Origin: Acidobacteria bacterium RIFCSPLOWO2_02_FULL_65_29
GTDB taxonomy: Bacteria; Acidobacteriota; Vicinamibacteria; Vicinamibacterales; CAVVIG01
Assembly (NCBI GenBank): GCA_001767435.1
Contig: MEKT01000016.1
Location: forward strand, 31,870-77,753
Direction of reading: 5' to 3'
Length of the DNA: 45,884 bases
In this document: in pieces, positions 1-45,884 of the stretch
How positions within the stretch are numbered: the stretch's first letter is position 1
How the letters are laid out: every line of letters begins with the position of its first letter
Program-made: the position numbers and the translations under genes
The notes under the pieces: model-generated
What the model was told of the DNA's origin: nothing
Database searches by the model: none
What the model saw: only the letters and a program-made list of their open reading frames with translations

Positions 1-2
1 TG

Positions 3-380
3 ACGGGCGAACCGGAGCGAGCCGCGGCCGCACGGCTGGCCCAGGACGGCTTCGAGCTGGCGGGAGTGGCCGAGATACGATCGCAGGCGTACCCCCCGGA
101 CGTCGTCGTGGCACAGGATCCGGCTGGGAACGAGCCGGCGGCGCGTATCGCGCTCCTGGTCAACCGCGGCGAGCAGGGCAACAGCTACGTCATGCCCGAT
201 CTCATCGGTGTGTCAGGCGATCGGGCGGCCGCCATCCTGCGCGACCAGGGGTTCCGCGTCGCCGTCGTCGGATCGGTGCCCTATCCGGGTGTGGTCCCTG
301 GAGTGGTGCTACGGCAAAGCCCGCGCGCCGGATTCCAGGTGGCGCCGGGAGATCCGATTTCGCTCGAGGTCAGTCGATGA
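3..380 (+). CDS. PASTA-domain protein, 5' end outside the window
   Basis: The frame is open to the left edge, so the N-terminus is missing. About 125 residues are visible and form roughly one and a half PASTA units. The clear second unit begins MPDLIGVSGDRAAAILRDQG and ends in the typical G(D)PISLEVSR strand. PASTA domains bind muropeptides or act as spacers in penicillin-binding proteins and Ser/Thr kinases. No kinase or transpeptidase part is visible, so this may be a PASTA-only envelope protein. Its TGA overlaps the ATG of rpe by four bases, placing it at the head of a coupled operon. The fold call is secure; the full domain architecture cannot be known from this window. Confidence 0.85.
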   Translation, partial: TGEPERAAAARLAQDGFELAGVAEIRSQAYPPDVVVAQDPAGNEPAARIALLVNRGEQGNSYVMPDLIGVSGDRAAAILRDQGFRVAVVGSVPYPGVVPGVVLRQSPRAGFQVAPGDPISLEVSR

Positions 381-1069
381 GCGTGCGGATTGCGCCATCG
401 ATTCTCTCGGCCGATTTCGCGAGGCTCGGCGAGGAGGTGGCCGCCGCCGAGCGTGGTGGCGCCGACCTCATCCACGTGGACGTCATGGACGGCCATTTCG
501 TCCCCAACATCACGATCGGCCCGAACGTCGTCCGAGCGTTGGCACGGGTGACGCGGCTGCCGCTCGACGTCCATTTGATGATCACGGATCCAGACCGCTA
601 CATCGAGCCGTTTCGCGATGCGGGGGCGTCGATGATCTCCGTCCACGTCGAAGTGCTGCCGCACCTGCACCGGACCGTGCACGCCATCAAGACCCTGGGC
701 GCGAAGGCCGGCGTCGTGCTGAACCCCTCGACCCCGGTGAGCGCCCTGGACGAGATCGCCGAGGACGTGAGCTTCGTGCTCGTGATGTCGGTCAACCCCG
801 GCTTCGGGGGCCAGACCTTCATTCCGCGCAGCGAGTCCAAGGTTCGAGCGGTGCGCGCGCTGCTCGACCGCGCCGGCAACCGCGAAGCACCCGTCGAGAT
901 CGATGGCGGGATCGATCTCACGACGGCGCCGCGAGTGGTCGCCGCAGGCGCCAGCATCCTCGTCGCCGGATCGGCGATTTTTCACACGCAGGATCCCGAA
1001 CGCGCCACACGCGACCTCAAAGCCGCCGCGGCCGGCGCGCGCGGGGCGTCCTCTCCGGCTGTACGTTGA
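377..1069 (+). CDS. rpe: Ribulose-phosphate 3-epimerase
   Basis: A 230-residue TIM-barrel protein of the usual length for Rpe, which interconverts ribulose 5-phosphate and xylulose 5-phosphate in the pentose phosphate pathway. The start MSVRIAPSILSADFARLGEE, the metal and catalytic segments HVDVMDGHFVPNITIG and DVHLMI, the MSVNPGFGGQ loop and VEIDGGI near residue 175 are all family signatures. The C-terminal GASILVAGSAIF forms the phosphate-binding end. It starts inside the stop of the PASTA gene (ATGA) and its own TGA overlaps the TTG of the next gene, so the three genes are translationally coupled. Confidence 0.97.
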   Translation: MSVRIAPSILSADFARLGEEVAAAERGGADLIHVDVMDGHFVPNITIGPNVVRALARVTRLPLDVHLMITDPDRYIEPFRDAGASMISVHVEVLPHLHRTVHAIKTLGAKAGVVLNPSTPVSALDEIAEDVSFVLVMSVNPGFGGQTFIPRSESKVRAVRALLDRAGNREAPVEIDGGIDLTTAPRVVAAGASILVAGSAIFHTQDPERATRDLKAAAAGARGASSPAVR

Positions 1070-1512
1070 GCGCTCCCGGCTCCATTTCGCGAGTGCGCGT
1101 GCGATACGCCGAAACCGACCAGATGGGCGTCGTGTACTACGCGAACTACTTCGTCTGGTTCGAAGTCGGACGCACCGATCTGCTGCGCAGCGAGGGCTGG
1201 AGCTACAAGGACATGGAGCGGGAGGGTTTTTCGCTGCCCGTCGTCGAGGCGTTCTGCGACTATCGGCAATCGGCGAAGTACGACGACGACATCGAGATTC
1301 GGACGACGGGGGTGTTGCTGTCTCCCGTCCGCCTGCGCTTTACGTACGAGCTGGCGCGTCCTGCCGAGCAGACCTTGCTGGCCGGCGGCTACACGGTTCA
1401 TGCGGTGCTCGACGCGACGGGCCGGCCCAGACGGTTGCCGGAACGCATCACCAACCTTTTTCAGCCCGAGGCCAAGAGTCCACGATCGAGGCCAGTCAGA
1501 CGGCAGAAATGA
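1066..1512 (+). CDS. YbgC/4-hydroxybenzoyl-CoA thioesterase-family acyl-CoA thioesterase
   Basis: A 148-residue hotdog-fold protein starting at a TTG that overlaps the rpe stop (TTGA). The frame is open further upstream, but that part is a shadow of rpe. The hallmark YAETDQMGVVYYANYFVWFE holds the catalytic Asp and the active-site helix. Family members hydrolyse short or medium acyl-CoA thioesters; YbgC itself is associated with the Tol-Pal envelope system, although no tol genes are visible here. The substrate is unknown. Its stop overlaps the start of the epimerase gene by four bases. Confidence 0.9.
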   Translation: MSAPGSISRVRVRYAETDQMGVVYYANYFVWFEVGRTDLLRSEGWSYKDMEREGFSLPVVEAFCDYRQSAKYDDDIEIRTTGVLLSPVRLRFTYELARPAEQTLLAGGYTVHAVLDATGRPRRLPERITNLFQPEAKSPRSRPVRRQK

Positions 1513-2450
1513 AAGCGCTGGTCACCGGCGTTGCCGGTTTCATCGGATCGACGCTCGCCGAGCGGCTGCTTCAGGACGGCGCCGACGTGGTCGGCCTCGA
1601 TTCGTTCACCGACTACTATCCGCGAGCGGTCAAGGAATCCAACCTGGCAGGACTGATCCAGCAGTCGCGTTTCAGGTTCGTCGAAGCCCGGCTGCAGGAT
1701 GCCGATCTCGCGCACCTGCTGGCCGACCGCACCCACGTGTTCCACCTGGCGGCGCAGGCCGGCGTACGGAAGAGCTGGGGACGCGACTTCGCCGTCTACA
1801 CCAGTAACAATGTTGACGCGACGCAGGTGCTCCTCGAAGCGTGCGTCGGGGTGAAGATCGACCGGCTGGTGTATGCCTCGAGCTCGTCGGTGTACGGGGA
1901 CAACACGCCGATGCCGATGCGGGAGGACGCGCTGCCCCAGCCGGTGTCGCCCTACGGCGTCAGTAAACTGGCGGCGGAGCACTTGTGCGCGCTCTATCAC
2001 CTGGGCTACGGCGTGCCGGCCGTGTCGCTCCGGTACTTCACCGTGTATGGCCCCCGGCAACGGCCCGACATGGGGTTCCACAAATTTCTGAGGGCCGCCA
2101 TCCGACAAGAGCCGATAAGTCTGTACGGTGATGGCGAGCAGACACGCGATTTCACGTATGTGCACGACGCGGTCACGGCGACCATCGCGGCGGCGCGCCT
2201 GGGTGTGGCCGGGCGTGTGTACAATATTGGAGGCGGGTCCCGCGTCTCGGTCAACCAGGTGGTCGAGCTCATCGGACGCCTGGCCGGCGGCACACCGCTT
2301 GTCAGGATCGACCCGTCCCGAAAGGGCGACATGCGACACACGTACGCCGACACCCGGCTGGCGCGGGCGGATCTCGGTTTCGCCCCGACTGTCGACCTCG
2401 AACGCGGACTGGCGGCCGAATACCAGTGGCTCAAGGATCTCCTCAGATGA
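1509..2450 (+). CDS. NAD-dependent nucleotide-sugar epimerase/dehydratase (extended SDR)
   Basis: A 313-residue extended short-chain dehydrogenase. The N-terminus MKALVTGVAGFIGSTLAERL gives the GxxGxxG NAD-binding turn, the active-site pair is in SPYGVSKLAAEH (YxxxK), and VYASSSSVYG supplies the Ser. The later motif RYFTVYGPRQRPDM is shared by UDP-glucose and UDP-glucuronate 4-epimerases. It probably makes a UDP-sugar for surface polysaccharide. The exact substrate cannot be read from sequence; UDP-glucuronate 4-epimerase-like is the closest guess. The start is fixed by the ATGA overlap with the thioesterase gene and the stop by another ATGA overlap with the lipoprotein gene. Confidence 0.93.
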   Translation: MKALVTGVAGFIGSTLAERLLQDGADVVGLDSFTDYYPRAVKESNLAGLIQQSRFRFVEARLQDADLAHLLADRTHVFHLAAQAGVRKSWGRDFAVYTSNNVDATQVLLEACVGVKIDRLVYASSSSVYGDNTPMPMREDALPQPVSPYGVSKLAAEHLCALYHLGYGVPAVSLRYFTVYGPRQRPDMGFHKFLRAAIRQEPISLYGDGEQTRDFTYVHDAVTATIAAARLGVAGRVYNIGGGSRVSVNQVVELIGRLAGGTPLVRIDPSRKGDMRHTYADTRLARADLGFAPTVDLERGLAAEYQWLKDLLR

Positions 2451-3244
2451 CGCGAGCGGGACGCCTTCTGGCGTCCGCGCTCCTCGTGGCCGCGGCGTCG
2501 GCCTGCGCGACGAGCGGCCGCAGCGCGGTGCCGCCGGGCACGACGCAACCGGACAAGTTTTTGTTCGATCGGGGCACGACCGAGCTGAACGAGCGACACT
2601 GGCTCACGGCGCGAGAGTTCTTCAAGCAAGTGACCGAGACCTACACGCAGAGCCCCTTCCGACCGGACGCCAAGCTGGCGATCGGCGACACGTATCTCGG
2701 CGAGAACACGGCCGAGGCGCTCGTCCTCGGGATCAACGAATTTCAGGAATTCCTTGCGTTCTACCCGACGCACACGCGGGCCGACTACGCTCAGTACAAG
2801 CTGGGCATGGCGCACTTTGGCCAGATGCGGGCGCCGGAGCGGGACCAGACCGAGACGCGGGCGGCGATCCGCGATTTCGAGAACTTCCTGCCGCGGTATG
2901 CCAACAGCAGCCTGCTGCCGGAAGTGAAGGCGCGGCTGCGCGAGGCGCGCGATCGCCTGAGCGACTCCGAATACCTGGTCGGGCGCTTCTACTTCCGGAT
3001 CAACTGGTACCCGGGCGCCATCGATCGGCTGGCGGCGATTCTCAAGGCGGATCCGGCGTTCACGCGCCGGGACGGCGTGTATTTCTACCTCGGCGAGTCG
3101 TTGATCAAGCAGAAGCGGGAGGCGGAGGCGCTGCCGTACTTCGAGAAGCTCATCGACGAATTCCAGGAGAGCGAGCACCTCGAAGAGACGCGCAAGCGCA
3201 TCACGGGACTCAAAACGCAGGCACAGGTGAAACCAGCATCATGA
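2447..3244 (+). CDS. bamD: Outer-membrane assembly lipoprotein, BamD-like
   Basis: A 265-residue protein with a lipoprotein signal: a hydrophobic stretch ending in the lipobox-like AASAC at about residue 20. The body is helical tetratricopeptide-like, with segments such as FDRGTTELNERHWLTAREFF, YLGENTAEALVLGINEFQEF and LGESLIKQKREAEALPYFEK, as in BamD (about 245 residues in E. coli). BamD is the essential lipoprotein partner of BamA in beta-barrel insertion. It sits in a tight operon with envelope-related genes, with ATGA overlaps on both sides. An alternative is another TPR lipoprotein of the YfiO/CpoB type; the spacing of the repeats favours BamD. Confidence 0.85.
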   Translation: MTRAGRLLASALLVAAASACATSGRSAVPPGTTQPDKFLFDRGTTELNERHWLTAREFFKQVTETYTQSPFRPDAKLAIGDTYLGENTAEALVLGINEFQEFLAFYPTHTRADYAQYKLGMAHFGQMRAPERDQTETRAAIRDFENFLPRYANSSLLPEVKARLREARDRLSDSEYLVGRFYFRINWYPGAIDRLAAILKADPAFTRRDGVYFYLGESLIKQKREAEALPYFEKLIDEFQESEHLEETRKRITGLKTQAQVKPAS

Positions 3245-3996
3245 CCATGACTCAGCGTGTATTCGTCGCGTGCTCGCTCGTGACCCTCTTCGCGCGCCCC
3301 ATGGCGGCGCAGGATCTTTCCGTGCCGATGACGACGGCTGCCGCGTGCGCCCCGCGAGCGGCGGGCGCCGGACCGCTCTCAGCCGATCTCCCCCAGGTCG
3401 TCGCCGCGCTGGACACGTCGGTTCGCGCGCTGTACGGCCTCCGCGACATGGTCATCGTCAACGCCGGGACCGCCAAAGGCGTTCAGGCGGGGCAGCGGTT
3501 CTTCGTGCGCCGCAGGGTGGTCTCCGGCTACGAGAGCAAGACCGGACCACACGCGGTCGTGACCGCAGGATCGCTCAGTATCACCGCGGCCAACGAGGGC
3601 ACGTCGACTGCCCGGATCGACCTTGCGTGCGACGGGATTCAGCAGTGGGACTACCTCGAGCCTTGGGCCGCGCCCGTGCTGCCGCCCGGGGTCGACCGCG
3701 CCGACGCGAGCGGCGAGCTCGACTTCTCTTCACCTTCGCGCGTGCTGTTTGGCGACTACGGACGGACGATCGGCGGCCAGGGCGACATGATGTTGGCCGA
3801 CATCGGGCAGAGCCAGGGCGCGTCCCCCGGCGCGCGCTACGCGATCTATCGCGACGTGAAGGTGCCGGGCGTGCCGCTCGCGGCCGTTGGCGAAGCGATT
3901 GTGATTTCCGTGGGCGACACCACGTCGATCCTGCGACTCACCCAGACGCGCGACGCGATCACGGCTGGGGACTTGCTGATTCCGAGGCGACGGTAG
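3241..3996 (+). CDS. Secreted protein of unknown function
   Basis: A 251-residue protein with an N-terminal signal peptide (MTMTQRVFVACSLVTLFARP, likely cleaved after AAQ). The mature part has two similar beta-rich halves: one around YGLRDMVIVNAGTAKGVQAG and one around DMMLADIGQSQGASPGARYA, each followed by a basic strand and a G(D)xxxILRLT-type segment. The phrase 'GxxxGVxxGxRFxVxR' recalls surface or flagellar FlgT-like and CsgG-associated modules, but no family can be assigned. It follows the BamD-like lipoprotein with a four-base overlap, so an envelope role is likely. It ends six bases before the convergent pgsA gene. Confidence 0.8.
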   Translation: MTMTQRVFVACSLVTLFARPMAAQDLSVPMTTAAACAPRAAGAGPLSADLPQVVAALDTSVRALYGLRDMVIVNAGTAKGVQAGQRFFVRRRVVSGYESKTGPHAVVTAGSLSITAANEGTSTARIDLACDGIQQWDYLEPWAAPVLPPGVDRADASGELDFSSPSRVLFGDYGRTIGGQGDMMLADIGQSQGASPGARYAIYRDVKVPGVPLAAVGEAIVISVGDTTSILRLTQTRDAITAGDLLIPRRR

Positions 3997-4002
3997 CGGG
4001 CT

Positions 4003-4611
4003 CTACCCAGCTTTTCTGTCCTTGTGCTGAGGCCGGGCATCTGCGATGTCCGCGACCCGCGCCGTCAGCACGCCGGTGAAGCGGCGGAAGTAATCGGCCG
4101 CGGACGCCAGCGCGAGCGCCACCACCACCCACAGCGCCGCCCGCCCCAGCACGAGCAGTCCCGGCAGGTAGACATCGCCCAGAATCAGCGCCAGGATGGC
4201 CACCACCTGCGCGACCATCTTCGTCTTGCCGAGCCATGAGGCGGGCATCGACACGCCGCGGGAATAGGAGCGGCTGCGCAGCGCCGTGACCGCGAGCTCG
4301 CGGCCGATGATGATCGCAACCATCCACGCGGGCGCCAGCCCCATCTGGACGAGCGCCAGAAACGCGGCCGAGGTGAGCAGCTTGTCGGCGAGCGGATCCA
4401 TCACCTGCCCGATCGACGTCACCTGCTGGCGTCGGCGCGCGAAGTACCCGTCGAGCCAGTCGGTCAGCGACGCCAGACCGAAGATCGCCGCGCCGGCCAG
4501 CTCCTTCCGCACGCCGAGGATCATCCGCCCTTCGAATTTCGTCAGGAGCACGACCACCAGCAGCGGCACCAGGAAGATCCGCGTGGCGGTGAGCGCATTC
4601 GGGAGGTTCAT
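4003..4611 (-). CDS. pgsA: CDP-diacylglycerol--glycerol-3-phosphate 3-phosphatidyltransferase
   Basis: A 202-residue inner-membrane enzyme making phosphatidylglycerol phosphate from CDP-diacylglycerol and glycerol 3-phosphate. The start MNLPNALTATRIFLVPLL is typical of PgsA, so ATG at 4611 is preferred over the in-frame GTG at 4626. The CDP-alcohol phosphotransferase motif is visible as DWLDGYFARR followed by GQVMDPLADK. Several hydrophobic segments follow. It is transcribed divergently from the nucleotidyltransferase gene, with only 36 bases between the starts, and converges on the secreted-protein gene. Confidence 0.95.
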   Translation of the reverse strand: MNLPNALTATRIFLVPLLVVVLLTKFEGRMILGVRKELAGAAIFGLASLTDWLDGYFARRRQQVTSIGQVMDPLADKLLTSAAFLALVQMGLAPAWMVAIIIGRELAVTALRSRSYSRGVSMPASWLGKTKMVAQVVAILALILGDVYLPGLLVLGRAALWVVVALALASAADYFRRFTGVLTARVADIADARPQHKDRKAG

Positions 4612-4647
4612 GTGCCTGCGGGGCACATGATATCATCGGTGGTTGCG

Positions 4648-5700
4648 ATGAAGGCGATCCTCCTGGCCGGGGGCAAAGGCACGAGGCTCCGGCCGCTCAC
4701 CATTCACACACCCAAACCGATCGTACCGATTTTCGAGCGGCCGTTTCTCAACTACCAGCTCGATCTGCTCAAGCGCGTGCCCGAAATCGACCAGGTCATC
4801 CTGAGCTTGAACTACCAGCCCCGGCGCATCGAGCACATCTTCGGCGACGGCGGCGAGAGCGGCCTGAGCATCCGGTACGTGGTCGAGCCGGCGCCGCTCG
4901 GCACGGCGGGCGCCGTCCGCTACGCCGGCGAAGCGCTGCGCGAGTCGGTCGTGGTCTTCAACGGGGACGTCCTCACCGAGATCGATCTCGCCTCGGTCAT
5001 CGCGCTCCATCGCGAGCGGAAAGCGAAGGCGACGATCGTCCTCACGCCCGTCGAGAACCCGAGCGCGTATGGACTGGTCGAGACCGACGAGGCAGGCAAC
5101 GTTCGGCGCTTTCTCGAGAAACCCAAGCCCGACGAGATCACGTGCGACACCATCAACGCCGGCATCTACGTGCTCGAGCCGGATACCTTCGACCGCATTC
5201 CAGCCGACACGCCGTGGTCGATCGAACGGAGCTACTTCCCTTCGCTCATCGAGCGCGGCGAAACCTTCGTGGCCTACGTCGATCGTGGCTACTGGATCGA
5301 TATCGGCACGCCCGCCAAGTACACGCAGGTGCACCGAGACATCATGGATGGCCATTTCCGCTCGACGCGCTTCGCTGGTGGACCCATCGCGTGGGTGTCA
5401 GAAGACGCCCGGGTGGACGAGGGCGCGGTGCTCGAGGCGCCGTGCTTCATCGACGAAGGCACGGTCGTCAAGGCGGGCGCCCGAATCGGGCCCTACTCTG
5501 TGGTCGGGCGCCAATGCCACGTCGAGGAGCACGCCACCGTCGCGCAGTCGATTCTCTGGGCGAACACACGCATCTGCCAGGACGCCCTCGTCTCGCAGTC
5601 GATTCTCGGCCGGCAGTGCCACGTTGGCCGAAGCGCGACAATCGAAAACGGGGTCGTGCTCGGCGACAAATCGGTCGTCACGGATTTCAGCAGGTTATGA
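4648..5700 (+). CDS. Sugar-1-phosphate nucleotidyltransferase (mannose-1-phosphate guanylyltransferase-like)
   Basis: A 350-residue enzyme with an N-terminal nucleotidyltransferase domain: MKAILLAGGKGTRLRPLTIH carries the GGxGTRLxPLT nucleotide-binding loop, and EKPKPD and DRGYWIDIGTPAKY are substrate and metal-site segments. From about residue 250 there are hexapeptide left-handed beta-helix repeats. This layout fits GDP-mannose or related pyrophosphorylases, and the next gene is a phosphomannomutase. ATG at 4648 is chosen because it begins the conserved strand; in-frame ATGs further upstream would overlap the divergent pgsA start. The exact sugar (mannose or glucose) is inferred. Confidence 0.9.
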   Translation: MKAILLAGGKGTRLRPLTIHTPKPIVPIFERPFLNYQLDLLKRVPEIDQVILSLNYQPRRIEHIFGDGGESGLSIRYVVEPAPLGTAGAVRYAGEALRESVVVFNGDVLTEIDLASVIALHRERKAKATIVLTPVENPSAYGLVETDEAGNVRRFLEKPKPDEITCDTINAGIYVLEPDTFDRIPADTPWSIERSYFPSLIERGETFVAYVDRGYWIDIGTPAKYTQVHRDIMDGHFRSTRFAGGPIAWVSEDARVDEGAVLEAPCFIDEGTVVKAGARIGPYSVVGRQCHVEEHATVAQSILWANTRICQDALVSQSILGRQCHVGRSATIENGVVLGDKSVVTDFSRL

Positions 5701-5707
5701 AATCAGG

Positions 5708-5804
5708 CAGTCAACAGTTCACAGTCGACAGTTGACAGTGCTCTTAACTGTTCAATTAACTGTTAACTGTTAACTGTTAACTATCGGCTATCGACTGTCG
5801 GCTC
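5708..5804. repeat. Heptamer tandem array with direct and inverted arms (CAGTYNA type)
   Basis: The left arm reads in 7-base steps: CAGTCAA, CAGTTCA, CAGTCGA, CAGTTGA. The right arm is the inverted form: TTAACTG, a 5-base TTCAA, TTAACTG three times, TTAACTA, TCGGCTA, TCGACTG. The two arms are near-complementary and could form a hairpin between the nucleotidyltransferase stop and the phosphomannomutase start. The same units recur at 20529, 24500, 39933 and 41981. Confidence 0.85.
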
Positions 5805-5821
5805 GCAGCGAAGCTGTCCTT

Positions 5822-7183
5822 ATGTCTCTTTCCCTGAATCCGAGCATCTTCAAAGCCTACGACGTGCGCGGCACCTATCCTGACGAGGTCCATGAGGAGG
5901 GCGCGCGCGCAATCGGCGCCGCCTTCGTCGCGTATCTGAAGGCGTCGCGCATCGGCGTGGGCCGGGACATGCGTCTTTCCTCTCCCTCGATGGCACGGGC
6001 GTTCATCGAGGGCGCGACCAGCCAGGGCGCCGATGTCGTCGACTACGGGATGATCCCCACCGACGTGCTGTACTTCGCCGTGGCGCGCGATCGCCTCGAC
6101 GGCGGCGCGGAGGTGACCGCGTCGCACAACCCGAAGCAGTACAACGGCGTGAAGATGGTGCGGCGGGAGGCCTTCCCGCTGAGCGGCGACGCCGGCATCT
6201 CGGACATTCGCGACATGATTGCCGAGGGCCGATTGCCGGCGCCGGCGGCGCGCGCGGGCCGCGTCACCGCGAAAGACGTCGTCGCGCCGTACGTCGACCA
6301 CGTGATGTCGTTCATCGACCCTCGGCTCGTGCGGCCGTTCAACGTCGTGCTCGACGCCGGCAGCGGCATGGGCGGGCTGATAGGCCCGCTCCTGTTCGAC
6401 CGCCTTCCCTGCCGCACGACCCGGCTGTGCTTCGAGATCGACGGGCGGTTTCCCGTCCACGAAGCCAACCCGCTCATCGAAGAGAACCGGCGCGACATCG
6501 TCGAGCGCGTCGTCGCCGAGCGTGCCGATATCGGCATCGCGTGGGACGGCGACGCCGACCGGTGTTTTTTCATCGACGGCGCCGGCGAATTCATCTCGGG
6601 AGACTTCATCACGGCGCTGCTGGCCGAGGCTTTCCTGCTGAAGCACCCCGGATCGACGGTTATTTACGATCTTCGCGCCAGCTACGCGGTGAAAGACGTC
6701 GTCGCGCGCTACGGCGGCACTTCATTGATGAACCGCGTGGGCCACGCGTTCTTCAAGCGACGGATGCGTGAAACCAACGCGATCTTCGGCGGCGAGGTGA
6801 CCGGACATTACTACTTCAGGGATAATTTCTTCGCTGACAACGGTTTCATCCCCGCGCTGCTCATCCTCGAGCTCATGTCCAAGAAGGGCCTGAGCCTTCG
6901 GGAGCTCGTGGAGCCGCTCAAGCGGACTTACTTTATTTCGGGCGAGATCAACACCAAGCTGGCGAGCATGGACGCCGTCCCGGCCAAGCTCGAGGAGATT
7001 GCCAGACGCTACGCCGATAGCCGGCAGTACACGCTCGACGGCATCTCGGTCGAGTACTCCAACTGGCATTTCAACGTCCGGCCGTCGAACACCGAGCCGC
7101 TCCTGCGGCTCAACCTCGAAGCCACCAACCAGAGGCTGATGGAGGAGAAACGCGACGAGGTGATCGCGCTGATACGAGGATAG
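5822..7183 (+). CDS. manB: Phosphomannomutase/phosphoglucomutase
   Basis: A 453-residue alpha-D-phosphohexomutase of normal length. Visible are the catalytic phosphoserine loop TASHNP (Ser101), the metal loop DGDADR, the sugar-binding EVTGHYYF and the C-terminal phosphate-binding RPSNTEPLLRL. It interconverts mannose 6-phosphate and mannose 1-phosphate (possibly also the glucose forms) and feeds the nucleotidyltransferase encoded just upstream. The 121-base gap between the two genes is filled by a heptamer array. No strong ribosome-binding site is seen before the ATG; the start matches the conserved N-terminus NPSIFKAYDVRG. Confidence 0.96.
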   Translation: MSLSLNPSIFKAYDVRGTYPDEVHEEGARAIGAAFVAYLKASRIGVGRDMRLSSPSMARAFIEGATSQGADVVDYGMIPTDVLYFAVARDRLDGGAEVTASHNPKQYNGVKMVRREAFPLSGDAGISDIRDMIAEGRLPAPAARAGRVTAKDVVAPYVDHVMSFIDPRLVRPFNVVLDAGSGMGGLIGPLLFDRLPCRTTRLCFEIDGRFPVHEANPLIEENRRDIVERVVAERADIGIAWDGDADRCFFIDGAGEFISGDFITALLAEAFLLKHPGSTVIYDLRASYAVKDVVARYGGTSLMNRVGHAFFKRRMRETNAIFGGEVTGHYYFRDNFFADNGFIPALLILELMSKKGLSLRELVEPLKRTYFISGEINTKLASMDAVPAKLEEIARRYADSRQYTLDGISVEYSNWHFNVRPSNTEPLLRLNLEATNQRLMEEKRDEVIALIRG

Positions 7184-7193
7184 GCTAGAATGC

Positions 7194-7300
7194 GGAATCG
7201 GGTAAATCGAGTAATTGGGTAATCGAGTAAGTGGGGGTCGATCAGTTGACAATTACCCGATTATCCAATTACCCAATTACCCGATTATCCAGTCATCGGT
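7194..7300. repeat. Octamer tandem array with inverted arms (GGGTAATY type)
   Basis: The left arm runs in steps of 8-9: TAAATCGAG, TAATTGGG, TAATCGAG, TAAGTGGG. After a spacer, the inverted arm is CAATTACC, CGATTATC, CAATTACC, CAATTACC, CGATTATC. The arms are complementary and could form a long imperfect hairpin directly before tRNA-Gly. The period is 8, unlike the 7-base arrays elsewhere in the window. Confidence 0.8.
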
Positions 7301-7311
7301 TCTGTTCGTTC

Positions 7312-7385
7312 GCGGGCTTCGTACAATGGTAGTACAGAGGCTTCCCAAGCCTCGGACACGGGTCCGATTCCCGTAGCCCGCTCCA
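7312..7385 (+). tRNA. tRNA-Gly(CCC)
   Basis: The cloverleaf can be folded by eye. The acceptor stem is GCGGGCT/AGCCCGC, the D-stem GTAC/GTAC, the anticodon stem GAGGC/GCCTC with loop TTCCCAA (anticodon CCC at 7344-7346), and the T-stem ACGGG/CCCGT with loop TCCGATT. The discriminator T is followed by an encoded CCA at 7383-7385. It is 74 nt long including CCA. Confidence 0.97.
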
Positions 7386-7740
7386 ACCTTCGCTCGCGGT
7401 CGCACGCGAAGGGTGTCCGCCGTTAGCCGCGAAGCGGCGAAGGTGGACTTCCCGCGAGCTAGGGTTGGCAAGCCACTAGCACCGCTCGGCGTTCGGTGAG
7501 CTACGTTCGACGTTCTGGCGAGTTCTGCCCTTCGACAAGCTCAGGGCATCCCGAGCCTGTCGAGGGATGCGGTGATCGTCGCGTTCGTCAGCAGACGGGG
7601 AACCGGCCACCGTGTCCCGTCCGCCCATTTCAACGGAGGTCGACGTGCCGGAGTGGACGAGTGGGCTTCCGCGACGGCAACGGCCATCCCGCGCTCGCCG
7701 CCCTCCCACGGGAGGGGCGGGCGCAGCGCGGGTGTCGAGC
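7386..7740. other. Gene-free, repeat-rich stretch after tRNA-Gly
   Basis: No credible gene is seen here. It holds short inverted repeats (CCTTCGCTCGCGGTCGCACGCGAAGG around 7387-7412 in broken form, and GCCGCGAAGCGGC near 7427) and a copy of the TCGACAAGCTCAGG-type dispersed repeat at 7525-7570. A C-rich palindromic segment (CCTCCCACGGGAGG) lies near 7701. Open frames across it are short, of unlike composition and contain the dispersed repeat, so they are not called. Confidence 0.6.
7525..7570. repeat. Dispersed TCGACAAGCTCAGG/TCGAGGGA repeat
   Basis: The segment contains TTCGACAAGCTCAGGGCAT followed by CCCGAGCCTGTCGAGGGATG, an imperfect palindrome with TCGA at both ends. Related copies are seen at 21492-21532 and 21566-21654, and inside the large gene at 8716-8800. 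Repeats built on CTTCGACAAGCTCAGG are known to be scattered through many GC-rich genomes. Confidence 0.75.
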
Positions 7741-8232
7741 TCAAGGTACTGTGACTTCGACCTTCACCCAATAGCAGCCAAAGCTGCCGTCGAAGCTGCC
7801 GACGCTCAGCACGAGGTTACCGTCGAACTCGGTCGTAAAATCCAGCCGCGGATCGAGGTTGCCGCCGCTGTCATCGTCGTACACGAAAGACATGCGGCTG
7901 TTGTCCGGCGCCAACGCGCCCATCTGCAGGATGGCCGCCGTCGCGACCGGGTCGATGCCGTCACCGCTGAGAATGTCGACCCTGATGCGCGTGCGGGCAG
8001 GCGCGAAGCCGAGGGCGTGCGCGTTGTAGAAATTCCCGCCCGCGCAGCCGATCAGCGTTGACGGCCGGCCGTCGATGCCCATGGTCACCACCGGCGAGCG
8101 GGACGCGTCACCGTTGACCATCGCCCCGCCCTTCGGCGCCTTGGCCTTGGCTTTAGGCGCAACGTTCTGTTCAGCGCCGAGCCCGGCGGCCGACACGGCA
8201 AGGATGGCGACAATACCGAGAAGACGTCGCAT
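7741..8232 (-). CDS. Small secreted protein of unknown function
   Basis: A 163-residue protein with a clear signal peptide (MRRLLGIVAILAVSAAGLGA, cleavage near GLGAEQ). A Lys/Ala-rich linker follows, then a beta-rich domain with Asp-rich stretches (FVYDDDSGGNLDPRLDFTTE) resembling pre-peptidase or calcium-binding beta-sandwiches; two Cys residues (in LIGCAGG and FGCYWV) could form a disulphide. An AGGAGG Shine-Dalgarno sequence lies about seven bases before the ATG, and a TACAAT -10-like hexamer lies at 8283-8288 on this strand. It is transcribed alone. No family recognised. Confidence 0.8.
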   Translation of the reverse strand: MRRLLGIVAILAVSAAGLGAEQNVAPKAKAKAPKGGAMVNGDASRSPVVTMGIDGRPSTLIGCAGGNFYNAHALGFAPARTRIRVDILSGDGIDPVATAAILQMGALAPDNSRMSFVYDDDSGGNLDPRLDFTTEFDGNLVLSVGSFDGSFGCYWVKVEVTVP

Positions 8233-8516
8233 ATAGACCTCCTGCGCGATCAGGAAAGGGTTCCCATCGCGCGCAACTCTGTATTGTAGAGGTGGCGGGT
8301 GGTCGTGTGCTCGCCAAAAAGGGGTAGGCTACACATTTCTTCAACGATTCTGGGCATCATGGTCCGCCCGCGCTCGAGCCAGGCGCCCAGGGGCGTCCCG
8401 GACCCGCCGCTGGTGCGACAATGAGGCGCCGCTTCGGTGACGGTCCGACCTTCGCCTCGACCTCATTGGCGACACCTTCGAGTGATCAACGCGGGACAAA
8501 TGGGTGATTAGGGGGA
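8233..8516. other. Intergenic region with one possible promoter element
   Basis: About 280 bases separate the start of the small secreted-protein gene from the end of the large Ig/BACON gene. The side nearer 8232 holds the Shine-Dalgarno and a TACAAT hexamer for the minus-strand gene. The remainder shows no convincing coding frame or terminator. Confidence 0.5.
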
Positions 8517-11500
8517 TTAGCGGACGGTCACGCGCACACTTTGCGCCGCGTCGAACGCGCCCGTAGACGCCCGGTGAGCGTAGACGACCACGTCGTAGGT
8601 CCCGGGCGGCAACCCGCTGGCTACCAAGTTGAACGACGATCGCCCAAACTGCTGACCATAGGTCGCCGCAACGTCAGGCCGCGAATCGACGGAATCAGCC
8701 ACACCAAGGAAGATCGGCCCTCGACCTTGCTCGGGCCGACCCTGAGCTTGCCGTCCCTCGACGAGGCTCGGGACAGCCTTGAGGCCCTCGAAAGGCCGAA
8801 GGGTCGGATCACCGCCCGCAGCCGGATACGCCCACACGTGGACGGTGTCGATCCCGGCTCCGTCCGTCGCTGCGAGATCGAGCGCCCACCCGGCCACGGT
8901 GAATGGCTGTTGCACGATCGCGGCGCTCGACGGCATGTCGATCGCCATCCGCATCGATGGCAGAACCACGACGCGCACCTTCGTCTCGGCGCCGCCAGCG
9001 GTGAACATCAGATCGAAGCTGCCAAGGAAGCCCGCAGCCGGCTGCCAGTACAAGGTCCCGGCCTCTGCATCGAGCGACGAGCCGAGCGGCAACGCTCGCT
9101 GCTCGCCGTTCACGACCTGCGCGCCGGAGTACACGGCATCGTCCAACGCGGGCAATCGCACCTCGATCCGCTCGCTCTGCTCGATCGCCACCACGTGGAC
9201 GCCGGCGGCGTCCGGCGGAATGTCCATCCACTCGCCGATGGTCCGCCGCACTGCCGGTACGGCAGGACTCAAGTCCTGCACTACATCTCGCGCTACCTGA
9301 GGTGCCCCCGTCGGTACGGCAGGACTAGAGTCGTGCACTACATGCGGCGCGACCTGAGCTGCCCCTGCCGGGGCGGCAGGACCAGAGTCCTGCGCGACGC
9401 GAGGCGCATCCGCCGGCAGCGGATCCCGAGCCCCGAGTCCCAAATCCCGAGCCCCGAGTCCCGAGTCCCCGCTGCTCCCGTTCAACACCGTGAAGAACCG
9501 GCTGCCGATGCCATCCGCGCGCCCGCAGCTGTCGACGACGTACCAGCCGATCTGATGCACACCGTTGGTCATCGTCGTCGTGTCGACCAGGTAATGGCCG
9601 CCGCCACTGCTCCCGTTCGAGAAGCCCGGAAAGAACCCCGCAATGTCGGTCCGGTTGTCCCCGTAGTCCACCGTCGCCAGCGCCCCTGAGTCGATCCCCG
9701 CAAACACGTTGCCGTTCGTGATCGTACAGGTGCGCCCGTCGATAAGGTTCGCGTTCGGCGTCAATGCCCACCCGAAGTTGAAGAACAACGCCGATTTCGT
9801 CTCCCCATACGCCGGCACGTCGAGCGCGCCGAACGGCTTGGTCGCGTTCGCGTTGTCGGCCGTCACGGTCTTCGTCCCCAGCGTGGTCGCGTTCCCTTCC
9901 TGGTCGAACGCGAACGCATGCAACGTGACCGCGCCATTCCCCTGATTCCAGAGCCCCCACGTCAGCAGCAGATACCCCCACCCCGCCCGGTTCGCAAACG
10001 GATGGGTTGGAAACGCCGCCTCGACATCGGGCCGGGACCCGGCCACGAACAGCGGCGTCGCAATGTACACCTTGCCATGGCCGGGATGTCCCGGCGCGTT
10101 GAACGGCACCGTCGTTTCCCCGGCCACCAGATCGCGCCAGATCTCGACGCGGTCGATCGCGATATCGTCGAGCGCCCACCCGGTCACCGCGATCGAGCCC
10201 TGCACCACACCGGCGGCCGGCGTATCGAACGACCCGAATGGCGCGGTGGTCGATCCGGGCGCGCTCACCGTGACCGTGACCGGCAGTCTGATCGGCGAGT
10301 TGCTCGCGGTCGCCGCCGTCACCGTGATCGTCGCGCTCAGCGCCGTGCTGGCGCCGATCACGTTGCTCGGATTGACGAGGGACACCGTGAACTGGCCGTT
10401 CCCGGACGCTGAGCTGCTCGTGATCTGGACCCAGGTCTGATCTGCGCTGGCGGTCCACGCACTCGCCGCTCCTGCAAACGTCACCGTCACCACCTGCGCA
10501 GACGTCACCGTCGTGAACGTGCTCGACGCCGCTGTCTTCGTCGCGGCGAAACGCAACGCGGTTGGGGTCAGACTCGCCGGTCCATACACGGTCAACGTGG
10601 CTACGCTACTCGTCACGGAGGCGGCGCTGTTGGTCGCGACGCACCGATACTGGTACGCGTTCAGCCCCGCGGTGGAGCTCGTCAGAGTCAGCGTTGCCGA
10701 AGTCACACCACTGTACGTGCCGTTGGTCAAGTCGGCCCACGACGTCCCACCGTTGGTCGACACCTGCCATTGATACGTCGGCGTCGGATTTCCGCTGGCC
10801 CCGACCGTCAACTGGGCGTTCTGTCCCGCCGTCACCGTCTGGTTCGCCGGCTGTGTCGTTATCGCGGGTCCCACGTTGACGGTCAGCGTTGCTGCTGCGC
10901 TCGTCGCCGTCCCCACGCTGTTGGTCGCCACTGCGCGGTACTGATTCCCGTGCTGGCTCGCCGTCACAGCCGTCATTATCAGGGTCGTCGTCGTCGCCCC
11001 GCTGTAAGGCGCCGTGTTCGTCAGGTCGGCCCATGACGTCCCACCGTTGGTCGACACCTGCCACTGATACGTCGGCGTCGGATTTCCGCTCGCGACCACG
11101 ATCAGCGTGGCGTTTGCACCCGCCGACGCCGCCTGGTCCGCGGGCTGCATCGTGATCGTGGGCGTCGTGTCTATTGCCAACGTGGCCGCGATTTCCAGAT
11201 GATTGGCGGCTCCGGTCACATCGCGATTGAGCGTGATCCACAGTTCACTCGCCGCCGGGCGAAGCGATGCGAAGTAGTCCACGTCCGCCACGAGCGTCGC
11301 GCCGCCCATCTTCACCGTGGGATAGTCGGCCGTGTAGTTGCTGACGATCATCAGCGGCTTCTTGAGCGTTCCCGCACCGACCGCGATGTCGAGATCGAGA
11401 CGATTGCCGCTGGCGTCGAACGCCAACGCGCCATAGACGTGGTTGTATCCTGCCGGCGAGTAGGTCACGGCGTCCGCGCGGGTCACGCCGGCGGCCCCGC

Positions 11501-13160
11501 CGGTCTTGACCGATCCGATCAGGATCGAGTCAAACGTCACCGACTGGACGGTCTCCACTTGCGTCACCTGCGCCTCGACCGGACCGCTGGTGTGCGTGCC
11601 CAGAACGATGTAGGTGGAATAGCTCTTTTTCGGATAGCCCGGTGCCGTCGCCACGACGCCGTCGTTCACGGTGTAGGTGGTCTGGCCGAGAAAGCCGAAT
11701 TGCGTTTTCCAGGTCAGGCGCGCATTGTTCGATCCGGCGGCGGCGCCGAGCGAGTTGGCGTTGGCCTGGTACGGCCAGTCGTTCGCGCACGGCATCTTGA
11801 GGGCGACACAGGCGTTACCCGCCACCGACGTCGTGCCCCAGAACACGTGGACATCCGTTCCGACAGCCGCGTCGCGACCGCCGGCGGCGTCCTGCTGGCT
11901 CATGGTCTGCGTCTGCACGATGCCCATCGTTGCATCGAGTGTGTTGGTCCCGCTCAGAGGCCCCGTCAGCCACTCTTTGACATAGGGCACGGTGTTCGCT
12001 GCGGTCCAGTCCCACGTGCTGTTGAGCGTGGCCGGCGCAGACGTGGTCGTGAACTTGAACCTGTCGCCCCAGGCCACACCGCCGATGGCGGTGAATCCCT
12101 CGCCATCGATGGCCAACTCGCCATACGGCGCGCGCGAATCGTCCCAGAATGTATTCGCGGGCGCGGCGGGCGAGGCGAGGTCGATGTCGTAGGTAATCGC
12201 CCACAAGGGGTTGTCGTGACCCGTCGTGAACACCCAGTCGATGGTCACGGGCAGCGTCCGCGCGACGGGCGAGGCGCTCGTGTCGCAGTTGCGCGGGTAG
12301 TTCTGGCGGAAACGGAAGATGGCGTGATGCCGGCCCTCGAACACCCGCTCGAAACCGTTGCCGGGCGCGAACCCGGTCAGCCCGGCGACCCGTTGGGCGC
12401 CGTTCGGCAGCTGATAGCGAAACTCGCGCAGCGACCCTCCGCGGCCGCCACCCGGCCCAACCTGCCCGTTGTTGTGCGCCAGCGACGCCACCCTCGGCTG
12501 GCCGCTGCTGTCTACCCACGTGAAGCGATCGCTGGCCATCGAGACGACCATCACCCCGTGCTCGATCTGCATCGTGTTCGCAGGCCCTTGAGGCGCAGGC
12601 GGGATGAGAACGACGTCATCGATGTAGAGCACGCCCTGCAGACCGTCGATGTCGCTCTGGAGGTCGATGCGATCGAACGTGCCGGAGTACGACAGCGGCG
12701 CACTCCCCAATGTGATTGTGACTTCGCGCCAGACGCCGGCCGCCAACGCGCCGCCGGCAATGTAGGTGTCGAGCTCGGCGTTCGCCACGTCGATCCCGCC
12801 GTTCTGCAGGTGCACCCGGAGCTGTTGGCTGCCCACCGCGCCGCCGTGGACCCAGAACCGGAGCGTCGGGTACTGCGCAGTCGTCACCGGCGTCGCGGGA
12901 CGGGCGAAAGACACGGCGTTATAGGCGTTGCCGGTGAATGCGATCGACTTGGTACCGTCGTGCACCTGTGCAGTGCTGGCAAAATCGGGAGGCGCCCCAT
13001 ACGAGTAATCCAGAAACCCGTTCTGCAGTGCGTCGTCGTAGATCGTGAGGTTCTGCGCCAGCGCGTCCCCGGCCACTAGCAGCGCGAGCACACACAGTAA
13101 CGGTGCGCGCAAAGACCGCCTGCCGGTGGATTCGGGATCCGCAGTGACGATCTCATTCAT
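8517..13160 (-). CDS. Very large secreted multidomain protein (Ig-like, BACON and GWALDD modules)
   Basis: A 1547-residue exported protein. Residues 1-36 form a signal peptide ending in DALAQ. A jelly-roll carbohydrate-binding-like domain follows (about 40-190), then a large uncharacterised beta-rich region. Two near-identical Ig-like repeats lie at about 662-858 (both containing the phrase PTPTYQWQVSTNGGTSWADL), followed by a BACON-like domain (about 860-970). Two GWALD modules follow (GWALDDIAIDRVEIWRD near 1000 and VAGWALDLAATDGAG near 1420), typical of acidobacterial surface proteins. Linkers at about 1232-1307 and 1453-1482 are translated from dispersed DNA repeats. No catalytic motif is seen, so adhesion or glycan binding is the likely role. 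The start lacks a clear ribosome-binding site but fits the signal peptide. Confidence 0.88.
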   Translation of the reverse strand: MNEIVTADPESTGRRSLRAPLLCVLALLVAGDALAQNLTIYDDALQNGFLDYSYGAPPDFASTAQVHDGTKSIAFTGNAYNAVSFARPATPVTTAQYPTLRFWVHGGAVGSQQLRVHLQNGGIDVANAELDTYIAGGALAAGVWREVTITLGSAPLSYSGTFDRIDLQSDIDGLQGVLYIDDVVLIPPAPQGPANTMQIEHGVMVVSMASDRFTWVDSSGQPRVASLAHNNGQVGPGGGRGGSLREFRYQLPNGAQRVAGLTGFAPGNGFERVFEGRHHAIFRFRQNYPRNCDTSASPVARTLPVTIDWVFTTGHDNPLWAITYDIDLASPAAPANTFWDDSRAPYGELAIDGEGFTAIGGVAWGDRFKFTTTSAPATLNSTWDWTAANTVPYVKEWLTGPLSGTNTLDATMGIVQTQTMSQQDAAGGRDAAVGTDVHVFWGTTSVAGNACVALKMPCANDWPYQANANSLGAAAGSNNARLTWKTQFGFLGQTTYTVNDGVVATAPGYPKKSYSTYIVLGTHTSGPVEAQVTQVETVQSVTFDSILIGSVKTGGAAGVTRADAVTYSPAGYNHVYGALAFDASGNRLDLDIAVGAGTLKKPLMIVSNYTADYPTVKMGGATLVADVDYFASLRPAASELWITLNRDVTGAANHLEIAATLAIDTTPTITMQPADQAASAGANATLIVVASGNPTPTYQWQVSTNGGTSWADLTNTAPYSGATTTTLIMTAVTASQHGNQYRAVATNSVGTATSAAATLTVNVGPAITTQPANQTVTAGQNAQLTVGASGNPTPTYQWQVSTNGGTSWADLTNGTYSGVTSATLTLTSSTAGLNAYQYRCVATNSAASVTSSVATLTVYGPASLTPTALRFAATKTAASSTFTTVTSAQVVTVTFAGAASAWTASADQTWVQITSSSASGNGQFTVSLVNPSNVIGASTALSATITVTAATASNSPIRLPVTVTVSAPGSTTAPFGSFDTPAAGVVQGSIAVTGWALDDIAIDRVEIWRDLVAGETTVPFNAPGHPGHGKVYIATPLFVAGSRPDVEAAFPTHPFANRAGWGYLLLTWGLWNQGNGAVTLHAFAFDQEGNATTLGTKTVTADNANATKPFGALDVPAYGETKSALFFNFGWALTPNANLIDGRTCTITNGNVFAGIDSGALATVDYGDNRTDIAGFFPGFSNGSSGGGHYLVDTTTMTNGVHQIGWYVVDSCGRADGIGSRFFTVLNGSSGDSGLGARDLGLGARDPLPADAPRVAQDSGPAAPAGAAQVAPHVVHDSSPAVPTGAPQVARDVVQDLSPAVPAVRRTIGEWMDIPPDAAGVHVVAIEQSERIEVRLPALDDAVYSGAQVVNGEQRALPLGSSLDAEAGTLYWQPAAGFLGSFDLMFTAGGAETKVRVVVLPSMRMAIDMPSSAAIVQQPFTVAGWALDLAATDGAGIDTVHVWAYPAAGGDPTLRPFEGLKAVPSLVEGRQAQGRPEQGRGPIFLGVADSVDSRPDVAATYGQQFGRSSFNLVASGLPPGTYDVVVYAHRASTGAFDAAQSVRVTVR
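8716..8800. repeat. TCGAC-type dispersed repeat inside the large secreted-protein gene
   Basis: The segment contains CCCTCGACCTTGCTCGGG, CCCTGAGCTTGCCGTCCC and TCGACGAGGCTCGGGACAG, the same building blocks as the intergenic repeat at 7525 and 21492-21654. It is translated in frame as a low-complexity insert (LKAVPSLVEGRQAQGRPEQG) within the last GWALD module. Confidence 0.75.
9262..9393. repeat. Three 57-bp tandem units centred on a GGACTnnAGTCC palindrome, in coding sequence
   Basis: Palindromes at 9262-9279 (GCAGGACTCAAGTCCTGC), 9319-9336 and 9376-9393 are spaced exactly 57 bases apart. Fifty-seven bases are 19 codons, so the reading frame is kept. They encode the repeated linker units VQDLSPAVPAV, VHDSSPAVPTGAPQ and AQDSGPAAPAGAAQ. 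The same palindrome followed by ACTACA occurs between genes at 39197-39214. Confidence 0.9.
9426..9467. repeat. CCGAGYC heptamer array in coding sequence
   Basis: Six consecutive 7-base units: CCGAGCC, CCGAGTC, CCAAATC, CCGAGCC, CCGAGTC, CCGAGTC. Forty-two bases equal 14 codons, so the frame is preserved and the protein shows the heptad repeat SGLGARD/LGLGARD. The same units open the array at 40872. Confidence 0.85.
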
Positions 13161-13444
13161 GATTGTCCGGCGATCTTAACGCACCCTGAGTCGACATTCT
13201 CGAGCCCCGCGTCGACATCGCTCATCTGGCGGACCCTGCCGCGACGGCACTGCACCGTTGCATGAGGACTACCAGCAAGAAAGATCGCGCTTGGGAAATG
13301 TCGTCGCCTTTGTGTTGATTAGAGCGTCGGGGTAGCCCGGCCAAGGATAGGATCAAGTGGGCTGGCGCTACACGCGGTGAGGGCCCTTGAGATTCCGCAC
13401 CTCAATCAGCGGCGCGCTCTGCCACAATACGAAAAAGGAGCGTC
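13161..13444. other. Divergent intergenic region
   Basis: This 284-base region separates the starts of the large minus-strand gene and the CDGSH gene. No convincing coding frame or paired promoter hexamers were found. An AAAAAGGAG ribosome-binding site for the CDGSH gene lies at its right end. Confidence 0.5.
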
Positions 13445-13681
13445 ATGGCGGATTTCAAGGTCATCGTCAGGAACAACGGCCCCTATCGTCTCGAAGGTGA
13501 GGGCATCACAATCTGCGACCAGGAAGGGCGGGTGTACGGCCTCGCCGGCCGCACGGTCGTTTCCCTGTGCCGCTGTGGGCACTCGGCCAACAAACCCTTC
13601 TGCGACGGGACGCACAACAAGGCCGGCTTCCAGTCAGAGTGCCAGGCCCACGAGCTGCCGCCCCCCAAGCCGAAGGCGTAG
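13445..13681 (+). CDS. CDGSH iron-sulfur domain protein
   Basis: A 78-residue protein with one CDGSH motif: LCRCGHSANKPFCDGTH gives Cys42, Cys44, Cys53 and His57, the three-Cys/one-His ligand set of a redox-active [2Fe-2S] cluster as in mitoNEET-type proteins. The preceding half (VRNNGPYRLEGEGITICDQE) is the beta-rich part usual in single-motif bacterial members. A strong AAGGAG lies about six bases before the ATG. It is monocistronic, convergent with the proline-rich gene. The physiological role of bacterial single-CDGSH proteins is not established; electron transfer or cluster transfer is likely. Confidence 0.95.
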   Translation: MADFKVIVRNNGPYRLEGEGITICDQEGRVYGLAGRTVVSLCRCGHSANKPFCDGTHNKAGFQSECQAHELPPPKPKA

Positions 13682-13783
13682 GACTGATTGGGCGCCTGGC
13701 GAAACCGTGGTGGGCAAAGGCAGACGATCCTGTAGGACCGCCTGCCCTCTTGTGCTCGCCTGGCTCGGAGCAAGGCCTCTACG

Positions 13784-14935
<1,152 letters not shown>

Positions 14936-15536
14936 TGTTGAACTCCACATGAAACGTGCACCCGGGTGGGCGGCGCGCGATTGTTGCGGCGCGGCCGCGA
15001 GAACCTGCGCGACTCCGTCACGACTTATTGGGTGTTCTGTGCCTTCGTTGACGACCAACACGATCGCGGGTCGTTTCAGGCACGTCCACTGTATGCGGGG
15101 GCGCTTTCCGCAGTCTGTGCCCGATTGCACAGGCTTCCAGTACCGCTCAGGGACACGGACACGTTGCCTTGAGCAATTCGACCTGGCGGCCGAGCACGCC
15201 GCACCAGCTGATGGTCTCGACCAGCGCGAGACCGGGAAACGCGAAATCGCCTATGAAAGGCGATGGGACGGGCGTGGCCGATCAATGATGAATCGAACCT
15301 GGCTGAAGCATGAGAACGCGACAGGCGACCGTCGAAGGCACGACGGTCTCGCCCGGTGGCCTCGACGAAAGCCTCCGACACGCTCGCAGGGACCGCCGGC
15401 AGGGCGAACGGCTCGTCGTGAGATTTCTGAAGCTGATGACGCTCAGATCATCGACGGCCGGCCTGCATGGCCAGATAGGCAGGAATCAGGACCGGTCAGG
15501 TAGTGTCCGGCTTAGCCGGACTCGCGGACTTCGAGA
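14936..15536. other. 600-base gap without a convincing gene
   Basis: Open frames exist on both strands but have no signal peptide, domain motif or ribosome-binding site, and their composition looks random (Arg-rich, Ala-rich). A short palindrome, TCCGGCTTAGCCGGA at 15506-15520, preceded by TAGTG, matches the hairpin at 40046. Nothing else is recognised. Confidence 0.55.
15506..15520. repeat. REP-like palindrome TCCGGCTTAGCCGGA
   Basis: A perfect 7-base inverted repeat around a single T, with the left flank TAGTG. A close copy (flank TAGCG, loop TTCA) lies at 40046-40061. It is near the end of the DUF6152 gene and could act as its terminator or as a REP element. Confidence 0.6.
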
Positions 15537-15983
15537 CTACCTGGGTCTATCGGTGTCGACGCCCGGGCGCGCCAGCTCATATGGGGCGCCCGTACCTGAC
15601 GACCCCATGAACAGTTTCTTGCCGTCGGTGAACGTCAAGTCGCGGCCGTTCGCGCGCCGTGTGCCGTCTTTGGCCTGGTAGCCTTCGACTTTCACTTGAG
15701 TCCCCGGCAACAGCGACGCCTTGGTGAATCCTCGCCGGAAAAGCACGTTCGGAGTGCCGGCTTCGAACGCCCATGACTCAGTGGTGCCGTCCGGTTTCTT
15801 CACGTCCATATGCAGCCAGACGTGCGGATTGAGCCACTCCATCTTCGTGACCGTTCCGGTGAACTCGACCGGCTTGTTCGCGTCGAATTCAGCCGCGAAG
15901 GCGTGATGCGCCACCACCGGCACGGCGGCGGCCGCCAGACACAAGACGATCCCCGCGATCCCAACGGCCAGTTTCACTCTCAT
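15537..15983 (-). CDS. DUF6152 family secreted protein
   Basis: A 148-residue exported protein. ATG at 15983 is chosen because GGGGGAGG lies about nine bases upstream and it begins a clean signal peptide (MRVKLAVGIAGIVLCLAAAA). The mature part has the family signature HHAFAAEFDANKPVEFTGTV and WLNPHVWLHMDV, then GTPNVLFRRGF and ANGRDLTFTDGKKLF, forming a small OB-like beta barrel. Function is unknown. It lies at the end of a minus-strand run after two RWEGDTLVV-type proteins, an arrangement recalled from several acidobacterial genomes, so the three may work together in the periplasm. Confidence 0.9.
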   Translation of the reverse strand: MRVKLAVGIAGIVLCLAAAAVPVVAHHAFAAEFDANKPVEFTGTVTKMEWLNPHVWLHMDVKKPDGTTESWAFEAGTPNVLFRRGFTKASLLPGTQVKVEGYQAKDGTRRANGRDLTFTDGKKLFMGSSGTGAPYELARPGVDTDRPR

Positions 15984-16017
15984 GGGCTTCAACCTCCCCC
16001 AAAGAAAACCTGAGAAA

Positions 16018-16983
16018 TTACCTGCGGTACCACTCGTGGAGGCGATCACCCGGCGGAATCTTGCGGGTGATGTCCACGATCATCGTCTCGCCTTCCCAAC
16101 GCTTGACCAACTGTTCCTTCCGCAGGTGCCCATACATGAACTCTTCCGCGAACTCGATGCAGGGGTAATCGAGGACCGTCGCATTCGGCTCCAGCCGGCG
16201 ATACAGCGGCATGGCGATGGTCCACGGACGGGCAAAGACCTTCGGATCCTCGATCGTCACTTCGTAGCGGATCGCATCGGGACTGATGGCCGAGTAGCGC
16301 TCCACCAGGCGGAGCGCGTCACTGTGAAAGTTCCCGGCTCTGTCGAACCAGCTCTTCCCGTTGAAGTTCGTCACCTCGACGACCAGCGTATCCCCTTCCC
16401 AGCGACCGACCGAGTGGCCCATGAACGTATCGTCGGGAGGGCCCTCGACCTTGTTCAGGTGGATCACTCGAGCGGCGTTCGAGAACGCGTACGTCATGTG
16501 AATCTTGTCCGTGCCCTGAACGATCGAGAAGGGATAGGGCATGTACATCGCGCGCGGAATGCCCGGCAGGTAGCACTTGAGCTCCGGATCGCGGTCGATC
16601 CAGTTCTCGCTGTTCTGCTGTTTGATGGCGGCGGCTTCTGGTTTGTACGGGATTTGACCGTCACCGAGCACCACGCCGAGGGACCCGGGCACGCCTGCCG
16701 CGGCGCCCAGCGCGAGAACCGGCGCCGCCGGGACCCTGGCGTACTCGTAGCTGTAGACGCCCTTCTGCGTGACCATTCCAGCACGCGCGTCGTGCGCCTG
16801 CAGGTCCCAATGGGCCTCGTTGAGGGCCTGCCAGACGCCGCCGAAGTTGGGCTTGCCGGCCGCCACGCGCGCCGGGCGGGTCGCCTGGCCGGTCGCGCGC
16901 GTCACTGACACCGCAATGACGGCGCTGACAGCGGCGGCGGCCAGTGCGGCGGCAACTATCGAGCCGTTGAACCAGCTTCGCAT
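16018..16983 (-). CDS. Secreted protein, RWEGDTLVV family (paralogue 1)
   Basis: A 321-residue exported protein. AGGAGA precedes the ATG at 16983; residues 1-32 form a signal or anchor segment. Family features are NFGGVWQALNEAHWDLQAHD near the N-terminus, the central GRWEGDTLVVEVTNFNGKSW, SDALRLVERY and DAIRYEVTIEDPKVFARPWT, and a late MIVDITRKIPP. The two paralogues at 17049 and 26413 share the RWEGDTLVV(D/E)xTNF core and the (W/F)xxPW segment. No catalytic motif can be named. It lies between paralogue 2 and the DUF6152 gene, with short gaps consistent with an operon. Confidence 0.85.
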   Translation of the reverse strand: MRSWFNGSIVAAALAAAAVSAVIAVSVTRATGQATRPARVAAGKPNFGGVWQALNEAHWDLQAHDARAGMVTQKGVYSYEYARVPAAPVLALGAAAGVPGSLGVVLGDGQIPYKPEAAAIKQQNSENWIDRDPELKCYLPGIPRAMYMPYPFSIVQGTDKIHMTYAFSNAARVIHLNKVEGPPDDTFMGHSVGRWEGDTLVVEVTNFNGKSWFDRAGNFHSDALRLVERYSAISPDAIRYEVTIEDPKVFARPWTIAMPLYRRLEPNATVLDYPCIEFAEEFMYGHLRKEQLVKRWEGETMIVDITRKIPPGDRLHEWYRR

Positions 16984-17048
16984 GATGTCTCCTTCGAGTC
17001 TCCCTACTTAGCCACTGCCGCTCAGCGCCTACGCCATCCTGACGATGC

Positions 17049-18221
17049 TTATTGCGGTTCGTCCGGATTGAGGAGGCAGCTGGCGGTGTCCTGCGACGCC
17101 GGATCAGCGCCGCGCCCTTCCGCGAACGCCTTGTCGTCCATGCGCGCACCGATGAGCAACGCCGGCAGCCCGTAATTCCCCTCGTGGCACCGCGGCTCGT
17201 AGTAGATGCGATTCTGATCATCCCGCTGCATGGTCAGCTCCTGTTTCACGGTCCAAGGCGCCGTCCATACCGTCGGGTCCGTGATCGTGGCCGCGTACTC
17301 CATCGTGTTGGCATCCACACGCGTGAACCGTTCGACGAGCTTCAGGTTCTCGGCGGCGCCGCGGAACGGGAACTTCGGCGAGAAATTCGTGGTGTCGACG
17401 ACCAGCGTATTGCCCTCGAAGCGGCCGCGCGAGTCGCCGTGGCGAAGGCGAATGCTGCTCGGCGGATGGCTCCCGCTCAGATAGACCACGCGTTGGTAGC
17501 CCTGGCCCTGCCCGGTGTCGACACCGATCGCAATGGAATCCTGTCCCTGGACGATGCGGCGGAACCCGTTGAAGTCGGGCGTCGCTCCCAACATGCAGCG
17601 GTCGCCGAGGCTCTGATCCTCAGGGCCGTTGTGACGGTTCATGCGCTGCGTGTTGTAGAACGGAGCCACTTCGGCGCGGCGCGGCGAGGGCGGCCCGTAC
17701 TGCCAGCCGTTGCAGGCCGTCATCTTATCTTTGCAGGTGTCGGTGTTTTGAAGCAGGGCCAGGCGGAACTCTCGGTCGAGCCGGTTCTGCTCCTGGACAC
17801 GCGGCGTCAGTGCGGGGATTCGGCCGTTTGCCGGCTCGACGACCAGTGACGTCCGCCGGCCCGCCGGCTTCGCCGAGGTGAACACCGCATTGTACGCGCC
17901 GGCGACGTCCTGGCGGCTCCCGACCTCCGCGCGGAGGTTGCGGCCGACGTTACCCGAACGCACGTCATCCTGTGCGGCCCGCTCTTCGTCGCTGAAGAAC
18001 TCCCGGTTGGCGTACTTCGCGCCCCGTTCGAGCGGGGTATCGAACTCGTCGAGCCAGATCCCTTGGAGATCGGGATGGCCCCATGTGGTCTTCGGCGCCG
18101 GCGCGCTCGCCGCAGTGCCCCTGGCCGCTGGAGCCTGGCCGGCAGCCGTTAACTGCAGGAACGTGACCAGGGCCGCCATCGCCACCGCGACACCCAGCGA
18201 CTCGAGAAGTCGTCGCCTCAT
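17049..18221 (-). CDS. Secreted protein, RWEGDTLVV family (paralogue 2)
   Basis: 390 residues from the ATG at 18221, which has AGGAGG seven bases upstream; the ATG six bases earlier would sit one base from the AGGAGG. The signal peptide is MRRRLLESLGVAVAMAALVT. The mature protein opens with TWGHPDLQGIWLDEFDTPLE and contains GRFEGNTLVVDTTNFSPKFP, VERFTRVDANTMEYAATITD and the late CHEGNYGLPALLIGARMDDK. The same HPDLQGIW and HEGNYG elements occur in paralogue 3 at 26413. A cluster of Cys residues (DTCKDKMTACNGW) is specific to this copy. Function unknown. It is the first gene of the 18.2-15.5 kb unit. Confidence 0.87.
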   Translation of the reverse strand: MRRRLLESLGVAVAMAALVTFLQLTAAGQAPAARGTAASAPAPKTTWGHPDLQGIWLDEFDTPLERGAKYANREFFSDEERAAQDDVRSGNVGRNLRAEVGSRQDVAGAYNAVFTSAKPAGRRTSLVVEPANGRIPALTPRVQEQNRLDREFRLALLQNTDTCKDKMTACNGWQYGPPSPRRAEVAPFYNTQRMNRHNGPEDQSLGDRCMLGATPDFNGFRRIVQGQDSIAIGVDTGQGQGYQRVVYLSGSHPPSSIRLRHGDSRGRFEGNTLVVDTTNFSPKFPFRGAAENLKLVERFTRVDANTMEYAATITDPTVWTAPWTVKQELTMQRDDQNRIYYEPRCHEGNYGLPALLIGARMDDKAFAEGRGADPASQDTASCLLNPDEPQ

Positions 18222-18387
18222 GCTCATGCCTCCTGTTACCGGCTCGCCCACAGCGCCTACCGAGCGCAGTTTACCACCGCGCCGGCTCGATCGGCCCATC
18301 GATTCTGCCGGTGTGAGCAGCCCGTGGTGAACGTCTGGCGTCGCACCGAGACGGGCGAGGCGCGACGAGGGCTGTTAGACTGCCGGC

Positions 18388-19917
18388 GTGAGCGCGGTCG
18401 CACTGCCGCTCGTCTTCACCGCCGGGCTGCTGGCGTTTGCTCTGTACCCGCCCGTTCGACAGACCCCCCCATTGCTCTGGTCGTTCCTCGGAATGGGTGC
18501 CGTCCTGCTCGCGTGGAACGTCGTGCTGCTCGTCTCCGCCCTGCGCAGGCGCCGCGTCTTCACGCGTGAAATCGTGCTGCGGCCGCAGCACTACGTTCAG
18601 GCGTGCGCCCACACGGCCATCTTCCTCTATTGGGGTTGGTACTGGCGGCCCGTGTACGATTCAGCCCATCTCATCGTCGCGCAGCTCTTCTTCGCGTACG
18701 CGTTCGACATGCTGCTCAGCTGGTCGCGACGCGACGCCTACACGCTCGGGTTCGGACCGTTCCCGATCATCCTGAGCACGAACCTGTTTCTCTGGTTCAA
18801 ACAGGACTGGTTCTACCTGCAGTTTGCGATGATCGCGGTCGGGTTCGCCGCCAAGGAATTCATTCGCTGGAACAAGGACGGGCGCCAGACACACATTTTC
18901 AATCCCTCCTCGTTCGCGCTCACCATCTTTTCGCTGTCTCTGATTCTGGCCGGGGCGAGCGACATCACATGGGGCAGGGACATCGCCACGACGCAGTTCT
19001 ATCCACCCCACATGTACCTGTTTCTGTTTCTGGTGGCGATGCCGGGACAGGTGCTGTTCGGTGTCACCACGATGACGATGTCGGCGGTGCTGACGACGTA
19101 TCTGTTTGGCCTTGCGCACTACAGTGTCACCGGCACGTACTATTTCTTCGATTCCTACATTCCGATTGCGGTGTTCCTCGGCATGCACTTGCTCTTTACC
19201 GATCCATCCACGGCGCCGCGAACCGAACTCGGGCGCATGATCTTCGGCGCTCTCTACGGGCTCAGCACCATCGCGCTGTACGGGCTGCTCGGCGTCGCTG
19301 GCCTGCCAACCTTCTACGACAAGCTTCTTCAGGTCCCGCTGCTCAACCTGTTGATCAAATGGATCGACCGGGCGGTCCGAGCCGAGCCGCTGCGACGATG
19401 GGATCCAGCGGCGATCGGGCGTTCGCTCTCTCCTCGTCGCCGCAATCTGGCGTACCTCTCTGTCTGGGCGATTGTGTTTGGGACCATGAGTGCTGCGCAA
19501 GGCGTGGGCGATCGCCATCGCGGCCAGTGGATTCCGTTCTGGCAGCAGGCCTGCCGGCAGGATCGCGCCTACGCCTGTCGGTACCTGGCGCAGCTGCACA
19601 CGACCTACTGCGCCGCGGGATCCGGTTGGTCGTGTAACGAGCTGGGTCGTCTGCAAGCCGACAGGGAGATGGATCGGCCGGCAGCGGTCGCGTCGATGCA
19701 GCGTGGCTGCGAGATCGGCTTCCAGCCTGCATGTGCCAACGCCTCTACCCTGATGAGCGGGGGCCCGCCGGCGGCGGCTGGACCTCCACCTCTCCAGGAA
19801 CTGCCCATTCTCTTGCGGGGAAGCAAAGGACCGATCGGCGATCGGCGCTCCGCGTCGCTGTACGCGCGCGCCTGCGACGAGGGCTGGCCTGACAGCTGTG
19901 GGCGGGTGACCCGATAG
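18388..19917 (+). CDS. NqrB/RnfD-like membrane protein with C-terminal Sel1-like repeats
   Basis: 509 residues from a GTG start without an obvious ribosome-binding site. Residues 1-330 hold about nine hydrophobic segments and motifs such as GRQTHIFNPSSFALTIFSL and SYIPIAVFLGMHLLFTDPST, as in RnfD/NqrB-like subunits of membrane redox complexes. A charged linker and one more hydrophobic stretch follow, then from about 385 Cys-containing helical repeats (QDRAYACRYLAQLHTTYC, GWSCNELGRLQADREMDRP, QRGCEIGFQPACANA) of the Sel1/Hcp type. No other Rnf genes are nearby, so it is probably not part of a classical Rnf pump. The Sel1 part may lie outside the membrane and bind a partner. Confidence 0.85.
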   Translation: MSAVALPLVFTAGLLAFALYPPVRQTPPLLWSFLGMGAVLLAWNVVLLVSALRRRRVFTREIVLRPQHYVQACAHTAIFLYWGWYWRPVYDSAHLIVAQLFFAYAFDMLLSWSRRDAYTLGFGPFPIILSTNLFLWFKQDWFYLQFAMIAVGFAAKEFIRWNKDGRQTHIFNPSSFALTIFSLSLILAGASDITWGRDIATTQFYPPHMYLFLFLVAMPGQVLFGVTTMTMSAVLTTYLFGLAHYSVTGTYYFFDSYIPIAVFLGMHLLFTDPSTAPRTELGRMIFGALYGLSTIALYGLLGVAGLPTFYDKLLQVPLLNLLIKWIDRAVRAEPLRRWDPAAIGRSLSPRRRNLAYLSVWAIVFGTMSAAQGVGDRHRGQWIPFWQQACRQDRAYACRYLAQLHTTYCAAGSGWSCNELGRLQADREMDRPAAVASMQRGCEIGFQPACANASTLMSGGPPAAAGPPPLQELPILLRGSKGPIGDRRSASLYARACDEGWPDSCGRVTR

Positions 19918-20031
19918 CCTGTCCGTGCCAGAACCTCCATCGGCGCGGGAAGAGCATCCGATCGCGTGCGATCGGGATCGGCGTCGCGCTGCCGTCCGGA
20001 GCGTATTACAATCAGGGCTACGAGGTGTCTC

Positions 20032-20499
20032 TTGCAAAAGACTCATGCATTTGTTCTCGCGTCGGCCGCACTGGCCACGGGACTTGGGTTTTCGGCGATC
20101 CATGCCCAACAGAGGAATTCCACGGGCACGGTCGTCGTCTACAAGTCGCCCACGTGAGGGTGCTGCACCGCCTGGATAGAACATCTCCGGGCGAATGGCT
20201 TCCAGGTGGAGGCCCAGAACGTGAGCGATGCGCGACTGCTTGCTGTCGCGAACGAGGCGGGAGTCACCGACGACCTGTCCTCGTGCCACACCGCCAAGGT
20301 CGATGGGTATGTCGTGGAGGGCCACGTGCCGGCCGCCGACATCCAGCGGATGCTGAAGGAGCGGCGGCCGATTGCCGGCCTTGCGGCTCCGGGCATGCCG
20401 ATGGGATCGCCAGGCATGGAACAGGGTGGCCGCAAGGATCCCTACGACGTGATTGCGTTCACCAAGGACGGCCGCCGATCGGTGTTCGCCAAACACTAG
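20032..20499 (+). CDS. DUF411 metal-binding protein with in-frame TGA at a conserved Cys (candidate selenoprotein)
   Basis: Reads as 155 residues from a TTG start (GAGGTG four bases upstream) with signal peptide QKTHAFVLASAALATGLGFS. The family motif normally reads KSPTCGCC; here it is KSPT, TGA (20155-20157, codon 42), GCC. The frame then continues uninterrupted with every DUF411 hallmark: WIEHLRANGFQVEAQNV, SCHTAKVDGYVVEGHVPAAD, GLAAPGMPMGSPGMEQGG and YDVIAFTKDG. DUF411 proteins (CopG type) bind copper through these Cys residues. A stem CGCCTGG/CCGGGCG begins 11 bases after the TGA, with its loop about 18 bases away, roughly where a bacterial SECIS would be, though the loop lacks the usual early G. 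A nonsense mutation or sequencing error is the alternative. Confidence 0.75.
20169..20193 (+). promoter_or_regulatory. Stem-loop just after the in-frame TGA, possible SECIS
   Basis: CGCCTGG (20169-20175) pairs with CCGGGCG (20187-20193), seven pairs including one U-G, extendable by an A-U; the loop is ATAGAACATCT. The distance from TGA to the loop fits the range usual for bacterial SECIS elements. The loop does not begin with G, so the match is imperfect. Confidence 0.35.
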
Positions 20500-20528
20500 A
20501 GCGCTTGCCTTCGGTGTAGCGTAGTTCA

Positions 20529-20556
20529 CAGTCAACAGTTCACAGTCGACAGCTCG
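20529..20556. repeat. Heptamer array (CAGTYNA type), single arm
   Basis: Units CAGTCAA, CAGTTCA, CAGTCGA, CAGCTCG follow one another between the DUF411 gene and the end of deoC. They are the same units as in the arrays at 5708 and 41981. Confidence 0.8.
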
Positions 20557-20586
20557 TTGACGATGACGACGGCGCTCTGTGGCGCG

Positions 20587-21447
20587 CTACGTTCGACGAG
20601 CTGTTTCTCCCCGTGACTGCTGCACGATTTTGACGCCCGCGCTGGCGCCCACGCGCGTGGCGCCGGCGGCCACCATCGCCTTCAGGCCTTCGAGATCGCG
20701 GACGCCGCCGGCCGCCTTCACACCCATCTCCGCGCCGACAACGCGGCGCATCAGCGCGACGTCGGCCGCCGTCGCGCCGCCCGGGCCGAAGCCGGTGGAG
20801 GTCTTTACGTAGTCGGCGCCAGCCGCCTTTGCCAGCGTGCACGCCGTGATCTTCTCGTCGTCTGTCAGCAGCGCCGCCTCGATGATCACCTTGCTGAGCA
20901 CGCCGCATTCGCGGCACGGCGTGGTCACCGCGTCGATGTCTCGCTCGACCGCCCGCAGGTCGCCCGACTTGAGCGCCCCGACATTGATCACCATATCGAT
21001 CTCGCGGGCGCCGTCGAACATCGCGCGCCGCGCTTCATAGCCCTTGACGTCGGCCGTGGTCGCGCCGAGCGGAAAGCCGACGACCGAGCACACACGGACC
21101 GACGTGCCGGCCAGCCGGGCGGCGGCAAGTGCCACCCAGGCCGGGTTCACGCAGACCGTGGCGAACTGGAACTGCGCGGCCTCGCGGCACAGCTCTTCGA
21201 TCTCCTTCCGCGTCGCGTCGGGCTTGAGGAGCGTGTGGTCGATCATCGCCGCGACGCCGCTCGGCGCTCCGCCGGCCGCATGCACGCCCACTCGCGTGGC
21301 GCCGGCGTCGATCACCCCGCGCAGCCGATCCGGACAGCATTCCCGAAAGACGGAGTGACACGAGCATCGCGCCGCCGGCTGGGCGCCCGCCGCCGCCAAC
21401 TCCTCGACGATCACGTCGATCAGCCGTTGCAGTTCTTCCCTCGTCAT
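20587..21447 (-). CDS. deoC: Deoxyribose-phosphate aldolase with N-terminal extension
   Basis: 286 residues from the ATG at 21447; codons further upstream lie in a dispersed repeat and are excluded. DeoC cleaves deoxyribose 5-phosphate to acetaldehyde and glyceraldehyde 3-phosphate. The aldolase core begins near residue 65 ([20 protein letters not shown]) and contains [13 protein letters not shown], the Schiff-base region [15 protein letters not shown] and [13 protein letters not shown]. The first 60 residues are extra: an amphipathic helix ([20 protein letters not shown]) like a microcompartment encapsulation peptide, then a Cys-rich segment with Cys28, Cys30, His31, Cys37 and Cys38. It lies next to the rpiB-like gene on the same strand, separated by repeats. 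Confidence 0.93.
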
Positions 21448-21454
21448 CTTAATA

Positions 21455-21676
21455 ACGTGGGGCTCCGCCCCCACCCCGGCTCGGTCGCTTGCGCCGCTCG
21501 ACAGGCTCACGGCGCCCTGAGCTCGTCGAAGGGCGGGGACCCCTACGCCCCGCGCCGCTCCCTCGCCCTTCGACCCTTCGACTGGCTCAGGGTCGTCCCG
21601 AGCTCAGTCGAGGGACGACCATGCTCAGGGCGTCCCGAGCATCGTCGAGGGACGCAGGCGCGCCGTGCGCGCCTAG
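21455..21676. repeat. Dispersed element copy A, interrupted by TCGAC-type repeats
   Basis: Begins ACGTGGGGCTCCGCCCC, continues CCCCGGCTCGGTCGCTTGC, then GGGGACCCCTACGCCCCGCG and finally AGGCGCGCCGTGCGCGCCTA. Copy B at 33557-33650 has the same blocks contiguous. In copy A two stretches of TCGAC-type repeat (about 21492-21532 and 21566-21654) lie between the blocks. It abuts the start codon of deoC. Confidence 0.85.
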
Positions 21677-21726
21677 CCCGTCACGCGGAACGAGTGCAAC
21701 ATTCTCGTTTCGACCAGCATAACGGG

Positions 21727-21761
21727 CTAACTTCTGACTTTTCACTTCTGACTTCTAACTT
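21727..21761. repeat. CTGACTT heptamer array
   Basis: Five contiguous 7-base units: CTAACTT, CTGACTT, TTCACTT, CTGACTT, CTAACTT. It lies 50 bases after the end of the rpiB-like gene, in the region between it and deoC. Confidence 0.8.
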
Positions 21762-21811
21762 AGTGATATCTGCGCTCTCTTCGGTCTTCGCGGTCTCCGC
21801 GTTGATCGTCG

Positions 21812-22441
21812 TCATCGTTTCTCGAGGTCTCGGATTTTGGCAAGTCTTCGGATGTATCGCGGCTCGCGCATCGGCGTCGTCAGCCACGTCGTCACGATGG
21901 CGCGTGCCTCCTCGTCGGTGACGAGCGAGGCGCCCAGCGTCAGGACGTTCGCGCCGTTGTGCTCCCGCGAATAGCGCGCGATCGTCTCCGTCGTGGCCAT
22001 CGCGGCGCGGACGCCACGTACTTTGTTGGCCGCAATCGCCGATCCAATGCCCGCGCCGTCGATCACGATGCCGGCGTTCGCCTCGCGGCAGGCGACGGCG
22101 TTGGCGACCAATGCGGCCACATCCGGATAGTCCACGGGGTCGGGGCCGTCGGCGCCCAGATCGTGCACGGCGAGGCCGCGGCCGCGCAGAAACGCCACCA
22201 GCGTTTTCCGCAGCGCGATGCCCGTGTGATCGCTCGCCACGGCGATGGTCCGCACGTCGGCCACCGGCGCGAGCGTGGCATCCTCGGGCGACACCGCGCC
22301 CTCGCGGATCACCGTGATGCGCCGTTCTCGGAGCGTATCCTGCGCCAGCGGCGTGATGTGCCCCCGCCGGGCGAGCATCACCGTCTCGCCGGGTGCAAGG
22401 ACGCGGGCGTCGGCCTCGGTGAGGATCTCAAATGTCTTCAT
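21812..22441 (-). CDS. rpiB: RpiB/LacA/LacB family sugar-phosphate isomerase with N-terminal extension
   Basis: 209 residues against about 150 for ordinary RpiB. The catalytic fold begins near residue 65 with TIAVASDHTGIALRKTLVAF and continues with DPVDYPDVAALVANAV, GAGIGSAIAANKVRGVRAAM and YSREHNGANVLTLGASLV. The position of the E. coli catalytic Cys (ICGTG) is Asp here (IDGAG), so the proton transfer or substrate may differ. Residues 1-60 (MKTFEILTEADARVLAPGET then HITPLAQDTLRERRITVIRE) resemble the TPxAxDxL segment found in several microcompartment-associated proteins. It probably supplies or uses ribose or a related sugar phosphate together with deoC downstream. It is divergent from hpt. 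Confidence 0.88.
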   Translation of the reverse strand: MKTFEILTEADARVLAPGETVMLARRGHITPLAQDTLRERRITVIREGAVSPEDATLAPVADVRTIAVASDHTGIALRKTLVAFLRGRGLAVHDLGADGPDPVDYPDVAALVANAVACREANAGIVIDGAGIGSAIAANKVRGVRAAMATTETIARYSREHNGANVLTLGASLVTDEEARAIVTTWLTTPMREPRYIRRLAKIRDLEKR

Positions 22442-22467
22442 GCCGTTTGCGCTATGATTCCCGCCCT

Positions 22468-22992
22468 ATGGGTGACCCGCGACCAGTCGAAACCCTGCTC
22501 GCCGCCGATCGGATCGAGGCGCGCGTCGCCGAGATGGCCGCCGAGATTCGCCGCGACTTTCCCGACGGCCTGCACCTCGTCGCGGTGCTCAAGGGTGCGT
22601 TCATGTTTCTCTCGGATCTCGTGCGCCACATGGACGGACCCGTGTCGCTCGACTTCATGGCGTTGTCGAGCTACGCGAAGGGGACGACCACGTCGGGTGA
22701 AGTCCGCCTCCTCAAAGACCTCGACACCACGCTCGACGGCAAGAACGTGGTCATCGTCGAAGACATCGTCGACACGGGCCTGACGCTGACCTACCTGCAG
22801 GACATCCTCCGCGCGCGCGGGCCCAAGACCCTCAGAACCGCCTGCCTGCTGAGCAAGCCGTCGCGCCGGCTGGTGGACGTGAAGGTGGAATACATCGGCT
22901 TCACGATCGACGACCACTTTGTCGTCGGCTACGGCCTCGACTACGCCGAACAATATCGCAACCTTCCGTATATCGGAGTGGTCGGATCCTGA
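22468..22992 (+). CDS. hpt: Hypoxanthine phosphoribosyltransferase
   Basis: A 174-residue type I phosphoribosyltransferase that converts hypoxanthine or guanine and PRPP to IMP or GMP. Visible are LVAVLKGAFMFLSDLVRHM near residue 45, the flexible loop SSYAKGTTTSGEVRLLKDLD, the PRPP-binding VVIVEDIVDTGLTLTYL and the C-terminal FVVGYGLDYAEQYRNLPYIG. ATG at 22468 is chosen; an in-frame ATG at 22432 would overlap the divergent rpiB start. It belongs to a salvage neighbourhood with deoC and upp. Confidence 0.96.
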   Translation: MGDPRPVETLLAADRIEARVAEMAAEIRRDFPDGLHLVAVLKGAFMFLSDLVRHMDGPVSLDFMALSSYAKGTTTSGEVRLLKDLDTTLDGKNVVIVEDIVDTGLTLTYLQDILRARGPKTLRTACLLSKPSRRLVDVKVEYIGFTIDDHFVVGYGLDYAEQYRNLPYIGVVGS

Positions 22993-23001
22993 AAGCTGAG
23001 G

Positions 23002-23036
23002 CCCTCTGCCCTTTGCCCTTTGCCCTTTGCCCTTTG
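23002..23036. repeat. CCCTTTG heptamer array
   Basis: Five contiguous units: CCCTCTG followed by four perfect CCCTTTG. It lies ten bases after the hpt stop and just before the end of the convergent amidohydrolase gene. Confidence 0.9.
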
Positions 23037-23046
23037 CAATTCCAGC

Positions 23047-24462
23047 TCAGCGTATCGCTCTCCTGACACTATCCGACAGCTTTTGTGCATCGGCAATGAC
23101 CGACGCGCGATTCAGTGTTCTCACTTGCCGGTCCTTCATGAGCACCTTACCGTGCACGATTGTGGTCCGCACATCGTCGCCGCGCGCGACGTAGACCAGG
23201 TGCGATATGGCCTCGTAGAGCGGCGTGTGGCGGGACGCTGAGGTCGACACGGTAATCAGGTCCGCGCGTTTTCCGGGTTCGACCGAGCCGATCGCCGCCT
23301 CCATGTTGAGCGCGCGAGCGCCGCCGATCGTCGCCATGTCGAGCGCCGCCTGCGCCGGCACCGCGGTCGGATCGCGGTTGACGATCTTCGCCAGGAACGC
23401 CGCCTGGCGCATGGCCTCGAACATGTCGAGATCGTTGTTGCTCGCCGCACCGTCGGTTCCGAGGCCCACGGCCACGCCGGCGGCCAGATATTTCACCACC
23501 GGCGCCGCACCGCTCGCCAGCTTCATGTTGCTCTCGGGATTGTGCGCGATGCCAACCTGACGCCGCTTCAGGACCTCGATATCCTCGTCGGCCACCCACA
23601 CGCCGTGCGCCGCCAGGGTGCGCGGCCCCCAAAACCCGATCGACTCGAGATACCCGACCGGCGTCGCCTTGTGCTCGGTCCGAGCCACGTCGACCTCGTC
23701 TCGCGTCTCGGCCAGGTGGATGATGATCGGCACGTCATATTTGCGGGCGAGAGCGACGGAGGCGAGGAGCGACTCCTGGTCGAGCGTGTACAGCGCGTGC
23801 GGCGCCACGGCAGGCACGATGAGCGGGTCGTTCTTGAAGGTCTTGATGTACACCTCCGCGCGCGCCAGCGCCTCGGCCGGCGTCTTCGCGTCGGCCACGG
23901 GAAACTGGATGATCGTCTGGCCCAGAACGCCCCTGAGACCGGCCTCGCGGGTGGCCTTCGCGATCTCCTCCTCGAAGTAATACATGTCCGCGTAGGTCGT
24001 GGTACCCGACTCGATCATTTCGAGAACGGCCAGACGCGTCCCGATGCGAACCATCTCGGGCGACACCGTCTTGGCTTCGGCCGGGAAGATGTACTTCTGC
24101 AGCCAGTCCATCAGCGCGAGATCGTCGGCGAGGCCCCGATACATGACCATCGGGGCGTGTGTGTGCGTGTTGATGAGTCCCGGCAGCACGATCTGGCCGC
24201 GCGCGTCGATCGTCTCGCCGGCCGTGAATCGCGCCCCGATCGACTCTGGGGTATCGACGGCCACGATGTCTCGCCCATCGACGGCGATCGCACCGGGATT
24301 CAGCACTTGCCGCGCCGCGTTCTGCGTGACGACGATGCCGCCGGTCACGACGAGCGACACGCGGCGCCTGCCACTAACCGGTTGAGCCGAGACCAGCGCG
24401 CCGCCCACGAGCGTGAGCGCGGCAATGGCAGCCAGCCGCCTGACCCGAGACACCGGGCGCAC
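23047..24462 (-). CDS. Exported amidohydrolase (MTA/SAH deaminase or chlorohydrolase-like)
   Basis: About 471 residues from GTG at 24462; GTG 24453 or ATG 24555 are alternatives, but the extra codons before 24462 run through a heptamer array. The signal peptide is VRRLAAIAALTLVGGALVSA. The metal-dependent hydrolase motifs are PGLINTHTHAPMVMYRGLAD, IIIHLAETRDEV, LAAHGVWV and VGLGTDGAASNNDLDMFEAM, giving the HxH, His, His and Asp ligands. The sequence is closest by eye to 5'-methylthioadenosine/S-adenosylhomocysteine deaminases of the TrzA/AtzA group. Export is unusual for that group, so a different substrate, perhaps an extracellular nucleoside or N-heterocycle, is possible. Confidence 0.88.
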   Translation of the reverse strand: MRPVSRVRRLAAIAALTLVGGALVSAQPVSGRRRVSLVVTGGIVVTQNAARQVLNPGAIAVDGRDIVAVDTPESIGARFTAGETIDARGQIVLPGLINTHTHAPMVMYRGLADDLALMDWLQKYIFPAEAKTVSPEMVRIGTRLAVLEMIESGTTTYADMYYFEEEIAKATREAGLRGVLGQTIIQFPVADAKTPAEALARAEVYIKTFKNDPLIVPAVAPHALYTLDQESLLASVALARKYDVPIIIHLAETRDEVDVARTEHKATPVGYLESIGFWGPRTLAAHGVWVADEDIEVLKRRQVGIAHNPESNMKLASGAAPVVKYLAAGVAVGLGTDGAASNNDLDMFEAMRQAAFLAKIVNRDPTAVPAQAALDMATIGGARALNMEAAIGSVEPGKRADLITVSTSASRHTPLYEAISHLVYVARGDDVRTTIVHGKVLMKDRQVRTLNRASVIADAQKLSDSVRRAIR

Positions 24463-24499
24463 GCACCGGGATGGCGGGCCGCAGGCGGTTGTCTGACTG

Positions 24500-24527
24500 T
24501 CGACTGTTGACGGTCGGCTGTCGACTG
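24500..24527. repeat. Heptamer array (inverted TNRACTG type)
   Basis: Units TCGACTG, TTGACGG, TCGGCTG, TCGACTG; this is the opposite orientation of the CAGTYNA units seen elsewhere. It lies just upstream of the amidohydrolase start. Confidence 0.75.
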
Positions 24528-24582
24528 TGGCGTGCCAACCGTCGTATGCAGGCATGAAGCAGAAATTGTATAGTGTGGAACC

Positions 24583-25206
24583 GTGTCGGTCCACATCGTC
24601 GATCATCCGCTCGTGCACGACGCGCTCGTCGAGCTGCGCGACAAGCGGACGCTTCCGGAGCACTTTCGCCGGGCAGCCACGCGCATCAGCGTGCTGCTCG
24701 CCGCCGAAGCGATGCGGGAGCTGCCAAGCGCGGCGGTGAGCGTCGACACGCCGCTCGGACCGGCGCCCGGACGACGAATCGGATCGGATGTCGTGGTGGT
24801 GCCGGTGCTTCGCGCGGGCCTGGGTATGCTCGACGCCGTGCTCGAGCTCGTGCCAGGCGCGCGCGTCGGGCACATCGGCCTCCAGCGCGACGAGATGACG
24901 GCGGCGGCCTCGCAGTACTACTCGAAGTTGCCGGCAGGTCTCGAGCGGAGCTTCGTCCTGATGATCGACCCGATGCTGGCCACCGGCGGCAGCGCTGTCG
25001 CCGCGCTCGATCTGCTGCGGCGCGCCGGCGCCACGCGCATCCGCATGACCTGCATCGTCGCGGCGCCCGAAGGCGTGGCCCTGGTCGAGCGGCACCATCC
25101 CGAAGTGGACATCTATACGCCGGCGATCGATCGCGGATTGAACGAGCACAAGTACATCGTTCCGGGTCTCGGCGACTTCGGCGATCGTCTCTACGGCACT
25201 TTGTAA
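24583..25206 (+). CDS. upp: Uracil phosphoribosyltransferase
   Basis: A 207-residue enzyme of standard length converting uracil and PRPP to UMP. Signature segments are HPLVHDALVELRDKRTLPEH, VVVPVLRAGLGMLDAVLELV, the PRPP loop MIDPMLATGGSAVAALDLLR and the uracil-binding C-terminus GLNEHKYIVPGLGDFGDRLY. The start is GTG at 24583, after which the conserved N-terminus begins at once. It is divergent from the amidohydrolase gene and 13 bases upstream of the citryl-CoA lyase-like gene, likely co-transcribed. Confidence 0.97.
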   Translation: MSVHIVDHPLVHDALVELRDKRTLPEHFRRAATRISVLLAAEAMRELPSAAVSVDTPLGPAPGRRIGSDVVVVPVLRAGLGMLDAVLELVPGARVGHIGLQRDEMTAAASQYYSKLPAGLERSFVLMIDPMLATGGSAVAALDLLRRAGATRIRMTCIVAAPEGVALVERHHPEVDIYTPAIDRGLNEHKYIVPGLGDFGDRLYGTL

Positions 25207-25219
25207 TTAGGATCTGCCC

Positions 25220-26026
25220 ATGCCACTATCACCCACCGACCGCTGGCAGACCGCGCTGACGTCGATCGCGCCCAACTCGATTCTGGTTCGGGGCTACGCC
25301 TTGGACGAGATGATGGGCCGACTCTCGTTTGCCGAGGCCGTTTATCTGTTGCTGATGGGAGAGCTGCCCTCGCCCGCCATCGGGCGCATGTTGAACGCGG
25401 TCTTGGTCTCGACGATCGACCACGGGGTGACGCCGCCGTCGACGCTCGCGGCACGAAACGTCGCCACCTCAGGCGCACCGCTCAAGGACTGCGTGGCGGC
25501 CGGCATCCTTGCGTTCGGTCCGCACCACGGCGGCGACATCGAGACCTGCATGCGGTTCCTGGACGCGGGCCTGAGCCTGGTTCGTGCTGGCCGCCCCCTG
25601 CAGGAGGCCGCCAACCAGATCGTGGACGACTGCCTGCGCCTCGACCAGACGCCGCCGGGGTTCGGCCATCGGTTCCATACGCACGATCCCCGCGCCGCCC
25701 GGCTGTTTCAGATGGCGCTGGAGCTGGAGCTCGAGGACGAGCACGTGCGAATGATTCGCGCCGTCGAGCGGGCGCTCGACGCAAGACAGGCGCAGCTGGG
25801 CCGCGCGCTTCGAGTCAACGTGGACGGCGCGATCGCCGCGATTTCGGCCGACCTGGGCTTCGCCTACGAGCTGGGGAACGCCATCTTCCTCATCTCGCGC
25901 CTGCCGGGGCTCATCGCGCACTCCCACGAGGAGCGCCTGCGGCAAGCGCCGATGCGCCAGATCGATCCGAAGGACCACGACTACGACGGCTCGCGCGCCA
26001 GGCGGTTGCCCGAGACGCGCAAATGA
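25220..26026 (+). CDS. Citryl-CoA lyase-like protein (citrate synthase fold)
   Basis: A 268-residue short citrate-synthase-fold protein. The active-site elements are visible as STIDHGVTPPSTLAARNVAT, LKDCVAAGILAFGPHHGGDI, TPPGFGHRFHTHDPRAARLF and RVNVDGAIAAISADLGFAYE. It has one small and one large domain without the usual N-terminal extension of citrate synthase, which fits the citryl-CoA lyase (CCL) type used for citrate cleavage. It could also be a methylcitrate or malyl-type enzyme. It follows upp closely and precedes tRNA-Val, so it may share upp's promoter; a metabolic link to salvage is not obvious. Confidence 0.85.
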   Translation: MPLSPTDRWQTALTSIAPNSILVRGYALDEMMGRLSFAEAVYLLLMGELPSPAIGRMLNAVLVSTIDHGVTPPSTLAARNVATSGAPLKDCVAAGILAFGPHHGGDIETCMRFLDAGLSLVRAGRPLQEAANQIVDDCLRLDQTPPGFGHRFHTHDPRAARLFQMALELELEDEHVRMIRAVERALDARQAQLGRALRVNVDGAIAAISADLGFAYELGNAIFLISRLPGLIAHSHEERLRQAPMRQIDPKDHDYDGSRARRLPETRK

Positions 26027-26035
26027 CGGTACACT
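26006..26035 (+). promoter_or_regulatory. Candidate sigma-70 promoter of tRNA-Val
   Basis: TTGCCC at 26006-26011 and TACACT at 26030-26035 are separated by 18 bases. The expected start point near 26042 lies five bases before the mature tRNA. It overlaps the last codons of the upstream gene. Confidence 0.5.
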
Positions 26036-26046
26036 CGCGAATTCAG

Positions 26047-26123
26047 GGGCGCTTAGCTCAGTTGGTTAGAGCGCGTGCTTCACACGCACGAGGTCAGAGG
26101 TTCGAGTCCTCTAGCGCCCACCA
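26047..26123 (+). tRNA. tRNA-Val(CAC)
   Basis: Acceptor GGGCGCT/AGCGCCC, D-arm GCTC/GAGC, anticodon stem CGTGC/GCACG with loop TTCACAC (anticodon CAC), T-stem AGAGG/CCTCT with loop TTCGAGT, discriminator A and an encoded CCA at 26121-26123. It is 77 nt long including CCA. Confidence 0.97.
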
Positions 26124-26159
26124 GCCTTCGCCCGTTGTCGAGCGAGCGGGGGCCGCGCC

Positions 26160-26342
26160 TGGTACCATCTGCTGTGCTCGGAAGTCGACGCGGCCGCCGA
26201 TTCGTACGAGAAGATGATCGAAGCGCGCGAGCTCTTCGCCGTTGTGTACGCCAATTCTCCATACACAGAAGAACTGCGGGCCAGCCCGCATTGGGCCAGG
26301 CTGGCGCGCATGGTGAACTTGCCGGATCCCTCTCCCTGGTGA
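26160..26342 (+). pseudogene. Remnant of the C-terminus of a larger gene, after tRNA-Val
   Basis: Read in the frame of 26160, the DNA encodes YHLLCSEVDAAADSYEKMIE, then AVVYANSPYTEELRASPHW and ARLARMVNLPDPSPW before TGA. This is a typical C-terminal tail of acidobacterial TPR-containing kinases or transcriptional regulators, whose last phrase resembles LRSDPRFQALLRRMNLP. No start codon or upstream domain exists; the frame begins at the tRNA. It looks like a truncated leftover of a gene, perhaps from an insertion or deletion at the tRNA. The call rests on resemblance only. Confidence 0.5.
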
Positions 26343-26400
26343 GTGGTTTCCCCACGACAGGACCTTGGTCCTGGCCTCTCACAGCCAGCAAGGGCCGGCC

Positions 26401-26419
26401 GAGATAGCGTCGCTATCTC
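26401..26419. terminator. Palindrome overlapping the stop of the 26413-27432 gene
   Basis: GAGATAGCG T CGCTATCTC is a perfect 9-base inverted repeat. It contains the TAG stop (26413-26415) of the minus-strand gene. A second palindrome, CAGGACC TT GGTCCTG, lies at 26358-26373. No T-run follows, so a terminator role is only a suggestion. Confidence 0.4.
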
Positions 26420-27432
26420 CGGGGAGTCCGCGCGGTCTCTTCGGCGGCCTCTTTGTCCGCAACGCGAGCGCCCCTGAGGGTGTTCACCATGCCGTAGTTC
26501 CCCTCGTGGCAGGCGTACTCGTAAAGGGGCCCCTCGGTCTGCATCATCGGAATCTCGGCGCTCCAGGGGCTGGTCCACGTGGCCGGATCGTCGACGGTGA
26601 ACTGATAAAGGATCGTGTCGGCGCTCACTCGCCTGAAGCGTTCGACCACATGCAACGCGGCGCTCGACCCTTGGAAGGCGGTCTTGTCGTTGAAATTCGT
26701 GGTGTCGACGACCAGCGTGTCGCCCTCCCACCGACCGCGCGAGTCCCCCGTCCACCGGCGGATTCGTTCTGAAATATGCGCCCGACCGTCCGTGGGGATG
26801 ATGCGAGGCGAGGTCGCCAGCTCCCGGAACACCACGACGTAGCCCGGCGTCTGGACAATCTGAAACACGTCGTTGTAGGGCGGCGGCATCATGGGTGGGC
26901 CCTCGTGTGTCCACACGATGCATCGCTCCTGCCGCGGACGGTTCTCGTAGCTGTCGAAGCCGCCCGCCGCTCGTCGGTCAGCGGCACGCTGCCGCGCTTC
27001 CGCCGTCAGAGGAGGGATCTTGCCATCCGCCGGATCGACAATGAGCGACGTTCTCCTGCTTGACAGCGCTTTCGGCTGAGCCGTGGTGAGCCAGTCGGCA
27101 TTGTTGTAGTGCGTCGGATCGATCTGACGGATTCGCTTGCGTCGCTCCTCGTCGCTCGCGGCGAAGATCCCACCAGCCAACGGATCGACGCCTTCCTGGG
27201 TCAGCAGCTTCGTCAGCTCAGTCGCTTCCTCTTCCGTCAGGAACTCTCTGCCGGCGTACCGTTGTGGTCGTTCGAGCGGCGTGAACGTTTGAGTTGTCCA
27301 GATGCCCTGCAGGTCTGGATGGCCGTCGGGTGTCCGAGACGGCGTCCACCTGTCGGCCGCGGCGGTTTGGGCCTGAGAACCCAGGGGGACCGCCGTCAAC
27401 ACCACACCGATGACAAGCAGTAGGCGCTTCAT
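26413..27432 (-). CDS. Secreted protein, RWEGDTLVV family (paralogue 3)
   Basis: 339 residues from the ATG at 27432, preceded by AGGGAGG eight bases upstream. The signal peptide is MKRLLLVIGVVLTAVPLGSQ. Shared family elements are GHPDLQGIWTTQTFTPLERP, GREFLTEEEATELTKLL, SLIVDPADGKIPPLT, RWTGDSRGRWEGDTLVVDTT, SADTILYQFTVDDPATWTSP and CHEGNYGMVNTLRGARVADK. It is the closest relative of paralogue 2 at 17049 by shared phrases. It stands alone, without a DUF6152 neighbour. Function unknown; the absence of classic active-site motifs argues against a known enzyme class. Confidence 0.87.
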   Translation of the reverse strand: MKRLLLVIGVVLTAVPLGSQAQTAAADRWTPSRTPDGHPDLQGIWTTQTFTPLERPQRYAGREFLTEEEATELTKLLTQEGVDPLAGGIFAASDEERRKRIRQIDPTHYNNADWLTTAQPKALSSRRTSLIVDPADGKIPPLTAEARQRAADRRAAGGFDSYENRPRQERCIVWTHEGPPMMPPPYNDVFQIVQTPGYVVVFRELATSPRIIPTDGRAHISERIRRWTGDSRGRWEGDTLVVDTTNFNDKTAFQGSSAALHVVERFRRVSADTILYQFTVDDPATWTSPWSAEIPMMQTEGPLYEYACHEGNYGMVNTLRGARVADKEAAEETARTPRR

Positions 27433-27547
27433 CGGAGGACCTCCCTCAAGACGACCGCTATCGAACATCCAACGGTGGCGATACGTCAGCCAATCGTACA
27501 ATCGTGCGGAGACGGGCCGATTATACCCGATGGTCGACCCGGTCCTT

Positions 27548-28729
27548 CTAAAGGACGCGCCACAGAGAATCTACAGGCTTGCCCATCTTGAAGTCGCGGT
27601 ACCAACGCGCAAACAGATACAGCGGGACCAAACCCGCCACCCACACGAGGTACACCGTCAGGTAACCCGCGCCGTCCCGAAACGCAACCGCGCCGACGAT
27701 CGCGAACAGCCACAGATGCGCCAGGTAGTAGGCGAGCGGCGCCTGCCCGAAGACACGGAGAAACTGGCCTGCCCTGTTGGCCCAGAACCGGGTGCGTTCG
27801 ATGCCCGCCAGCAGCAACGCGTTTCCGCCCACCATGAACAGCGTGAATACCAGAGCTGGCGGATACTTGATGAAGTTGAGGAACTCGATCCACGAGCCGT
27901 CTCGCGGATCGCGGAGATTGCCGAAGCCACCATCAGCGCGCACGGCCAGAGCGAGGGCCACCGCGCTCAGTCCGATCCACGGCAGGCTGCGAAACGCCGC
28001 ACGCCGATCGGCGACGATCCACTTGCCGAACACCACGCCGAGCGCCGCCGTTCCACACCACGGAATCACCGGATACTGCGCAAACACGCCGTGGCTCCGT
28101 CGCGACAGCAGCAGCACCGTTCGAGTGAAACCGTACGGCGTATCGAAATGCTCGGGCCCTGGAGTCGTGAGCGCCGTCATCAGCAATGCGCCGACGGCCA
28201 TCAGGGCCCACACTGCGGCGCCGAAGCGAATCAGCGCCGAGCTGATCGCCATCGACGCCCCAAGCGAAAACAGCACGGTCAGCACCCATCGCGGCTCGGT
28301 CAGGCCAGGAATCGCGAACTCGGGGCTCGAGGCCGCGTCGGGTGGGCCGCTGAGGATCGCGGTGAGAAACGCCGGCACCTCGACAAGCGTGCTGACCGCG
28401 ATGAGCAGCAGGCCCCGGACCAGGATGTGCCGCGAGATCCGCCCCGCGCTCCAACCGCCCGCGGCTTTGGAGGAGGCCATCAGGCTCAAGCCCGCACCCA
28501 TCAGGAAGAAGAACCCGGGCGCGCAGAAGTGCGAAGCAAATCGCGTCAAGAACGCCAGGCCGCTCGAATACCTGGTCCAGGCGCCGGCCCACATCTCTGA
28601 TGAATGGAAGCGACCGACCATGAGGCTCACATGGTCGAGAGCCATGACGACCATGATGAGGCCGCGCAGTATGTCGATCGACGGCAGCCGATCGCCCGCA
28701 GGATGTCCGTTGTGTCCGGCCACGATCAC
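27548..28729 (-). CDS. DUF1624/heparan-alpha-glucosaminide N-acetyltransferase-like membrane protein
   Basis: A 393-residue multi-pass membrane protein with about ten hydrophobic segments. The opening RLPSIDILRGLIMVVMALDH is the hallmark of the DUF1624/HGSNAT family, which transfers acetyl groups across the membrane onto sugars. The loop HFCAPGFFFLMGAGLSLMA and the C-terminal FGQAPLAYYLAHLWLFAIV also fit. It may acetylate a surface glycan or peptidoglycan sugar. It is transcribed away from the KirBac gene and is the only gene of its unit. Confidence 0.9.
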   Translation of the reverse strand: MIVAGHNGHPAGDRLPSIDILRGLIMVVMALDHVSLMVGRFHSSEMWAGAWTRYSSGLAFLTRFASHFCAPGFFFLMGAGLSLMASSKAAGGWSAGRISRHILVRGLLLIAVSTLVEVPAFLTAILSGPPDAASSPEFAIPGLTEPRWVLTVLFSLGASMAISSALIRFGAAVWALMAVGALLMTALTTPGPEHFDTPYGFTRTVLLLSRRSHGVFAQYPVIPWCGTAALGVVFGKWIVADRRAAFRSLPWIGLSAVALALAVRADGGFGNLRDPRDGSWIEFLNFIKYPPALVFTLFMVGGNALLLAGIERTRFWANRAGQFLRVFGQAPLAYYLAHLWLFAIVGAVAFRDGAGYLTVYLVWVAGLVPLYLFARWYRDFKMGKPVDSLWRVL

Positions 28730-28812
28730 CGCATGCTACACGCGCGACCGCCGGCTGCGACAAGGATTCTTCTCGCGCGGCTCGCTCCTCGCGCCGGAAG
28801 CCGCCATCCCCG

Positions 28813-28818
28813 TATAAT
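28813..28818 (+). promoter_or_regulatory. TATAAT -10 hexamer upstream of the KirBac gene
   Basis: A perfect TATAAT 62 bases before the TTG assigned as the channel start. No good -35 hexamer is seen at 16-18 bases upstream, so it may be a weak or activated promoter. Confidence 0.4.
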
Positions 28819-28879
28819 CCACGACAAGGACCTGACTCGTGTCACTCGCTTCGAGAGGCACGCCGGGGCAACGGACCAG

Positions 28880-29863
28880 TTGGCGGCACCAACAGAAGAT
28901 CATGAGGCTTCCCAACAGAGAGACCTCGGCCTCAGCGGCCGCATCGCGCAGTCGCGCCAGACTCGCATTATGCGCGCCGATGGGTCGCTCAATGTGGTCC
29001 GGCTCGGCCACGGCTTCTGGCAATCGCTGAACGTCTACCAGCACCTGCTCACCGTGGCGTGGCCGCGCTTCCTCCTCTACGTCCTCGTCTTCTATCTGGC
29101 GGCCAACGTCCTCTTCGCCGGCCTCTATCTTGCCGCCGGCCCCGGAGCCATTCAGGGCGGCGAGGGTGGCGACGCGAGCGCCCGCTGGCGCAACGCCATC
29201 TTCTTTTCCGTTCAAACCATCGCCACCATCGGCTACGGCCAGATGACGCCACAGGGGACGACGGCCAATTTCCTTGTCGCGATCGAGGCGCTCACGGGCG
29301 TGATGGGCTTCGCGCTCATCACCGGCATCCTGTTCGCGCGCTTCTCCCGTCCCTCAGCGCATGTGTTGCGCAGCACGGTTGCCGTGGTCGCCCCCTACAG
29401 GGGGAAGACCGGCCTCATGTTCCGCATTGCGAACGGCCGATCCAGCCAACTCATCGACATCAAGGCCACGGTGACCTATAGCTGGCTGGATCGCTCCGAC
29501 GAGGGGCGTGCCGTTCGCCGCTTTCAACAACTACCGCTCGAGCGGGACAGAGTCGCCTTGCTGCCCACGCAATGGATCATCGTCCATCCGATCGACGAGA
29601 AGAGTCCATTTGCCGGCCGCGGTCAGGAGCAGATCCTCGGCGCCGACCCGGAAGTGTTCGTCGTGCTCTCGGCCACCGACGAGACGTTCTCGCAGACCGT
29701 GCACTCCCGGTTCTCCTACGCCGATCACGACATCGTCCACGGCGCCAAGTTCACGGATCCGTTCGGAACCACGGCCGACGGCGTGCTCACGGTCGACCTG
29801 TCGAAGCTCAGCGACTTCGACCGAGTGCCCCTGCCTGACGCCCCGGGCTCCTCACACACGTAA
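28880..29863 (+). CDS. Inward-rectifier potassium channel, KirBac type
   Basis: About 327 residues from TTG at 28880; ATG at 28970 is a safe alternative (297 residues) but would drop DLGLSGRIAQSRQTRI, which resembles KirBac N-termini. Two membrane helices flank the pore: VAWPRFLLYVLVFYLAANVL, the selectivity filter QTIATIGYGQ, and LVAIEALTGVMGFALITGIL. The cytoplasmic Ig-like domain follows (FRIANGRSSQLIDIKATVTY, LPTQWIIVHPIDEKSPFAGR, FVVLSATDETFSQTVHSRFS). The family forms K+ channels closed by lipids or pH. It is a lone gene. Confidence 0.92.
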   Translation: MAAPTEDHEASQQRDLGLSGRIAQSRQTRIMRADGSLNVVRLGHGFWQSLNVYQHLLTVAWPRFLLYVLVFYLAANVLFAGLYLAAGPGAIQGGEGGDASARWRNAIFFSVQTIATIGYGQMTPQGTTANFLVAIEALTGVMGFALITGILFARFSRPSAHVLRSTVAVVAPYRGKTGLMFRIANGRSSQLIDIKATVTYSWLDRSDEGRAVRRFQQLPLERDRVALLPTQWIIVHPIDEKSPFAGRGQEQILGADPEVFVVLSATDETFSQTVHSRFSYADHDIVHGAKFTDPFGTTADGVLTVDLSKLSDFDRVPLPDAPGSSHT

Positions 29864-29992
29864 GGGAGGACAGACTGTGCCAACGCCTTGACCCCAACGT
29901 TGCGCGACATTCCAGACGGGTTAACATTGACGGGTTCACGGCAGTCCGACGCCCACAGGTCGATCCGAGTATCGAGGTCCAGGAGCAGCGCG

Positions 29993-30331
29993 ATGTCAAA
30001 GCACGAGGCCGCACGAACGCAACTCGAACAACAGCTCGCCCGTCTCTTGGAGCGGGTCGGACAGATTGAGGGCGACTTGAGGCAGACCCACGACCGCGAC
30101 TGGCAGGAGCGCGCCATTGAGCTCGAGAACGACGAAGTGTTGAAAGGACTCGACGATATGACGCTTGGCGAAGTCCGCCGCATTCGCGGGGCACTCGGAC
30201 GGATTGCGAACGGTACCTACGGCGCCTGCTCGACGTGCGGCCGGACCATCAGCCCGGAGCGCCTGGCCGCCATTCCGAGCGCCCTCACCTGCCTGGTCTG
30301 CTCTTCCGAGCGACAACAGAGGAACAGCTGA
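29993..30331 (+). CDS. TraR/DksA-family zinc-finger protein
   Basis: A 112-residue protein with an N-terminal coiled coil (EAARTQLEQQLARLLERVGQ) and a four-Cys zinc finger: Cys78, Cys81, Cys98 and Cys101 within YGACSTCGRTISPERLAAIP and TCLVC. DksA-type proteins enter the secondary channel of RNA polymerase and modulate transcription with ppGpp; short members of this length often act in stress. AGGAG lies about nine bases before the ATG. The 130-base gap upstream contains no clear promoter hexamers. A role in RNA polymerase control is inferred from the family, not shown by context. Confidence 0.92.
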   Translation: MSKHEAARTQLEQQLARLLERVGQIEGDLRQTHDRDWQERAIELENDEVLKGLDDMTLGEVRRIRGALGRIANGTYGACSTCGRTISPERLAAIPSALTCLVCSSERQQRNS

Positions 30332-30347
30332 GCCCGCGATACTGAAG

Positions 30348-30683
30348 ATGCTTCTGCGCACCATGAGCACGGGCCGATACTCGCCTCGCACTCAGGCCAT
30401 TGGCGCCCTTCTTGGACTCTTTGTGTTCGCTGCCGTGCCGGGAGCGTGCGCATCGCCGGAAGAACAGCCGGCGCCGGACGCACGGGCCGAGCTCGGCGAT
30501 CGCACGGAGCGCGTGTCGAGGATCGAGCGCGAGCTGATCTTGCCCGAAGCGGCACCGGCCCGCGCACGAGTGGTGGGATCAGTACACTGCCTGACCGAGA
30601 TGCCGGCCTGCCCGTGCTGCGGGAATCAGTGGCAGAAATGTCGCTGGACACGAAGGGTCGGCTCAGGTAGCGTTATCGTGTGA
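30348..30683 (+). CDS. Small putative lipoprotein
   Basis: A 111-residue frame with an N-terminal hydrophobic stretch (IGALLGLFVFAAVPGAC) and a lipobox-like VPGAC-A, followed by a charged segment and a Cys-rich tail (HCLTEMPACPCCGNQWQKCR). It is not a member of any family I recognise. Support comes from the GTGA overlap of its stop with the start of the next gene (30680-30683) and from the lipobox. The tail is Cys/Trp rich and could bind metal. The start could also be ATG at 30363. Confidence 0.55.
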   Translation: MLLRTMSTGRYSPRTQAIGALLGLFVFAAVPGACASPEEQPAPDARAELGDRTERVSRIERELILPEAAPARARVVGSVHCLTEMPACPCCGNQWQKCRWTRRVGSGSVIV

Positions 30684-31144
30684 AGACGCTCTATATCTGT
30701 GCGGCGCTGGCCGTCGTCGCCCTGCTCGCAACCCCACCGCTTGCCGGGCAGTCCGGCGGAGAACGCCTGGTTCTCTTTGGGGACATCGTCTATTTCTATC
30801 CCCCGGGTCAGCCCAAGAACTGCCTCCTGAACAATCAGTTCAAGCGTGGCGAGCCGGTCGGGTTCCGGATGAATGCGATCAATCCGGCATCCGGTAAGCG
30901 GGATCGAGCCACCGAGCTCGTCGTTCACCTCTCGTACGGCGGCAGAACGGTTGACGTCCCGATGCGCGACCGGCAGAACGAGAAGCAGCCGGAACGGGAA
31001 TTCTGGGTGGCCAAGTGGGTCGTTCCCGATGACGCGCCAACCGGCGTCGTTCGCTACACGGTCACCGCGAAAGATCCGCAGGGCCGCGTGGGTGAATTCA
31101 AACCGTTCGACGTGCAGGCGTCGCAGCTCACGATCGTGCAATAA
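30680..31144 (+). CDS. Secreted protein, Ig-like beta sandwich
   Basis: 154 residues from a GTG coupled to the preceding stop. The signal peptide is MKTLYICAALAVVALLATPP, cleaved near LAGQ. The rest is a single beta-rich domain: VGFRMNAINPASGKRDRATE, VHLSYGGRTVDVPMRDRQ, WVAKWVVPDDAPTGVVRYTV and DPQGRVGEFKPFDVQASQL, like an Ig/fibronectin or cohesin-type fold. No enzyme motif. Its position before the large lipoprotein gene suggests that both are exported partners. Confidence 0.8.
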   Translation: MKTLYICAALAVVALLATPPLAGQSGGERLVLFGDIVYFYPPGQPKNCLLNNQFKRGEPVGFRMNAINPASGKRDRATELVVHLSYGGRTVDVPMRDRQNEKQPEREFWVAKWVVPDDAPTGVVRYTVTAKDPQGRVGEFKPFDVQASQLTIVQ

Positions 31145-31168
31145 GCCGACCGACCTATCCTGCGGTCC

Positions 31169-32698
31169 ATGAGACGTCTGCTCCAATCCGGCGTCTGCCT
31201 TGTCCTTGTCGTTGGTTTCGCCGGGGTGTGTTCGGCCTGCTCGCGATCGGAATCCCCTACCCCATCGACGTCCGCGTCTCAGCCCGACGCTTCCGCCGCG
31301 CCGGCACGCGAATCCGCGAGCAACACCATCACGACACTCGATCTCACGTACCACAAGCCAGCTGTGGTCGGCGCCTCCGTACAGGCGAGCGCCTCGGGAT
31401 TGCCGCCTGGGAAAATGGTGGACCTGACGTGGGCGACAGTGGCCGGCGGCTGGGTCATCGAGGACTACTACCATTTCCGCGGCAAGAAGTACTCGGAAAC
31501 GACGATGGCGCTCGGCCGGTTTTCCATCGACGCGAGCGGGCGCCTCGATGCGCGTTTCGTGATTCCCGAAGATTACGGTGGCGTGCACGACGTCATCGCG
31601 CTCGTCGACGGCAAGCCCGTCGCCCAGAACGGCGTCAACGTCACCCAGACATTCGAGATGGCGCCAGCGTCGGGACCCGTTGGCACACCGATCGAGCTGA
31701 CGGTCAAGGGGCTCGGATGGCGAACGATGGAAAGCACGTGGGTGGTCAATTGGGACAATCACGCGCTCGGGTGGGTGTCGGCCGCGGGCACACGAGGATC
31801 GGCTGTCGCGCGGTTTCGCGCCGCCGGTCCCGGCGGCGATCACTTCGTCAAGCTGTACACGGGCTGGCAGGGGCAGAGCTACTTGAATCATGAGCAGTCG
31901 CCGGTCGCGGAATTACCGCGGCCTCAGTTCGTGTTCCGGACAACGCCCGGTGGAGACGCACCGGCCGCTTTTGCCGAGCCGTATCAGCCCCAGTCGATCC
32001 CGAAGACCGACGTGCAGGCCGCGAGCGCCGAGCTGACGCTGACGCCGAGGCAAGGACCTGTGGGCACGCGCGCCGACCTGCGTGGTGAAGGCTTCGCGGC
32101 CGGAATGGAGCTGCGGCTCGTCTGGGAGACGTCGGTCGGCAGCCGCGTGACCGACGAGGGATTCGCGCCTCGAGAGAACGTGATCGGACGAGTCACGGTG
32201 GGAAGCGATGGACGAATCGAATGGCCGCTGACGATTCCCGAGGACCTTGGCGGCTTACACGGCGTCGCCTTGCGAAGCGGCGATACCCTCGTCGCGCGCG
32301 CGTTCTTCGTCGTCGAAACGAGCATCGTTGGCATCACACCGGCGTCGGGGCCGGCGGGCACGCCCGTCTCGATTCACCTCAAGGGCGTTGGCTGGACCGA
32401 GTACGACAATATCTACGTGGCGACCTACGACAACGCGTACATGGGATACGCCTGCGGGTTCAACAGCCAGGGCGACGTCGTGATCAACTTCACGGCGGCT
32501 GGCCAGCCCGGTGAGCACCTGATCGACCTGTATCCGGGAATCTACCAGGGTCCGCCGACCGAACAACAGCAGTTGTACCGCCTGCCGCAGTTGACGTACG
32601 CCGACGATCATCCAGGCAACAAGATACCGGCGCTTCGCTTCACGTTCGACGTGACGCCTTCGCGCGGACGGCCCGCGGTGACGTCGACCCGCGATTGA
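31169..32698 (+). CDS. Large lipoprotein with repeated IPT/TIG-like domains
   Basis: 509 residues. The lipobox is VCSAC near residue 24 after a hydrophobic signal, followed by a Ser/Pro/Ala linker. At least four beta-sandwich units of the IPT/TIG type can be seen: they open with phrases like MAPASGPVGTPIELTVKGLG, LTPRQGPVGTRADLRGEGFA and ITPASGPAGTPVSIHLKGVG and contain RFSIDASGRLDARFVIPEDY or RVTVGSDGRIEWPLTIPEDL. Such domains often act in adhesion or as ligand-binding modules on the outer membrane. It follows the 154-residue secreted protein by 24 bases and may be co-transcribed. No catalytic residues are recognisable. Confidence 0.87.
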   Translation: MRRLLQSGVCLVLVVGFAGVCSACSRSESPTPSTSASQPDASAAPARESASNTITTLDLTYHKPAVVGASVQASASGLPPGKMVDLTWATVAGGWVIEDYYHFRGKKYSETTMALGRFSIDASGRLDARFVIPEDYGGVHDVIALVDGKPVAQNGVNVTQTFEMAPASGPVGTPIELTVKGLGWRTMESTWVVNWDNHALGWVSAAGTRGSAVARFRAAGPGGDHFVKLYTGWQGQSYLNHEQSPVAELPRPQFVFRTTPGGDAPAAFAEPYQPQSIPKTDVQAASAELTLTPRQGPVGTRADLRGEGFAAGMELRLVWETSVGSRVTDEGFAPRENVIGRVTVGSDGRIEWPLTIPEDLGGLHGVALRSGDTLVARAFFVVETSIVGITPASGPAGTPVSIHLKGVGWTEYDNIYVATYDNAYMGYACGFNSQGDVVINFTAAGQPGEHLIDLYPGIYQGPPTEQQQLYRLPQLTYADDHPGNKIPALRFTFDVTPSRGRPAVTSTRD

Positions 32699-32701
32699 TG
32701 C

Positions 32702-32908
32702 CTACGCGAGCCTGACGTTCTCGCCTCGGGGACCTTTCGGGCCTTGTCCTCGATCGAAGGTCACCGGCTGTCCCTCCCGAAGCTCATCGAAACGGGTTTC
32801 GGCGCACGCGGAGGTGTGGAAGAAGTACTCGTTCCCATCGCTCGCGAGGATGAAGCCGAACCCCTTGTCGCTCACGAGCCGTTTGATTGTACCGTTCATT
32901 GCCGCCAC
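32702..32908 (-). CDS. Cold-shock protein (CspA family)
   Basis: 68 residues from GTG at 32908, chosen because AAGGAG lies six bases upstream; ATG at 32899 is also possible. One cold-shock OB-fold domain: MNGTIKRLVSDKGFGFILAS carries RNP1 (KGFGFI) and NEYFFHTSAC carries RNP2 (FFH). The tail RGQGPKGPRGENVRLA is the usual end. It binds single-stranded RNA or DNA as a chaperone. It lies convergent to the large lipoprotein gene, whose stop is only four bases away. Confidence 0.96.
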   Translation of the reverse strand: MAAMNGTIKRLVSDKGFGFILASDGNEYFFHTSACAETRFDELREGQPVTFDRGQGPKGPRGENVRLA

Positions 32909-32983
32909 TGCAGTCTCCTTTTGGAATGACACGCCTGCTCTACAGCTTGGCGTGTGTGATTATCACGAATGCCAGGTCGCCCG

Positions 32984-33205
32984 TCACCGGCGAACCTGTT
33001 CGGCCTCGACCGAGTGCAGAAGCTCGGCCACCGTGGCCGGCGGCGCGCCGCGCCAGATGAGGAGGAACACCGAGGGCGCCGACAGGCTGATGGCCACGAG
33101 CATCATCCAGGTGCTGAGTTTCGGCGCGGCCCCGGCGGCGAGGCTACCCGCCATGACGACCGCCACAAGCACAAACCAGACTGCGATCATTCGTCCGCGT
33201 GACAT
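32984..33205 (-). CDS. Small two-helix membrane protein
   Basis: 73 residues with two hydrophobic segments (MIAVWFVLVAVVMAGSLAAG and STWMMLVAISLSAPSVFLLI), a short WRGAPPATVAELL motif and a charged end. AGAAGG precedes the ATG by a few bases. Similar two-helix orphans with the phrase WRG(P)xPTVAE are remembered from acidobacterial genomes. It lies upstream of the cold-shock gene on the same strand, with 75 bases between. No function can be assigned. Confidence 0.65.
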   Translation of the reverse strand: MSRGRMIAVWFVLVAVVMAGSLAAGAAPKLSTWMMLVAISLSAPSVFLLIWRGAPPATVAELLHSVEAEQVRR

Positions 33206-33682
33206 CTTGCCTTCTCCCCTATTTCAATTCGGTCGTCTGGACTTGGCGACGCGACGAGTTTCCTGAACTGACCGCGCTCGAGCGCCCGCCAGCGCGACAG
33301 GAACTTATCAGTATGCAACTCGACGACGGCCGTGCCTGGATTGGGTCGGGTGGACAGCTGCCGCTGGTCGGCGGACCTACGTCTCATGTGCGCTCCGATC
33401 GGATGCCGAAGTGGGCCCGTCGGCGCGCACCCGTTGAAACGGAGGCACTACTCAAACGCTGGCTGGCTCAGTGCGGTCTGACGAAACTCAATTGTACACC
33501 AACGCCTGATTCCGCGTATTTGGGCCAAATATTGGCGGTATACTCGCGACGAAGTCACGTGGGGCTCCGCCCCACACCCCGGCTCGGTCGCTTGCGGGGA
33601 CCCCTACGCCCCGCGCCGATCCCTCGCAGGCGCGCCGTGCGCGCCTACGTTCCGCGGGAACTCATCTCAGGGCCCTGAAGGT
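33206..33682. other. 477-base gap with no convincing gene and a dispersed element
   Basis: A long plus-strand frame crosses this stretch, but it starts inside the promoter region of the small membrane protein and runs through the dispersed element at its end; its composition does not resemble the neighbouring genes. From 33480 to 33545 the base composition becomes AT-richer (AATTGTACACC, TTGGGCCAAATATTGG) without a well-spaced promoter. Confidence 0.5.
33557..33650. repeat. Dispersed element copy B, uninterrupted
   Basis: Blocks ACGTGGGGCTCCGCCCC, CCCCGGCTCGGTCGCTTGC, GGGGACCCCTACGCCCCGCG and AGGCGCGCCGTGCGCGCCTA follow one another directly. Copy A at 21455 has the same blocks separated by TCGAC-type repeats. 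The copies differ at a few bases and in their flanks. Confidence 0.85.
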
Positions 33683-33871
33683 ATGCCTGACCCCTCCACG
33701 ACCAAGTCTTCGAGTCGCACCCAGCTCGTGCGCGAATTGAAAGAGTTGATTGCCGCCATCGATCGCCGGGTTCCGCGGATCGAGCGAGCCGGCGAAGCTT
33801 TGATCGCCCGCGAAGCGGCCGCACTCAAGGCCAGGGCGGTCAAGAGGCTCGCTGAGCTCGACAACCGGTAG
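33683..33871 (+). CDS. Small helical protein of unknown function
   Basis: A 62-residue, mainly helical protein: RTQLVRELKELIAAIDRRVP, RIERAGEALIAREAAALKAR, AVKRLAELD. The phrases ELIAAIDRRVPRIERAGE and IAREAAALKARAVKRLAEL recall a widespread short family of uncharacterised proteins. GAAGGT precedes the ATG. No partner gene is on this strand. Confidence 0.6.
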   Translation: MPDPSTTKSSSRTQLVRELKELIAAIDRRVPRIERAGEALIAREAAALKARAVKRLAELDNR

Positions 33872-33989
33872 CCGATACCTCTACAACAGCATCACCACGG
33901 AGGTCACCGAGGATCACGGAGGCCACGGCTTTCCGTATGCTGTTCCTCGGCGTCCTTCGCGTCCTCTGCGGTCATTCTGAGAAGCGCCC

Positions 33990-35675
33990 TCAATCCTCCA
34001 TCCGCTCGAGGGCCCGAACCCCGGCGCGCATCGACATGATCCAGATCGACAGGCTCACAACGGCTGCGCCGACAAGGCACACGACCATCATCGATTCCTG
34101 TACGAGCGAGAGGGGCGTCCGGCGGAGCTGTCGAAACAGGTAGAGCGACGAAGGCCACCCGACGAGCGCGACCATGACGAGGACGTAGAGCACGGCCTGC
34201 ACCATGAAGGTGACGCCTCCGTACGATCCTGCCGCCTGGCTGGGGTCCGCGCCAAAGCGTGGATAGCGCGCGCCCAGGCCGATCGCGAGCCCGACGAGCG
34301 CGAAACACATGAACACGATGGCGAGGGCCGTGATCACCTTCAAGAACGGATCGACGCCGAGAAACTGATTGCCGACAATCGTGAGCACCTCGGTGAGCGC
34401 CAGCACCGGCACGAGACCGGTCCAGAACTTCGACCACAGAAAATCGTGCAGCGAGATTGGCGCCGTCCGGATGATCCAGAAGGCCGGCCCTTCCGCCGAC
34501 ACGGCGGGAAACACGAACCGCACGGCAATCGTGGCCATCACGAACCCGGCCATCCCAAGGTTCACGAACGCGTAGAGGTTCTTGAGGAACCCGCTCATGT
34601 ACGGAATGCGCTCGAGATCGAGCACGCGGAAGTTATACAGGTACACCAGCACAAGGGCGAGCAGCAGCAGAAGCTGCGACCACTGGCTGACGTCCCTGAG
34701 GAAGATCTTGAGGTCTTTGATCAGGAGCTGCCGCCGCACGCCGGACAGCGGCAGCGCGCGGGCCACCGCGTCGAGAAGCGTCAGCTTCGTGAACCGCGCC
34801 TTGGACGCCTCCTGCGACTTGCTGTACCCGTCGAAGTGCCAACGCTCGCTCGCGGTGGACACCATCACGACCGCCGCCAGCGCCGTCGTCCACAGGGCAC
34901 CCATGTGCAGCCAGTCGGCGGAGCCGCGAAGGCCGGCAAACAACGCCTCGCCCGCCCAGAACGACGGCAGAAGCGGCGTGACGGGCGACTGCAGCGTCGT
35001 GAAGAAATCGGTGACCTCGGGCAGCGACTGCACCGTGAGGAGCTGTTCGGGCCGAATCATCCGCAGCACGATCACGAGAGCGCCGGCAAACAGCAGCCCC
35101 ATCAGCATGAGAATGTCGCGCGCGCGCCGCGCCGGAAACGTATTCACCAGGAGAAGCGTGACCGCGGTGCCCACCGCCACGGGGATGACCGCGAAGGGCG
35201 CGATCGTGAGAACGGCCGTCAGGTAGAACGAGGGGCCGACGCAGCGCGCCCGCGCGACGCCCAACAGCACCGGGACGAGAAAGATCACCACCATCCACGA
35301 CGCCTGGACGACGGTCCGAAGGAATCGCGCGAGAAACAGCCGCCGCGCCGCCACGGGCGCCGCGAGCAACAGCCGCAGGTCGTCGGCGAGAAAGAACGTC
35401 GACAGCGCGGTGACCACGCCGCTGAACGCGAGAAACGACAGGAACGTGAGAAACAGCCACGACAGCCCGAGCCGGAGCAGATAGTCGCCGAGCTCCGCGT
35501 AGTCCTCCAGCTGTGCGGTCAGCCAGAACGACCCTGCGAACAGTGCGTAGGCGACGACGAGCGCCACGCCGCCAAACAGCGCGCCTCGAGACAGATCGCC
35601 GCGCTCCCGGCGGGCTGCGCGATTACGGGCCGACCACAGGTGCGGAACGAGGAGATACGGGAACGGGGTCGTCAT
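33990..35675 (-). CDS. ABC transporter permease, large integral subunit
   Basis: 561 residues with about twelve hydrophobic segments and no nucleotide-binding domain. The longer open frame upstream is the shadow of the ATPase gene in another frame; the true start is ATG at 35675, overlapping the ATPase stop (ATGA). Hydrophobic blocks include ALFGGVALVVAYALFAGSFW, LGLSWLFLTFLSFLAFSGVV and ALAIVFMCFALVGLAIGLGA. It resembles the putative ABC exporter permeases that pair with an ABC-2 ATPase. The substrate is unknown. Third gene of a coupled operon with a transglutaminase. Confidence 0.9.
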   Translation of the reverse strand: MTTPFPYLLVPHLWSARNRAARRERGDLSRGALFGGVALVVAYALFAGSFWLTAQLEDYAELGDYLLRLGLSWLFLTFLSFLAFSGVVTALSTFFLADDLRLLLAAPVAARRLFLARFLRTVVQASWMVVIFLVPVLLGVARARCVGPSFYLTAVLTIAPFAVIPVAVGTAVTLLLVNTFPARRARDILMLMGLLFAGALVIVLRMIRPEQLLTVQSLPEVTDFFTTLQSPVTPLLPSFWAGEALFAGLRGSADWLHMGALWTTALAAVVMVSTASERWHFDGYSKSQEASKARFTKLTLLDAVARALPLSGVRRQLLIKDLKIFLRDVSQWSQLLLLLALVLVYLYNFRVLDLERIPYMSGFLKNLYAFVNLGMAGFVMATIAVRFVFPAVSAEGPAFWIIRTAPISLHDFLWSKFWTGLVPVLALTEVLTIVGNQFLGVDPFLKVITALAIVFMCFALVGLAIGLGARYPRFGADPSQAAGSYGGVTFMVQAVLYVLVMVALVGWPSSLYLFRQLRRTPLSLVQESMMVVCLVGAAVVSLSIWIMSMRAGVRALERMED

Positions 35676-36424
35676 AGGACCTCGTCGATCTCCTGAAGGC
35701 CGCTGCCGCCGGTCAGCTTCAAGAACACCTCCGTCAAGTGCGTGTCGCCCCCGCCGGCCAGGCCGCGCAGCTCGTCGACCGTGCCCCTGGCGATGATCTT
35801 TCCCTTCAGGATGATGCTGATGCGGTCGCACATTTCCTGCGCGACCTCCAGCGTATGCGTGCTCATCAGGATGGCGACGCCCCGCTGGCTCATCTTGCGA
35901 AACACATCCTTGATGAGCCGCGCGCCGCGCGGATCCAGACCCACCATCGGCTCGTCGACGACGATGGACTGCGGGCGGTGAAGGAAAGCGGCGCTCATCA
36001 CGAGCCGCTGTTTCATGCCGTGCGAGAAGCTCTCGACGAGCTCGTGTTCCCATTTGCCGAGCTCGAACAAGCCGAGCATCTCGCGCACGCGGCCGCCGAC
36101 ACCGTTGCCGTCCATGCCGTACAGCCCCGCGTGAAAACGCAGGAACTCGCCGGCTGTGAGCTTCTCGTAGATGAACGGCCGGTCTGGAATGAAGCCGAGT
36201 GAGGATTTCGCCGCCTCCGGATCGGTGGCGACGTCGTGGCCGTTGACGAGGATTCTGCCCGCGGTCGGCTTCAGCAGCCCGGCAATCATGCGGAGCGTCG
36301 TCGTCTTGCCGGCGCCGTTCGGGCCCAGAAACCCGTGGATTTCGCCAGAGGCGACATCGAGGCTGACGCCGTCGACGGCCGCGAACGTTCCGTAGTGCTT
36401 CACGAGATCGTGAATCGCGATCAT
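35672..36424 (-). CDS. ABC transporter ATP-binding protein
   Basis: 250 residues from ATG at 36424, overlapping the transglutaminase stop by four bases. All ATPase motifs are present: Walker A GPNGAGKTTT, signature SFSHGMKQRLVMSAA, Walker B QSIVVDEPMVGLD and the H-loop MSTHTLEVAQ. The sequence fits the CcmA/ABC-2 exporter class (short, with GFIPDRPFIYEKLTAGEFLR). It drives the permease encoded immediately downstream. Confidence 0.95.
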   Translation of the reverse strand: MIAIHDLVKHYGTFAAVDGVSLDVASGEIHGFLGPNGAGKTTTLRMIAGLLKPTAGRILVNGHDVATDPEAAKSSLGFIPDRPFIYEKLTAGEFLRFHAGLYGMDGNGVGGRVREMLGLFELGKWEHELVESFSHGMKQRLVMSAAFLHRPQSIVVDEPMVGLDPRGARLIKDVFRKMSQRGVAILMSTHTLEVAQEMCDRISIILKGKIIARGTVDELRGLAGGGDTHLTEVFLKLTGGSGLQEIDEVL

Positions 36425-38067
36425 CGGCGAACCGCCGGCCGGCGCTCCGACAGGCACGCGCAGCAGGATTCGCGCCTCGGCATGGGAATGGCGAGCGCGC
36501 CAAATTCCGTTCTCGGCTCCGTCTTGCCGACGACGACCTGGTCGGTGTTCGGCGCGAGCTCCAGATCGAGCACCTCCATCTTCAGCCGTCCGATGAGGGG
36601 GAGAATCGCGGCTTGCTTGTCGAGCCCGCCGCGCGCGAGCCGCAGATGCGTCGCGTCGGCGGGAAATTCGTTCAGTGTCGGATCGACCGGCAGCCACAGT
36701 CCCCGCCCGCCCCCTTCGTCCACGTACACTTCCGGCCAGGCGTGGTAGTAGAACGCACCGTGGGCATGCACCAGGCCAACCGCAATGCGCGAAGGAATCC
36801 CCAGCGAGCGCGCCATCGCCACGTAGAGCGCCGTATGCTCGTTGCAGTCGCCCACCTGCGTGCGCAGGACTTCGCGTGCCGACGGCAGACCGACCGTCGG
36901 CTTCTTGTCGAGCAACGCGTTGACGTGCCGCGTGAGCCGCTCCGCTCGCTCTCGGGTGCCCATCACGCCGCTGACCGCACGCTCGGCTTCGGCGCGAATC
37001 TCCGGCGCGTCGCTCTCGATGAAGGGCTCCGGCGCCAGATACTCCGACGCACGCGGATCCGAAGGACCCGCCTGCAGGGCCTGGGCATCGCGGATGTCGA
37101 TCGTGCCGTCGACGACGGTCTGACCGACGCCGTCGAGATCGGCGCTCGCCAGGAAGCTGGCGAGATCGGGACCGTCCAGGCGGACGCGCAGCCGCCGCAC
37201 GTCGCGCGGCTCGTCGATGCGCGCCTTCACCGCGGTCATCACCGGCACGACCGCGGCGGCATCGAGCAGATCCATCTGCACGCGGCCCGACACCGCCATC
37301 GCCCTGGCGCGGTCCGCCGGCTCACGAACCGTGATGAGGCCCAGCGGACTCTCCTCGCGAATCACTTCGCCGGTGTCGGTCACCCAGGACGTGGTGCGCA
37401 GACCGGAAAATTCCATCTCGACCCGGAACGCCGGAATCGGCGCCGCGGCGCTTCGCACGATCTCGCGTCTGCCGACCGTCACGGTCACCGGCGCGTTGCG
37501 GAGCGTCGCCGGGTCGAACACCATCCAGTGGTGCTTGGCGCCAGGCACGAGGCCCCCGTTGGCCAAGCGTCTCGACAGGTTCTGCGACAGGGCCGGCGGC
37601 TCGGGCAGCTGCCGCTCCTCGGTGTGCGTCCCGGCGGTCGTCGTGACGCTCAGCGTGAGACGGAGCCCGTTCACCTGGCCGCTCACCTCGACCGGGCCGG
37701 TGCCAGGGTCCAGCGAGAACTCGAACGAGCGGAGCGCGAAGTCCTTGTCCACGCGCGCCGTCGTGTGGAGGGTCGCCTGACTGATGGCGCCAAGCAGCGA
37801 CATCTGCAGTCGTCCGTCTTCCTCGAGCTCGAACCCGTCGTCATTCGGAACGGTCTGGCTGACGGTGAAGCCGATCTTCTCGCCGCGGTAATAGACGCCG
37901 CGCCACACGGCGGCCGAGCCGTAGCGGGCGAGATCGGTGGCGAGGTTGCCGGAGGACGCCTGAAGATACGACCGGTTGACCAGGGCGGCCATCACGGCAA
38001 CCCAGACGAGGAGGATGAGCACCGACAGCGGCCGCGTGACCGCCCGCGGCAGGGGTTTGAGGAACAT
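36421..38067 (-). CDS. Membrane-anchored transglutaminase-like protein
   Basis: A 548-residue protein with one N-terminal membrane segment (RPLSVLILLVWVAVMAALVN) and a periplasmic part ending in a transglutaminase-like cysteine protease fold. The triad is visible: Cys408 in GDCNEHTALYVAMARSLGI, His442 in YYHAWPEVYVDE and Asp462 in PVDPTLNEFP. A long beta-rich domain (about 45-350) precedes it. Bacterial members are often peptidases. It heads an operon with an ABC exporter, so it may process or sense what is exported. Confidence 0.9.
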   Translation of the reverse strand: MFLKPLPRAVTRPLSVLILLVWVAVMAALVNRSYLQASSGNLATDLARYGSAAVWRGVYYRGEKIGFTVSQTVPNDDGFELEEDGRLQMSLLGAISQATLHTTARVDKDFALRSFEFSLDPGTGPVEVSGQVNGLRLTLSVTTTAGTHTEERQLPEPPALSQNLSRRLANGGLVPGAKHHWMVFDPATLRNAPVTVTVGRREIVRSAAAPIPAFRVEMEFSGLRTTSWVTDTGEVIREESPLGLITVREPADRARAMAVSGRVQMDLLDAAAVVPVMTAVKARIDEPRDVRRLRVRLDGPDLASFLASADLDGVGQTVVDGTIDIRDAQALQAGPSDPRASEYLAPEPFIESDAPEIRAEAERAVSGVMGTRERAERLTRHVNALLDKKPTVGLPSAREVLRTQVGDCNEHTALYVAMARSLGIPSRIAVGLVHAHGAFYYHAWPEVYVDEGGGRGLWLPVDPTLNEFPADATHLRLARGGLDKQAAILPLIGRLKMEVLDLELAPNTDQVVVGKTEPRTEFGALAIPMPRRESCCACLSERRPAVRR

Positions 38068-38170
38068 CAGTTCTTATGGTACACGCGCTGCGCTGTCCTA
38101 TTGAGCGTGTCGAGCCGGGTCGGCCGTTCTCCGAGCGCTCGTGGCTCGTCGTGCGTGGCGAAATGCTGGC

Positions 38171-38198
38171 TTGACAACGCGAGTGGCTCGCCTATATT
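38171..38198 (+). promoter_or_regulatory. Near-consensus sigma-70 promoter
   Basis: TTGACA at 38171-38176 and TATATT at 38193-38198 with a 16-base spacer. The expected start is about 38205. It is the best promoter in the window by eye. Confidence 0.75.
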
Positions 38199-38204
38199 GA
38201 CTAA

Positions 38205-38456
38205 CGCGCCGCGCTGCCGCGAGCCGCGCCGTGCCCCTCTGCTTTCAGAGATGTGGTGCGACCGCAGGTTCTTGAGCGCGCGAGCGCAGACCGCCCTGTC
38301 GCTCGGGCCGGGTCGCGGCTGGCCAGGCACACCGCCACCAGCGCCGCGTTTGTGCTCCCTCCAGGCATGTTCGGAGCGAGCCACCCCGCCGGACCGGCAG
38401 GGCGCTCTTGTGCGAGCGGCCCGTGCCAAGCTTCTTGCCGGGCAGCGACGGGCGTA
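38205..38456 (+). ncRNA. Candidate structured non-coding RNA, about 250 nt (or long structured leader)
   Basis: CGCTGCC (38212-38218) pairs with GGCAGCG (38441-38447); the helix extends outward with two one-base bulges (GCC with CGG, then GCG with CGU) to 38206 and 38455, so the predicted transcription start coincides with the 5' end of the closing stem. Inside are a hairpin CTCTG-CTTT-CAGAG (38237-38250), GCGACC (38258-38263) with GGTCGC (38311-38316), and GGCAC (38326-38330) with GTGCC (38423-38427). There is no open frame with protein character. A closed long hairpin with its own strong promoter recalls 6S RNA, but the length is above the usual 180-200 nt and no conserved motif was recognised. 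It may instead be the leader of the hydrolase mRNA. Confidence 0.45.
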
Positions 38457-38471
38457 GTAACGTGCCGGCTC

Positions 38472-39206
38472 ATGGAGCGGCGCGCATTCCTGACGCTGGG
38501 CGCGGCGAGCGCTGTTGGCTGGCTGCACGAGACGCTGAACGCCGAGGCCCGCGCGCAGAGCGAGCTCCCCTTCGGAGAAAGTCGCCTCGGCCTATCAGAC
38601 GATGGCCGCGACGGCTCGCTGTACGTGCCAAAGGGGTACCGAGCCGGCGTGCCGATGCCCCTCCTCATGATGCTGCACGGCCTTGGAGGGTCGGCGCAAG
38701 GCGTCCGCTACACCTTCCCGCTCGCCGACCAGTTCGGCGTCATCGTGATCGCTCCTGAATCCCGCGGTCTGACCTGGGGCCAATCCGCGCCAGGCTTCGA
38801 CGCCGACGTTCGGTATCTCGGCGCGGCTTACCGGCACGTCACCGGCTTGCTGGATGTGGATCGCGCGCACGTTGCGCTCGGCGGCCACTCCGATGGCGCG
38901 GGCTACGCGCTTGGGATGGGCCTCGCGTACGGCGACGTCTTTAATCACCTGATGGTGTTCTCGGCTGGTATGATGACGCCGTTCAGGAAGCAGGGAAAGC
39001 CGCGGATCTTCATCGCGCACGGCGTCGACGACAACCAGATGCCCATTGAGAGGACCAGCCGGAAGTTCGTTCCGCGGCTGAAAGCTGAGGGCTATGACGT
39101 GACGTATCGCGAGTACGACGGCGGCCACGGAGTGAAGGTGCCGGTCGTTCGCGAGGCGTTCGAGTGGCTTCTCGCGGGAGATGAGCGCCGCGGCAGGCAG
39201 GACTGA
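38472..39206 (+). CDS. Exported alpha/beta-hydrolase (esterase/PHB-depolymerase-like)
   Basis: 244 residues from ATG at 38472; the frame further upstream lies in the structured non-coding segment and lacks protein character. The N-terminus MERRAFLTLGAASAVGWLHE has a twin-Arg pattern suggesting Tat export. Core motifs are PLLMMLHGLGGSAQ (oxyanion hole), VALGGHSDGAGYALGMGLAY (nucleophile Ser in GHSDG), a late Asp in HGVDDNQMP and the His in YDGGHGVKVP. Substrate unknown. The stop TGA sits in the loop of a palindrome (39197-39214). Confidence 0.85.
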   Translation: MERRAFLTLGAASAVGWLHETLNAEARAQSELPFGESRLGLSDDGRDGSLYVPKGYRAGVPMPLLMMLHGLGGSAQGVRYTFPLADQFGVIVIAPESRGLTWGQSAPGFDADVRYLGAAYRHVTGLLDVDRAHVALGGHSDGAGYALGMGLAYGDVFNHLMVFSAGMMTPFRKQGKPRIFIAHGVDDNQMPIERTSRKFVPRLKAEGYDVTYREYDGGHGVKVPVVREAFEWLLAGDERRGRQD

Positions 39207-39283
39207 AGTCCTGCACTACACGGCGGGCGTAGAGCGATCTAGGCGTCTGCGCGGCAGAATGTCGTGCGGGTCTTCAGACCCGC
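39197..39283. repeat. Two 8-2-8 palindromes between convergent genes
   Basis: GCAGGACT GA AGTCCTGC at 39197-39214 holds the stop of the hydrolase gene in its loop (TGA 39204-39206). GCGGGTCT TC AGACCCGC at 39266-39283 abuts the TAG of the minus-strand gene (39284-39286). Both have the same 8-2-8 layout and may act as bidirectional terminators. The first, with its ACTACA tail, is the same as the palindromes inside the large gene at 9262. Confidence 0.7.
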
Positions 39284-39823
39284 CTAGCCCTTCTTCAGTT
39301 GCGCAAGGAGCGCGGCGAGCATCTGGCTGTAACGCTCGTCAGCAGCGGCGTGAATCTTCATGTACTCCGGCTCGGTGATCTGCTGCTTCCGCCATTCGTT
39401 GTCGAACATGGTGCGCTTGCCAGACGTCTCAACCGCGTCGAACCCCTGGTTGTCTTCTTTCTTGGCCCGCAAGCCGTCCATCCCGAGGTCTTCCACGAAT
39501 ACCTTCGTGCCAGGGCTCGCCGAGCTCTGCAGGTCGATGTAGACCTCGCGGTACTCTTTCTTGCCAATGCGGGCGTCGAGCAGCTGCGGCGCCGAGTATT
39601 TGGCCCCAATCGTCAGGAGCTGGAAGCCGGGGATGTAAAGGACGGCGATGAAGGTGTCGGCGCCCGCGGGATCCTTGGTGGCGATGGTGTCGAGCTTGGC
39701 GGCGGTGAGTGCGGCCGCCAACTCCTTGGCCAGGGCCGCCGACTTGGGCTCCTGCGCGTACGCGCCACCAGACCATCCGATCACGCACAGCGCGACCAGC
39801 GCTTCTCGAGCCAGTACCTTCAT
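39284..39823 (-). CDS. Secreted protein of unknown function
   Basis: A 179-residue exported protein; GGGGAGGG precedes the ATG by a few bases. The signal peptide is MKVLAREALVALCVIGWSGG, cleaved near AYAQ. The mature domain is mixed alpha/beta: ALAKELAAALTAAKLDTIAT, DTFIAVLYIPGFQLLTIGAK and REVYIDLQSSASPGTKVFVE, then a charged helical tail (DNEWRKQQITEPEYMKIHAA). Several acidobacterial genomes seem to carry similar proteins, but no family name is recalled. It is convergent with the hydrolase gene and stands alone. Confidence 0.8.
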   Translation of the reverse strand: MKVLAREALVALCVIGWSGGAYAQEPKSAALAKELAAALTAAKLDTIATKDPAGADTFIAVLYIPGFQLLTIGAKYSAPQLLDARIGKKEYREVYIDLQSSASPGTKVFVEDLGMDGLRAKKEDNQGFDAVETSGKRTMFDNEWRKQQITEPEYMKIHAAADERYSQMLAALLAQLKKG

Positions 39824-39932
39824 GGGTCCCTCCCCGACAACGGCGTTGCTGGGGCTGTTCTATCACTCCATGGATGGTTATTCAAGGAAGGACTACGAGG
39901 AGCTATCAGCCCTGAGTTATCAGCCAAGTCGA

Positions 39933-39994
39933 CAGTTGACAGTTAACAGTCGACAGCATGCGAGTGTCAGCTGCCAACTGTTGACTGTGAACTG
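39933..39994. repeat. Heptamer array with direct and inverted arms (CAGTYNA type)
   Basis: CAGTTGA, CAGTTAA, CAGTCGA, CAGCATG, then a short spacer and the inverted CAACTG, TTGACTG, TGAACTG. It lies upstream of the 39284 gene start. Confidence 0.8.
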
Positions 39995-40045
39995 GTCGAG
40001 ATCTGAAAGCTCAGAGCGTGTGAAGAACATCGCAGGTTTGTAGCG

Positions 40046-40088
40046 TCCGGCTTCAGCCGGACCATGACAGGTCCGCCTAAAGGCGGAC
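40046..40088. repeat. Pair of REP-like hairpins
   Basis: TCCGGCTTCAGCCGGA at 40046-40061 and GTCCGCCTAAAGGCGGAC at 40071-40088, ending ACTACA. The first matches the palindrome at 15506. They may terminate transcription beyond the 40130-40549 gene. Confidence 0.65.
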
Positions 40089-40129
40089 ACTACAGCGATT
40101 TCTTCACAGGCTCTGGGAGCTGAGAGCTA

Positions 40130-40549
40130 CTAGATAAAAAGCGCGTCGTCTTCGTCGGTGTGCGACCGCGACCGGCCAGCCCGAATGTCGCGAATAATCG
40201 CCAGGGCGGCCCGAATGCCGGCGATCAGCGCCGCAGCCTCGCGGGCGGGTTTTCCGACGGCGGTTTGGATGGTTTCGAGCGTCTCTTCGAGGCGCTCGAC
40301 CAGCGTGGCGAACACGCGGTCGACGCGCTCGACCTGCACCGACGCCAGCGAGGCCGCGCGCGACGCGTCACGGCCGATGGAGTTCAGATGGCCGAGTATC
40401 GGCTTCACGTCCTGTTCAACGCCATCGACGAAGCGGCCGATCCGCCGCACGAGAGAACCGGCCGCCAGCAGCACCGCCACCTGCATGACGGCCGTCGCCA
40501 GCATCGCGACGGCAATCACTCCCAGAAAGACCGTCGCCCAGTCGCTCAC
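40130..40549 (-). CDS. DUF948-like single-helix membrane protein
   Basis: 139 residues from a GTG overlapping the stop of the preceding gene (GTGA). One N-terminal hydrophobic segment (WATVFLGVIAVAMLATAVMQ) is followed by a long coiled-coil-prone part (RRIGRFVDGVEQDVKPILGH, SVQVERVDRVFATLVERLEE). Such proteins often sit beside YtxH-type genes in cell-envelope stress or surface operons. Here it is the last gene of the Mla/uvrB unit. Confidence 0.85.
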   Translation of the reverse strand: MSDWATVFLGVIAVAMLATAVMQVAVLLAAGSLVRRIGRFVDGVEQDVKPILGHLNSIGRDASRAASLASVQVERVDRVFATLVERLEETLETIQTAVGKPAREAAALIAGIRAALAIIRDIRAGRSRSHTDEDDALFI

Positions 40550-40818
40550 GCCTTCTCCCGCCGCGCCTGCTGGTAGACTTCCTTGCCTCGCTCGACGGCC
40601 TGGGCGAGCGTTTCGCGGCCTTCCTTCACCACCTCGCGGCCCTTCTCGACGGCCTCGGCCGCACGGTCGCGCCCTTCACGCGCCTTCTGGCCGAGGTACT
40701 TCCGCGTCTCGTCGCCCGACGCCGGCGCGTACAACAGCGCCAAAGCCGCTCCGCTCACCGCGCCGATGATGAACGCCAGCAGCACGCTCCCGGCTCCCGA
40801 TCCTTCGTCTCTCGCCAT
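40546..40818 (-). CDS. YtxH-like small membrane protein
   Basis: 90 residues from ATG at 40818, which has GAGGA upstream; ATG at 40863 would add 15 residues. Features are VLLAFIIGAVSGAALALLYA (a membrane segment ending in YAPASG) and an alternating charged helix (ETRKYLGQKAREGRDRAAEA, VEKGREVVKEGRETLAQAVE). This is the YtxH/general stress type. Coupled to the DUF948-like gene by GTGA. Just upstream lies a CCTAGCC heptamer array. Confidence 0.85.
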   Translation of the reverse strand: MARDEGSGAGSVLLAFIIGAVSGAALALLYAPASGDETRKYLGQKAREGRDRAAEAVEKGREVVKEGRETLAQAVERGKEVYQQARREKA

Positions 40819-40871
40819 CGTGTCCTCGTCTTTCAGCTTTTCGGCTTCTCGGGCATCCGCCATCAGCGCTT

Positions 40872-40927
40872 CCGAGTCCCGAGCCCCTAGCCCCTAGCCC
40901 CTAGCCTCTAGCCTCTAGCCTCTAAAA
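40872..40927. repeat. CCGAGTC/CCTAGCC heptamer array
   Basis: Eight units: CCGAGTC, CCGAGCC, CCTAGCC three times, TCTAGCC twice, TCTAAAA. The mlaD TAG stop (40922-40924) lies in the last unit. It joins the CCGAGYC units seen at 9426 with the CTAGGGG units at 45726. Confidence 0.9.
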
Positions 40928-41962
40928 AATACTGACTTTCACATTCAAATATCGCTTCGGGTTCTTCGTAATCTCGGCCAGCAGCGCCGACGCGTCCGTG
41001 AGGACCTTGTTCATGTTGTCATACAACTGCCGATCTTTCAGCAACTGTCCGGCCGTGCCTTCGCCGTTGTCCAACCGGGTCAGCACCTGATCCAGCCGTT
41101 CGCTGAGCGAGTTGAGACGGTTGTAGAGGGCCGGATCGTTGAGCAGCTTGCCGGCCGTGCCCTCGCCCTCGTTGAGCCTCGCCACCACCTGGTCGATGTT
41201 GCTCGTCGTCGACGACAGCGAGTTGGCAAAGGCGTCGTCTTTGAGCAGTTTGCCCAAGCTGCCCTCGCCAGCATTCAACTGGCGCGTGAGCGACTCGATG
41301 TTCTTCAGCGAGGTCTCGAGCGCGTTGGCGCCCGCCGGATCGTTCAGCAGCTTGCCGAGAGTGCCGCGGCCGCTCTTGAGGCCTTCGGTCAGGTCCCCGG
41401 CCGACGTCACGAACCGATGCAACTCGACGTAGAGCTGTTCGTCGGTGATCAGCTTGCCGACCGTGCCGCGGCCTCCTCGCACGTCTTGAATCAGGCTGGT
41501 CAGCTCTTGAATGCCCTGCCCTGCCTGGTCGGTGATGTCCGACAACTGCGCCGCCGTGCGCCCCTGCGGCACGTAGCCCCCTTCGGGAATCGGCGTACCG
41601 CTCGTCGATGGCGTGATGTCGACCGCCGCCTCGCCGAGGAGCGACACCGAGCCCAGCCGCGCGACCGAACGCGTGGTGATGCGGTCGCGCCAGCGGGTGT
41701 TCACCTCGAACGTCACCTCGGCCAGCTCGTCAACGGGCAGCACGCTGCTCACCGTTCCCACCTCGACGCCGGCCAGGCGCACGGGCGACCCCGACTTGAG
41801 CCCCGGAACCGTTGCGAAACGGGTCTTGAGGGAGTAGCGCTGCCAGAAGAAACCCTGGCCGCCGGTCACCATGAAGATCGTCGTCGCCGCAATCACGACG
41901 GCGACGATGGTCAACACCCCGAGCTTCAGCTCGGACCAGGCGAGTGATCGTGTTCTTGGCAT
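40922..41962 (-). CDS. mlaD: MlaD-like MCE-domain lipid-transfer protein with 34-residue repeats
   Basis: 346 residues. One N-terminal membrane anchor (ELKLGVLTIVAVVIAATTIF), an MCE domain at about 40-115 (VPGLKSGSPVRLAGVEVGTV, SVSLLGEAAVDITPSTSGTP) and a C-terminal helical half with five repeats of the form G(R/E)GT(A/L)GKLLxD at residues 164, 198, 232, 266 and 300, a period of exactly 34. MlaD hexamers carry phospholipids between membranes for MlaE/MlaF. It follows mlaF after an array of 100 bases. The repeats are beyond the usual length of MlaD (about 180 residues in E. coli) and may form a long shaft. Confidence 0.93.
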   Translation of the reverse strand: MPRTRSLAWSELKLGVLTIVAVVIAATTIFMVTGGQGFFWQRYSLKTRFATVPGLKSGSPVRLAGVEVGTVSSVLPVDELAEVTFEVNTRWRDRITTRSVARLGSVSLLGEAAVDITPSTSGTPIPEGGYVPQGRTAAQLSDITDQAGQGIQELTSLIQDVRGGRGTVGKLITDEQLYVELHRFVTSAGDLTEGLKSGRGTLGKLLNDPAGANALETSLKNIESLTRQLNAGEGSLGKLLKDDAFANSLSSTTSNIDQVVARLNEGEGTAGKLLNDPALYNRLNSLSERLDQVLTRLDNGEGTAGQLLKDRQLYDNMNKVLTDASALLAEITKNPKRYLNVKVSIF

Positions 41963-41980
41963 AACTGGCGCCTCACTTCA

Positions 41981-42057
41981 GAGTCAACAGTTCACAGTCA
42001 ACAGTCAACAGTTCACAGTTGGCAGTCTGTCAGCTGTCGACTGTGGACTGTCGACTT
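41981..42057. repeat. Heptamer array with direct and inverted arms (CAGTYNA type)
   Basis: GAGTCAA, CAGTTCA, CAGTCAA twice, CAGTTCA, CAGTTGG, then after a spacer the inverted TCGACTG, TGGACTG, TCGACTT. It lies between mlaF and mlaD; the last unit is immediately followed by the mlaF stop (42058-42060). Confidence 0.85.
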
Positions 42058-42903
42058 TCAGGTTAAGAACTGCCGGAGATACGGATCGGTCGAACTTCGC
42101 AACTCCTCGGCGTTCCCTTCGAAGCAGATCAGACCGTCTTTGAGCATGATGAACTCGGCCTCGTCGGCTTTTTCCGGCGTCGCCGGCAGAATCCGCACCG
42201 CGCCGCCGGAGTCGCGAACGGCCATGTGCGTCGCGATGTAGAACGCATCGCGCAGCTGGTGCGTGACGACAATCGAGCTCACGCCCTCCAGATCCCGCAG
42301 CTTGATGATCTCGTCGTCGACCGTGGTCGCGGTGATGGGATCGAGCCCGGTCGTCGCCTCATCGTACAGGAGAATCCTCGGCTTGAACGCCATCGCGCGC
42401 GCGATCGCCACCCGCCGCCGCTGGCCGCCGGACAGCTCGGACGGCATCTTGTCGATGTGCTCGCTCAACCCGATGAAGCCGAGCACTTCCTCGACGCGGC
42501 GATCCACGTCCTCGATCGGCATGTCGGTCTCCTCGTACAACTTGTAGCCCACGTTCTCACGGACGGTCAGCGAGTCGAACAGCGCGCCTTCCTGGAAGAT
42601 CATGCCCAGATCCGCGCGAACCGGCATCAGCTCCCGTTCGCTGAGCTGGTCGACACGCGCGCCATTGACCCAGACGACGCCGCCGTCGGCCCTCAACAGA
42701 CCGAGGATGATCTTGAGGGTAATCGATTTGCCGGCACCGCTGGCGCCAAGAATGATCTTGGTATGGCCCTTGATCAGCGTGAAGCTGACGTCCTTCAGGA
42801 CGACTTTATCGTCGAAGGCCAGCTGCACGCGATCGAACACCACGACCGGCGCGCCGGGCTCGCTGAGAATTGACGCTGCCGTGGCTGAAGCCGTCTCGTC
42901 CAT
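42058..42903 (-). CDS. mlaF: Mla phospholipid transport ATPase
   Basis: 281 residues from ATG at 42903, overlapping the mlaE stop by one base (TGATG). It contains Walker A GASGAGKSIT, the signature LSGGQRRRVAIARAMA, Walker B ILLYDEATTG and the H-loop VVTHQLRDAF. Length and the phrase FQEGALFDSLTVRENVGYKL match MlaF. It powers the MlaE permease in lipid trafficking between the membranes. Confidence 0.96.
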   Translation of the reverse strand: MDETASATAASILSEPGAPVVVFDRVQLAFDDKVVLKDVSFTLIKGHTKIILGASGAGKSITLKIILGLLRADGGVVWVNGARVDQLSERELMPVRADLGMIFQEGALFDSLTVRENVGYKLYEETDMPIEDVDRRVEEVLGFIGLSEHIDKMPSELSGGQRRRVAIARAMAFKPRILLYDEATTGLDPITATTVDDEIIKLRDLEGVSSIVVTHQLRDAFYIATHMAVRDSGGAVRILPATPEKADEAEFIMLKDGLICFEGNAEELRSSTDPYLRQFLT

Positions 42904-43676
42904 CAGTAGAGCAGCGTCACGAGCACTTGAGTGATGAAGAAGTCCATCGCGATGATCGACACCGACCCGGCGACCACGGCGATCGTCGTGGCTCTGCCGA
43001 CGCCCTGCGTCCCCCCTTTCGTCCGAAGACCGACGTGGCACGCAATCGTCACGATCATGAAGCCGAACACGAACGGCTTGATAAGCCCTTGTTGGACGTC
43101 CTGAATGAACAGCACGTCGGTGACCGACGACCAGTACTGGCCGCTCGCCACCTGCAGCTGGAACCGCGACACGATCCACCCGCCGACGATACCGACGAAG
43201 TCGGAGACGATGGTGAGGATGGGTGCCATCACGAGCCCGGCCAGCACCCGCGGAACGACGAGCTTGCGGATCGGGTCGGTGCCAAGCGCTCGCAGGGCGC
43301 TGACCTGGTCGGTGACGACCATCGACCCGAGCTCCGCCGCGATGCCAGAGCCGATGCGCCCGGTCAGCATCAGCGCGGTCAGCACCGGGCCGAGCTCGGT
43401 GACGATCGACGCGCTCACCAGCCGGCCCACGACGGGGCGGGCGCCGAACTGATCGAGCGTGATGCCGGTCTGCGACGCCAGCGCCGCGCCGGTGAAGAAT
43501 CCCGTGAGCAGCACGACCGTCAGCGAGCCGATGCCGATCTGATCGAACTGCTCGACGATGTCGTGCCGGTAGATCGGCGGCGTGACGACGCCACGCATCG
43601 TCGCGCCGATCAGGCGCATGTACTCCTGTACCTCGAGCGCGGCCTTCTTCAGCCAGTTCACGATGAAGGCCAGCAC
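42903..43676 (-). CDS. mlaE: Mla phospholipid transport permease
   Basis: 257 residues with about five to six hydrophobic helices and the family phrases LTGFFTGAALASQTG, VTELGPVLTALMLTGRIGSG and AAELGSMVVTDQVSALRALG. The C-terminal GLRTKGGTQGVGRATTIAVV is also typical. It starts seven bases after the uvrB stop, so transcription from uvrB through the lipid-transport genes is likely. Confidence 0.96.
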   Translation of the reverse strand: MLAFIVNWLKKAALEVQEYMRLIGATMRGVVTPPIYRHDIVEQFDQIGIGSLTVVLLTGFFTGAALASQTGITLDQFGARPVVGRLVSASIVTELGPVLTALMLTGRIGSGIAAELGSMVVTDQVSALRALGTDPIRKLVVPRVLAGLVMAPILTIVSDFVGIVGGWIVSRFQLQVASGQYWSSVTDVLFIQDVQQGLIKPFVFGFMIVTIACHVGLRTKGGTQGVGRATTIAVVAGSVSIIAMDFFITQVLVTLLY

Positions 43677-43683
43677 GCCTTTC

Positions 43684-45708
<2,025 letters not shown>

Positions 45709-45725
45709 GGGAATCTGCCATCGTA

Positions 45726-45759
45726 CTAGAGGCTAGGGGCTAGGGCTAGGGGCTAGGGA
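45726..45759. repeat. CTAGGGG heptamer array
   Basis: Units CTAGAGG, CTAGGGG, a 6-base CTAGGG, CTAGGGG, CTAGGGA; the reverse complement of the CCCCTAG units at 40872. It lies just upstream of uvrB. Confidence 0.85.
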
Positions 45760-45884
45760 GCATTGAGCAGTGTTCGGTGCGACGCACGACTGAATGAATC
45801 TCCGCGAAGAGATCCACGGGCTAAGGTCAATGCCTTTCGGAAATTCGCTGAGCTAAGAATTCTCTTGTACATTTCGCGAGAAAT

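Follow-up and report, generated by a model that had tools for sequence, protein, structure and literature searches.

The Pro/Ala-rich linker of a secreted modular protein of Acidobacteria bacterium RIFCSPLOWO2_02_FULL_65_29 is very probably a captured palindrome. In this explanation, which was derived from comparison of DNA sequences, a GTAG REP would have been captured in the linker with the frame kept, tandemly duplicated, and then tolerated as a translated spacer. The initial annotation of the window (the whole analysed stretch of 45,884 nucleotides) had proposed capture of a dispersed palindrome followed by frame-kept duplication, giving a Pro/Ala linker between modules, and both the dispersal of the element and the comparison of paralogues support this proposal. 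The case resolves clearly how mobile palindromic DNA can become protein, and its paralogues serve as a before/after comparison.

Palindrome copies and the host gene

The host protein carries a signal-like stretch at its N-terminus, two Ig-like domains (two stretches matching Pfam Ig_3/I-set) and conserved C-terminal modules. The linker is located between a module ending in RFFTVLNG and a module starting with RRTIGEW. Its codons fit the coding usage of the own genome poorly: under a model derived from the ORFs in the fetched DNA, the linker scores -0.347, as compared to +0.379 upstream and +0.177 downstream. The features are collected in Table 1.

A scan of the window for the motif GCAGGACTNNAGTCCTGC, allowing at most two mismatches, gave four matches, whereas shuffled windows contained 0.01 matches on average and none of 100 reached four. 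The matches at 9262 and 39197 are exact; those at 9319 and 9376 have one mismatch each, so that the identity initially claimed for the three palindromes in the gene holds only for the one at 9262. The in-gene copies are 23-base elements on the minus strand that start with GTAG or a decayed GTAG, all in codon phase 0. Read in the direction of the gene they are GTAGTGCAGGACTTGAGTCCTGC (VVQDLSPA), GTAGTGCACGACTCTAGTCCTGC (VVHDSSPA) and GTCGCGCAGGACTCTGGTCCTGC (VAQDSGPA). Their 57-base spacing inside the 1547-residue gene, as annotated, was recovered by the motif scan, the ORF listing and Tandem Repeats Finder, which reported a period of 57 bases at 9253-9393. The fourth copy does have the same sequence with an ACTACA tail, but the description of its site as intergenic needs amendment. 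It overlaps the 3' end of an ORF on the plus strand (38253-39206) and supplies its TGA stop codon (39204-39206), so the location is not cleanly intergenic. The ORF listed next is convergent (39284-39823, minus strand).

Table 1. Positions in the window of the host gene, its linker and the palindromic elements.
Feature	Position	Strand	Basis
Host gene, 1547-residue protein	8517-13160	-	ORF listing and translation
Repeat-derived linker, residues 1228-1304	9249-9479	-	Paralogue alignment, codon score
REP copy 1 in protein order, VAQDSGPA, degenerate tag GTCG	9376-9398	-	Motif match, translation
REP copy 2 in protein order, VVHDSSPA, GTAG tag retained	9319-9341	-	Motif match, translation
REP copy 3 in protein order, VVQDLSPA, exact palindrome with GTAG tag	9262-9284	-	Motif match, translation
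Period-7/21 tandem repeat of CCCGAGT type, second repeat type in the linker, translated DSGLGARDLGLGARD	9423-9471	-	Tandem Repeats Finder, translation
REP copy outside the host gene, GTAGTGCAGGACTTCAGTCCTGC	39197-39219	-	Motif match, ORF listing
Second, related palindrome GCGGGTCTTCAGACCCGC, 69 bases beyond the 39197 copy (cluster C16:71066)	39266-39283		Cluster gap of 69, sequence

The element as a GTAG REP

GTAG-tagged REP elements of the form GTAGTGCAGGACTTCAGTCCTGC, translated as VVQDFSPA, have this palindrome as their core. Its arms of 8 bases around a centre of 2 bases fit the stem of 5-13 bp of GTAG REPs, the GTAG tag stands 5' of the palindrome, and the elements form inverted and tandem groups like the dimers and clusters of these REPs. 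The tag, the palindrome and the presence of several families per genome agree with the marks of the GTAG REP family in the accessible text of the survey by Di Nocera et al. 2013 (PMC3733652). Folded as single-stranded DNA, the 39197 copy gives a z of -3.09, although its GTAG, a tag that stays unpaired in such REPs, is partly paired here in an extended stem.

In the own genome (a 97.12% complete assembly of 5.5 Mb in 239 contigs) the 18-base core is found at 208 sites with at most two mismatches, against three for a reversed control. The exact form of GTAG, one base and the palindrome (GTAGTGCAGGACTNNAGTCCTGC) has 77 copies; the control has none. In 925 kb of this genome, an open scan for 8-base inverted repeats of any sequence preceded by GTAG returned GCAGGACT as the top result (87 with a 1-base spacer). 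Further families in the same 925 kb were GCAGGTCT (15), GCGGGTCT (6), GTCCGGCT (5), GCGGGACT (4) and GTCCGCCT (2). Of the 77 REP clusters in this part, 71 did not appear to be coding on both flanks when judged by the automatic rule or by inspection. These counts confirm that the rest of the genome is rich in the palindrome, mostly outside coding sequence, as its description as a dispersed element had implied.

With at most one mismatch the GTAG form occurs in 11 of the 60 genomes searched, own genome included, and only G006, with 43 sites, is rich in it besides the own genome. The 60 genomes included no other member of the genus. The matches listed for named genomes are from acidobacterial MAGs, Desulfobacteraceae, Syntrophaceae, Candidatus Euphemobacter, a Dehalococcoidia MAG and an uncultured bacterium. 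The CAKZYZ records (L103, L107, L110 and others) show inverted REP pairs at a constant 32-base offset, on many contigs among the matches listed. This genome is from one uncultured bacterium and has 18 Y1_Tnp and 22 RAYT-family matches.

Exact copies both inside and outside genes are also what one would see if the linker repeat had arisen inside the gene and the intergenic palindromes were derived from the gene copy. We consider this extremely improbable, since most clusters are outside coding sequence and the copies in the window gene are more degenerate, while many copies elsewhere are exact. Moreover, unrelated genes carry the same REP in other frames (GRTEVLHY in an M14 gene), the REP adjoins RAYT genes in other genomes, and the 43 sites of G006 come with no match to the module, in an assembly that is only 66% complete.

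RAYT genes and the mobility of the element

RAYT genes adjoin the REP in G060, G062 and G023 and a variant of the REP in G005 (four of the 30 RAYT loci L254-L283). The own genome gave no match to PF01797 or to NF047646 in its 97.12% complete assembly; three RAYT proteins that were tested exceeded the NF047646 cut-off. The REPs of this genome thus appear orphaned, and the RAYT may have been lost from the genome or be absent from the assembly only. According to Table 1 in the accessible text of PMC3733652, RAYT association characterises the GTAG families collectively. Because the association is given at group level in that survey, a genome lacking RAYT lowers the case for membership among the GTAG REPs but does not exclude it. 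The RAYT gene of G062 itself (L249:1447-2046, a Desulfobacteraceae record) has three REPs of its own family within the reading frame, which is an in-frame capture by the transposase gene.

Comparison of paralogues

A search of the own genome with the 258-residue module that precedes the linker gave six matches. A REP array is present in the linker of two of these six copies, with three REPs in the window gene and five in the C24 paralogue, and the linkers of the four array-less copies are short or different. The array is therefore not a universal part of the linker, which sustains the capture explanation. It counts against this explanation that an exact empty site lacking any linker was not found among the module copies, the other paralogues carrying linkers of their own. 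One C119 copy, which is 87% identical, has GTAGTGTCCGGCTTCAGCCGGA in its linker, and the linker of the C37 copy contains GTCCGCCTACAGGCGGAC without a GTAG tag as well as GTCCGTCTTCAGCCGGAC. In the linkers of the other C119 copy and of C215 no palindrome was seen.

Only one of 59 relatives, G042, which belongs to another family, has the module, with 10 matches. At least two G042 linkers hold in-frame inverted pairs of the GTAGGGGCGC type, in L087 and, more decayed, in L093, and palindromes of this type are found close behind five of the 10 module copies. The different palindromes in the linkers of paralogues and of G042 indicate that one linker has taken up several palindrome families, at least three of them across two bacterial families. 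Within one gene family, a single capture event may underlie several linker copies. The idea that the linker takes whatever repeat is common gets no backing from G042. The linker REP is not abundant there, with one exact site away from module genes in 372,359 sampled bases.

The C24 paralogue also bears on the reliability of the assembly. Short repeats can collapse or expand in a repeat-rich metagenome assembly, here of 239 contigs, and the array could be an artefact of this kind. However, the C24 paralogue has a similar array whose units have diverged, the units in the window differ from each other, and the frame is open on both sides of the window array. An artefact is hardly credible in view of these observations.

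Duplication and constraint

The order of the units is 1-2-3 in the window gene and 1-2-1-2-3 in C24. The copy numbers of three and five, together with the repeated unit types in C24, fit in-frame tandem duplication. Between the window gene and C24, substitutions at codon positions 1/2/3 number 10/5/52 in the upstream module, 6/3/12 in the downstream module and 6/10/7 in the linker. The 23 linker substitutions are spread over 83 codons, with one synonymous and 17 non-synonymous codons, and the linker differs from the upstream module in Fisher tests on position 3 (p 8e-5) and on synonymous codons (p 3e-8). Since the flanks show a third-position bias and the linker shows none, we read the peptide as tolerated and not conserved. 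From these alignments the linker looks like a translated spacer of free sequence, the frame of which is held by the module behind it. Yet the linker diverges more slowly than the third codon positions of the flanks and is thus not plainly neutral; recent homogenisation may have occurred.

Selection of the array for protein function, beyond tolerance, could concern the length or sequence of the 19-residue spacer, for example at the cell surface. The retention of multi-unit arrays in two paralogues, and in an M14 protein just after its signal peptide, would agree with this, as would the different linker lengths of the paralogues. We nevertheless regard such selection as unlikely, because the linker has no synonymous bias between the window gene and C24 and the same linker contains different peptides in other paralogues and in G042. 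A role for hairpins in the mRNA, such as slowing of ribosomes between domains, is less probable still. The linker RNA folds somewhat better than its shuffles (z -2.05; six of 200 fold at least as well), but this is a weak effect. Besides, the best fold does not simply give each REP its own hairpin, and the hairpins are missing from other paralogues.

Spacing was considered as proof of frame selection and rejected. In a tally for which gaps were copied by hand from the cluster scan and arrays were assigned by eye, all four coding arrays had spacings that are multiples of three, but so did eight of 17 non-coding arrays, which makes spacing alone weak evidence of frame selection.

In view of the above, the following sequence of events can be proposed for capture and duplication. 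One or more REP copies would have entered the interdomain linker in the ancestor of the window gene and the C24 paralogue, leaving the frame intact. The insertion, which we infer from the comparison, could have been carried out by a RAYT acting on single-stranded DNA. That no RAYT was found in the own genome counts against this explanation, as the mover is only deduced. The REP with its spacer would then have been tandemly duplicated to 57-bp (19-residue) units, and the order of the units suggests that a further duplication of 102 bp (45+57) took place in C24. A Pro/Ala-rich spacer would be tolerated because of its position between folded modules, and the frame would be retained because the downstream module is under selection, with no sign of selection on the peptide sequence of the spacer itself.

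REPs in other genes

Five of the 77 clusters in the first 925 kb are coding on both sides by the automatic rule, of which C67 is doubtful, and one more (C28) was added by eye. This part was selected for containing REPs, which makes it a non-random sample. Another 520,611 bases held six clusters, one of them coding on both sides; the total read is about a quarter of the genome.

An M14 carboxypeptidase gene (Pfam PF00246) has six 57-bp units after a signal-like stretch, translated as GGRTEVLHYTPGQSAPAGA (GRTEVLHY) in a different frame of the same REP. For comparison, 14 of 30 fetched loci were used (one own, 13 others). Three of the 13 gave no readable N-terminal segment, and the array is missing in all 10 homologues with a readable one. 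A gene with matches to PF17657 and PF14579, the product of which we read as DnaE2 rather than DnaE1, has four REPs in a linker. All 23 relatives read (24 of 30 fetched loci, one own and 23 others) have other, variable linkers. In one of these, L188, the linker contains TGLKARAA, which might be a decayed REP.

A Ser/Thr kinase gene (L308:8773-11568) includes a 51-base inverted REP pair in frame, with a REP core at 10946, after DFGLAKAL in the activation-loop region. In LigD (L075:7426-9579) a GTCCGGCT element stands between the ligase and polymerase domains. ORF L081:8144-9556 joins glyoxalase and metallo-beta-lactamase domains via a REP and period-7 repeats; it may be a true repeat-made gene fusion or a read-through.

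Several other candidates were set aside. In the C67 kinase, a T-family match (GGSKDPH) is probably due to chance. The peptide scan gave matches most of which fall close to the beginning of a stop-to-stop ORF, and these were taken to precede the start codon. The unit length of 57 bp shared by three places (window/C24, C28 and C47) was dismissed as coincidence, since beyond the REP the units do not seem alike.

Relation to known systems

GTAG REPs that lie in frame inside ORFs, singly or grouped, were described by Di Nocera et al. 2013 (PMC3733652), so the window case joins a known kind. In the accessible text of that paper, intragenic clusters encode 43-82 residues in Thauera and R. conorii, hosts include DnaE2 and DNA ligase, and two Xanthomonas species have different REPs at about the same recB site. 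The authors suggest that flexible linkers or loops tolerate intragenic REPs. Compared to these published cases, the host protein here is secreted and modular, with Ig-like domains, and comes from an acidobacterial lineage; the array consists of regular 57-bp tandem units whose number differs between paralogues, and no RAYT was found in the genome.

Other systems share some of these features, as far as the accessible parts of the cited papers describe them. Like the window array, the RPE of Ogata et al. (2000, 2002; via PMC10969869 and PMC3733652) are palindromes in frame in unrelated protein genes. They are about 150 bp long, occur in Rickettsia and are not GTAG REPs of the window family; the window unit measures 57 bp and contains a REP core of 23 bases. 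In PARCEL (PMC2996958), too, palindromic DNA encodes tandem protein repeats of variable number. The PARCEL unit is a 25-residue amphipathic motif disseminated as a coding element, whereas the unit found here, judged by its period, has 19 residues, is Pro/Ala-rich and is derived from a mostly non-coding REP. The REPIN/RAYT systems (PMC3116915, PMC8266576) resemble the present one in their GTAG REPs, inverted pairs and a REP flanking a RAYT gene, but differ in that the REPs of our genome appear orphaned.

No mention of VVQDFSPA and no report of palindrome-to-protein capture in this bacterial group were found in the literature searched. New here are the paralogue comparison, the regular tandem array with its unequal copy numbers, and the finding that several palindrome families use one linker. 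The linkers of the secreted module family could be a recurrent landing site for the REP families of the host, with capture and duplication as a regular route to spacers; we find the arguments for and against such generality about evenly balanced. The case raises the question whether linkers simply tolerate insertions or whether recurrent capture of REPs supplies spacers that can evolve.

Other repeats in the window

A 93-bp in-frame insert at 8715-8807 (PTLRPFEGLKAVPSLVEGRQAQGRPEQGRG) is present in the last module of the host gene. None of the other paralogues that extend this far has it, and it resembles another captured repeat. Repeat-like inserts also occur in the C24 gene, for example SNLVNPPNLANAPNAANALNLVNE. 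Besides the one listed in Table 1, period-7 tandem repeats, of which the window has many, are found at 40872-40924, 41977-42020, 5756-5782, 23001-23037 and 45726-45758. A GGCGGT/GGT tandem repeat of about 14 units occupies positions 14280-14362.

Follow-up and report, generated by a model that had tools for sequence, protein, structure and literature searches.

A DUF411 gene with an in-frame TGA codon

The window (the whole stretch of DNA analysed, 45,884 nucleotides) carries a gene of the DUF411/CopG family that begins at a TTG codon preceded by an AGGTG-type Shine-Dalgarno sequence (ACGAGGTG) and, with one in-frame TGA read through, stays open to a TAG stop at 20497-20499 (Table 1). The sequence around the TGA reads KSPT-TGA-GCC. 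As the initial annotation had claimed, this is a DUF411 gene in which TGA stands at a metal-site cysteine, the first of the CxCC motif, and both the frame beyond it and the later family motifs are intact, Cys85-His86, His98, Met122 and Met129 all being retained in the alignment, where His98 is as invariant as Cys85 and His86. The read-through translation matches the Pfam DUF411 model (PF04214; 4.5e-26, 90.8 bits, cut-off 27), which spans only the portion of the protein from SCHTAKVDGYVVEGH to GMPMGSPGME, and a genome search found this to be the only DUF411 gene of the source genome. The N-terminus resembles a signal peptide ending in AIHA, in agreement with the low confidence of residues 1-28 in the predicted structural model; judged from this putative signal, the CopG-type protein is probably exported. 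On the same strand, at 18388-19917, lies a gene whose product resembles NQR2/RnfD membrane proteins, by a Pfam match below threshold, and is rich in cysteine in its C-terminal part; the gene ends about 115 bases upstream of the DUF411 gene.

Table 1. Features of the DUF411/CopG-family gene and of the RNA hairpin predicted within it.
Feature	Position in window	Strand	Remarks
DUF411/CopG-family gene	20032..20499	+	155 codons plus TAG, one in-frame TGA read through
Probable signal peptide, MQKTHAFVLASAALATGLGFSAIHA	20032..20106	+	sequence inspection only
TGA codon 42, read as selenocysteine	20155..20157	+	CxCC position 1 (UGCC), aligned to CGCC of 6WIS
Weaker outer pairs round the hairpin	20158..20203	+	minimum-energy fold; 20158-20160 with 20201-20203 and 20162-20164 with 20197-20199 (predicted, no separate test)
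Cys44 and Cys45 of UGCC	20161..20166	+	invariant in family alignment
SECIS-like hairpin, 8-pair apical stem and 9-base loop, UAGAACAUC	20169..20193	+	20169-20176 paired with 20186-20193 (one G-U); loop 20177-20185
Cys85-His86 (SCHT)	20284..20289	+	invariant in family alignment
Met122-x6-Met129 (GMPMGSPGM)	20395..20418	+	corresponds to CutG M120x6M127, copper-binding

Conservation of the TGA codon and selection on the gene

A clear DUF411 protein is encoded in 91 of the 162 genomes of the order, 42 of them with TGA and 49 with TGC or TGT at this codon, and in all 42 TGA genomes the TGA falls on the first cysteine of CxCC. The alignment of homologues that the initial annotation had proposed as a check thus shows TGA at the same codon in relatives, and nowhere else in the gene. 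An exact-pattern scan for [YF]K-x-PT-TGA-GCC across 84,980 species genomes returned 82 stretches, comprising 78 clear DUF411 genes, three truncated by the end of the locus or contig, and one (L203) that proved unrelated to DUF411. According to the titles of their records, the matches belong to the Acidobacteriota, Gemmatimonadota, Rokuibacteriota, Chloroflexota, Pseudomonadota, Myxococcota and Tectimicrobiota. One record (L173) is titled Acidimicrobiia and its DUF411 sequence groups with the Vicinamibacterales, so that the title may be wrong; another (L167) is Parendozoicomonas callyspongiae strain 2012CJ34-2, which has a full selA alongside the TGA form. In total, 84 distinct DUF411 sequences that carry the TGA, drawn from seven or more phyla, could be compared with 47 Cys sequences. 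Searches made without regard to the Sec/Cys codon returned many DUF411 relatives on plasmids, the matches listed all being annotated as DUF411, and one distant relative in viruses.

The protein of a same-family relative (G033), 81% identical to the window protein, is also encoded with TGA, and the dN/dS between the two genes is 0.22 before the TGA and 0.125 after it; purifying selection continues downstream of the codon. That the TGA is accidental, a sequencing error or the mark of a recent pseudogene whose frame has not yet decayed, is practically excluded: a lone stop in one draft genome could, in the absence of raw reads, be an error, but its conservation in 84 sequences, including the G033 gene, rules this out, as do the low dN/dS past the TGA and the co-occurrence with selA described below.

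A tree built with the Sec/Cys column masked implies 15 exchanges between Sec and Cys by parsimony. The tree rests on just 124 columns and leaves many forks unresolved; when only its well-supported branches are counted, three exchanges are the minimum.

Selenocysteine machinery

The initial annotation had called for a search of the genome for selA, selB, selD and tRNA-Sec, and the three protein genes were found. In the source assembly (5.5 Mb, 239 contigs, 97% complete), selA (462 bits, truncated by the contig end), full-length selB (362 bits) and selD (365 bits) are linked on a single contig (C60). The selD gene (L252:7030-8145, minus strand) has an in-frame TGA of its own at AAGUAAK, a sequence consistent with the UxxK motif that Table 1 of PMC13188914 gives for Sec-containing SelD proteins, and is itself a selenoprotein gene.

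The search for tRNA-Sec, on the other hand, was negative: neither the Rfam model nor a BLAST search with the tRNA-Sec gene of G033 found one in the draft assembly, and the best Rfam match, a candidate at 48.9 bits, is actually a tRNA-Ser. ARAGORN called a tRNA-SeC with anticodon TCA in three relatives of the same family (G033, G035 and G016), and tRNA-Sec is also present in many other genomes of the order. Since same-family relatives possess the gene, its absence is likely to reflect a gap in the assembly.

Within the order, a match to selA (in a few cases only a fragment) was found in 40 of 42 TGA genomes vs 34 of 49 Cys genomes (Fisher p 0.0013, uncorrected for relatedness), and the two TGA genomes of the order without selA (G116 and G131) have selB. 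The 42 TGA genomes from the pattern scan that were tested for selA are nearly all outside the order; selA scores above the curated cut-off in 36 of them, and contig-end fragments of it occur in a further two.

A hairpin selected in TGA genes only

In bacteria, the SECIS hairpin lies directly after the UGA, with its loop 16-37 bases downstream. In the window, a stem starts 11 bases after the TGA and the loop 19 bases after it, inside this range. A seven-pair stem had been noticed at this distance in the initial annotation; its position holds, whereas the count of pairs has to be corrected to eight, one of them G-U. Taken alone, the window stem is only modestly above chance (z -1.6 relative to dinucleotide shuffles, p 0.011 relative to synonymously recoded sequences). 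The outer stem is present in about half of the TGA homologues, and a search of Rfam gave no family match at the hairpin/TGA site.

Across the 84 TGA homologues, the stem far exceeds chance. The null was built by synonymous recoding of each gene according to the codon preferences of that gene, and data and null alike were scored by their best stem, whatever its register. The TGA genes had a stem score of 17.6 vs 12.4 for the null, with none of 400 null sets reaching the observed value, whereas the Cys genes (n=47) scored 10.5 vs 11.1, with 393 of 400 null sets as high. The stem after the codon is selected in the TGA genes only, not in their Cys homologues. A second test, restricted to two fixed registers, found the excess separately in the clade of the window gene, the Gemmatimonadota, the Rokubacteria and the Betaproteobacteria. 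Set-wide z-values count related sequences as independent; a dereplicated test on 15 divergent TGA sequences, which guards against kinship, retained the two-register excess (0 of 1000), and Cys genes thinned in the same manner had none. The two-register score missed one clade (f14), most of whose members use another register, which is why the any-register score was adopted, and with it the excess is present in that clade too. No stem was found in the usual place in seven TGA forms of a Chloroflexota group (L150, L153, L154, L175, L188, L214 and L218), whose hairpin may be different or located elsewhere. By folding energy of the whole region, TGA and Cys genes were indistinguishable; only the stem score told them apart. 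One Cys form (L026, genome G087) is nested within a TGA clade and has lost the hairpin, with a stem score of 10 vs 21-24 in its TGA sisters, and its genome keeps selA; it is a natural reversal from Sec to Cys.

These data also bear on the possibility that the UGA is read as an amino acid other than selenocysteine, either by general reassignment of the codon or by a selC*-type tRNA-Cys inserting cysteine. Bacteria, Acidobacteria among them, are known to have tRNAs of the latter type and allo-tRNAs (PMC7609411), and no tRNA-Sec was recovered from the source assembly. General reassignment is nevertheless ruled out, TGA being a common stop in the window, where it terminates 13 of 25 long ORFs. Insertion of another amino acid by a special tRNA is opposed by the linked selA, selB and selD genes, by the tRNA-SeC with anticodon TCA in the relatives, and by a stem that is selected only in TGA genes, matching what SelB-dependent decoding needs, so that a reading of this kind as a whole is very improbable. 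The computed evidence, namely the conservation of the UGA, the machinery with its selA co-occurrence, the selected stem and the purifying selection, strongly supports the selenocysteine reading first put forward in the initial annotation. The product of the DUF411 gene is almost certainly a selenoprotein, the insertion of Sec itself being inferred in the absence of selenium data.

Relationship to CopG and the copper site

The window protein matches CopG of P. aeruginosa (PDB 6WIS, 6WJE) in sequence (phmmer 2.3e-35; about 48% identity) and in fold, its predicted model (pLDDT 84.8) having 6wis and 6wje as best Foldseek matches (E 2.4e-16, TM 0.90 on target). According to PMC7558416, CopG is a periplasmic protein in which CxCC and two methionines bind a tetranuclear copper cluster, and a copper oxidoreductase function has been proposed for it. 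Its CxCC motif and Met pair align with those of the window protein, which to judge by its putative signal is likewise exported; CopG differs in having Cys at the first CxCC position, where the window gene has UGA, read as Sec, and a hairpin. From the match in sequence and fold to 6WIS, the Sec is predicted to sit where CopG binds its tetranuclear copper cluster. Another DUF411 protein, CutG of Rhodobacter capsulatus, has the copper motifs C40xC42C43 and M120x6M127 (PMC8456105), whose counterparts here are U42-G-C44-C45 and M122-x6-M129. CutG is a Cys form encoded in a copper operon (cutFOG) with a multicopper oxidase, whereas the window gene lies outside such an operon. CutO activity in R. capsulatus does not require the CxCC and Met motifs of CutG (PMC8456105), so that the role of CxCC remains unsettled even in the Cys form.

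Clustering of the neighbours of TGA loci revealed no conserved copper operon round the gene, only sporadic matches: multicopper-oxidase-like genes in 6 of 97 loci and P-type ATPases in 3. The neighbours in the window are RnfD-like, DeoC and RpiB, with no copper genes. At another locus (L141:3494-4036), a gene of the PCYCGC family (PF13798), which has listed Sec members, adjoins the TGA-DUF411 gene.

That the Sec serves as a ligand at a copper site is, by homology only and without binding data, a fairly likely prediction. The protein might instead be a selenoprotein that acts as a thiol-disulfide redox enzyme, a glutaredoxin-like UxCC protein without a copper cluster. The thioredoxin fold, the lack of a copper operon nearby and weak NCBIfam matches to the glutaredoxin-like Uxx-star and YruB families would suit such an enzyme. 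Against this, the copper-site residues are all retained (UGCC, Cys85-His86, His98, Met122 and Met129), CopG is by far the closest solved structure, and multicopper-oxidase-like and P-type ATPase genes occasionally occur beside the gene at other loci. A redox enzyme free of copper is unlikely, though the possibility is not negligible, and with CopG described as a copper oxidoreductase, the redox and copper readings overlap.

The explanation that accounts best for these observations, and that we regard as highly probable, is a Sec-containing exported CopG-type protein, likely to bind Cu(I), in which Sec is inserted by the SelA/SelB/SelD-tRNA-Sec system with the help of the hairpin. SelA, SelB, SelD and a tRNA-Sec would insert Sec at UGA-42, guided by the hairpin that starts 11 bases past the UGA, and Sec would thereby replace the first CxCC cysteine of a protein with a thioredoxin fold. 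In the cell envelope, UGCC together with Met122 and Met129 would most likely bind Cu(I), as does the CxCC of CopG, and the protein may serve in copper tolerance or in the oxidoreduction of copper. Tight binding of Cu(I) is expected of a selenolate, as is a redox activity higher than that of a thiolate. Whereas the resemblance to CopG in sequence and fold is computed, copper binding and any advantage of selenium are inferred.

An apparently new selenoprotein family

The initial annotation did not recall DUF411 among the listed selenoprotein families, and this agrees with the sources available. DUF411, PF04214, COG3019 and CopG are absent from the main text of a 2026 review of 119 prokaryotic selenoprotein families (PMC13188914), and no NCBIfam model matches the window protein above threshold. 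A literature search, which did not cover subscription papers or supplements and does not rule out an earlier mention of DUF411 in the groundwater survey of Deng et al. 2026, gave no relevant link between DUF411, COG3019 or CopG and selenoproteins. Sec-DUF411 is apparently a real and new selenoprotein family.

Sec at a presumed metal ligand is shared by other predicted metal-related selenoproteins of bacteria listed in Table 1 of the same review (PMC13188914), namely a CopZ-family 2Fe-2S protein, the SO_0444 Cu/Zn efflux transporter, a cation-transporting ATPase and a MerT-like protein; these families are unrelated and none is DUF411. The Uxx-star glutaredoxin-like selenoproteins (NF041212, NF041114) share with the window protein a small thioredoxin-like domain and an N-terminal Sec motif, but the motif is of the UxxT type, SCHT and GMPxGSPGM are lacking, and the match reaches only 17 bits vs a cut-off of 66. 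To our knowledge, none of the metal-related selenoproteins in the review's table has Sec at the position of a known tetranuclear copper cluster.

The first CxCC cysteine of CopG has thus very probably been replaced by selenocysteine in dozens of related and unrelated bacteria, and the selenoproteome gains a family in the Vicinamibacterales, Gemmatimonadota and Rokubacteria. Standard gene callers would end such a gene at its UGA or place its start beyond the metal motif. The wider proposal, that in bacteria of seven or more phyla Sec and Cys have been exchanged repeatedly at one ligand of the tetranuclear CopG copper site and that an undescribed mixed selenium/sulfur copper cluster exists in the cell envelope, is evenly balanced between support and doubt. 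With Sec placed in a copper cluster of known structure, what selenium offers such a site is testable by comparing Sec and Cys forms of one protein; the family's repeated exchanges provide natural experiments, and Parendozoicomonas callyspongiae, a named strain that has selA besides the TGA form, is a candidate organism.

Follow-up and report, generated by a model that had tools for sequence, protein, structure and literature searches.

The window analysed here, a stretch of 45,884 nucleotides from Acidobacteria bacterium RIFCSPLOWO2_02_FULL_65_29 (contig MEKT01000016.1), carries on its forward strand a strong sigma-70-type promoter followed by a stretch that, by comparison with its relatives, is very probably a genuine gene, about 210 bases long, for a small RNA with a promoter of its own and a fold kept by evolution. 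A Tat-exported hydrolase, for which only sub-threshold esterase and abhydrolase matches were obtained, starts at 38472 on the same strand, 57 nt after the proposed end of the RNA, and in the window lies between the RNA and an Mla-type operon. The features to which we refer below are these:

38171 to 38198, plus strand: sigma-70-type promoter, TTGACA-N16-TATATT, with 11 of 12 consensus bases
about 38205 to 38415, plus strand: proposed noncoding RNA gene, its start placed from the promoter and its end from the U-rich tail; homologues in 13 other genomes
38207 to 38286, plus strand: 5′ hairpin domain, self-closed, with outer pair 38207-38286; variable in sequence and length
38288 to 38408, plus strand: conserved core with a three-way junction
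38292 to 38298, plus strand: 5′ strand of P1, the closing stem of the core, pairing with 38398-38404 in the covariation alignment
38398 to 38404, plus strand: 3′ strand of P1, pairing with 38292-38298 in the same alignment
38315 to 38347, plus strand: hairpin A, the most conserved element (GCGGyUGGyCAGGC..GCCACCA..CCGC), its helices paired in 14 of 14 copies
38354 to 38381, plus strand: hairpin B, with the best covariation support (6 of 7 pairs with both-side changes somewhere)
38405 to 38415, plus strand: tail, U-rich in the family, at which termination would occur
39284 to 39823, minus strand: gene for a 179-aa protein with a signal-peptide-like start, a convergent neighbour that lies outside the RNA; 123 of 193 genomes of the class have it

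The promoter had been called the best of the window in a preliminary description of this DNA, and a scan of the window agrees: it matches 11 of the 12 consensus bases, against 9 for each of four other sites. The start predicted there, at about 38205 on the first pair of a stem, also fits, as it adjoins 38207, with which the 5′ hairpin opens. An exact TTGACA, a spacer of 16-18 nt and TAnnnT precede the RNA in all 13 copies with upstream sequence, where chance would give about 1.65e-4 sites of the TTGACA/TAnnnT type in 190 nt of similar composition; the copy in genome G012, which has no upstream sequence, was omitted from the promoter, tail and 5′-domain counts. Judged from these 13 testable copies, the RNA has a conserved promoter of its own, as a stand-alone noncoding RNA gene should.

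Relatives of the RNA occur in 14 genomes, that of the window included, which belong to four families of one order, presumably Vicinamibacterales, of Acidobacteriota group 6 and come from allied bacteria of soil and groundwater. When 60 relatives were searched at the DNA level, 17 genomes matched at E<=1e-3 (own genome included); nine relatives besides the own genome share a conserved segment, some 120-150 nt long and aligned inside 38271-38422, and seven genomes with only short matches of 28-50 nt (G001, G007, G015, G021, G045, G048 and G058), judged to be chance, were dropped before model building. With a first covariance model, built from 10 sequences, the RNA was recovered in 14 genomes (own genome included) out of 162 in the order, and three of these, G090, G058 and G028, belong to other families; the copy in G058 lies at a different place from its earlier short match. 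A second model returned the identical 14 among 193 genomes of the class and, among 396 sampled genomes of the phylum, three that were all known already. No copy outside the order was found in those 396 genomes, a weak search in which only 8 candidates were scored per genome.

With laxer filters the RNA was found in 11 of 27 genomes of the window's own family and in the known three of 40 chosen genomes of the order. Across these two sets true copies score at least 82 bits with the second model and the next best matches at most 25 bits, not counting the echoes that true copies give on the reverse strand (up to 29.5 bits), and TTGACA was absent within 200 nt upstream of all six borderline matches inspected. 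Presence is patchy, both in the family and in the class (14 of 193 genomes), as seen by model searches which, in the large sets, score few candidates per genome and can miss divergent copies. A pattern scan of a collection of named genomes picked out 44 stretches, 12 of which were confirmed by the model, all 12 in carriers already known, and the search for phage or plasmid copies gave no match. Divergent copies were sought beside the 179-aa gene in genomes without a model match: beyond nine loci with the RNA, 21 loci (L109-L129) were examined and no such promoter was found there on the expected strand, except for a weak, unlike site in L123; the copy in L125, that of G058, is inverted and had already been counted.

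The core of the RNA consists of P1, then P2 and P3, then a three-way junction with hairpins A and B. In an alignment of the 14 copies made without reference to structure, 94.4% of the 515 cells in the core are paired and 16 of its 37 pairs have changed on both sides; none of 500 shuffles attains any of five measures of covariation and every slid control is far lower. Covariation in relatives, which the preliminary description had proposed as a check, thus bears out the pairing of the core, and the compensatory base changes in its helices are, on this comparative evidence, those of a structured RNA. The signal comes mostly from hairpin B, P2 and the ends of P1, whose last pair has gone from G-C to C-G in G028. 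The helices of hairpin A hardly vary, so that covariation is little informative on hairpin A itself; this hairpin forms the largest block of invariant positions. Over the whole core, 30 of the 37 invariant positions, most of them in hairpin A, stand in paired columns and seven are unpaired.

No such conservation is seen for the 13-pair closing stem, ending at 38455, which the earlier reading had drawn. Its arms can indeed pair in the window, where the region of 38207-38218 and that of 38440-38453 form a duplex of -25.4 kcal/mol, but this pairing is not conserved in relatives: the conserved RNA stops short of the 3′ arm, and in most relatives the position of the far arm is taken by the next gene or by unrelated sequence. 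Tested against the 60 nt after P1, the 5′ arm gives duplexes of -8.7 to -25.4 kcal/mol in 12 copies, stronger than that with the 5′ domain's own partner in five of the 12, window included. Downstream pairing is as good in some copies, as can be expected of GC-rich DNA, and the duplex-energy test does not by itself decide between the outer stem and the 5′-domain partner. We rejected the outer stem as a functional structure on two other grounds: that its far arm falls in genes of the relatives; and that the 5′ domain closes on itself in all 12 copies that possess one. These domains are 57-96 nt long and variable in sequence. Such closure arises also in 58-86 of 300 shuffles per copy, and related copies are not independent. 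G017, which is not among the 12, is without a 5′ domain; its core stretch begins 3 nt after the -10. In five copies (L161-L163, L167 and L169) the 5′ hairpin is capped by a loop GUGAAGnUrUCCG, which is lost or changed in others. Since the 5′ arm has its conserved partner in 38276-38286 and the outer stem is not conserved, the RNA gene probably ends near 38415 and not at 38456.

Termination just after P1 is suggested by the T-richness, across the family, of the 11 nt that follow it: T makes up 72 of 143 bases (50%) after GGGCG/P1 in 13 copies, against 18% within the RNA. In the window itself, the U-richness of the tail (CUCUUGUGCGA) is no more than moderate, and a scan for a canonical terminator found none.

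The claim of a structured stretch of about 250 nt stands, therefore, as regards a structured noncoding RNA, and fails in its 3′ half, which had been drawn wrongly. The energy of the fold is of no help in this: that of 38200-38470 is ordinary (z of -0.51, with 63 of 200 shuffles as stable), single-sequence fold energy is useless as evidence here, and the earlier structural argument would for that reason not stand alone. The absence of a protein-like frame was correctly noted in the main point, in that there is no conserved reading frame. The three frames of the window copy hold 0, 0 and 1 stops, some frames being open in GC-rich DNA, and any frame that the copies might have in common is interrupted by indels of 1-2 bases, which fall within the most conserved block.

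The genes around the RNA bear on two further readings. The 179-aa protein, which matches no Pfam family above cut-off, is encoded next to the RNA in 11 of the 14 carriers, window counted, and convergently in 10 of them. Behind its gene follow a DUF948-like gene (just below the Pfam cut-off), YtxH and MlaD, and then ORFs which, from their sequence, we take to be mlaF, mlaE and uvrB. The rest of the operon stands directly after the RNA in G012, and contig ends are close by in G013 and G090. In G024, G028 and G058 the RNA is found between corresponding neighbours (L172 for G058; L163 and L173), and in G058 it is inverted between them. Three carriers, each from a different family, have a tRNA gene no more than a few hundred bases from the RNA (L023:1567-1640, L033:1392-1463 and L034:1219-1290); the window has no tRNA close to the RNA, the nearest being at 26047-26120. 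Between the hydrolase and the 179-aa gene, at 39190-39290, two short palindromes (around gcaggactgaagtcctgc and gcgggtcttcagacccgc) look like an intergenic repeat element.

The short distance to the hydrolase, on the same strand in the window, is what would favour the RNA being a 5′ leader that acts in cis, as riboswitch or attenuator, on the gene at 38472, and an unusual leader of this kind had been raised as an option in the preliminary description. It does not survive the comparison, since in relatives a different gene follows the RNA, on the other strand: 10 carriers, window included, have the convergent 179-aa gene as their next conserved gene, and it was on this context that we rejected the hydrolase leader. 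No conserved same-strand gene was found after the RNA in relatives, where the sense-strand ORFs downstream are a shadow of the minus-strand operon; a leader role is unlikely for this reason and, with the inversion in G058 also against it, we give a leader of the hydrolase hardly any credence.

Alternatively, the RNA might act on the 3′ end of the convergent Mla-type operon (mlaE-mlaF-mlaD-YtxH-DUF948-179 aa) and control it through antisense overlap or interference with transcription there. The RNA does lie at the 3′ end of the operon in 12 of the 14 carriers, the other two being near contig ends, yet vertical inheritance can explain so stable a position; moreover about 870 bp separate RNA and operon in the window, the inverted RNA of G058 does not fit, and most of the 123 genomes with the 179-aa gene are without the RNA. 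Control of the operon is, we think, improbable.

No family of Rfam 15 matches the RNA, in the window region or in 12 homologous loci, at curated or permissive thresholds; a permissive search of the window region produced two matches, both far below cut-off. The statement that no known RNA motif could be recognised was therefore right, and that of a promoter driving a structured RNA without known motif is upheld, in so far as it concerns conservation, promoters, covariation and the lack of an Rfam match. Among families known from this phylum, Acido-1 and Acido-Lenti-1 (RF01686 and RF01687) are likewise candidate structured RNAs from Acidobacteria, which a table of PMC2864571 marks as not cis-regulatory, but neither matches the window or the 12 homologous loci even at permissive E-values. 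At the level of listing entries and of passages of PMC2864571, no description of the RNA was found. The bacterial small SRP RNA (RF00169) resembles the new RNA in being a housekeeping structured RNA; it has no match here, and the genome has its own copy of SRP RNA elsewhere.

A layout like that of 6S RNA had also been pointed out. 6S RNA is a rod with a central bubble mimicking an open promoter; it binds sigma-70 RNA polymerase and templates pRNA. The new RNA shares with it (RF00013) a stand-alone gene, a strong promoter, structure and a length of about 200 nt, and the strong promoter, the paired ends and the lack of an RF00013 match in this assembly could be taken to mean that it is the 6S RNA of the lineage, or a divergent second 6S. 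However, it has no Rfam 6S score (RF00013 did not match the window region at gathering or E<=10, nor the 12 homologous loci at E<=0.5), and its core is a branched three-way junction and not a rod. RF00013 matches in 161 of the 193 class genomes, and a separate, canonical, high-scoring 6S is present in 10 of the 14 carriers (G010, G012, G013, G014, G016, G017, G023, G024, G026 and G058), on a different contig from the new RNA; it is on this coexistence that we rejected 6S identity, which we regard as very improbable.

Absence of ssrS elsewhere in the genome had been put forward as a sign that would favour 6S, and RF00013 was indeed not found in the window genome (G000), nor in G009, G028 and G090. 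An assembly gap is nevertheless likely for G000, because the rny-like gene that stands beside 6S in relatives is also unmatched there, although that search was made without a control and so shows little; in most of six carriers examined, 6S is flanked by ORFs that, read by eye, are presumably pheT (before) and rny (after). For the absence of both 6S and rny from the 97%-complete assembly of 239 contigs the simplest explanation is a gap, the other being joint loss.

Comparison of the copies establishes homology, a conserved promoter and a conserved paired core for what we take to be a stand-alone RNA gene, folding as a 5′ hairpin plus core; the reading that we favour, with some confidence, is that this RNA would act in trans as a protein-binding RNA. 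Its strong, housekeeping-type promoter would give constitutive and abundant transcription of an RNA of about 190-230 nt (shorter in G017), predicted to fold into the 5′ hairpin and the three-way-junction core that P1 closes; the probable 3′ end of the transcript is the U-rich tail directly behind P1. This structured RNA may then bind protein in trans, with hairpin A as the main recognition element. It is solely the pattern of conservation that points to such a role: as 30 of the 37 invariant core positions are paired, a folded recognition element is favoured over a free antisense seed, and hairpin A is more plausibly a site of protein binding or of a tertiary contact than a seed for antisense pairing. 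Against the reading as a whole stand the ordinary fold energy, the failure of the scan to find a canonical terminator, the patchy presence and the near-invariance of the hairpin A helices. If the RNA gene is real, we would put protein binding at somewhat better than even.

The alternative would be a regulatory sRNA that base-pairs with mRNAs through its unpaired loops, 5′ domain and tail. Such sRNAs typically have a stand-alone promoter, a U-rich tail and a size like those found here, but the regions that would have to pair are poorly suited: of the 37 invariant positions, just seven lie outside pairs; the 5′ domain varies greatly, and one copy lacks it; and the CU-rich stretch of hairpin B is itself paired and is not kept in G028 or G058. 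We consider base-pairing regulation possible, and rather doubtful.

The RNA is very probably, on the evidence of its sequences, a new and previously uncatalogued family of a known kind, the stand-alone structured RNAs of bacteria, with good comparative support and in a major, little-cultivated phylum of soil. The covariance model enables others to annotate it and, as the promoter predicts high expression, the RNA should show readily in metatranscriptomes. Its coexistence with 6S means that it adds to the known housekeeping RNAs and replaces none of them. We suggest, tentatively, that it could represent an abundant, housekeeping-type class of RNA confined to one order of Acidobacteriota, forming a dedicated ribonucleoprotein through hairpin A, and so resembling 6S and SRP RNA in manner, not in ancestry.
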